This document shows, piece by piece, positions 1 to 34,429 of a stretch of DNA of 34,429 nt; within the stretch, counting starts at the first letter, position 1, and each line of letters begins with the position of its first letter. A program made the translations under genes and the position numbers. The stretch spans positions 1-34,429 of the forward strand of contig JAFZEI010000058.1 in NCBI GenBank assembly GCA_017560765.1, in the 5' to 3' direction. Source of the stretch: Clostridia bacterium. GTDB lineage: Bacteria; Bacillota; Clostridia; UBA1212; UBA1255. The notes under the pieces were generated by a model. The model saw only the letters and a list, made by a program, of their open reading frames with translations. It was not told where the DNA came from and ran no database searches.

Positions 1-645
1 AGTGGCGCAGGACACAGCGGAGAAGGCAGCGCCATGTTTATTAGGAGTTTGATTGCCAATAAAAAAATTTCCGAGGTAAAAAATTATATGCCTGCAGAAG
101 CTTTTGCGATTTTGCAAAGAGAATTGAGCGATGGCAGGTGTCCTGTATATTCAAAGGATTTTGATAAAATTGTTATAGCCGACTTGCGTCGGCTTGGTGT
201 GGAGGGTTTACGTAATAGACCTTTTGTAAGTGAAGGACTGGAATATAAGATTTATGATGCGGCATGTAGGTGCAGTACTTTTGAAGAATTGGTGGCAGAA
301 TGCACATCGAAAAGGTATACTGCTTCTCGAATACGACGCATAGTTTTTGCGTCTACCCTGGGAATTTTGCGCCAAAATGTGACTGCGCCTGTACCGTACA
401 TCAGAGTTTTGGGAATGAGACGGAATTGCGGCGCCCTTATGGACTTGCTGCAACATAATGCCTCTGTCCCTGTAATTTTATCTAAAGCAAAGTTTTTGCA
501 CCGACAAGAGTGCGCAGAAAAGAACATTGTCACCGAGCTTTTTAAAATTGAAAACAATACGGCAGATTTGTATTCGCTTGCTTTTTCCGATTCAAAAAGT
601 AGGGTCGGAGCTACTGAATTAACGCATCCTCTTATTTTTGTATGA
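1..645 (+). CDS. tmcAL: tRNA(Met) cytidine acetate ligase TmcAL, C-terminal part (cut by window edge)
   Basis: The reading frame is open from base 1, so the ATG at 34 is internal and the gene begins outside the window. The visible 214 codons match the C-terminal half of the YlbM/TmcAL family: a region after the nucleotidyltransferase core (GEGSAMFIRSLI), then the helical segment with SEGLEYKIYDAACRCSTFEELV, KRYTASRIRRIVFASTLGI and PYIRVLGM, which are typical of this family. Family members use acetate and ATP to make N4-acetylcytidine at the wobble position of elongator tRNA-Met. The N-terminal ATP-binding site is not visible. No clear terminator hairpin follows. The next gene starts 287 bases downstream and probably has its own promoter. 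Confidence 0.88.
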   Translation, partial: SGAGHSGEGSAMFIRSLIANKKISEVKNYMPAEAFAILQRELSDGRCPVYSKDFDKIVIADLRRLGVEGLRNRPFVSEGLEYKIYDAACRCSTFEELVAECTSKRYTASRIRRIVFASTLGILRQNVTAPVPYIRVLGMRRNCGALMDLLQHNASVPVILSKAKFLHRQECAEKNIVTELFKIENNTADLYSLAFSDSKSRVGATELTHPLIFV

Positions 646-850
646 GTTAATCTGTTTTCTTCATGCCAAAAGCAGTTCTTAATAAACAACTGATGGGTTT
701 CGGCGGTTTGATTACTATTACTTTCATTTTGCACCTCAATTAGAATTAATTGCGTTTGTTACATTATATTGTTTTGCGTAAAAATGTGTTCGCAGAAGCC
801 AAAAAAACGAAAATTAAATGATTAATATTTTTGGAAAAATAAGGGTTAAA

Positions 851-883
851 TTGTTGAGATTATATTTGATTTATGATAATATT
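851..883 (+). promoter_or_regulatory. Possible sigma-A promoter for the fchA-folD operon
   Basis: The 287-base gap between tmcAL and fchA is very AT-rich and contains no convincing gene. A TTGTTG or TTGAGA element at 851-859, followed by overlapping GATAAT/TAATAT elements at 875-883 with an 18-base spacer, could be -35 and -10 boxes about 50 bases before the fchA start. In DNA this AT-rich such matches arise by chance, so this is tentative. Confidence 0.3.
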
Positions 884-932
884 ACCAACGTTATATATAT
901 AGGGTGTAAACCGAATAACAGGGAGATTGAAT

Positions 933-1550
933 ATGAATAATTTAACTATAAAACAATTTATGGAAAATTTAAGCACAGAGGCGCCCGTTCCGGGAGGCGG
1001 AGGTGCGTCTGCCCTTGTAGGAAGTGTCAGTGCTGCTCTTTGTTCCATGGTAGCATCACTTACTAACGGGAAAAAGAAATATGCAGAATTTCAATGTGAT
1101 ATTGAGCGCATTTTGAAAGAAACATCAGTAATTATCAATAATATGCAATCCTTAATAAACAAGGACGCAGAAGTTTTTGAACCACTTTCAAAGGCGTACG
1201 GCATTCCGAAGGACGATCCTACAAGAAATGAAGTTTTGGAGCAAGCTTTACGGCTCGCTTGCAGCGCGCCTATGGAGATTTTGCTTGAAGCATGTAAAAT
1301 AGTGCCGATTTTAGAAGAATTAACCATTAAAGGCTCTAAAATAGCTCTTAGCGATGTTGGTGTAGCAGCTACCATGTGTCAATCAGCAATACAGGGCGGA
1401 GTATTAAATGTTTATATAAATACGAGACTTATGAAAGACAGAGCTTTTGCACAAAAAACTGATGAACAGGCAAAAAAAATCTGTATGGAATATATTCCCA
1501 GATGTGAGAAAGTTTATAAATTTGTTGAGGAACATTTGACTACGATATAA
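933..1550 (+). CDS. fchA: Cyclodeaminase/cyclohydrolase family protein (FchA-like methenyl-THF cyclohydrolase)
   Basis: This 205-residue protein belongs to the formimidoyltetrahydrofolate cyclodeaminase/FchA family. It has the glycine-rich N-terminal motif APVPGGGGASALVGSVSAAL, then KDAEVFEPLSKAYGIP and a C-terminal SDVGVAATMCQSAIQGG segment, and an all-helical composition of about 200 residues as usual for the family. Members either deaminate formimino-THF or hydrolyse 5,10-methenyl-THF to 10-formyl-THF. It sits 15 bases before folD, which favours the one-carbon cyclohydrolase role. No histidine-degradation genes are visible. The ATG at 933 is preferred over the TTG at 927 because GGGAG at 921-925 is well spaced from it. 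The neighbouring FolD appears to lack the cyclohydrolase lysine, so this protein may supply that activity. Confidence 0.87.
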   Translation: MNNLTIKQFMENLSTEAPVPGGGGASALVGSVSAALCSMVASLTNGKKKYAEFQCDIERILKETSVIINNMQSLINKDAEVFEPLSKAYGIPKDDPTRNEVLEQALRLACSAPMEILLEACKIVPILEELTIKGSKIALSDVGVAATMCQSAIQGGVLNVYINTRLMKDRAFAQKTDEQAKKICMEYIPRCEKVYKFVEEHLTTI

Positions 1551-1565
1551 TAGGGAGGGGCAGAA

Positions 1566-2414
1566 ATGACGGAAATGCGTGGCGCGCCGGTAGCAACGGC
1601 GATTACGGATGTTTGCAAAGAAAAAATTGCAAAATTAAAAGAAAAGGGTATAGTACCTACATTGGCAATAGTGAGAGTTGGTAATAAAGGTGCTGACGAA
1701 GCATACGAAAAAGGCGCAGAAAAACGATTTTTTTCTGCAGGTGCAGATGTAAAAAAATACATTTTGCCGGAGGATGCATCACAAGAAGATTTAGAAAAGA
1801 CTATAAAAAGTATAAATGATGATAATGGTATTCACGGAATACTTTTATTCAGACCGCTTCCCAAGCATATGGACGAAGACAGAATTAAACAGTTAATATC
1901 TATGAAAAAAGATATTGACGGTATGTCCTATGCAGGACTTGGCAGTCTTATTGCATCAAAAGGCGGAAAGAACCAGTCTTACGCCCCATGTACACCAACT
2001 GCTGTGATTGAAATGTTGGATTATTACGGTATAGATGTTACTGGAAAAAAGATAGCGGTTGTGGGTAGAAGTTCCGTAGTGGGACTTCCGCTTGCTGTGA
2101 TGCTTATTAACAAAAATGCAACTGTAACTGTTTGTCATACAAAGACAAAAAATATGCAAGAAGAATGCCGAAATGCCGATATAATTATAGCGGCTGCGGG
2201 AAAAGCCAATGTTGTGGGAGAGGAACACTTTTCCGAAGGACAAGTGCTTATAGACGTTGGTATAAACTTTGTTGATGGCAAGATGTGCGGAGATATGGAT
2301 TATCAAGCAGCAATAAAATATGCATCGGCAGTAACACCCGTTCCGGGCGGTGTAGGAGCTGTAACTACATCGGTGCTTCTTAAGCATACTGTAAACAGTG
2401 CAGAAAATATTTGA
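1566..2414 (+). CDS. folD: FolD-family methylene-THF dehydrogenase, probably without cyclohydrolase activity
   Basis: The 282-residue protein is colinear with FolD. The N-terminal catalytic domain contains KKDIDGMS and the PCTPTAVIEML motif. The NAD(P)-binding domain carries VVGRSSVVGLPLAVML, and the C-terminus has TPVPGGVGAVTTSVLL. FolD oxidises 5,10-methylene-THF and usually also hydrolyses methenyl-THF. The active-site stretch normally reads Y-x-x-x-K, and the lysine (Lys56 in human MTHFD1) is needed for cyclohydrolase. Here it reads AYEKGAEKR, placing Ala at the lysine position. The usual VQLPLP (Gln100) reads LFRPLP. The Asp of DxDG is kept. I infer a dehydrogenase-only enzyme working with the adjacent FchA. 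GGGAGGGG at 1552-1559 is a strong ribosome binding site. Confidence 0.93.
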   Translation: MTEMRGAPVATAITDVCKEKIAKLKEKGIVPTLAIVRVGNKGADEAYEKGAEKRFFSAGADVKKYILPEDASQEDLEKTIKSINDDNGIHGILLFRPLPKHMDEDRIKQLISMKKDIDGMSYAGLGSLIASKGGKNQSYAPCTPTAVIEMLDYYGIDVTGKKIAVVGRSSVVGLPLAVMLINKNATVTVCHTKTKNMQEECRNADIIIAAAGKANVVGEEHFSEGQVLIDVGINFVDGKMCGDMDYQAAIKYASAVTPVPGGVGAVTTSVLLKHTVNSAENI

Positions 2415-2444
2415 AAATTTTATTATAGGGAGTATGAGTTAAGG

Positions 2445-4241
2445 ATGAAAGATTTAAAAACAAGAAATGAAATAGATGATATTTATAAGTGGCGTTTAGA
2501 GGATATGTTTGAAACTGCTGAAGAATGGCAAAAAGCGGCAGATGAGGCAGAATCTCAAATCGTAAAAATGGCAAAACATCGTGGCAAATTCACAAAGACA
2601 GGAGCAGCTTTGTATTCTTGTATAAGCGAAATGTACGAGTTGAGCCGTAAAATAATGAAGATTTATGTGTATGCACACATGAAACGCGACGAAGACAGTA
2701 CGAATGCCAAATCACAGGAATTGGCAGGTAAAGCAGATTATTTGATAACAAAATTTTCGGAGGCTACGTCTTTTTTTGAACCGGAGCTTTTGCGACTTGA
2801 AAGCAAGAGAATCGAAGCGATGGCCAGAAAAACATCGAAATTGAGAGAGTATTCTTTTGTTATAGATGAAATTATGCGCAAAAAAGCTCATGTATTAAGT
2901 CCCGGTGAAGAAAAGATTTTAGCTATGTCCGGTGAGGCTACTTCCACAGGACAGGATGTTTTTATGATGTTCAATAATGCGGATATTAAGTTTGAGCCAT
3001 TTTCTGATGAGCAAGGTGAAAAAACAGAACTTACTATTGGCAGATATGTAAAATTTCTTGAATCACGCGACAGAAATGTAAGAAGAAGAGCTTTTCGCTC
3101 AATGTATGAAGCATACGGAATGCACAAGAACACTTTGGCGGCAGCGTATGCAGGTAATGTTAAAGCCGATGCGTTTTATTCCAGAGTACGCAAGTACAAA
3201 TCCAGCTTTTTGGCAGCATTGTACCAAGATAATGTTCCGTCAAAAGTATATAACGGTCTTATAAAGTCAGTGCATGATCATATTCATTTGTTGACACAAT
3301 ATTTGGAAATAAGAAAAAGAGTGTTAAGCATACAGAAGGTTCACATGTATGACTTGTATGTTCCTCTTGTTAAAATGCCCGCAAAGACATATACATTTGA
3401 AGAAGCACGACAAATTGTAACAGAAGCATTAAAGCCTTTGGGAGAGGATTACTGCAAGGCACTGGAACATGCGTTTTCAGACGGTTGGATAGATGTTTGC
3501 GAGAATAAAGGTAAACGTGTGGGTGCGTATTCTTGGGGCTGTTATGATAGCCACCCTTATGTTTTGCTTAATTGGCAAGGAACTGTAAAGGACGTATTTA
3601 CATTAGCTCATGAGCTTGGTCATGCGATGCACTCGTATTACAGTAATTTAACACAGCCGGTTCAATATGCAAGTTACAAGATTTTTGTGGCCGAAGTAGC
3701 TTCTACGGTTAATGAAAATCTTTTAATGGAATATATGCTTAAGAACAGTAAGGATGATATAGAAAAGGCATTTTTGCTTAATCATTATCTTGAAGAATTC
3801 AGAGCAACAGTTTACAGACAGACAATGTTTGCCGAATTTGAAAAAAAGGCACACAAGCTGTATGAAAAAGGTGGCGTACTTACTTGCGAATCTCTTTCTG
3901 CGATATACATGAAAATTCAACATCAATTCTTTAAAAAAGTAGTAAAAATTGATGATGAGATTGCTCTGGAATGGGCAAGAATCCCGCATTTTTACACTTC
4001 GTATTATGTTTATAAATATGCTACGGGATTTTCTGCCGCAACACATCTTGCGTCAGGTATTTTGAGCGGAGATAAAAAGAAAAGAACGGCTTATTTGAAT
4101 TTCCTTAAGAGCGGGGGATCGGATTATCCGATAGAGCTTCTGAAAAAAGCCGGCGTTGATTTATCAACTACAGAGCCGATTAATGCCGCTTTTGATGTGT
4201 TTGAGGAGAAGCTTAATCAATTTGAGGATTTGATGTTGTAA
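2445..4241 (+). CDS. pepF: Oligoendopeptidase F (M3 family zinc metallopeptidase)
   Basis: This 598-residue protein has the length and layout of M3B oligoendopeptidase F. The N-terminal helical region (about 1-200) includes YKWRLEDMFETAEEWQ, characteristic of PepF. The zinc site is TLAHELGHAMHSYYS near residues 383-397 (HExxH), and the third ligand lies downstream in the segment FVAEVASTVNENLL. The C-terminal segment IPHFYTSYYVYKYATGFSAA is typical of M3 substrate-binding tyrosines. It cleaves short peptides in the cytoplasm and has a housekeeping role in peptide turnover. No signal peptide is present. It lies 30 bases after folD and only one base before the next gene, consistent with an operon. 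Confidence 0.95.
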   Translation: MKDLKTRNEIDDIYKWRLEDMFETAEEWQKAADEAESQIVKMAKHRGKFTKTGAALYSCISEMYELSRKIMKIYVYAHMKRDEDSTNAKSQELAGKADYLITKFSEATSFFEPELLRLESKRIEAMARKTSKLREYSFVIDEIMRKKAHVLSPGEEKILAMSGEATSTGQDVFMMFNNADIKFEPFSDEQGEKTELTIGRYVKFLESRDRNVRRRAFRSMYEAYGMHKNTLAAAYAGNVKADAFYSRVRKYKSSFLAALYQDNVPSKVYNGLIKSVHDHIHLLTQYLEIRKRVLSIQKVHMYDLYVPLVKMPAKTYTFEEARQIVTEALKPLGEDYCKALEHAFSDGWIDVCENKGKRVGAYSWGCYDSHPYVLLNWQGTVKDVFTLAHELGHAMHSYYSNLTQPVQYASYKIFVAEVASTVNENLLMEYMLKNSKDDIEKAFLLNHYLEEFRATVYRQTMFAEFEKKAHKLYEKGGVLTCESLSAIYMKIQHQFFKKVVKIDDEIALEWARIPHFYTSYYVYKYATGFSAATHLASGILSGDKKKRTAYLNFLKSGGSDYPIELLKKAGVDLSTTEPINAAFDVFEEKLNQFEDLML

Positions 4242-4242
4242 T

Positions 4243-4956
4243 ATGAGAAATGAGTTTGATGGAGTTGTAATTGAAAAGCAACAAGTTCTTTGCGATGCTG
4301 TAAATTGTCATAATTTGAGCATAAAAGGCATCGGAGAATTTCGTTCTGAGGTAGAAGCGGATTTTGTTGATATTTCAGGTGAAGCATGCTTTGAATCTTA
4401 TATAACGTGTGATAAAATGACTGTAAGAAACAGGTGTGTTTGTAAGAGTACGCTTTTGACTACATCGCTCAGAATAATCGGTGTTATGGCAGTGTACGGC
4501 AAGCTGAATTCCGAAAATGTAATTGTGCATGGTGCGCTGAAATTTCGTGGCAATTTAAGAGCATATTCTTTTTTGGTGAGGCAAGGTTCGCTGGCCAAAG
4601 GCAGTGCAAAGCTCAAAACATCAAACTGTGTTATAAACGGAGTTCTTAATAATTCCGGTGAAGTTACAGCAAATGAATTTAAAATTTGCAGTAACAAAAT
4701 GTCAAGAATTCAGGAAATACGGACGGATAAATTTAGTGTTAAATTAAATCCCGATTGCGAAAAGCCTGATGATGAGTTTTTACTCTCGTGTGATTTTGTA
4801 GATTGCTTTGAGGCTGATTTGGAATATTGTAATATTGATAAGCTTTATTGTGATAGTGCAATTATAAGAAAAGGCTGTACGATTCATGAGATTTTGTACA
4901 GAGACAGTATTGAAATTGAGCCCGGAGCTCATGTGGAAAGGTTGTCCAGAACATGA
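4243..4956 (+). CDS. Cysteine-rich bactofilin-like (polymer-forming cytoskeletal) protein
   Basis: The 237-residue protein has no signal peptide or membrane segment. It shows short alternating hydrophobic/polar repeats of about 17-20 residues with Gly/Asn turns (for example DISGEACFES, VIVHGALKFRGNLRA, CVINGVLNNSGEVTA, AIIRKGCTI). Such repeats are typical of right-handed beta-helix proteins of the polymer-forming cytoskeletal (bactofilin, DUF583) group, which form filaments used as scaffolds at the membrane. It has about 14 cysteines, unusually many for a bactofilin. The stop overlaps the next ATG by four bases (ATGA), implying translational coupling to the membrane glycosyltransferase that follows. 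The assignment rests on repeat pattern only, and a more distant beta-helix protein is possible. Confidence 0.55.
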   Translation: MRNEFDGVVIEKQQVLCDAVNCHNLSIKGIGEFRSEVEADFVDISGEACFESYITCDKMTVRNRCVCKSTLLTTSLRIIGVMAVYGKLNSENVIVHGALKFRGNLRAYSFLVRQGSLAKGSAKLKTSNCVINGVLNNSGEVTANEFKICSNKMSRIQEIRTDKFSVKLNPDCEKPDDEFLLSCDFVDCFEADLEYCNIDKLYCDSAIIRKGCTIHEILYRDSIEIEPGAHVERLSRT

Positions 4957-7043
4957 ACAGAAAAACTGTTATTTGTATTGTTACATGTATTATTTTAGCT
5001 GTTGCTTTATCAGTCGGACTCATTTTGAGTTTTCGCAGTGATACAGCAGAATACATTAACATAGCTGAATATAACTTTGATAATGCTCAAAAAAAGTATC
5101 AGGGTTTGGAAACAAGCAGTTACAGTGGAAAAGCTACATTTAATTACAGTGAAAAAGACGGAATAGACGGCAGCGGCTGTATCGTGATAGACGTTCCGTC
5201 GGAAAAGGAAGATGCCAGATTTACGTACACGTATGATAAGGCGATTGAAAAAACGTATTACAGAATGAGTGCGTGGGTCAAAACTGTTGACGTAGGTTTA
5301 GACAGTTCTGCCATAGGAGCAAATATTTCTATCTTAAATACTTTTGAGCATTCAGTGGATTATAAAGGAGACAATGAGTGGACATATATAGAATATTATG
5401 GTAAAACTGCAAAAAATCAGACGTCTTTTACTGTGTGTTTGCGTTTGGGATTCTACAGTGGCATAAATACCGGAACTGTATATTTTGATGACTTTCAACT
5501 TGAACAGTTGGACAAGCTTCCCGAAGGAGCTTCTTACACATCTATGGAAAGCACTTTGGGCGGAGAAAGCTCTTCTGCCAAATCTAACTCGCAACATGAG
5601 AATACTATGTTAACAGCAACCATAATGGTGATTGTACTTTTACTATATTTGTGTGTTGCTTACAGATATGCCCAAAAACAAGAAAAGGATTTTTATCAGG
5701 AAGAAAGCAGAAGTATAAAAACTGCAGTAATTAATTTGATTATTATTGCTTTTGTAATAAGGTTGGTAATGTCTGTTACAATGCCGCAATGTGATATTGA
5801 TGTAAATCTTTTCCAATATTGGGCGAATACGCTTGCGGATAAGGGAATAACGGATTTTTATTCATACGCAGAGGATATAAATCTTGATTATCCGCCCCTT
5901 TTTATGTATCACTTATACTTTATGGGCATTGTGGGAAAAGCAGCAGGAATTACACAAACAGCAGCTTATGATATGCTTTTAAAATTGCCGTCGATTTTAG
6001 CAGATTGTGCAATTGCTTATTTAATATATAAAATCGCTAATAAACGAATGAATAAAAATTGGATTTTATTTGTTATGGCAATTTGGCTCTTTAATCCTAT
6101 GGTATTGTTGGATTCTGCTTGCTGGGGGCAGGTAGATTCAATACTCGCCTTGGCAATATTACTTGCAGCGTACTTCATTGAAAAAGAAAAGTACGCGTAT
6201 TCAGCAATTGCTTTGGCTTTTGCAATAACATTAAAACCACAAGGTATTTTCTTCGTTCCGATACTGGGTTATGCGTTATTGAGACAGTTGATAAAGGAAA
6301 AAGATGCTCCGCTAACGAAGAGGTTGCTCCGTTTTGCGTACAGCATCGTAGCTTTCTTTGCTACTGCAATGATAATTATTTTGCCGTTCGGTATAAAAAT
6401 GGAGGGTAATATATTTAGCTGGATCTTCAATGTGTATGTAAATACAGCAGGAGGATATTCTTATGCGACTGTTAACTCATTTAATTTCCCGTATTTACTG
6501 GGACTTAATTGGGTAAAAGACAGTGCAGAAGTTTTAGGTATGTCGTATTTTGCGTTGGGCATGTTATTGATTGTAATTATTTGCCTCCTTACCGGCGCAC
6601 TTTATATTTTCGGTAAAAAGCACAAAGTTAATGTTTATTTGCTTTCTGCAATGTGCATTTATGCTGTTACGCAGTTTGCGCCCCGTATGCATGAAAGATA
6701 TTTTTACCCCGCAATTGTACTTTTGCTTATTGCTGTAATTTATTCCAACAATAAATTAATGCTTGCCTTGTATGGATTGGTATCGGTTTCAAACTTCTAT
6801 ACCGTCCTTGAGGTAATGACAGGTTTGAGTATAGGTTCTAAGTTGATTAATACAGACTATGCTACTGCCGCATATTATTATTGGCCGCCTCTTAATACGG
6901 AAAGAGCTGCTATGGCCATTACAAACGTATTTTGTGCCGTTGCACTTATTGCAGTGGCATGTATATTGGTATTTTCAAATAATAAAACCTTCAATATGAA
7001 GATTTGGGAAGAACATGGTGACGAAAATGAAAAAGAAGAGTAA
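4953..7043 (+). CDS. Membrane GT-C glycosyltransferase (Gpi18/mannosyltransferase-like) with extracytoplasmic N-terminal module
   Basis: 696 residues. A membrane anchor at about 5-27 is followed by a roughly 160-residue extracytoplasmic beta-rich module ending GTVYFDDFQLEQL, resembling carbohydrate-binding modules of the CBM4/9 type. A second membrane segment lies near 213-233, then a multi-spanning GT-C core from about 250. The core has DIDVNLFQYWANTLADKG and DYPPLFMYHLYF in the first loops, ACWGQVDSILALAIL, and APRMHERYFYPAIVLLLIA, motifs I associate with Gpi18-like (COG5542) mannosyltransferases that use polyprenyl-phosphate sugars. It starts inside the upstream gene's stop (ATGA) and its end overlaps the next gene, which has a related N-terminal module. 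It probably glycosylates a cell-surface polymer or protein. The acceptor is unknown. Confidence 0.75.
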   Translation: MNRKTVICIVTCIILAVALSVGLILSFRSDTAEYINIAEYNFDNAQKKYQGLETSSYSGKATFNYSEKDGIDGSGCIVIDVPSEKEDARFTYTYDKAIEKTYYRMSAWVKTVDVGLDSSAIGANISILNTFEHSVDYKGDNEWTYIEYYGKTAKNQTSFTVCLRLGFYSGINTGTVYFDDFQLEQLDKLPEGASYTSMESTLGGESSSAKSNSQHENTMLTATIMVIVLLLYLCVAYRYAQKQEKDFYQEESRSIKTAVINLIIIAFVIRLVMSVTMPQCDIDVNLFQYWANTLADKGITDFYSYAEDINLDYPPLFMYHLYFMGIVGKAAGITQTAAYDMLLKLPSILADCAIAYLIYKIANKRMNKNWILFVMAIWLFNPMVLLDSACWGQVDSILALAILLAAYFIEKEKYAYSAIALAFAITLKPQGIFFVPILGYALLRQLIKEKDAPLTKRLLRFAYSIVAFFATAMIIILPFGIKMEGNIFSWIFNVYVNTAGGYSYATVNSFNFPYLLGLNWVKDSAEVLGMSYFALGMLLIVIICLLTGALYIFGKKHKVNVYLLSAMCIYAVTQFAPRMHERYFYPAIVLLLIAVIYSNNKLMLALYGLVSVSNFYTVLEVMTGLSIGSKLINTDYATAAYYYWPPLNTERAAMAITNVFCAVALIAVACILVFSNNKTFNMKIWEEHGDENEKEE

Positions 7044-9522
7044 GATTTTTGCAACACTTATGTTGCTTGTAATAATGGTTGTTTCTTTTGCGGCTTGCTC
7101 AAAAGCCGGGGGAAATATTATAAGTAATGCTGACTTCGAAAAAGGCAGCGGTTCTTCCATTAATGGGTGGAAACTTTATAATTACCATAAAGATTATGAG
7201 GGTGATTCTTCGCGCACTAAAATCTCGCTGGTAGATATGGGTTTTGATGGTAAATGTGTTAAAATTGAAAGCACAGGAGACAACGATGCCAGAATATACC
7301 AAGAGATTTCCGTTGCCGGAGAAGCAAAATACAAAGTGCAATTTGATGCCTTATATGAAAATATAGACAAGGGTGCTACAGAAAACGGAGCAGGTCTTAA
7401 TGTTTCATCTAAAAAGGGTTCTCAAAAAACGGGCGGTATATACGGAACTGTAGACAAGTGGCAAACAATTACAGCATACTTTACAACAGAAGAAAAACAA
7501 GAATCAATTGAGCTTACGATAGGAATCGGAGGCTATAGTGCAGAATCGGCAGGCACTGTTTATATTGATAATGTTAAGGTGGAAAAGGTAAAAAGTATTC
7601 CCGAAGGTGAAAGCGTATTTGCCGCAGAAGGCGAGATTGATACGAGTGCAAGCTTATGGTTAAAATCGCTTTTCGCTGTTTTGGCACTTGGTACGATTGT
7701 TTTTGCAATCGCAGTTTGCATAAGGACAGATAAAGAAAATGCTGCAAAATCAAATCCTCTTTCACAAACAAATCCAAGGATAGGCAAAAAGGATTTGGCG
7801 ATTTTGCTTGTTATGGTAATTGTGTGCTCTGTTATGTCTTTTTGGGATTTAGGTAACGCATACGGCCCTTCTTCCTTCTGGAAAGCGGCAGAAAAGGGTG
7901 AGTATGTTATTGCTGAGTTTGATGCCGAAACAGAAATTTCAAGAATGGCCTGCTCTAATAACATACCAAAAAGCGGTTCTTATACTGTATATTATGAGGA
8001 AGGCGACGGCACGGGAGAGTATAAAAAGCTTGAGTCTATAAGCATGGAAACTTTTTTTGAGTGGAAATTTACTGATAAAAAAGTTACAACCAAGAGAATA
8101 AAAGTCGTTGCAGACTCTGCAGGACTTGCCGTAAATGAGCTTGGATTTTTCACTAAAGATTCTAACGGAGAGTATAGAAGAATAAATCTTAAGGTGACGG
8201 AAACAAATTACAATAAAGAATTGAATGAAGATTGTAATCCGGGCATGCTTTTTGATGAACAGGACGTTGTGGAGCCGTATAGTTCTTACAGAAGTTCTAC
8301 GTATTTTGATGAGATTTATTTCCCTCGTACAGCGTACGAAAGTATAAACGGATATGATATTTACGAAATAACACATCCGCCTATGGGTAAAAACATTATG
8401 GCTTTGGGTATTCAAATTTTCGGCATGAATCCTTTTGGCTGGAGATTTATGGGAACATTGTTTGGTGTCGGACTTGTGCCGCTTATGTATTTGTTAGGCT
8501 TAAAGTTATTTAAAAAGAGAACGTATGCCTTTGTTGCTGCTTTTCTTATGATGTTTGACTTTATGAGGTTGGCACAAACCAGATTAGCGACAATTGACTC
8601 ATATTCTGCGTTCTTTATACTGTGCATGTACTACTTTATGTATGACTACTTCACTCAGAAGTCATACGAGAAGAAAGGATTTATAAAATCATTAATACCT
8701 TTGTTTTTCTGCGGCATAATGTTTGGATTAGGTGCGGCTACAAAGTGGGTTTGCATTTATACAGGCGTAGGATTAGCCTTCTTGTTCTTTGTAGCAAAAT
8801 ATCTTGAATTTAATGATGTGCTGCGTGGCAGAGTAAAAGAACAAACTAAAAAAACATGGTTTGTTGAGAATTTTATTCCCACATGTTGTGCCTGCGTTAT
8901 TTTCTTTATTGTTATTCCTTTAGCAATATATACCTTATCATATATACCGTATATGGCATCTTCTGATAAGGGTTTGGTAGATATTATGGTAGATAATCAG
9001 GAGTATATGTTTGAATATCATTCCGGATTAACATCAGGACACTCGTATGGTTCTCCATGGTATACATGGCCTGTTATGGTAAGACCGATTTATTATTATT
9101 CAGGTTCACAAGCTAATTTGGCTGACGGTATGGCAACGTCCATTGTTTCCATGGGAAATCCTCTTGTTTGGTGGACAGGTCTTGCGTGTATAATTCCTGC
9201 AGGATTTTATGCATGGAAGAAACGTGATAAAGGAATGATGATGGCTTTTGTTGGCTTTGCAGTACAGTTCTTGCCTTGGGTACTTGTTACAAGAGTTTGC
9301 TTTATATATCATTATTTTACAGCAGTACCGTTTATTATATTTATGATAGTGTATGTAATTAAAAATTTGATTGAAGATGGTATCATCAATAAGCATGTAA
9401 TGTGGATATACTTGGGACTTGTTCTTCTGCTGTTTGTCTTGTTTTATCCTGTGCTTACAGCACGTGAAGTGTCAAGAGAATATATAAATTCACTTAGATG
9501 GTTCAGCACGTGGAGCTTTTAA
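7015..9522 (+). CDS. PMT-family (protein O-mannosyltransferase-like) membrane glycosyltransferase with N-terminal carbohydrate-binding-like module
   Basis: 835 residues. A signal/lipobox-like segment (VVSFAACSKAGG) is followed by a beta-rich module ending GTVYIDNVKVEKVKSIPEG, clearly related to that of the preceding protein. Two membrane segments lie near 215-235 and 258-278. A discoidin-like extracytoplasmic region spans about 285-405, and the PMT core follows with THPPMGKNIMALGIQIFG, PFGWRFMGTLFGVGLVPLMY and RLATIDSYSAFF. PMT enzymes move mannose or another hexose from a polyprenyl phosphate to Ser/Thr on exported proteins. Overlap with the upstream gene (29 bases) suggests coupled translation. 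The start is uncertain: ATG 7015, GTG 7018 and ATG 7027 are all in frame, and the nearby GGGAAGAA suits the first two best. Confidence 0.82.
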   Translation: MVTKMKKKSKIFATLMLLVIMVVSFAACSKAGGNIISNADFEKGSGSSINGWKLYNYHKDYEGDSSRTKISLVDMGFDGKCVKIESTGDNDARIYQEISVAGEAKYKVQFDALYENIDKGATENGAGLNVSSKKGSQKTGGIYGTVDKWQTITAYFTTEEKQESIELTIGIGGYSAESAGTVYIDNVKVEKVKSIPEGESVFAAEGEIDTSASLWLKSLFAVLALGTIVFAIAVCIRTDKENAAKSNPLSQTNPRIGKKDLAILLVMVIVCSVMSFWDLGNAYGPSSFWKAAEKGEYVIAEFDAETEISRMACSNNIPKSGSYTVYYEEGDGTGEYKKLESISMETFFEWKFTDKKVTTKRIKVVADSAGLAVNELGFFTKDSNGEYRRINLKVTETNYNKELNEDCNPGMLFDEQDVVEPYSSYRSSTYFDEIYFPRTAYESINGYDIYEITHPPMGKNIMALGIQIFGMNPFGWRFMGTLFGVGLVPLMYLLGLKLFKKRTYAFVAAFLMMFDFMRLAQTRLATIDSYSAFFILCMYYFMYDYFTQKSYEKKGFIKSLIPLFFCGIMFGLGAATKWVCIYTGVGLAFLFFVAKYLEFNDVLRGRVKEQTKKTWFVENFIPTCCACVIFFIVIPLAIYTLSYIPYMASSDKGLVDIMVDNQEYMFEYHSGLTSGHSYGSPWYTWPVMVRPIYYYSGSQANLADGMATSIVSMGNPLVWWTGLACIIPAGFYAWKKRDKGMMMAFVGFAVQFLPWVLVTRVCFIYHYFTAVPFIIFMIVYVIKNLIEDGIINKHVMWIYLGLVLLLFVLFYPVLTAREVSREYINSLRWFSTWSF

Positions 9523-9544
9523 AAATACGGGGAGCCGGATATAA

Positions 9545-10294
9545 ATGATTGAATTTGAAAAAACAGGAAAAGAAAAATTACGTAGGTTATTAAGTCTTAC
9601 TCGCAAGGCCGTACAGGATTATGATTTAATAAAAGACGGAGACAAAGTTTGCGTTGGTGTCTCCGGAGGTAAGGATAGTCTTGCATTGCTTACTACTTTA
9701 GCAAATCTCAGGCGCTTTTATCCAAAACGCTTTGAATTGCAAGCTGTAACTGTTTCGTTGGGCTTTGAAGGTATGGACTTTTCTGCTGTGAGCAAATATT
9801 GTGAGGCACTTGAAGTGCCATACAAGGTAGTAGAATCTGATATAGCAGAAATAGTTTTTGATATAAGAAAGGAACAGAATCCGTGTGCGTTGTGTGCGAA
9901 TTTAAGGCGAGGAGCATTAAATGACCATGCAGGACGACTGGGTTGCAATGTAGTTGCTCTCGGACATCATAAAGATGATGTTATAGAAACTGCATTACTG
10001 TCGCTTTTTTATGAAGGCAGGTTTTACTGTTTTTCACCGGATACATGGTTAGAAAGAGCGCAAGTGCGTGTTGTTCGACCTTACTTATACGTAGAAGAAA
10101 GTGATATTCGTCAATTTGCAAAGGCAGTAGATATTCCTGTTGTGCACAATCCTTGCCCTATGGACAGAGCCGGCAGCAGAGCTGAAATAAAAGATCTTAT
10201 CCGAAACTTAGAAAAAGATAACAGATTCTTAAGGTCTAATATTTTTGGTGCAGTAAAGAGGGATATTTGGGATAAAGATTCAGAAAAACAGTAA
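9545..10294 (+). CDS. ttcA: TtcA-family tRNA 2-thiocytidine synthetase
   Basis: 249 residues. The PP-loop VCVGVSGGKDSLALL (about 35-49) binds ATP. A CxxC in NPCALCANLRRGAL and a further cysteine in HNPCPMDRAGSRAEIKDLI match the Fe-S/thiolation cysteines of the TtcA/TtuA group, and the GHHKDDVIETALLSLFYEGRF segment is the typical family motif. These enzymes replace O2 of cytidine 32 in some tRNAs with sulfur. GGGGAG at 9530-9535 is the ribosome binding site. It follows the glycosyltransferase by 22 bases and converges with the ZnuA gene. Related TilS (tRNA-lysidine synthase) is less likely because of the CxxC motif. Confidence 0.85.
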   Translation: MIEFEKTGKEKLRRLLSLTRKAVQDYDLIKDGDKVCVGVSGGKDSLALLTTLANLRRFYPKRFELQAVTVSLGFEGMDFSAVSKYCEALEVPYKVVESDIAEIVFDIRKEQNPCALCANLRRGALNDHAGRLGCNVVALGHHKDDVIETALLSLFYEGRFYCFSPDTWLERAQVRVVRPYLYVEESDIRQFAKAVDIPVVHNPCPMDRAGSRAEIKDLIRNLEKDNRFLRSNIFGAVKRDIWDKDSEKQ

Positions 10295-10306
10295 GCAATG
10301 TCTGCT

Positions 10307-11218
10307 TTATTTCATTGTATTTTTTAAGGTGTTCAAATTTTCTCTCATTAAAGAGACGTACGTTGTACCGTTATTTAGCTGCTCTTTTGAAACATTGTGG
10401 CAACTGTAGAAAAGTGCTGTTTTTGCTCCCGTAGCATCGGACAATGTTTTTGCAATATTTTGATTTGAAAATTCAATATAATAGACAGTGGAAATTTTTT
10501 CACTGTCTATTTTTTTTATCAGATCGGCAATTTGCGTTGCGCTTGGCTCTGAATGGTCTGCACAACCAGGGAAGGCAGATGCGTAAGATATTCCGTATTG
10601 GTGAGTGAAATATACAAACGGAAATCTGTCGCCGAAAATCATGGTTTTGTTCCCAACTGTGTCAAAGAAAGCAGAGAAATCATTATCAAGCTCTGTTATT
10701 TGTTTAATATAATTTGCAGCATTTTCTTCGTATGTTTTTTTATTGGATTTGTCAATTGCGCTAAGATTGTCTTTGATTTTTTCGACGATTAGAACAGCAT
10801 TTGCAGGGGATGTCCAAACATGCTCGTCAAACTCATCTTCATGCTCTCCCACGGGGATAAGAGATACACAATCTGTCATTTTAAGAGTGTTAACTTTCTC
10901 GTCTAAAGAGCTCAAAATTTTGTCAACCCATGCATCAGACTCTCCTCCCGAATAAATAAATAAATCGCAGTTGTTGATTTTAATTATATCTTGTGCTGTA
11001 GGCTCATAAGAGTGGTTCTCTCCTCCTGCAGGCAGCAACATAGTAGTTTGTGCAATGTGGCCGCATACTTGTTTTGCAAAGTCATAAGCCGGAAAATTAG
11101 TGGCAACTACAGATGTTGTCGCATCTTGTTGTGTAGGAAGAGCACAAGAAAAACAAGTAAAAGCAATGGAAAATATAATAAAAAAAACAATAATTTTATT
11201 GAATAAAGAATGATTCAA
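10307..11218 (-). CDS. znuA: Orphan zinc/manganese ABC transporter substrate-binding lipoprotein (ZnuA/AdcA type)
   Basis: About 303 residues. A hydrophobic signal sequence (KIIVFFIIFSIAFTCFSC) with a probable lipidated cysteine is followed by the ZnuA/TroA fold: TNFPAYDFAKQVCG, the metal histidine in GGENHSYEPTAQDI, a second in DEHVWTSPANAVLIVEKI, the third-ligand region MIFGDRFPFVYFTHQYG, and the distal SEPSATQIADLIKKI. It would capture Zn2+ or Mn2+ at the outer membrane face for import. The start is the TTG at 11218, since AAGGAG lies seven bases upstream of it; the upstream in-frame TTG at 11236 has no such site. The permease and ATPase genes that normally accompany it are not adjacent. 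The His-rich loop is short (GEHEDEFDEH). Confidence 0.88.
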   Translation of the reverse strand: MNHSLFNKIIVFFIIFSIAFTCFSCALPTQQDATTSVVATNFPAYDFAKQVCGHIAQTTMLLPAGGENHSYEPTAQDIIKINNCDLFIYSGGESDAWVDKILSSLDEKVNTLKMTDCVSLIPVGEHEDEFDEHVWTSPANAVLIVEKIKDNLSAIDKSNKKTYEENAANYIKQITELDNDFSAFFDTVGNKTMIFGDRFPFVYFTHQYGISYASAFPGCADHSEPSATQIADLIKKIDSEKISTVYYIEFSNQNIAKTLSDATGAKTALFYSCHNVSKEQLNNGTTYVSLMRENLNTLKNTMK

Positions 11219-11263
11219 ACAGGTCACTCCTTGCAAATTGAGAATTTTATAAACAACATTGAT

Positions 11264-11292
11264 ATTTTACTATGAAAAAAAAGCAATTGCAA
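11264..11292 (-). promoter_or_regulatory. Sigma-A promoter of the znuA-like gene
   Basis: On the minus strand TTGCAA (11287-11292) and TAAAAT (11264-11269) are separated by exactly 17 bases, about 45 bases ahead of the TTG start. No Zur or MntR operator that I could recognise overlaps it. Confidence 0.5.
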
Positions 11293-11317
11293 GATAGACA
11301 GAAAATGTAATAATTCA

Positions 11318-11346
11318 GCATAATTTCGTCTCTGATATCATAAATT
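11318..11346 (+). promoter_or_regulatory. Candidate sigma-E promoter of spoIIID
   Basis: GCATAAT (11318-11324) and CATAAATT (11339-11346), spaced 14 bases, agree well with the sporulation sigma-E consensus (an ATA-type -35 and CATACA-T -10). In Bacillus subtilis spoIIID is transcribed by sigma-E in the mother cell, so the position upstream of this gene supports the call. Confidence 0.55.
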
Positions 11347-11382
11347 TTTACCAAAGGTGAAACCGATAAAGGGGTTTGTAAA

Positions 11383-11673
11383 ATGATGATAATCAGAGAT
11401 TACATAGAAAGCAGAGTTTTTGAAATTGCACAATATATTTTGGATACAAATTGCACGGTAAGAGCCGCTGCAAAGAAATTTGAAGTTAGCAAATCGACGG
11501 TACATAAGGATTTAGTAGAACGATTGCCGCAACTTAGTCAGTCATTGGCAGAAGAAGTACGCAAAATTCTTGACGAAAATAAAGCCGAAAGGCATATTCG
11601 CGGCGGTTTGGCAACTAAAGCAAAATATGAAGAAGAAAGAAGAAAAGACAGACTGCGAGCAAAACAAATATAA
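11383..11673 (+). CDS. spoIIID: Sporulation transcription factor SpoIIID
   Basis: The 96-residue protein has the helix-turn-helix and C-terminal basic region of SpoIIID, including TVRAAAKKFEVSKSTVHKDLVERLPQL and a distal RHIRGGLATKAKYEEE stretch, very close to the Bacillus protein. SpoIIID acts in the mother cell after engulfment, activating and repressing sigma-E genes and helping sigma-K appear. Its presence shows that this organism's lineage can form endospores. AAAGGGG at 11368-11374 precedes the ATG at 11383, and the adjacent ATG at 11386 is an alternative. It stands alone between the divergent znuA gene and the convergent aro operon, from which its stop is separated by only three bases. 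Confidence 0.96.
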   Translation: MMIIRDYIESRVFEIAQYILDTNCTVRAAAKKFEVSKSTVHKDLVERLPQLSQSLAEEVRKILDENKAERHIRGGLATKAKYEEERRKDRLRAKQI

Positions 11674-11676
11674 ATA

Positions 11677-12936
11677 TTATTTTTTGATTGCAGCTATAAT
11701 TTTATCGGCAGAAGTATCCGGAGATGAACAATCGACAGAATAATCCTTCCAGGCGTTGTAAATCGGCAACCTCTCCTTAGCAAGCTTTTCCAAACTGCAG
11801 GACATGGAAATCGGACGACCATCTGTGGCAAGTTGATCTACAGGTCGGTTAAGCAGCACAATAATGCCGTTTTGCTTTAAAAGAGAGAGGTTGTTTGGAT
11901 TTTTAATAACACCACCGCCTGTAGCGATAATAAGATTGCTTTTTCGTGTAAATTCATCAAGAACTTCACTTTCGATTTTGCGGAAAGCAGGTTCTCCGTG
12001 TTTGGCAAAAAAGTCGCATATACTCATTTGAATCCTTTTTTCTATTTCCCAATCAATGTCTACAAAAGGACGTGACATCTTAGCGGCTAACATTTCACCT
12101 ACAGTACTCTTGCCGCAACCGGGCATACCTATAAGAATAATGTTTTTTGTTTCAGATTCAATTTGCAATGTGATGCGGTCGATTATTTCAGAGCTGTCAA
12201 GACCATCGGAGTAATTGCATCCTGTGAATATCTCAGATGCTTGTTTAGCTTGAGCTACTAACATAGGCAAACCATTTATATACGGAATGCCAAGGCGCTC
12301 TGCATCGAGTAAAAGCTTTGTTTTGGCAGGGTTAAATATAATGTCAATTACACCTATACAAGAATGAAAACGGTCTAATTCCACTGCAGAAACGCCGTTT
12401 TTGGGGTACATACCCATTGGCGTAGTATTTACGATAAAGCTTGCGTCGCTGTGAAGGTCATAAATGTTAGAGTAGTTATTATCTCCCGTCCTGGAAATTA
12501 CAATAACCTGGGCAGAACCCAAATCACGCAAGGCAGCGCAAGCCATAACGGAACTGCCGCCGCTTCCCAACACAAGCGTCTTTCCTTTAGAAACATCAAA
12601 ACCCGCTTTTTTTACCAAATATGTAAAACCGTAATAATCCGTATTATATCCTTTTATTTTGTTGCCGTTTTTAACGACTGTATTCACACTGCCGATTTTA
12701 GAAGCAACTTCTGAAACCTCATCACAAAGGCTGAACGCCAGCTTTTTGTAGGGGATTGTCACGTTGATTCCGTCGAAGTTACCAGAGCGCAAAAACGCTT
12801 CTGCTTCTTCAGGTGACTTCTCAAAAAGAGTATAGCTGTAATCTGCTAAGCAGCCGTGAATTTGGGGAGAAAAACTGTGCCCCAATTTTTCTCCCAATAA
12901 TCCGCTTTTAAATTTGGTAAAGCCGCATATCTTCAT
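11677..12936 (-). CDS. aroE-aroK: Fused shikimate dehydrogenase - shikimate kinase (AroE-AroK)
   Basis: 419 residues from the ATG at 12936, chosen because GAGG lies seven bases upstream; the frame extends further but overlaps pheA. Residues about 1-255 are AroE: the shikimate-binding GHSFSPQIH, the catalytic lysine in NVTIPYKK, NTDYYGFTYL, the nucleotide loop VLGSGGSS and NTTPMGMYP. Residues about 258-419 are AroK: Walker A IGMPGCGKSTVGEML, DIDWEIEKRI, GEPAFRKIESEVL, IIATGGGVI, and DGRPIS with an arginine in the lid. It would convert 3-dehydroshikimate to shikimate 3-phosphate in one protein. It is the last gene of the operon, 14 bases after pheA. Confidence 0.95.
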   Translation of the reverse strand: MKICGFTKFKSGLLGEKLGHSFSPQIHGCLADYSYTLFEKSPEEAEAFLRSGNFDGINVTIPYKKLAFSLCDEVSEVASKIGSVNTVVKNGNKIKGYNTDYYGFTYLVKKAGFDVSKGKTLVLGSGGSSVMACAALRDLGSAQVIVISRTGDNNYSNIYDLHSDASFIVNTTPMGMYPKNGVSAVELDRFHSCIGVIDIIFNPAKTKLLLDAERLGIPYINGLPMLVAQAKQASEIFTGCNYSDGLDSSEIIDRITLQIESETKNIILIGMPGCGKSTVGEMLAAKMSRPFVDIDWEIEKRIQMSICDFFAKHGEPAFRKIESEVLDEFTRKSNLIIATGGGVIKNPNNLSLLKQNGIIVLLNRPVDQLATDGRPISMSCSLEKLAKERLPIYNAWKDYSVDCSSPDTSADKIIAAIKK

Positions 12937-12950
12937 AAAAAACCTCAAAA

Positions 12951-14099
12951 TTAAATCATTTCTGAATAACTGCCCAAATAACGGAATTCTTCGCAAAGAC
13001 TGTCAAGCTCGCAAATGAGCTGAATGAATTCAGAAGAGTAAACAGGCGTATCTAAGTCAAAATAAAACATAAATTCAAAGTCACGATCCGGTATGGGACG
13101 GCTCTCTAATTTTACAAGGTTTATACCTAAAGCATAAAAACGAGCAAGAACTCTGTAAAGTGCGCCCGGTTTATGTGAAATAATCATCATAAGACTGGTA
13201 CGGTCAGCTCCGGGATAAATTTCAAGATTTTTAGAAATACAAATAAAACGAGTGTAGTTGTTTCCTTTGTCCTGTACAGACGAAGCAAGACAGTCAAGAC
13301 CGTAAAGCGGAGCGCAGGAGCGAGACGAAATGGCTGCCACGTCATCTCTGTCGGACTCAGCTACCATTTTGGCAGCAACAGCAGTGTTCTCCACAACAGT
13401 GACTTTTACGTTGTCAAGAGAATTAATATAGTTTGTGCATTGAGCCAAAGCGTGTTCGTGAGAATAAATTTCACGGATTTTACTGATGTCAGTGCCTTTT
13501 TTTGCCAAAAGATTATGGTCAACCTTAACACGTACACTGCGAACAATATTGAAATTATAGTACATCATTAAGTCATAAATCTGTTTAACGGAGCCTGCGG
13601 TACTGTTTTCTATCGGAAGCACACCGTAATCGCATAATCCTTTGTCAATAGAAGCAAAAATGCCCGCGAAATTGTTAAAATACATTATTCTTGGAATTTG
13701 GAAAAGTTTCTCGCAAGCGTGTTGAGAATAAGCACCCTCAACACCTTGGCATGCAACCGTTGCGCAAGGGGGGAAAAGCTTGTTTGTGTTATCAATCGCA
13801 TAGGAAACTTTTTCTTTTAAATTAGAAGAAGGATAAAGAATTCTGTCCTGATAAGAGCGGCTGAGCTCAAATAAAAGAGAGTAAAGAACGCTGGTGTATG
13901 ATTTAAATTCGCCGTTTGATTTTTCAATTAAATCGCTAAGCTTATCACGTTCGCGCTTTAAATCCATAACAGGCAAATTATTAGCTTTTTTATATTCGGC
14001 AATGCCGGAGGAAATATTCATACGCTCCTGAAACAAGCGAAGGATTTCATCATCAACAGCATCAATGCGCGCTCTTAAATCTTGTAAATTATTCTCCAT
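12951..14099 (-). CDS. pheA: Chorismate mutase - prephenate dehydratase (P-protein), copy 1
   Basis: 382 residues. The N-terminal AroQ-type chorismate mutase (1-90) keeps the expected active-site residues in LQDLRARIDAVD, QERMN, YKKAN, DLKRERD and SRSYQD. The prephenate dehydratase domain (about 110-290) has QGVEGAYSQHA, LPIENSTAGSV and the essential TRF motif in NNYTRFICIS. The C-terminal ACT domain has GALYRVLARF and ESRP, matching the GALV/ESRP motifs that bind phenylalanine in feedback-inhibited enzymes. It makes phenylpyruvate from chorismate. The ATG at 14099 is preferred over the GTG at 14108 because AGGA lies about ten bases upstream of it. It lies 32 bases after aroC. A second, divergent copy is at 31946. 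Confidence 0.95.
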   Translation of the reverse strand: MENNLQDLRARIDAVDDEILRLFQERMNISSGIAEYKKANNLPVMDLKRERDKLSDLIEKSNGEFKSYTSVLYSLLFELSRSYQDRILYPSSNLKEKVSYAIDNTNKLFPPCATVACQGVEGAYSQHACEKLFQIPRIMYFNNFAGIFASIDKGLCDYGVLPIENSTAGSVKQIYDLMMYYNFNIVRSVRVKVDHNLLAKKGTDISKIREIYSHEHALAQCTNYINSLDNVKVTVVENTAVAAKMVAESDRDDVAAISSRSCAPLYGLDCLASSVQDKGNNYTRFICISKNLEIYPGADRTSLMMIISHKPGALYRVLARFYALGINLVKLESRPIPDRDFEFMFYFDLDTPVYSSEFIQLICELDSLCEEFRYLGSYSEMI

Positions 14100-14131
14100 T
14101 AAAATCACATCCTATAAAAATTTAAATCATA

Positions 14132-15217
14132 TTAAATATTGTCACATATCATATCGTAAATTGCTATCGCTGCCGCGGCTTCTACACAAGGAACTGCTCG
14201 TGGCAAAATACAAGGGTCGTGGCGCCCTTTTACTGTAAGTTTTGTATTCTCCTTCGACGGAATGCATACGCTGCTTTGCTCCAGCCCGATTGAAGGGGTA
14301 GGCTTAACAGCAACACGAAAAATCAGAGGCATCCCTGAAGAAATACCGCCAAGAATTCCGCCGTGATTGTTTGTGGCTGTTTTAATCGAACCATCAGTAT
14401 CAAAATAAAAATCATCATTGTTTTCTGCACCTGTCATTTCGGCGACATTAAAGCCTGCTCCGAATTCAATGCCTTTAATGGCAGGAATGCCGAATACGCA
14501 TTGTGAAATTTTATTTTCAATGCCATCAAAAATAGGAGCTCCGATACCGGACGGCATACCAATAATAGCACATTCTATAACACCGCCAATGGAATTGCCC
14601 ACAGCCTTTTGTGCCAAAATCAACTCTGACATGGCGCATTCTGCATCATAATCCATAACGGGGAGTTCCTTTTCACGTACTTCCTCAAAATCTTGCAAAG
14701 AAACATTACAAGGATCATATAATCTGTCGCAAACAGTACCGATTTTTGAAATGTGTGCACCGACATAAATGCCGCGCTCTTTTAAAAGCTGGAGAATTAT
14801 ACCGCCTGCAACGCACAAGGGAGCAGTAAGTCTTCCTGAAAAATGACCTCCTCCGGTAGGATCTTGAAAGCCCTTATATTTTACATTTGCAGTAAAATCT
14901 GCATGGCCGGGGCGTGGAACATCTGCAAGATTACTGTAGTCGCCGGGACGAGTGTTTGTATTGCGTATTATTGCAGTTAAAGGAGCACCGCAAGTATGCC
15001 CATTTACAATACCGCTGAGAAATTCAGGCAAATCTGCCTCTTTGCGTGGAGTTGCATACTTAGAATTACCGGGAGCTCGGCGAGCAAGAAATCCTGATAG
15101 CTCGTCCATGTCAATTTTAAAACCAACCGGCAGACCATCGATAGTAACGCCTATGGCGGCGGAATGTGATTGCCCGAATATTGAGATTTTAAGATTTTTG
15201 CCAAAAACCGAAGACAT
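14132..15217 (-). CDS. aroC: Chorismate synthase, intact copy
   Basis: 361 residues, full family length. It contains SIFGQSHSAAIGVTIDGLP at the N-terminus, the arginine-rich FMN/EPSP-binding region (ARRAPG, NTNTRPGDY, RPGHADFTANVKY), the GGGHFSGRLTAPL signature, NNHGGILGGISSGMPL and GRHDPCILPRAVPCVEA near the end. It removes phosphate from EPSP using reduced FMN, giving chorismate. AAGGAG eight bases before the ATG is a good ribosome binding site. It lies 15 bases behind the EPSP-synthase fusion and ahead of pheA. It is distinct from the interrupted second aroC at 34067, so chorismate synthase function in this genome can rest on this copy. Confidence 0.97.
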   Translation of the reverse strand: MSSVFGKNLKISIFGQSHSAAIGVTIDGLPVGFKIDMDELSGFLARRAPGNSKYATPRKEADLPEFLSGIVNGHTCGAPLTAIIRNTNTRPGDYSNLADVPRPGHADFTANVKYKGFQDPTGGGHFSGRLTAPLCVAGGIILQLLKERGIYVGAHISKIGTVCDRLYDPCNVSLQDFEEVREKELPVMDYDAECAMSELILAQKAVGNSIGGVIECAIIGMPSGIGAPIFDGIENKISQCVFGIPAIKGIEFGAGFNVAEMTGAENNDDFYFDTDGSIKTATNNHGGILGGISSGMPLIFRVAVKPTPSIGLEQSSVCIPSKENTKLTVKGRHDPCILPRAVPCVEAAAAIAIYDMICDNI

Positions 15218-15232
15218 ATTGTCACTCCTTTG

Positions 15233-17539
15233 TTATTTTATCTTCATATTGTCATAATCCTGCCAGAAAAGAGGGTAGGATTTGTTTACTGCATCAGAAT
15301 CCGTGATAACCATTTTGTCTGAGCAAACTGTAGCTGCAATTGCCGCTGTCATAGCAATTCTATGGTCATTGTGGCTGTTTACCGTGCCGCCTTTGAGACA
15401 GAAATTATTCGGCTCTGCATGTTTCTCGGCAGTACGGTAACCGTTAATAATCAGACCATCCTCAGTTGGCTGTATATCAGCGCCCAAAGAACCAAGCAAA
15501 TCACAAACTGTTGCAATCCTGTCGCTTTCTTTTAATTTTAAGCGTTGAGCATTGTAAATTTTTGTTGCACCGTTTGCACAAGCTGCAGCTAAAGATAAAA
15601 TCGGTACAAGGTCAGGTATATCGGAAGCATCAATTTCGATACCTTGCAGACAGGAGGGAAGCACTGTTACATCGCACAAACTATCGTCAGAATATGATGT
15701 GCTTTTTGATACGGAAACAGTAGCACCGAATCGTTTTAGAATATCAAGAACGGCCTTATCTCCTTGTGCTGAATCATTGCGAAGCCCTGTAACGCAAACG
15801 GGGTTATTACCTATCGCTCCTGCAGTCAACCAAAAGGCAGCGTTTGACCAATCTCCGTCAGCACGGAAAGACAGCATTCCGTCCGGGTGACGGAAATTCT
15901 TGTTACCTCCTACTAAAATAAGAGAATCGCTTACTGCCTTTATATCAACGCCAAAGTGAGTAAGAACCTCTAATGTCATATCAACGTAGGGTCGTGATTC
16001 TAATTTACCGATAATATGAATCTCACTTTTTTCTCCAAGCAATGGAAGCGCGAAAAGCAGACCTGTTATATATTGTGAAGAAACATTGCCTGCAATTTCA
16101 AATTTGCCGCCGCGCAATTTGCCGGAAGTTTTAAAAGGCACCGTTCCAACAGAGTCTACGGAACATCCGTGGTTTATAAGTTCCTCGCGAAGAGGAGATA
16201 AAGGACGATTTGGCAATCTTCCTTCAGGATAAAACTGTGCGTTTATACCTAAAGCGCAAGCAACAGGTAACAAAAAGCGTAAAGTAGAACCGCTTTCTCC
16301 GCAATAAAGCTGTGCGTCTGCATTTTTTGGCACCGTATTTGTACGCTCAACTATTATTTCGCTGCCATTTACGGAAATTTTTGTACCTAATGCCTGTAAA
16401 CATTTTATCGTTGCTGATATATCTTCGGAAAGCTTGCCACCGCATGTGATTTTGGTGGTAGTACCGTACAGTGCTGCAGCAATCAGCAATCTGTGTACAT
16501 GAGATTTGGACGGAATCGCGTCCACAATTCCTCTTAACTGCGGGCGGTAAAACGAAACGAATTTTTTTGCCACATTGTTAATAGGTTTGCCGTCAATGTA
16601 TGCTTTAAGATTATCAACCACTATATTTACAAGTCTTTTACGAGCTTCAAAAGAAGCCCATGCAATATGAGGTGTGATAATGCAATTCGGTGCGTCGAAA
16701 TATGGATGATCGGCACGCATCGGTTCACCATCGAGTACGTCAATTCCGGCTCCTGCAATTGTACCTTTGTAAAGCGCCTCTGCAAGTGCTTCTTCGTCAA
16801 TAGTGCCGCCTCTTGAAGTGTTAATAATAAAAGCTGTTTTCTTCATCTTTGATAAAGAGTCTTCGTTTATGATCTTTTTTGTTTTATCAGTCAGAGGGCA
16901 GTGGATAGTCAGAAAATCTGATTCTGATAGCAACTCGTTAAAAGAGACAACTTTGTAAGGACAATTTTTTGGCGACGTACGCGTATGAATTATGGGTTGC
17001 ATGCCGAAAGCTTCACCGATTTTTGCTACAGCTTTGCCAATGGCTCCGTAGCCTAAAATTCCTAATTTCTTGCCTGAAAGTTCAATAATGGGAAAATCAA
17101 AATACGTAAAAATTTTAGATTTTTTCCAATCTCCTTCATGTACTGATTTATCGTATTTTATTATATTTGATGCTAAATTTAAAATTAATGCAAAAGTATG
17201 CTGAGCAACGGAGTCTGTAGAATAACCGGGAACATTACTGACTGTGATATTTTGCTTTGATGCAAAAGTTGTATCAATATTGTCATAGCCGGTTGCCCAC
17301 AATCCGATATATTTAAGCTCGGGGCATTTGGATAAAACTTCTTCTGTAAACTTTGCCTTACTGCAAATTACTGCTTCGGCGCCTTTTACAATGTCTTCTA
17401 ATTTACCATCGGGAACATTGTCATAAACAGTTACATCACCGAGGTTTGTTAATTCATCTAAATTTATATCGCCATTTGGAGTAACGGCGTTTTTTTCTAA
17501 AATAACTATTTTTTTATTACTGTATTTACTTTTAACCAT
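15233..17539 (-). CDS. aroA: Fusion of D-2-hydroxyacid (glycerate-type) dehydrogenase with EPSP synthase
   Basis: About 768 residues in one uninterrupted frame. Residues about 8-322 are a D-2-hydroxyacid dehydrogenase resembling HprA: YIGLWATGYDNID, NVPGYSTDSVAQHTFAL, the NAD loop GILGYGAIGKAV, catalytic Arg in NTSRGGTIDEEAL, Glu in GAGIDVLDGEP and His in ITPHIAWAS. Residues about 333-768 are EPSP synthase: PSKSHVHRLLIAAAL, CGESGSTLRFLLP, GRLPNRPLSPL, SSQYITGLLFALPL, DIPDLVPILSLAAA, LKESDRIATV, NDHRIAMTAAI and NKSYPLFW. Both halves look catalytically complete and are joined almost without a linker. EPSP synthase joins shikimate 3-phosphate to PEP; the dehydrogenase substrate is unknown. ATG 17539 fits the upstream AGGA far better than ATG 17548. 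Confidence 0.92.
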   Translation of the reverse strand: MVKSKYSNKKIVILEKNAVTPNGDINLDELTNLGDVTVYDNVPDGKLEDIVKGAEAVICSKAKFTEEVLSKCPELKYIGLWATGYDNIDTTFASKQNITVSNVPGYSTDSVAQHTFALILNLASNIIKYDKSVHEGDWKKSKIFTYFDFPIIELSGKKLGILGYGAIGKAVAKIGEAFGMQPIIHTRTSPKNCPYKVVSFNELLSESDFLTIHCPLTDKTKKIINEDSLSKMKKTAFIINTSRGGTIDEEALAEALYKGTIAGAGIDVLDGEPMRADHPYFDAPNCIITPHIAWASFEARKRLVNIVVDNLKAYIDGKPINNVAKKFVSFYRPQLRGIVDAIPSKSHVHRLLIAAALYGTTTKITCGGKLSEDISATIKCLQALGTKISVNGSEIIVERTNTVPKNADAQLYCGESGSTLRFLLPVACALGINAQFYPEGRLPNRPLSPLREELINHGCSVDSVGTVPFKTSGKLRGGKFEIAGNVSSQYITGLLFALPLLGEKSEIHIIGKLESRPYVDMTLEVLTHFGVDIKAVSDSLILVGGNKNFRHPDGMLSFRADGDWSNAAFWLTAGAIGNNPVCVTGLRNDSAQGDKAVLDILKRFGATVSVSKSTSYSDDSLCDVTVLPSCLQGIEIDASDIPDLVPILSLAAACANGATKIYNAQRLKLKESDRIATVCDLLGSLGADIQPTEDGLIINGYRTAEKHAEPNNFCLKGGTVNSHNDHRIAMTAAIAATVCSDKMVITDSDAVNKSYPLFWQDYDNMKIK

Positions 17540-17571
17540 ATCATTCATTCCTGTCTTAGCTTTTTACCTTT

Positions 17572-18348
17572 TTAACCCATTTGTGAAGTGTTGATTATAT
17601 CGATTGTGTGCGAAACAATAATCCTTTCCGGCATATCCGGTGTATACAAATAAGCAGTTAAAACAACTTTTTCGATTGATTCTTGTTTTGCTGTTGCAGT
17701 AAGTTTAATGGATGTAATTATCGTTTCATCAGACATGTCACTCGTCTCAAGGTGACTGTACCAGCTGCCGTCTACGTGAATATCATCATAAAGATATACT
17801 TCGACGAAATCCTTGTTTTGCTGTGCATCCTCAGGATTTTTTATGTCATATTTGATTTTATCGCCGGATTTTAGATTTATTTCTAAATTATATGCTATTT
17901 TAACATTGCTGGTGTTTGTATAATTGTTCCATGCATCATTCCAAATATCTGTAAATTTACCGCTGAGTGTTTTCTCTGCTGAGGTAATTGCTTCAAAACA
18001 GTCAATGTCTTTGCCGGCAATCCAATCTGATGAAAAACTGTTTACAGATATTCTTTTACCTTCTTCGGAAATATATAAACTTAATGTATCCGGCATGCCA
18101 GGCTCTATAGAGGGCGATGCTGTTGGAGTAGCTGTTTCAGCTGCGGAATGTGTTGCAGTGCTTATTTCCGGTGTCGCTAAAGCTGTAGAAGAGGGGAAAG
18201 TTGGTGGAGAAATAATATTTGCGGATTCTTGTGAATTGTCACAGGAAACGCAAATACATAACATCATAAAAATGACAACAAAGAAAAACAGTGTTGCTTT
18301 TAAACGAACGCAACGATTTTTTATGTTATTAAAAAAAATATTTAACAT
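17572..18348 (-). CDS. Secreted lipoprotein of unknown function
   Basis: 258 residues. A positively charged start, a hydrophobic stretch (ATLFFFVVIFMMLCICVSC) and a cysteine suggest a lipoprotein signal. A Ser/Thr/Pro-rich linker of about 45 residues follows, then a soluble domain of about 165 residues with many beta-forming stretches and conserved-looking WNDAWNNYTNTS and DDIHVDGSWYSHLE. I do not recognise the domain. The STP-rich linker could be a target for O-glycosylation, but that is inference. AAGGAA eight bases before the ATG is a good ribosome binding site. The gene is first in the aro operon, 32 bases ahead of the dehydrogenase-EPSPS start, an odd partner for aromatic synthesis genes. 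Confidence 0.7.
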   Translation of the reverse strand: MLNIFFNNIKNRCVRLKATLFFFVVIFMMLCICVSCDNSQESANIISPPTFPSSTALATPEISTATHSAAETATPTASPSIEPGMPDTLSLYISEEGKRISVNSFSSDWIAGKDIDCFEAITSAEKTLSGKFTDIWNDAWNNYTNTSNVKIAYNLEINLKSGDKIKYDIKNPEDAQQNKDFVEVYLYDDIHVDGSWYSHLETSDMSDETIITSIKLTATAKQESIEKVVLTAYLYTPDMPERIIVSHTIDIINTSQMG

Positions 18349-18375
18349 TTAAAACATTCCTTCTGCTTAGATGTG

Positions 18376-18411
18376 TCTGTTTTGACAAACAGAATTGAAT
18401 GAATTATACCA
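18376..18411 (-). promoter_or_regulatory. Extended -10 promoter and adjacent perfect inverted repeat ahead of the lipoprotein-aro operon
   Basis: On the minus strand TGGTATAAT (18403-18411) is an extended -10 element; no good -35 box is seen. Just downstream, around the expected start of transcription, lies the perfect inverted repeat TCTGTTT-TGAC-AAACAGA (18376-18393). Its position suggests an operator or a 5'-end hairpin controlling the five-gene operon. The binding factor is not known. Confidence 0.5.
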
Positions 18412-18441
18412 TACGATTCTTAAAAATACTATAAAAAATTT

Positions 18442-18471
18442 AAAAGCTGCCATCGATTTGAGGCAGCTTTT
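18442..18471 (-). terminator. Rho-independent terminator after the C_GCAxxG_C_C gene
   Basis: A perfect 10-base-pair stem (AAAAGCTGCC with GGCAGCTTTT, 10-base loop) is followed on the minus strand by TTTTAAATTTTTT. It ends the Mrp/C_GCAxxG_C_C unit and isolates it from the aro operon. Confidence 0.85.
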
Positions 18472-18483
18472 AATGTGTGTGTT

Positions 18484-18957
18484 TTAAATTTTTAAATAAG
18501 CTTCTAAAATCTCTGCCGCATCACCTACAAACTCACCGCAGGGACGTTTCTTATAGTACTCTGCTGTGCGCTTTGAAGGTGGAGTGGAGGAGCTGATTTC
18601 CGATGAGGAAACAGGAGCTCGTCCGGAAAACTCTCCGCTCAGCAGTTCGCGGCAAATTATACTGCCGTTTTGTGCTTTGAATTTTGCAGCTAATTCTTGG
18701 ATCCGTTTATAATGCTCGGCTTTAGAATCAAAATCTGTAGGATCTTTGTATCCTTTTATCAAGCCTATTGCCATAAACATGCCTGAAACAGCACCGCAAA
18801 CTTCCCGAAGCTTGCCCATTCCGCCGCCGAAAGATGAAGCAACCAAAGCGGTCTGCTCTGTCGTAAGACCTGTTAAATCTTGAAAAGCCAGAAGTACAGC
18901 TTGAGAGCAGTTGTAGCCTTGTTTAAAATAGTCGATTGCAATTTCTCGCCGTGTCAT
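18484..18957 (-). CDS. C_GCAxxG_C_C family (probable redox) protein
   Basis: 157 residues. The conserved cysteine pattern of this family is present: YNCSQAVLLAF near residue 16, EVCGAVSGMFMAIGL near residue 53, a third cysteine in IICRELL and a fourth in RPCGEFVGDAAEIL near the C-terminus. The FGGGMGKLREVCGA stretch is typical. Members are thought to be redox-active or metal/Fe-S-binding proteins, often annotated only as C_GCAxxG_C_C or split-Soret-like. The exact function is not established. The gene follows the Mrp ATPase by eight bases, consistent with a link to Fe-S chemistry, and ends at a strong terminator. Confidence 0.85.
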   Translation of the reverse strand: MTRREIAIDYFKQGYNCSQAVLLAFQDLTGLTTEQTALVASSFGGGMGKLREVCGAVSGMFMAIGLIKGYKDPTDFDSKAEHYKRIQELAAKFKAQNGSIICRELLSGEFSGRAPVSSSEISSSTPPSKRTAEYYKKRPCGEFVGDAAEILEAYLKI

Positions 18958-18965
18958 AATTTTAA

Positions 18966-19790
18966 TTATATCTTCTCAAGAGCGTCTGCCAATTTATCAA
19001 GAGCATCATTTTCGAAAAGCTCGATTGTTCCTTTGTCACAAGCAACAGTCAGTTTGCCGTCTATGGGAATTTTTGCAACTAACGGAATATTATGCTTTGC
19101 AGCGATTTCGTCAATGTGGCTTTCTCCGTATATTTTATGCTCTTTGCCGCAGTCGGGACAAACATAATATGACATATTTTCCACTATGCCAAGAACGGGA
19201 ATGTTCATGAGATTTGCCATATTAACAGCCTTCTCAACGATCATTGAAACGAGTTCTTGGGGAGAGGTCACTATGATTATACCGCAAATAGGAAGTGACT
19301 GGAAAACTGTCAGTGGAACATCACCAGTTCCGGGAGGCATATCCACAAACATAAAATCAACGTCTTCCCATATAACATCTGTCCAAAATTGCTTAACAGT
19401 ACCTGCGATAATGGGACCGCGCCATACTACAGGATCAGTTTCGTTTTCAAGAAGCAAATTAAGAGACATGGTTTTTATTCCTGTTTTTGTTAAAACAGGA
19501 TAGATACCTGCTTCGTCGCCCGTAGCTTTTTCTTTTAAACCAAATGCTTTTGGAATAGACGGACCTGTAATGTCTGCGTCTAAAATTGCTGTCTGGTAAT
19601 CTTTACGGCGCATATTAACGGCCATAAGTGATGTTACCAAAGATTTACCAACGCCGCCTTTACCGCTTACAACAGCAATAACCTTTTTAATATCTGAACC
19701 GACATGTGGCTTTTCCAATAAGGATTCAGGCTGTCTGCTTGAACAGTTTGCACTGCAATTTGAACAGTCATGATTGCATCCTTCACTCAT
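18966..19790 (-). CDS. mrp: Mrp/NBP35-family Fe-S cluster carrier ATPase
   Basis: About 274 residues. The N-terminus has a cysteine cluster (CNHDCSNCSANCSS) as in Nbp35-like members. The deviant Walker A motif is VVSGKGGVGKSLVTSLMAVN, followed by LDADITGPSIPKAFGL, the FMFVDMPPGTGDVPLTV Walker B region, and the bridging CPDC in YVCPDCGKEHKIYG. Such P-loop ATPases carry Fe-S clusters to apo-proteins. The start is the ATG at 19790, with AGGAG nine bases upstream; the frame extends 14 codons further but without support. It forms a two-gene unit with the downstream cysteine-rich protein. Confidence 0.93.
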   Translation of the reverse strand: MSEGCNHDCSNCSANCSSRQPESLLEKPHVGSDIKKVIAVVSGKGGVGKSLVTSLMAVNMRRKDYQTAILDADITGPSIPKAFGLKEKATGDEAGIYPVLTKTGIKTMSLNLLLENETDPVVWRGPIIAGTVKQFWTDVIWEDVDFMFVDMPPGTGDVPLTVFQSLPICGIIIVTSPQELVSMIVEKAVNMANLMNIPVLGIVENMSYYVCPDCGKEHKIYGESHIDEIAAKHNIPLVAKIPIDGKLTVACDKGTIELFENDALDKLADALEKI

Positions 19791-19880
19791 TTTATACATC
19801 TCCTTATATACATAATACAAATAAAAGTACAAGTAGTATTATATCACATGTAATCTAAATTACAAAAATAAATTAAATAT

Positions 19881-19925
19881 AAAAAACAACAGCCAAGCGT
19901 GGATTGCATTACGCTCGGCCGTCGT
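19881..19925 (-). terminator. Rho-independent terminator after fakA
   Basis: The arms 19886-19900 and 19911-19925 form a 15-base-pair stem including three G-U pairs on the minus strand, followed by TTTTTTAT. It closes the DegV-FakA operon. Confidence 0.82.
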
Positions 19926-19961
19926 TTTGGAATGGTTTATTTGTTTAAGGTAAATGCTTAA

Positions 19962-21602
19962 TTATAATGCAATCAGGATGTAACTGTAGATTTCCTGTTT
20001 GCCTTCAACACAGTATACTTCAATACCGTGTTTGCTTTCGATATAACTTTTAATTTCATCAGCTTCTTCTAAAGATGAGTCCACACCGTTAATCAAAATG
20101 CAAATATCGTGAGATTTTAAATCCATATTATCACACATAGACAATGTGGCAGATTTTCTGTCAGGCTGAGCAGAAAGGATGTTTTTGCCTACAAAGCCTA
20201 TATAATCACCTTTGTGAACTTGAATATCCTGCATGTCAGCATCACGTACACATTTAGAAACCTCTGCAGTAACAACATTCTCCATACCGGCATTAAAAAC
20301 AGCTTCGACTTCGTCAGGATCCGTAAGCTCTCCGTCAGTCATTGTTAATGCTGCGTAGCCATCTCCTATTGTTTTGCTGTTAATAATTCTAACATCGGCT
20401 TTGTTATAAAGCTGTGCGGCTTGCTTTGCAGCTAAAATTACATTGGAGTTATTTGGGAAAACAAAAATAGTTTCTGCATTGATTTTATCAAAGGCTTTCA
20501 GAAAATCGTCTGAGGAAGGATTCATGCTCTGTCCGCCCTCTACAATAATATCTGCTCCTATTTCACGAAAAGTTCGTTGTATTCCTTCTCCGCAAGCTAC
20601 AGCAACTACGCCATAAGCTTTGCGTTCTGTTTTTTCTTCTTCTTCCGGAAGTGTATTGTTGTGCTGCAAAGTCATATTTTCTATTTTTAATTTCAAAAAT
20701 TCACCGTATTGCTGGCAAAATGCAAGGACTTTGTCCGGCGTTTTTGTATGAACATGTATTTTTACAATACTTCCTGTTTTAAAGGCTGCAATAGAATCGC
20801 CTAATGTTTGAAGAAAGTCAGTGATAATTGTAATGTCAAAATTTTCAATATCAGTCTTGGCATTTTGAAGCCTTACAAGAAGCTCTGTGCAATAACCGAA
20901 CTCTAATACACTATCTTCGTTAAAAGCGTCTAAATCGAGCTCTGATGCGCTGCCTGAAGAAGGCAGTGCGTTAAGCTGTGTGTAGTCGTAATTCGTATCT
21001 CCGTCAAGGGCACTGAACATACCTTCAACTATACAAATCAATCCTGCTGCGCCTGAATCAACAACACCTGCTTTTTTTAACATAGGAAGCAAATCGGGAG
21101 TACGGTCAAGAGAACGCTTTCCTTCTTCTATAAACGAACCTAAAAATTCTTCTGCGTCCTCGTTTTTCTTTGTAGATGCAAATTCGGTAGCATCACGGGC
21201 AACAGTTAAAATTGTACCTTCTGTAGGTTTCATTACAGCGTTATAAGCATGTTTTACACCCATTCTGAACGCTTTGCTGAGCTGATGGGAGTCGGCAACT
21301 TCCGACTCACTTAAACCGGCGGCAATACCGTCAAAAAATTGTGAGAGAATAACACCGGAGTTGCCGCGGGCACTGAAAAGCATTCCGTTAGCCACATTTC
21401 GCGATACCTCAGCTAAAGAGGGGCTTTCAGTCTTTAATGCGTCAACACCACCCATAAGAGTGAGGAGCATATTATCGCCTGTATCTCCGTCCGGAATAGG
21501 GAAAACATTTAAGTCGTTTATTTCTCCGGCATGATTGCGCAAATTAATTGCGGCACGCTTTAACATATTTGAATATGAAATACCATCTATCTGTTTTGAC
21601 AT
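19962..21602 (-). CDS. fakA: Fatty acid kinase catalytic subunit FakA-like (DAK2/DhaL domain, YloV family)
   Basis: 546 residues. The N-terminal DhaL-type kinase domain (about 1-205) shows NDLNVFPIPDGDTGDNMLLTLMGG with the Mg-ATP-binding aspartates, ARGNSGVILSQFFDGIA, and VDSGAAGLICIVEGM. A middle region and a C-terminal DegV-like domain follow (VVAVACGEGIQRTFREIGAD, FVFPNNSNVILAAKQAAQLY). FakA phosphorylates fatty acids bound to a FakB (DegV) protein, feeding exogenous fatty acids into phospholipid synthesis. The DegV-family gene lies 14 bases upstream, matching a FakA-FakB operon. Confidence 0.92.
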   Translation of the reverse strand: MSKQIDGISYSNMLKRAAINLRNHAGEINDLNVFPIPDGDTGDNMLLTLMGGVDALKTESPSLAEVSRNVANGMLFSARGNSGVILSQFFDGIAAGLSESEVADSHQLSKAFRMGVKHAYNAVMKPTEGTILTVARDATEFASTKKNEDAEEFLGSFIEEGKRSLDRTPDLLPMLKKAGVVDSGAAGLICIVEGMFSALDGDTNYDYTQLNALPSSGSASELDLDAFNEDSVLEFGYCTELLVRLQNAKTDIENFDITIITDFLQTLGDSIAAFKTGSIVKIHVHTKTPDKVLAFCQQYGEFLKLKIENMTLQHNNTLPEEEEKTERKAYGVVAVACGEGIQRTFREIGADIIVEGGQSMNPSSDDFLKAFDKINAETIFVFPNNSNVILAAKQAAQLYNKADVRIINSKTIGDGYAALTMTDGELTDPDEVEAVFNAGMENVVTAEVSKCVRDADMQDIQVHKGDYIGFVGKNILSAQPDRKSATLSMCDNMDLKSHDICILINGVDSSLEEADEIKSYIESKHGIEVYCVEGKQEIYSYILIAL

Positions 21603-21616
21603 AAAATATCTCCTCG

Positions 21617-22483
21617 TTATTTATTTTTTCCTAAGAAAAACAGCGCTAATGTTCCGGGACCTGAGTGTGCGCCTATTACGGGGCCTGTATAGACTGTTAT
21701 ATCTATTTCACGTCCGTAGTCATTCTTTATAATATCAGCCAGAAGCTGTGCATCCTCTTTACAATCACCTTGGCAAATAAAAATAGGGCCGGTAGTTTTG
21801 TCAATTGCAAGCTCGCCGTACTTGTCGGCTAAAGCCTTGATAGATGCTTTTCGGCCGCGAACTTTCGTAACCGGAACCAAATGTCCTTCATCATCAACAT
21901 GAAGTACAGGTTTAATACCAAGCATTCCGCCTATAAAAGCTGCTGCGGGGCTTACTCTGCCGCCGCGTTTTAAGTAAACCAAATCATCTACTGTAAACCA
22001 ATGGCAAATATGGGGAACTGTTTCTTTTATATATTTTTCAAGTTCTTCAATAGTGGCTCCTTCTTCCTTTTTTTGAACAGCTAAGTACAGAAGTAATCCG
22101 AAACCTGCGGAAGCAGCAAGGCTGTCGACTGTTATCAACTTTGAGTCAGGGTAAACCTCGGAAAGTGCTTTACAGGCAAAAGCGCCAGAATTACATGTTG
22201 TGCTGAGTCCTGAAGAAAAAGCAAGGTATAAAATATCGTTACCTTTTTTTATTTCTTCCTCAAAGCTTTGTTTGAATTTTTCTGAATTAACAGCGGATGT
22301 TTTTGCTATGCCGCCATCACGCATTTTTTGATAAAATGTCTTGGGCTCAATTTCGTTGTTAGACCAAATTTTTTCCTCGTTCTCAAATTTGAGAGTTAAA
22401 TCAAGACATTTTACATTCCATTTTTTTAGTGTACTTAATTCCATATCGCAAGCGGAATCAGTGAATATAATGTAATCTTTCAT
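21617..22483 (-). CDS. fakB: DegV family fatty-acid-binding protein (FakB-like)
   Basis: 288 residues from the ATG at 22483, which has GGAGG nine bases upstream; the open frame continues 25 codons further without an RBS. DegV features: YIIFTDSACDM at the start, an SAVNSEKFKQSFEEEI segment, YLAFSSGLSTTCNSG (fatty-acid carboxylate-binding Thr/Ser region), LITVDSLAASAGFGLL, VYLKRGGRVSPAAAFIGGMLGIKPVLHV and TGPVIGAHSGPGTLALFF. FakB proteins present fatty acids to FakA for phosphorylation. Adjacency to fakA supports the role. The fatty-acid preference cannot be read from the sequence. Confidence 0.92.
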   Translation of the reverse strand: MKDYIIFTDSACDMELSTLKKWNVKCLDLTLKFENEEKIWSNNEIEPKTFYQKMRDGGIAKTSAVNSEKFKQSFEEEIKKGNDILYLAFSSGLSTTCNSGAFACKALSEVYPDSKLITVDSLAASAGFGLLLYLAVQKKEEGATIEELEKYIKETVPHICHWFTVDDLVYLKRGGRVSPAAAFIGGMLGIKPVLHVDDEGHLVPVTKVRGRKASIKALADKYGELAIDKTTGPIFICQGDCKEDAQLLADIIKNDYGREIDITVYTGPVIGAHSGPGTLALFFLGKNK

Positions 22484-22600
22484 CTGTGCAATCCTCCGTA
22501 TGCATTTATTATACGCATATATTATATGACTAAAACAAAAATAGTCACTGAACTTCATACTTCAGCGGGTATACCGTTGGTAGATACGGTGGTAGAGTAT

Positions 22601-22631
22601 AAAAAAATACACTCTACCATGAGTAGAGTGT
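22601..22631 (-). terminator. Rho-independent terminator after the XRE regulator
   Basis: A perfect 9-base-pair stem (ACACTCTAC / GTAGAGTGT, loop CATGA) is followed on the minus strand by ATTTTTTTAT. A nearby copy of one arm (GTAGAGTAT at 22592-22600) allows an alternative pairing. Confidence 0.85.
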
Positions 22632-22650
22632 AAGGAATACAGCCAAAAAT

Positions 22651-23280
22651 TTAAGGTTTTTTCGCTTTTTTATTGCCTGAAAATCTCATGCCTGACCAAA
22701 GGAAAATAATAGCCTGGCCGGGTATGCCCAACGCAAATAATAAAAGAACCTTGATACCGCACCAATATAAAGTGAAGTACAAAGAGGCTATTACAGACCA
22801 CATTAAAAGGGAAATAATAATAAAATTATGCCTTTTGTTAAACCATACAGAATTAAATATTAATCCTAATATTAAGGATATCGGCACTGCAAACATAAAA
22901 GGTGATATACACCAAATGTTTTTGGGAGAAACGGTATTTACTATAACAAAGGCAACTGTTGCTAAAAGCCAAACAAGCAAAATACTCATCCACATTATAA
23001 TCTTGCAGTTACGTCTTTTGCGCCTGTCGAGAAAGTTCTTTTTTCTCATACGCTCTTCTTGTTCGTGATGTTCAGGTTGCAGTAAATAATCTACCGTTAC
23101 TCGGAAAGTATCGGCTATACATTTTAATACTGTTACATCAGGAAGAGATTCGCCTCGTTCCCATTTTGATACAGCCTTGTCGGAATAATTTAATTTCTCG
23201 GCAAGCTCTGCTTGTGTCATATTGTTCTTACGGCGCAAGTCCGTTATATTTCGAGCTATAATAAGCTTGATTTCATCCAT
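22651..23280 (-). CDS. XRE-family transcriptional regulator with C-terminal membrane segments
   Basis: 209 residues. Residues about 5-65 are a Cro/C1-type helix-turn-helix (TDLRRKNNMTQAELAEKL, YSDKAVSKWERGESLPDVTVL, DYLL). A basic linker (MRKKNFLDRRKRRNCK) leads to three or four hydrophobic helices, including IIMWMSILLVWLLATVAFVIV and PFMFAVPISLILGLIF. This places a DNA-binding domain at the membrane, possibly to sense envelope state; the signal and targets are unknown. It is monocistronic, with its own promoter and terminator, and divergent from the NlpC/P60-like gene, which it may control. Confidence 0.87.
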   Translation of the reverse strand: MDEIKLIIARNITDLRRKNNMTQAELAEKLNYSDKAVSKWERGESLPDVTVLKCIADTFRVTVDYLLQPEHHEQEERMRKKNFLDRRKRRNCKIIMWMSILLVWLLATVAFVIVNTVSPKNIWCISPFMFAVPISLILGLIFNSVWFNKRHNFIIISLLMWSVIASLYFTLYWCGIKVLLLFALGIPGQAIIFLWSGMRFSGNKKAKKP

Positions 23281-23296
23281 TCATATCACCAGCTTG

Positions 23297-23326
23297 ATTA
23301 TCTCACAGCAAAGTTTAGATTGTCAA
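23297..23326 (-). promoter_or_regulatory. Sigma-A promoter of the XRE regulator
   Basis: On the minus strand a perfect TTGACA (23321-23326) and GATAAT (23297-23302) are spaced 18 bases, about 16 bases before the ATG. Confidence 0.6.
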
Positions 23327-23353
23327 GCAAGAGTATCATAAATGTTTTTATTA

Positions 23354-23382
23354 TTGTGTAAAAAATTTTTTTATGATAGAAT
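23354..23382 (+). promoter_or_regulatory. Sigma-A promoter of the NlpC/P60-like - GH36 - DUF4432 unit
   Basis: TTGTGT (23354-23359) and TAGAAT (23377-23382) have a 17-base spacer and lie about 32 bases before the TTG start. AAGGAG at 23401-23406 follows as the ribosome binding site. Confidence 0.5.
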
Positions 23383-23414
23383 GCGAACATTAAGATGCAA
23401 AAGGAGTTTTTAAC

Positions 23415-23999
23415 TTGATACTTACAGATTGTTCACAGCAAAATATCCGGTTAAAGGACGAGCTGTGCTATGCATATATTGTTGTCAGTCAGACAGGAAC
23501 AATTTTATCAAGAATTATCAGACTGATTACAAAGGCTCAATACAATCATGTTTCACTAAGTCTTCATAGTGATTTGAGTACAATGTACTCCTTTGGCAGA
23601 GTAAACCCATACAATCCCGTAGTTGGTGGTTTTGTTATTGAATCGCCTAAAATCGGTACTTTTGCACGTTTTAAAGAAACTGAGGCAATTATTGTGAAGG
23701 TTGAAATTACTCAAGAGCAGAAAAATAAATTAAAAAAAAGATTGGAATCCATGTACCGCAGACGAAGGCTTTACCATTATAATTATTTAGGTTTATTTCT
23801 TGCTGCGCTACATATATGTTATAAGAAGAGAAATCGTTATTATTGTTCAGAGTTTGTAAAAGATGTACTTATTAAGTCAAGAATCTTTGCAGAGGAAAAG
23901 TTTGACAAAATAGTTCATCCTATGAAATTTTTAAAACTCGAAGAGGCTAATATTATATATCAAGGTAAATTAAGATTTTTTAATGAGGAGGAAATATGA
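23415..23999 (+). CDS. Permuted NlpC/P60 (YiiX-like) papain-fold protein
   Basis: 194 residues starting at a TTG that has AAGGAG eight bases upstream. The order His before Cys marks the permuted papain fold: AQYNHVSLSLHSDLSTMYSFGR near residue 45 and NRYYCSEFVKDVLIKS near residue 145, with a basic middle region. There is no signal peptide, so it may act inside the cell. Family members are predicted thiol hydrolases or acyltransferases acting on lipids or peptides; the substrate is unknown. Its stop overlaps the start of the alpha-galactosidase gene (ATGA), so the two are translationally coupled, which is unexpected on functional grounds. Confidence 0.68.
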   Translation: MILTDCSQQNIRLKDELCYAYIVVSQTGTILSRIIRLITKAQYNHVSLSLHSDLSTMYSFGRVNPYNPVVGGFVIESPKIGTFARFKETEAIIVKVEITQEQKNKLKKRLESMYRRRRLYHYNYLGLFLAALHICYKKRNRYYCSEFVKDVLIKSRIFAEEKFDKIVHPMKFLKLEEANIIYQGKLRFFNEEEI

Positions 24000-25915
24000 T
24001 TACACCAAGATTTTCTTTTAAGTACAATGATGTGCCTTTTGATGAATTGGAAAAGACTGTTGTTGAAACAGATTCCGGAATTCTTTATACACTGCCTGAC
24101 GGATTACAAGTAGAGTGCCGTATTGAGAAATTCCCAAAGTATAATGTTATTAAATGGACAAACTATTGGTATAACAATACAGATCACGATAGTGGTATTG
24201 TTTCTGATTTGTGGGACTGTGATACTATGGCAACGTTTGATGCAGACCCTGTAAAGACAAGAAAAAACAAGCATTCCGTATGGACAACAGATACACTAAA
24301 GCTTTGTGTGACTGATGGCGCGAATATTACAGATTACGATAATATGACGTATGATATGCGTTTTTGGCCAAATGAAACCTTAAAAGTTGCAAATCATTCC
24401 GGCAGAAGCGGAATGGGTAAATCGCCTTTTCTTGAATTAAACAGAAGAGAAAAGGGCGTTTTGCTTGCAGTAGGTTGGACGGGACAGTGGAATACTCAGT
24501 TTGAGCGAGGAGAAAAAGATGTTCGTATGCTTTCGAGAATAGAAGGCGTGAAGTTTTATATGAGACCGGGCGAGAAATTCCGTACAGCATCAACTACAAT
24601 CCTTGAATATGAAAACGGTCAAGCCAATGGACACAATATGTGGAGACGGTATGTTAAAGACTGCGTTTCGCCTGTTGGAAAGCAAGAAAGAGATAAAAAA
24701 TGTCCTTTTTCCGCTATCTTTTGGGGAGGCATTCCTTCTGATACGTTAAGAAAACGCTGGCAAGGTATTTTTGATGAAAAGCTCCCGTTTGATTATTTTT
24801 GGATGGATGCGGGATGGTATGAGCCGCTTAAAGGTGAAACTTGTGCGGAACAGTCTGCGGAATGGGGCACTGTGGGTACATGGAAAGTCAGCAAAAAGTA
24901 TCACCCTAACGGCTTGCGAGACGTCGTGGATTGGTTAAGAGAAAAAGACATTAAATTCCAACTTTGGTTTGAACCGGAAAGAATTAATTTAAATGTTGAA
25001 CCTTGGACGGAATACATGAAGCCTTTGCACAATCTTGAGGATAAGAATGTTATTATAGCGCTCCACAAGGATGAGGTTGCAGATCAGCTCATAGAGCTTG
25101 TCAGTAACAAAATAGAGGAATTGGGAGTTACGCTCTACAGACAAGATTACAATATAGGTCCTATTCCTTTTTGGCGTTTAAATGATGAAGAAAATCGTGA
25201 GGGCGTTAACGAAATAAAATATATTAACAATCTTTACAGATTCTGGGATACGCTTTTAGAAAGATTCCCTTATTTGCTCATAGATAACTGTGCCGGCGGT
25301 GGCCACAGAGTTGATATTGAATCACTTGCTCGTTCTATACCTCTTTGGAGAAGTGACTTTTGCAGTATTTGGGACAATGTACCGGAGGGTTATCAATTAC
25401 AGGAAATCGGAAATGCATGGTGGTATCCTTACTCAGGTGTAGGCTTTGGCCCAACTCTGGGAGATACTTACAATTTTAGAAGTGCTTATGCACCGGGAAT
25501 GACTATTCGTACATGGGAACATGCTGACCCTGAGTGGGAAGTTGGTGCTACAAACGAGCCTTTTGATTGGGCAAGGAAATATTTTAATGAATATTTATCT
25601 GTTCAGCATTATTTCTCTTGTGATTTTTATCCTTTAATCAAAAATTCTAAAGAAACAATATCATGGGCTGCATATCAATATGATGAGCCGGAGAGTTGCA
25701 GCGGTATAATACTTGCATTCCGTAGAGAAGAGTGTCCGTTTGCTGTTGCAGACGTAATGCCGGGCGGAGTGGCAGAGGATAAAACATACGAGTTTGTAAA
25801 TGTTGATACACAAGAAAAGCTCGTTGTCACCGGAGCAGAGCTGAAAAAGAATGGCTTGAAGCTTGAAATCAAGAATAAGAGAGAGTCTTTGTTGATTAAA
25901 TATAGCTACAAATGA
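23996..25915 (+). CDS. Glycoside hydrolase family 36 alpha-galactosidase-like enzyme
   Basis: 639 residues. The N-terminal beta-rich domain is followed by the (beta/alpha)8 core: FDYFWMDAGWYEP, RDVVDWLREKDIKFQLWFEPERIN, the nucleophile aspartate in LYRQDYNIGP, LLIDNCAGGGHRVDIESLARSIPLWRSDFC with the acid/base aspartate in RSD, and a C-terminal beta domain. No signal peptide is seen, so it likely works in the cytoplasm on imported alpha-galactosides. It is slightly shorter than typical GH36 (about 700). It overlaps the upstream permuted NlpC-like gene by four bases and precedes a DUF4432 protein. No sugar transporter is adjacent. A related alpha-N-acetylgalactosaminidase cannot be excluded. 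Confidence 0.86.
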   Translation: MITPRFSFKYNDVPFDELEKTVVETDSGILYTLPDGLQVECRIEKFPKYNVIKWTNYWYNNTDHDSGIVSDLWDCDTMATFDADPVKTRKNKHSVWTTDTLKLCVTDGANITDYDNMTYDMRFWPNETLKVANHSGRSGMGKSPFLELNRREKGVLLAVGWTGQWNTQFERGEKDVRMLSRIEGVKFYMRPGEKFRTASTTILEYENGQANGHNMWRRYVKDCVSPVGKQERDKKCPFSAIFWGGIPSDTLRKRWQGIFDEKLPFDYFWMDAGWYEPLKGETCAEQSAEWGTVGTWKVSKKYHPNGLRDVVDWLREKDIKFQLWFEPERINLNVEPWTEYMKPLHNLEDKNVIIALHKDEVADQLIELVSNKIEELGVTLYRQDYNIGPIPFWRLNDEENREGVNEIKYINNLYRFWDTLLERFPYLLIDNCAGGGHRVDIESLARSIPLWRSDFCSIWDNVPEGYQLQEIGNAWWYPYSGVGFGPTLGDTYNFRSAYAPGMTIRTWEHADPEWEVGATNEPFDWARKYFNEYLSVQHYFSCDFYPLIKNSKETISWAAYQYDEPESCSGIILAFRREECPFAVADVMPGGVAEDKTYEFVNVDTQEKLVVTGAELKKNGLKLEIKNKRESLLIKYSYK

Positions 25916-25943
25916 TTGCCTTTGGCGGTTAGGAGATATTTAT

Positions 25944-26963
25944 ATGAAAAATTTAAATGAATACAGCAAAAATGATTTGCTTCGCCTTGCAGGTTCGGAG
26001 GAGCAACTTTACAGCGTTAAAAGGTATATGATAGAAGATGGTAAGGGCAAAGGAAGCAGCATATATCAAGTTACAACGGGAGGGAAACTCCAATATGACG
26101 TAGCTGTAGATAATGCAATGGATTTGACAAATCTGTCATATAATGGTGTAAATATAAGCTATATTTCCAAAAACGGCAGTGTTATTTCTCCGTATGCTTA
26201 CGAAAACAGCGGCAATATTTTCGGACAGACTTTTAATGGCGGCATGCTTTATACTTGCGGACTCAGAAATACAGGCAGTGCTGTGGTTGAGAATGGTAAA
26301 TTTTTTGCTACTCACGGCAGAATACATTCTGTCCCTTCGGAAAATTGCAGCGCGATTTGTGAGGACGGCAAAATTACGTTAAAGGGATACATCAGAGAAA
26401 CAGAACTTTTCGGCCATTCTCTGGAGCTTAAAAGGACCATTACATCAGAAGTCGGCAGTTCCAAAATTATAATTGATGATGTTCTTACAAATAAGATTCC
26501 GGAGGACGAGGAATATATGATTATTTATCATATGAATTTCGGTTTTCCGTTCCTCTCACCGGCTTTAAAAATGTGGCTGCCGGAGAATATTGAGACTGTT
26601 CCTGCTTCTGAGCATGCGGCTGAATATTCCGGCAGAGAAACTGAGTTTACAATGCCTATTGATGGTGAGGAGGAAACTCTGTTTTTCCATACTTCCAATG
26701 ATAAGGGAGAGAAGAAACTTGCTTGTGTGAGACTTGAAAATCCTGAGCTGGGCATAGGGGCGACAGTAAAGTATTCCGTAGACACTTTACCTATCATGGC
26801 ACAGTGGAGATGTATGAGGAGCGGAGAGTATGTGCTTGGTATTGAACCGACAAACTCTTATGTAATGAGCAGAACGAAAGAACGTGAGAATGGTACAATC
26901 GGAATGTTGCCTGCTTTTGAGAGCGTAAATATGCACGTAGAATTGGAATTTTACGATTTATAA
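25944..26963 (+). CDS. DUF4432 family protein (aldose 1-epimerase-like fold)
   Basis: 339 residues. The family layout is present: DVAVDNAMDLTNLSYNGVNISYIS near residues 50-73, GQTFNGGMLYTCGLRNTG, the histidine in FFATHGRIHSVPSENCS, and IIYHMNFGFPFLSPALKMWLP, then GIEPTNSYVMSRTKERENGTIGMLPAFES. DUF4432 proteins resemble galactose mutarotases and are found near sugar catabolism genes. Here it follows the GH36 enzyme by 28 bases with its own AGGAG, suggesting it handles the anomer of the released sugar. No signal peptide is seen. The catalytic activity is inferred from fold and context only. Confidence 0.78.
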   Translation: MKNLNEYSKNDLLRLAGSEEQLYSVKRYMIEDGKGKGSSIYQVTTGGKLQYDVAVDNAMDLTNLSYNGVNISYISKNGSVISPYAYENSGNIFGQTFNGGMLYTCGLRNTGSAVVENGKFFATHGRIHSVPSENCSAICEDGKITLKGYIRETELFGHSLELKRTITSEVGSSKIIIDDVLTNKIPEDEEYMIIYHMNFGFPFLSPALKMWLPENIETVPASEHAAEYSGRETEFTMPIDGEEETLFFHTSNDKGEKKLACVRLENPELGIGATVKYSVDTLPIMAQWRCMRSGEYVLGIEPTNSYVMSRTKERENGTIGMLPAFESVNMHVELEFYDL

Positions 26964-27015
26964 AAGGCAATGTGGGATTAAGAAAAATTTTATTAAAAAT
27001 TTGTCAATTTAGGTA

Positions 27016-27044
27016 TTGACAAGGAGTAAATTAAACAGTATAAT
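27016..27044 (+). promoter_or_regulatory. Consensus sigma-A promoter of tRNA-Leu
   Basis: TTGACA (27016-27021) and TATAAT (27039-27044), both perfect, are spaced 17 bases. Transcription should start near 27051, exactly where the inverted repeat CGCTGTTT ... AAACAGCG (27051-27058 with 27073-27080) begins, so the precursor would begin with a hairpin. Confidence 0.85.
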
Positions 27045-27086
27045 TGCAATCGCTGTTTGCGAGATAGCTTGTAAACAGCGAAGAAC

Positions 27087-27170
27087 GCGACCGTGGCGGA
27101 ATTGGCAGACGCGCACGTTTGAGGGGCGTGTGGTACTCCCGTACGAGTTCAAGTCTCGTCGGTCGCACCA
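27087..27170 (+). tRNA. tRNA-Leu (anticodon GAG)
   Basis: 84 bases including encoded CCA. The acceptor arms GCGACCG and CGGTCGC pair perfectly. The D-loop has GGCAGAC, the anticodon GAG is at 27121-27123 within the loop TTGAGGG, the variable arm is long as expected for a class II tRNA, and the T-arm carries GTTCAAGTC. The anticodon stem closes with a T-G wobble. It has its own promoter and terminator. It borders a region with an integrase remnant, a common situation for tRNA genes. Confidence 0.97.
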
Positions 27171-27173
27171 AAT

Positions 27174-27222
27174 AAGACCGATCATTTTGATACGAAAGTA
27201 TCTGAATGATCGGTCTTTATAT
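27174..27222 (+). terminator. Rho-independent terminator of tRNA-Leu
   Basis: A perfect 13-base-pair stem (AAGACCGATCATT with AATGATCGGTCTT), with an inner GATAC-GAAA-GTATC hairpin in the loop, follows the tRNA by three bases and is trailed by a short T/A-rich run. Confidence 0.88.
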
Positions 27223-27284
27223 TTAAAATTTTACGAATCTATGATACGATTAGATAAAAAACTTGAATTTGACGAGGAGGTACT

Positions 27285-27746
27285 ATGGATTATCAAGCTA
27301 AGCTGAATGAACATCTTCAAGTAATCGTTGGAAAGCAATTAGTTGCGCTGAATATGGCATGTGAAATGATGATGTTCAGCTTTGGGAAACATGAACTCCA
27401 CGCCCAGTGCCTTACTCGCATTATTTGCAGGAATGATGTTCTTGTAACAACTTTGGATTACCAAAGTTGGGATGGCGAAACAGAAAAAAATAACGATGAA
27501 TGGTATTTTGTTGAACAAAACAGAGGAAAAATAGTAGGTGGCACGGTAACATCTGTAAATGTCAATGCTTTGCACGACATCACCATTGTTTTAGACAACG
27601 GTATAAGTATCGAACTGTTTGTAAAGAATGGCTACCATCATTTTGATGATGAGCAAGAACAATGGGTGTTTTTCAAACATCATAACCATTCCTATCCGTT
27701 CATTACTGTGTACAATAAAACCGTTGATATCGCAGTAGATTGGTAA
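27285..27746 (+). CDS. Hypothetical protein beside the integrase remnant
   Basis: 153 residues starting at ATG 27285 with GAGGAGG about eight bases upstream, a strong site that supports a real gene. It has no signal peptide or membrane segment. The sequence is acidic, aromatic and histidine-rich toward the end (YHHFDDEQEQWVFFKHHNHSYPF) and has a beta-forming stretch GGTVTSVNVNALHDITIVLDNGISIELF. I do not recognise the family; the small size and position next to a mobile-element remnant recall immunity-like or accessory cargo genes, but nothing in the sequence proves this. It ends at a probable bidirectional terminator. Confidence 0.6.
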   Translation: MDYQAKLNEHLQVIVGKQLVALNMACEMMMFSFGKHELHAQCLTRIICRNDVLVTTLDYQSWDGETEKNNDEWYFVEQNRGKIVGGTVTSVNVNALHDITIVLDNGISIELFVKNGYHHFDDEQEQWVFFKHHNHSYPFITVYNKTVDIAVDW

Positions 27747-27809
27747 CGCTATATTGAGATAACAGTTAGACAAATTCCAATTTATCAAACAATAACTGTT
27801 CTATACTCT

Positions 27810-27836
27810 AAAAACCCTTGATATTACTGGGTTTTT
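27810..27836. terminator. Probable bidirectional terminator
   Basis: AAAAACCC (27810-27817) and GGGTTTTT (27829-27836) form an A/T-flanked hairpin usable in either direction. It lies between the hypothetical gene and the convergent integrase remnant. Confidence 0.6.
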
Positions 27837-27915
27837 CGTTGATTTCAAACTCAACTGTTATGTATTTTCCCTTGTTTTTGCCCTTATGAGCGAAAATAAG
27901 GGAAACTTTTTATAT

Positions 27916-28134
27916 CTAACCGCTAACTACCTTATCAAGCAGTCTTGCGGAAGTACGCTTCGCCTCTCTTGTAGAGTGAGCGTAGACATTCATCGTGGTA
28001 CTAACATCAGAGTGACCTAAAAGCTCCTGCACATCCTTCGGCGATGGTTCGTTTATGTAACGAAGAATATCCCTGCAGAGTTGTATCCCATATAAAACCA
28101 TGTTTTGCTTATGGGATAACGGGTGTCCCCACAA
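27916..28134 (-). pseudogene. Tyrosine recombinase/integrase, C-terminal remnant
   Basis: About 56 codons match the end of a phage/conjugative-element tyrosine integrase: DVQELLGHSDVSTTMNVYAHSTREAKRTSARLLDKVV, in which the GH histidine and the catalytic tyrosine (VYAH) are kept. The preceding residues (about HPLSHKQNMVLYGIQ) no longer resemble the HxxR-containing part, and the rest of the enzyme is absent, so it cannot be active. It lies about 750 bases past tRNA-Leu and just before the compositionally different aromatic locus, which marks an old insertion or a decayed island. Confidence 0.8.
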
Positions 28135-28432
28135 GGTGTTTGGAGTATGTAATAACCTATGGGACTGCTTGCGGTTTTAGAGGTGTGACAAGATATGTCC
28201 CCAAAAGAATAATTCTTGGGGTATCAAAATTGGTTATTTCCATTTCGCAGAAATCTGCTCCCCCTTATAGGGTAATTATTGATTTATCAATACAATACGT
28301 TTGTATAGTTGCAGCAGAAGGCTAAATGCCTATGAAAAATTGAATGAATCGCTCTAAACCCCTTTTATAGACTGGAAATTTGCAATAAATCTCCCATTGA
28401 TTTTTAATAAAAAAGCGAATTTCAAAAAAACC
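28135..28432. other. Intergenic stretch with no recognisable gene
   Basis: About 300 bases between the integrase remnant and the T-box promoter. Open frames here show no family motif and no ribosome binding site. It is probably decayed mobile-element DNA. Confidence 0.5.
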
Positions 28433-28463
28433 TTGACTTTGCCACTCTAAAGTGATATAACAT
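28433..28463 (+). promoter_or_regulatory. Promoter of the T-box/paaK transcript, with dyad in the spacer
   Basis: TTGACT (28433-28438) pairs with TATAAC (28456-28461, 17-base spacer) or with TAACAT (28458-28463, 19-base spacer). The spacer holds overlapping dyads, ACTTT...AAAGT (28436-28453) and CACT-CTAA-AGTG (28443-28454), a layout seen in MerR-regulated promoters. Transcription would start close to 28468, at the front of the T-box leader. Confidence 0.5.
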
Positions 28464-28495
28464 CAGACGACAATTAAATACGTTGTAACACTAAA

Positions 28496-28772
28496 TGCGA
28501 AGATCAGAAACCAGTAGGTTGGAAAGAATCTGGAGAGAGTTGCCGGTTGGTGCGAGGCAAAGTGGACGTCCTTCTGAATTCATTCTGTTAGCAGTGCGCT
28601 GAATCAGAGATATCTGTAGTAGGATGCAACGGGAGTTCCCGTCATAGAACTAAGGTATGTTAGTACCTGAAAAGGTCACTATCGTGAGGTAGTGATAAAT
28701 TGAGGTGGTACCACGGGAACATTGATTTTCTCGTCCTCTGTATTCTTTATCGGAATGCGGAGGGCGTTTTTA
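28496..28772 (+). promoter_or_regulatory. T-box riboswitch leader, probable Phe (TTC) specifier, with terminator
   Basis: Stem I elements appear in order: AGTA (28513-28516), AGAGAG (28534-28539), the distal GGTGCGA loop (28549-28555) and GAATTCA (28576-28582), in which TTC at 28579-28581 occupies the specifier position, giving phenylalanine. The T-box core TGAGGTGGTACCACGGG is at 28701-28717. The terminator stem CGTCCTC/GAGGGCG (28732-28766) is followed by TTTTTATTTG. Uncharged tRNA-Phe would stabilise the antiterminator and permit reading into the ligase and ACT genes. T-box identity is firm; specifier identity is less so. Confidence 0.9.
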
Positions 28773-28846
28773 TTTGTCCTTTCACACTCCGGCCTAACAA
28801 ATTTACAGCTTAGATAATCTAAGCGCAAAATGAAAGGGTGGTCAAA

Positions 28847-30154
28847 ATGGCACAAAACTATTACCAAAAAGAAATCGAAACAATGCCTGTTGAGGAAATG
28901 AAAAAACTTCAATCCGAAAAACTCGTTAAACAGGTGAAGCACGTTTATGAAAACGTACCCTACTACAAAAACCTTATGGACGAGAAAGGTGTAAAGCCGG
29001 AAGACATCAAAGGAATTGATGATCTTCACAAACTTCCGTTCCTTACCAAAGCAGATTTACGTGATGCATACCCGTATGGTCTGCTTGCAAAACCTCTTGA
29101 CGATTGTGTTCGTATACAATCCACTTCGGGTACAACCGGACGACGTGTTGTTGCGTTCTATACACAAAACGATATTGATTTATGGGAAGACTGCTGCGCT
29201 CGTGCAATCGTAGCTGCAGGCGGCACGAAAAAGGATGTTTGTCAAGTAGCTTATGGCTACGGACTCTTCACCGGAGGTCCCGGTCTCAATGGTGGTTCGC
29301 ATAAAGTGGGTTGCCTTACATTGCCGATGTCTTCAGGTAACACTGAACGTCAAATTCAATTTATGACAGATCTTGGCGCTACTATTCTTTGTTGTACTCC
29401 TTCTTATGCAGCATATATTGCTGAAACTCTCAAAGAACAAGGATACAAACCCGAAGATATTTCTTTAAAAGCTGGTATCTTTGGTGCAGAACCTTGGACG
29501 GAAGAAATGCGTCGAGGCATCGAGGAATCTCTCGGAATTAAGGCTTATGATATTTACGGTCTTACTGAAACTACCGGTCCCGGCGTTTCTTTTGAATGTA
29601 GCGAACAAACCGGTATGCACGTAAACGAAGACCACTTCTATGCAGAAATTATCGATCCGGATACCGGCGAGGTTCTTCCTGAAGGTAGCAAAGGTGAACT
29701 TGTATTTACTTCTCTTGACAAAGAAGCCTTTCCATTACTTCGTTATCGTACCCGTGATATTTGCGTGCTTTCTCGTAAAAAATGTTCTTGTGGTCGCACA
29801 CTTATTAAAATGGCAAAGCCTATGGGTAGAACCGATGATATGCTTATTATCCGTGGCGTAAATGTTTTCCCAAGTCAAATTGAAACCGTTCTTTTGAATG
29901 AGGGATACGAACCCAACTACCAAATTGTTGTTGACCGTGTAAATAACAATGACACATTTGAAGTAAACGTAGAAATGACTGCTGAGAAATTCACTGACAA
30001 GGTTGCTGAGATTATCGCTTTGGAAAAATCTCTCGCTAACGCACTAAAAACAATGCTCGGTATTAATCCTGCTGTTCACCTTGTTGCTCCTAAGAGCATT
30101 GCAAGAAGTGAAGGCAAAGCAGTTCGTGTTGTAGATAAGAGAAAACTTATCTAA
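28847..30154 (+). CDS. paaK: Phenylacetate-CoA ligase (PaaK family)
   Basis: 435 residues from the ATG at 28847 (AAAGGGTGG upstream). PaaK features: VPYYKNLMDEKGVKPEDIKGIDDLHKLPFLTKADLRDAYP near the N-terminus, the P-loop STSGTTGRRVVAFYT, YGYGLFTGGPGLNGG, YGLTETTGPGVSFEC, the TRD motif in RYRTRDICVL, and RSEGKAVRVVDKRKL at the end. It activates aryl acetates to CoA thioesters with ATP. It is usually seen with indolepyruvate:ferredoxin oxidoreductase and an ACT protein; the ACT partner is here, the oxidoreductase is not. Control by a Phe-type T-box points to a biosynthetic (phenylacetate salvage) rather than degradative role. Arginine codons are mostly CGT, unlike the left part of the window. 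Confidence 0.93.
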   Translation: MAQNYYQKEIETMPVEEMKKLQSEKLVKQVKHVYENVPYYKNLMDEKGVKPEDIKGIDDLHKLPFLTKADLRDAYPYGLLAKPLDDCVRIQSTSGTTGRRVVAFYTQNDIDLWEDCCARAIVAAGGTKKDVCQVAYGYGLFTGGPGLNGGSHKVGCLTLPMSSGNTERQIQFMTDLGATILCCTPSYAAYIAETLKEQGYKPEDISLKAGIFGAEPWTEEMRRGIEESLGIKAYDIYGLTETTGPGVSFECSEQTGMHVNEDHFYAEIIDPDTGEVLPEGSKGELVFTSLDKEAFPLLRYRTRDICVLSRKKCSCGRTLIKMAKPMGRTDDMLIIRGVNVFPSQIETVLLNEGYEPNYQIVVDRVNNNDTFEVNVEMTAEKFTDKVAEIIALEKSLANALKTMLGINPAVHLVAPKSIARSEGKAVRVVDKRKLI

Positions 30155-30175
30155 CATTAGGAAGGAGTTTTAATT

Positions 30176-30607
30176 ATGGCTATTAAACAATTAACAGTAT
30201 TCGTTGAAAACAAACAAGGAACGGTTGTATCTATTACCGATACACTTTCCAAGCATAACATCAATCTTAGAGCGCTTTCTATTGCAGAGACACAAGATTT
30301 TGGTATCCTTCGTCTTATCGTAAACGATGAAGAATCCGCAGAAAAGATTTTGAAAGAGGAAGGCTATCTCATCAAGATTACCGATGTTGTTGGTGTTAAA
30401 ATCGGTGATGAAGCAGGCAAACTCTCCGAAGCATTGAAAGTTCTTGATGACAACAAAATCAATATGGAATATCTTTATGCCTTTATGGCTCGCACCGAAA
30501 AACACGCCTATGTGGTTATTCGTGTTGAAGATCATACTGCTGCTGAAACTGCGCTTGCAGACGCAGGCTTCAAACTTGTTACAGAGGCAGATGTTGAAAA
30601 ACTTTAA
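30176..30607 (+). CDS. Tandem ACT-domain protein
   Basis: 143 residues containing two ACT domains: VFVENKQGTVVSITDTLSKHNINLRALSIAE at 8-38 and an analogous AGKLSEALKVLDDNKINMEYLYAFM at 80-104. ACT pairs bind amino acids as regulators. This type commonly follows paaK genes in anaerobes. It starts 21 bases after paaK with AGGAG, in the T-box-controlled transcript. A likely role is sensing phenylalanine or tyrosine and adjusting the neighbouring ligase, but the partner is inferred. Confidence 0.88.
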   Translation: MAIKQLTVFVENKQGTVVSITDTLSKHNINLRALSIAETQDFGILRLIVNDEESAEKILKEEGYLIKITDVVGVKIGDEAGKLSEALKVLDDNKINMEYLYAFMARTEKHAYVVIRVEDHTAAETALADAGFKLVTEADVEKL

Positions 30608-30640
30608 ATCTCTCTTATTAGCAACGAACATTTAAATTAT

Positions 30641-30655
30641 TGATAGTTATTATCA
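30641..30655 (+). promoter_or_regulatory. Fur-box-like 7-1-7 palindrome
   Basis: TGATAGT-T-ATTATCA differs at one base from the Fur consensus TGATAAT-N-ATTATCA. It ends 11 bases before the -35 box of the DAHP synthase promoter. Binding by Fur or a relative is inferred from the pattern only. Confidence 0.35.
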
Positions 30656-30666
30656 AACCTATTCAT

Positions 30667-30695
30667 TTTACAAATGATGGATGTTATGTTATACT
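30667..30695 (+). promoter_or_regulatory. Sigma-A promoter of the aroF attenuator operon
   Basis: TTTACA (30667-30672), a 17-base spacer, then TATACT (30690-30695) preceded by an extended TG (30687-30688). Transcription should begin near 30702, nine bases before the AAGGAG of the leader peptide. Confidence 0.75.
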
Positions 30696-30725
30696 AACAA
30701 AAATCGCAGAAAGGAGACGGGAGTT

Positions 30726-30815
30726 GTGACAAAGTTTGATATTTATTTTTATTACTTTATTAGGGGCTGCCCGTCTTCTTTGATACCCAAAAAACAAACT
30801 CTTTGGGTTGAATAA
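30726..30815 (+). CDS. Aromatic-rich leader peptide of an attenuator
   Basis: A 29-codon frame starts at GTG 30726 with AAGGAG (30711-30716) nine bases upstream and ends at TAA 30813. It begins MTKFDIYFYYFI: codons 4, 7, 8, 9, 10 and 11 are Phe or Tyr, a density expected of a control peptide that stalls when Phe- or Tyr-tRNA is scarce. The frame sits directly before alternative RNA hairpins and the DAHP synthase gene. An in-frame ATG at 30681 lies upstream of the likely transcription start and is not used. Confidence 0.72.
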   Translation: MTKFDIYFYYFIRGCPSSLIPKKQTLWVE

Positions 30816-30872
30816 AACGGACAGTCCGCATTTGTTGTGCTTTTGCACTGAACAGGTGCGGACTTATTTTTT
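30764..30872 (+). terminator. Attenuator: mutually exclusive antiterminator and terminator before aroF
   Basis: The terminator pairs GTCCGCA (30824-30830) with TGCGGAC (30857-30863), with inner TGTT/AACA and GTGC-TTTT-GCAC stems, followed by TTATTTTTT. The antiterminator pairs GGGCTGCCCGT (30764-30774) with ACGGACAGTCC (30817-30827), ten of eleven positions including one G-U, and encloses a further ACCCAAA/TTTGGGT hairpin. The two structures share 30824-30827, so only one can form. A ribosome stalled on the Phe/Tyr codons would favour the antiterminator; one moving on covers the 30764-30774 arm and favours termination. Confidence 0.78.
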
Positions 30873-30902
30873 GAAAACAAATCAGAATTGAGGTAAAAAA
30901 CA

Positions 30903-31931
30903 ATGCAAATGAATTTCCACAGAAAATTACCCATCCCTCAGGATGTAAAAAAAGATTATCCGTTAACCGAGCGTATGACAGAGGTTAAAGCGGCTCGTGA
31001 TGAGGCTATTCGTGCCGTGTTCGACGGCAGTTCAGATAAATTTATTCTTGTTATCGGTCCTTGTTCTGCCGATCATAGCGAACCTGTGCTTGAATATGTT
31101 TCAAGACTTCGCAAAATTGAAGAGCAAGTAAAAGATAAAATCATCATTATTCCTCGTATTTACACAAACAAACCGAGAACTACCGGGCAGGGATACAAAG
31201 GCATGCTTCATCAGCCCGATCCTGATGCAAAACCGGATATGTATAAAGGTATCGTAGCAATTCGTGAATTGCATCTTGCAGTTTTGCGTGATTATGATTT
31301 TTCTTGTGCAGATGAGATGCTTTATCCCGAAAACTATCGTTACCTTTCTGACCTTCTTTCCTATGTAGCAGTCGGAGCAAGATCAGTTGAGAATCAACAA
31401 CACAGACTGGTTGCAAGTGGAATTGGCGCTCCTGTTGGTATGAAGAATCCTACAGGCGGAGATCTTAGCGTTATGATGAACTCCATTGTAGCGGCGCAAT
31501 CAAGTCATACATTCATATATCGTGGTTGGGAAGTCACAAGTGAGGGCAACCCATATTCTCACGCAATTCTTCGTGGATATATTGATTTTGCAGGCAGAAA
31601 TGTGTCGAACTATCATTACGAGGATCTGCTTCGTGTGGAAGAACTATATGAAAAATCCAACCTCACAAATCCTTCGGTTATTGTTGATACCAACCATAAC
31701 AACTCCGGCAAGAAATATCTTGAGCAGGTTCGTATTGCAAAGGATATTGTTTATAGCCGCAATCAGAATACAGACATTAAACGCCTTGTGAAAGGCCTTA
31801 TGATTGAAAGTTACCTTGAGGATGGTGCTTGCAAACCGGAAGAACATATTTTTGGTAAATCCATTACCGACCCCTGCCTTGGTTGGGAGAAGACCGAGAA
31901 ACTAATTCTCGATCTTGCAGATAAACTTTAA
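30903..31931 (+). CDS. aroF: 3-deoxy-7-phosphoheptulonate (DAHP) synthase, type I alpha
   Basis: 342 residues of the E. coli AroFGH type. Metal and substrate residues are visible: Cys in VIGPCSADHSEPVLEY, the PEP site NKPRTTGQGYKG, GARSVENQQHRLVASG, KNPTGG, the His in VIVDTNHNNSGK, Glu in MIESYLEDG and Asp in SITDPCLGW. It condenses PEP with erythrose 4-phosphate, the first committed step to aromatic amino acids. The window's first aro operon lacks this enzyme. Expression appears controlled by the Phe/Tyr leader attenuator upstream. The ATG at 30903 follows GAGG at 30890-30893. Confidence 0.96.
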   Translation: MQMNFHRKLPIPQDVKKDYPLTERMTEVKAARDEAIRAVFDGSSDKFILVIGPCSADHSEPVLEYVSRLRKIEEQVKDKIIIIPRIYTNKPRTTGQGYKGMLHQPDPDAKPDMYKGIVAIRELHLAVLRDYDFSCADEMLYPENYRYLSDLLSYVAVGARSVENQQHRLVASGIGAPVGMKNPTGGDLSVMMNSIVAAQSSHTFIYRGWEVTSEGNPYSHAILRGYIDFAGRNVSNYHYEDLLRVEELYEKSNLTNPSVIVDTNHNNSGKKYLEQVRIAKDIVYSRNQNTDIKRLVKGLMIESYLEDGACKPEEHIFGKSITDPCLGWEKTEKLILDLADKL

Positions 31932-31945
31932 CAAGAGGTTGAACA

Positions 31946-33037
31946 ATGATGTCAAACAAGTTAGAAGAAGCAAGAAAAATCATTAATGAAGTGGACTCGC
32001 AAATGGCAGAACTGTTCGTCAAGCGAATGAGAGCCGCTGAAATGGTTTATGAATACAAGAAAGAATTCGGACTTCCCATTCTCGACCAAAAAAGAGAGGA
32101 TGCCGTTATTGAGAAGAATTCAGCACTTGTTGAAGATGAGGTTTTAAAAGGATATTATATTGATTACATAAAACACTTAATGTCTGTATCCCGTGCGTAT
32201 CAATTCCGTATGCAAAGCGGACTTAAAGTGGCTTATAGCGGGGTTGAAGGCGCGTTTGCTCATATTGCGGCAGGCAGAATCTTCCCCGAAGGAAACCGTG
32301 TTTCATACAGTGATTTTAAGGCGGCTTATGATTCAGTTGTCAATGGTGAAAGCGACGTGGCCGTTCTTCCTATTGAGAACAGTTATGCTGGGGAAGTTGG
32401 TCAAACGATGGATCTTATCTTCTCAGGAAATCTTTATCTCAACGGAATTTATGAACTTGAAATACACCAAAATCTTTTAGGTCTACCCGGTGCTAACGTT
32501 GACGACATCAAGAAAGTAACAAGCCATCCGCAAGCACTAAGCCAATGCCACGATTACATAAAGTTGCGCGGATTTGAAACCGAGGAAGCCAATAATACCG
32601 CCCTTGCAGCAAAGACTGTAGCGGATGCTAATGATAAAACACTCGGCGCCATTGCAAGCGTTGAAACTGCTGAAATCTACGGACTCAAAGTAATCGAAGC
32701 TAACATTAACAAAAGCGGTGAGAATACTACACGCTTTGCGGTGCTATCCAAAGTGAAGGCGGCGTCCCCCTCGCTTTCAAGCACGGTTTTGATGTTTACC
32801 GTTAAGCACGAGGCAGGCTCCTTGGCAAATGCCATTGGCATCATCGGACAGTACGGATACAGCATGACGGCGCTTCGTTCAAGACCTATGAAAAAACATT
32901 CTTGGCAGTATTATTTCTATGTGGAAATTGACGGCACTACCGATAGCGAGAACGGTGCAAAAATGCTTGAAGAATTAAGCAAGGTATGTGATAAACTAAA
33001 GGTAGCAGGTACGTTTGCTCCGCATATCGAGATATAA
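31946..33037 (+). CDS. pheA: Chorismate mutase - prephenate dehydratase (P-protein), copy 2
   Basis: 363 residues. The chorismate mutase domain (1-90) retains the active-site pattern in LEEARKIINEVD, KRMRAA, YKKEF, DQKRED and SVSRAYQ. The dehydratase domain has YSGVEGAFAHIAAG, LPIENSYAGEVGQ and the TRF motif in NTTRFAVLS. In the ACT domain the phenylalanine-binding GALV and ESRP motifs read GSLA and RSRP, so feedback may be altered compared with copy 1. It is 14 bases downstream of DAHP synthase and overlaps no neighbour. The adjacent ATGs at 31946 and 31949 are both possible starts. Confidence 0.95.
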   Translation: MMSNKLEEARKIINEVDSQMAELFVKRMRAAEMVYEYKKEFGLPILDQKREDAVIEKNSALVEDEVLKGYYIDYIKHLMSVSRAYQFRMQSGLKVAYSGVEGAFAHIAAGRIFPEGNRVSYSDFKAAYDSVVNGESDVAVLPIENSYAGEVGQTMDLIFSGNLYLNGIYELEIHQNLLGLPGANVDDIKKVTSHPQALSQCHDYIKLRGFETEEANNTALAAKTVADANDKTLGAIASVETAEIYGLKVIEANINKSGENTTRFAVLSKVKAASPSLSSTVLMFTVKHEAGSLANAIGIIGQYGYSMTALRSRPMKKHSWQYYFYVEIDGTTDSENGAKMLEELSKVCDKLKVAGTFAPHIEI

Positions 33038-33047
33038 GGTGAGGGAA

Positions 33048-34064
33048 ATGACGATTCATATGAATTTAGGTGAGGATAGCTACGATATAGTCGTAGAGCG
33101 TGGTGTCCTTTCCAAAGCAAATAAACAGTTAAATCTGAACAGACGAGTCCTTGTTGTGACAGATTCAGTCGTTCCTGAAGAGTATGCCAAATCACTTGCT
33201 TCGCAATGCAAGGAAGGAATTATTTACACTGTGCCTATGGGTGAAGCTTCGAAAAGCCTTGATATATTGGGTAAAGTACTTGGTACGATGCTCGATAACG
33301 GATTTTCACGAAAGGATTGCGTTGTTGCAGTCGGTGGCGGTGTTGTCGGTGATCTTGCAGGATTTGCGGCATCCGCATATATGAGAGGCATTGATTTCTA
33401 CAATATTCCAACAACTCTTCTTTCGCAGATTGATTCCTCCATTGGCGGTAAAACGGCTATTAACTTCGGTGGCGTGAAGAATATTGTAGGCGCATTTTAT
33501 CAACCGAAAAAGGTTTTGATTGACCCCGATCTTCTCGCAACTCTTCCCGAAAGACAAATCTCGAATGGACTTGCCGAAGCGATTAAGATGGCGCTAACAT
33601 CTGATAAAGAACTTTTTGATATTTTTGAAAACAAAGTTATCGACGAAAACATCGACGAAATTATAATTCGTTCTCTTAATATTAAAAAGAGCGTAGTAGA
33701 ACAAGATGAGAAGGAATCGGGACTTCGCAAGATACTTAATTTCGGTCATACAATCGGGCATGGTATTGAAAGCAGCGAAGAAATGAGCGAACTTTATCAC
33801 GGCGAATGTGTTGCGCTTGGTATGATACCGATGTGCAGTAATACGATTCGTCCGAGACTGATAAAGGTTTTGAAAAAATGCGGTCTTTATCGTATACTTA
33901 AATATGATTGGGACAAGATTACCGAAGCGGCGTTTCACGACAAAAAAGCGGATGGAGATACTGTAACAATTACCGTGGTAAATGAGATCGGCAGTTTTGA
34001 AATGAAAAAGATTGGTTGCCTTGATGTAATTGATGTGGCAAAGAATATCTTGGAGGATTTGTGA
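33048..34064 (+). CDS. aroB: 3-dehydroquinate synthase
   Basis: 338 residues from the ATG at 33048 (GTGAGGG upstream); the frame extends into pheA but without support. AroB motifs: VLVVTDSVVPEEYA, the NAD loop VAVGGGVVGDLAGFAASAYMRGI, TTLLSQIDSSIGGKTAIN, ALPEAIK-type NGLAEAIKMAL, and metal ligands in NFGHTIGHGIE and ELYHGECVALGM. It cyclises DAHP to 3-dehydroquinate, the second shikimate step, absent from the first aro operon. It lies ten bases after pheA and two bases before the interrupted aroC. Confidence 0.96.
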   Translation: MTIHMNLGEDSYDIVVERGVLSKANKQLNLNRRVLVVTDSVVPEEYAKSLASQCKEGIIYTVPMGEASKSLDILGKVLGTMLDNGFSRKDCVVAVGGGVVGDLAGFAASAYMRGIDFYNIPTTLLSQIDSSIGGKTAINFGGVKNIVGAFYQPKKVLIDPDLLATLPERQISNGLAEAIKMALTSDKELFDIFENKVIDENIDEIIIRSLNIKKSVVEQDEKESGLRKILNFGHTIGHGIESSEEMSELYHGECVALGMIPMCSNTIRPRLIKVLKKCGLYRILKYDWDKITEAAFHDKKADGDTVTITVVNEIGSFEMKKIGCLDVIDVAKNILEDL

Positions 34065-34066
34065 GC

Positions 34067-34354
34067 ATGAAGAACACATTTGGAAATAGCGTGGCGGTAA
34101 CTCTTTTTGGAGAAAGCCACGGAGAATATATCGGTGCGGTTATAGATGGACTTGCACCTGGTATTAAAATTGATCACGAATATATCTCACATATGCTCAC
34201 TCTTCGTCGCCCCGATGGTAAAATCTCAACACCTCAAAAAGAAAAAGATGAGTATAAAATCGTTAGTGGTGTGATGGATAACACAACCATATGGAAAAAT
34301 TTACGGGCGACTCCTTCCGTGATCTTACACGAATTGCAAGAATCAACGATTTGA
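34067..34354 (+). pseudogene. aroC: Chorismate synthase copy 2, truncated after about 73 codons
   Basis: From the ATG at 34067 (GGAGG ten bases upstream), about 73 residues match the chorismate synthase N-terminus, including VTLFGESHGEYIGAVIDGLAP, LRRPDGKISTP and KIVSGVMDNTT. The match stops at about 34287, where TGTPL-type residues should follow. The frame instead continues for about 21 unrelated codons to a TGA. The downstream DNA encodes, in another frame, the C-terminal part of prephenate dehydrogenase. Essential FMN- and EPSP-binding regions are missing, so the product cannot be chorismate synthase. The intact copy is at 14132-15217. Confidence 0.85.
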
Positions 34355-34429
34355 TGTGGAGCGAATTGTTCGTTGCTAATAAGGACGTGCTTCTTGAACA
34401 AATGAATTTGTTTATAGATAAGTTCAACT
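34291..34429 (+). pseudogene. tyrA: Prephenate dehydrogenase (TyrA) 3' segment, 5' part missing, runs off the window
   Basis: In the +1 frame relative to aroC, the sequence from ATG 34291 reads MEKFTGDSFRDLTRIARIND, then LMWSELFVANKDVLLEQMNLFIDKF. This matches the region after the catalytic core of TyrA proteins (GGSFRDLTRxA, MWxxLFxxNK). The NAD-binding domain and substrate-binding part upstream are absent. The frame is still open at the right edge. It is either the remnant of tyrA joined to aroC by deletion, or an assembly join; no ribosome binding site suggests independent translation. Confidence 0.78.

Follow-up and report, generated by a model that had tools for sequence, protein, structure and literature searches.

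What controls the aromatic operon aroF-pheA-aroB-aroC at the end of the DNA analysed here, a stretch of 34,429 nucleotides from a Clostridia bacterium that we call the window? Aromatic operons of Clostridia are generally attributed to T-boxes. A sequence-only reading of the window had instead proposed that a ribosome-mediated transcription attenuator sensing Phe and Tyr stands before aroF, and the comparative evidence collected here strongly supports that proposal, to which we give a probability of about 0.92. The element occupies 30667-30872 on the plus strand and consists of the following parts.

30667..30695, plus strand: sigma-70-type promoter, TTTACA-17-TATACT with TG ahead of the -10, kept in sequence and position in 50 of 57 leaders
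30710..30725, plus strand: strand 1, the 5' arm of the 1:2 stem, holding the Shine-Dalgarno AAGGAG (30711-30716); from folding and partner permutation
30726..30815, plus strand: leader peptide ORF of 29 codons, GTG start, TAA stop, VTKFDIYFYYFIRGCPSSLIPKKQTLWVE; from ORF reading
30735..30758, plus strand: sensor block, codons 4-11, with six Phe/Tyr codons; rich in Phe/Tyr codons throughout the family
30764..30774, plus strand: strand 2, GGGCTGCCCGT, partner of strand 1 (off) or strand 3 (on); from alignment and covariation
30786..30807, plus strand: small hairpin between strands 2 and 3; from folding, family mean z -2.6
30817..30827, plus strand: strand 3, ACGGACAGTCC, the 3' arm of the antiterminator; from alignment and covariation
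30823..30872, plus strand: terminator, hairpin 3:4 (30823-30864) and T-run to 30872; from folding and covariation

Most of these parts had been described before and were found again, namely the extended -10 promoter, the AAGGAG, the GTG-started peptide with six Phe/Tyr residues in codons 4-11 (they stand at codons 4 and 7-11) and the antiterminator, in which a direct check of 30764-30774 against 30817-30827 gave 10 of 11 pairs and one C-A mismatch. The 3' half of strand 3 doubles as the base of the terminator hairpin (-26.6 kcal/mol, z -5.9), and the mutual exclusion of antiterminator and U-tract terminator that had been claimed is borne out by covariation in both helices and by the strand they share. 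The gap before aroF, given earlier as 31 bases, is 30 bases, from the end of the T-run at 30872 to the ATG at 30903. The 1:2 stem, absent from the earlier description, joins 30710-30725 with 30765-30781 (-26.3 kcal/mol for that piece, z -4.1); it pairs the Shine-Dalgarno of the leader with strand 2 and competes with 2:3. Folding of 30690-30902 gave z -5.6, and none of 200 dinucleotide-preserving shuffles matched the fold energy of the leader. Moreover, the same anatomy recurs with covariation in 57 distinct leaders, and hence it is not a product of chance.

These leaders were collected as follows. In the genus of the window, a leader-carrying aroF is present in one of five genomes, the window's own, and a search through genus, family and order found no leader outside that genome. 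Since the operon looks acquired and nearer taxa gave no leader, we turned to AroF relatives from other Clostridia, where the same leader stands before aroF in 33 of 80 related aroF loci; at L053, among these 80, the leader stands before pheA-tyrA-aroF. A covariance model (R1), trained on 35 aroF leaders only, was run on two draws of Clostridia genomes (391 and 295) and had matches in 5 and 19 of them, respectively. Genome-wide, R1 found 22 leaders outside the window's genome, and each of the 22 is immediately followed by the leading gene of an aromatic operon, which is aroF in 7 cases, a PLP aminotransferase in 7 and pheA in 8. Longer stretches, where retrieved, show pheA-aroB-aroC-aroE/K downstream of the matches, and one such operon was confirmed by NCBIfam. 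Because 15 of the 22 matches precede gene types absent from the training set, this result is an independent check. After removal of duplicates (L092, L088, L097), the family comprises 57 distinct leaders. The element is scattered through Clostridia and not universal; as judged by sequence comparison, it is conserved before aromatic operons in dozens of Clostridia from gut and rumen.

Some loci depart from the single arrangement. Tandem leaders are found at -356 and -156 from aroF in L010, at -325 and -148 in L011, and at -336 and -148 in L013, where the nearer copy has a decayed strand 2 (GGACTTGCGC). About 45-193 bases before aroF of L054 lies an unrelated leader that encodes a Phe-only peptide (MNNKLNFNNNFAFSFSFFGFTAEGVNLLCKNV) and has a strong terminator of its own, which on its sequence is apparently an independently evolved Phe attenuator.

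Pairing of the alternative helices was scored over the 57 leaders in alignment A3, a model alignment in which the 2:3 helix is not part of the model's structure. In 2:3, 87.1% of cells are paired and two-sided changes occur at 8 of 11 pairs; compensatory cells number 22 against a shuffled mean of 6.2, and none of 500 shuffles was as high. In 3:4, 93.4% of cells are paired, compensatory changes occur at 7 of 7 pairs, and the 23 compensatory cells compare with 7.3 after shuffling (0/500 as high); A3 leans to the model's structure for this helix, and the structure-free MAFFT alignment A1 agrees. In L049, strands 2, 3 and 4 are altered in concert, as a shared strand requires. Exchange of partners between leaders worsened pairing in all three stems, with energies of -18.5 (own) and -14.6 kcal/mol (swapped) for 1:2, -15.2 and -14.3 kcal/mol for 2:3, and -12.7 and -11.0 kcal/mol for 3:4, with 0, 1 and 0 of 20000 permutations as good, respectively, in permutations over the 57 leaders that leave kinship among sequences in place. 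A central antiterminator position is mismatched in 44 of 57 leaders (A3 columns 45/115; 30770 and 30821 in the window), and this conserved mismatch may tune the switch. If the locus held only a constitutive terminator beside an unrelated small protein, serving noise control without amino-acid sensing, neither a covarying competitor of the terminator nor the exclusive position of the leaders before Phe/Tyr pathway operons would be expected, and we find such an arrangement scarcely credible.

A leader ORF is present in 57 of 57 leaders, beginning 36-48 bases before strand 2, and each ORF is preceded at normal spacing by a sequence that agrees with AGGAGG in 4 or more of the 6 positions, although starts were picked partly by this match score. 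Of the 510 codons in the block that precedes strand 2, 384 (75%) specify Phe or Tyr (TTT 158, TTC 27, TAT 122, TAC 77), and similar non-aromatic codons are rare (TTA 0, TTG 2, CTT 1, ATT 4, TCT 2). TTT/TTC thus occur 185 times and TTA/TTG twice, and both synonymous and Phe/Tyr swaps occur. The near-absence of Leu and other U-rich codons indicates that the amino acid is kept, and not mere U-richness. Among 1294 residues of the family peptides, Phe (228) and Tyr (206) are used about equally and Trp appears twice; the peptides of L044 and L091 have Phe only and no Tyr. In relatives, then, both the aromatic codons and the stems are conserved, with compensatory changes and with the Phe/Tyr codons in frame, the opposite of the outcome that the sequence-only reading had named as refuting it. 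The stop codon lies most often at +30 from strand 2 (29/57) and at +48 in the window. At the usual stop of the family the window has CAA (30795-30797), and its peptide is longer by six codons, one of which is for Trp; this length is atypical of the family.

In a rival reading, the nascent chain (FYYFYYFxKGCP) might itself arrest translation, possibly together with a small molecule, in the manner of tryptophanase-type leaders, and its sequence does look conserved, including GCP past the aromatic run. However, the order of Phe and Tyr varies freely, and L049 has GRL instead of GCP together with matching changes in strand 3. In L051, L058 and L095, the aromatic block is in the frame of the start and GGCTGCCCG is read in another frame, leaving GCP out of frame, and hence what is conserved in this segment is the RNA and not the peptide. 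An arrest-peptide leader of the TnaC or Erm type was rejected, as conserved stalling residues are absent and the residues after the aromatic run vary or are out of frame in these four leaders; we consider it very unlikely. The codon record also bears on another rival, in which the ORF would be incidental and the RNA itself would bind a ligand or a protein, as a riboswitch or a TRAP-like or T-box-like element does. High conservation of strands 2 and 3 and T-box control of related operons would suit such an RNA, but the alternative helices and the ORF account for the conserved bases and the Phe/Tyr codons are kept at the amino-acid level. In addition, the window leader matched no Rfam family, the amino-acid leader models (Phe, Trp, His, Thr, Leu) included, and the T-box model matched only the separate T-box at 28491-28741. 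A binding RNA is thus extremely unlikely.

At least 9 of 12 promoter bases match in the -35 and -10 boxes of 50 of 57 leaders, compared with 14% of shuffled sequences; the spacer is nearly always 17 bases, and the -10 mostly ends 67-85 bases before strand 2. A promoter so placed should start transcription shortly before strand 1. A start downstream of 30726, which had been named as evidence that would speak against attenuation, is unlikely with the promoter kept at a near-fixed distance upstream.

The sequence and structural features by which an attenuator is recognised are present, namely an ORF with a ribosome-binding site, a run of end-product codons, exclusive 2:3 and 3:4 helices and a competing 1:2 stem, and the operons behind the leaders make Phe and Tyr, matching the sensor codons. 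Parts, conservation, compensatory changes and gene context of the attenuator are observed directly. For stalling, termination and the response to amino acids, we infer the following course. RNA polymerase would set out shortly before strand 1, and translation of the leader peptide would begin. With ample Phe- and Tyr-tRNA, the ribosome would cross the aromatic codons and strand 2 while strands 3 and 4 are made; strand 2 would be masked, the terminator 3:4 would form, and transcription would end near 30872. Behind the passing ribosome, strand 2 would pair again with strand 1 and hide the Shine-Dalgarno. When Phe or Tyr is short, the ribosome would stall early in the aromatic block and keep strand 1 off strand 2, and the freed strand 2 would pair with strand 3, no terminator would form and the operon would be read.

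Constrained folding is consistent with this course. When a ribosome was taken to stall at the first aromatic codon, and the bases it covers and all bases 5' of it were closed, 2:3 formed in 56 of 57 leaders; when strand 2 was covered by the ribosome, 3:4 formed in 56 of 57; and without constraint, the transcript as far as the end of strand 3 folded into 1:2 in 33 of 57. A stall that leaves strand 1 free still permits 1:2 on paper, hence steric exclusion must be assumed, and our model supposes, as is usual, that strands 1 and 2 are kept from pairing by a ribosome lying between them. Moreover, as the usual stop lies at +30 beyond strand 2, the ribosome must mask strand 2 in passing and not at the stop. 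A thermodynamic fold of the whole leader, undecided between 1:2 and 2:3, was dropped as proof of switching.

The leader is set among the following genes and a T-box.

28491..28741, plus strand: T-box leader of the paaK-ACT genes, putative specifier TTC (Phe); RF00230 and alignment
28838-30154, plus strand: paaK-like CoA ligase, between T-box and leader
30176-30607, plus strand: ACT-domain protein, between T-box and leader
30903..31931, plus strand: aroF, class I DAHP synthase (AroFGH type), first regulated gene; TIGR00034 above cut-off
31946..33037, plus strand: pheA, chorismate mutase/prephenate dehydratase, second copy, probably acquired; profile match and genus comparison
33015..34064, plus strand: aroB, 3-dehydroquinate synthase; the listed ORF overlaps pheA and the true start is probably further in
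34061..34354, plus strand: start of aroC, chorismate synthase-like ORF ending early, close to the contig end; in related operons it follows aroB

The upstream T-box had been noted before and is confirmed, and its transcript had been taken as separate from and adjacent to that of aroF. Separate transcripts are not necessary: in the window, the interval from the ACT gene to the leader yielded no terminator-like site, so transcripts from the T-box promoter would cross the attenuator too. The triplet that we take to be the specifier, from general T-box anatomy, is TTC in the window and TTC or TTT in 9 of 10 aligned T-boxes. In L050, the T-box directly before aroF (2696-2958) has a putative specifier other than TTC or TTT.

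A T-box lies directly before aroF in L007, L008, L030, L043 and L050, and before paaK-ACT-aroF without an attenuator in L014, L021, L022, L032 and L036; the order T-box-paaK-ACT-leader-aroF is found in the window, L019 and L060. The nearest AroF relatives of the window, L007 and L008 (93% identical), have a T-box and no attenuator. Placing the four arrangements on the AroF tree takes 16 changes, but most shallow forks are weak, too weak for an exact count of T-box/attenuator exchanges; well-supported branches give at least two changes per T-box arrangement. It is possible, at somewhat under even odds, that T-box and attenuator were repeatedly swapped before aroF in Clostridia and that in the window, L019 and L060 they form a two-step gate in series on one transcript. 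If so, the series gate would probe tRNA charging first without, and then with, translation.

The region with the leader-controlled operon looks, by sequence comparison, like a genomic island. The other pheA of the window (12951-14108, minus strand) is present in all five genomes of the genus and a leader-controlled aroF in one, and similarity to the congener G002 stops at 27170, the 3' end of tRNA-Leu(gag); 27087-28100 is probably the island border. The contig may alternatively be chimeric, which we keep in mind because it ends inside the operon. Near 27920-28060 on the minus strand, a remnant of a tyrosine-recombinase C-terminus was recognised by eye. Both pheA and aroC occur twice in the genome, and the two pheA copies share only 31% identity. 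A second aromatic cluster, common to the genus (11677-17548, minus strand), comprises an aroE-aroK fusion, pheA, aroC and a 2-hydroxyacid-dehydrogenase/aroA fusion ORF.

Enterobacterial Phe leaders (pheA, pheST) and the trp attenuator have a peptide with regulatory codons, stems 1:2, 2:3 and 3:4, and an intrinsic terminator. The Clostridia leader shares the regulatory-codon peptide, the alternative stems and the intrinsic terminator; unlike these systems, it mixes Phe and Tyr codons, holds its own Shine-Dalgarno in strand 1, and is found in Clostridia before aroF, pheA or a shikimate operon led by an aminotransferase. Its nearest published relative, compared by text description, is the uORFC-13-1 motif before Acholeplasma aroF, for which attenuation through Phe incorporation was proposed (Brewer et al. 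2021, PMC8632094). Both have a promoter, a ribosome-binding site and a uORF with Phe codon(s), followed by a terminator and aroF. However, the 24 uORFC-13-1 sequences are from Acholeplasma and unassigned environmental sources only and have at least one Phe (PMC8632094), whereas the Clostridia leader has a Phe/Tyr run. The Leu-rich leader of S. aureus ilv-leu, which has some experimental support (PMC5794164), is likewise a Firmicute leader-peptide attenuator over amino-acid synthesis, but it serves branched-chain amino acids in Bacilli and its sequence is unrelated. With these two precedents, peptide attenuators, which the sequence-only reading described as best known in enterobacteria, are not new to Firmicutes. 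A 2005 comparative paper states that classical attenuation is used by no aminoacyl-tRNA-synthetase genes in Firmicutes (PMC1262725).

We found no description of the Clostridia leader family in Rfam or open papers, and nothing relevant on Clostridia aromatic leader peptides in the open literature. The mechanism class is classical; the leader family and the T-box/attenuator exchange appear undescribed in the open literature. The family adds a covariation-supported attenuator to Clostridia and offers a marker by which operons under Phe/Tyr control can be recognised in genomes from gut and rumen. The T-box (RF00230) has the same physiological role as the attenuator and stands before aroF or paaK-ACT-aroF in close relatives, but it is a different RNA that senses uncharged tRNA directly, without translation. 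Since near-relative aroF genes have a T-box, an attenuator or both, these two regulatory solutions can be compared, and their possible exchange is the most interesting aspect of the leader family.
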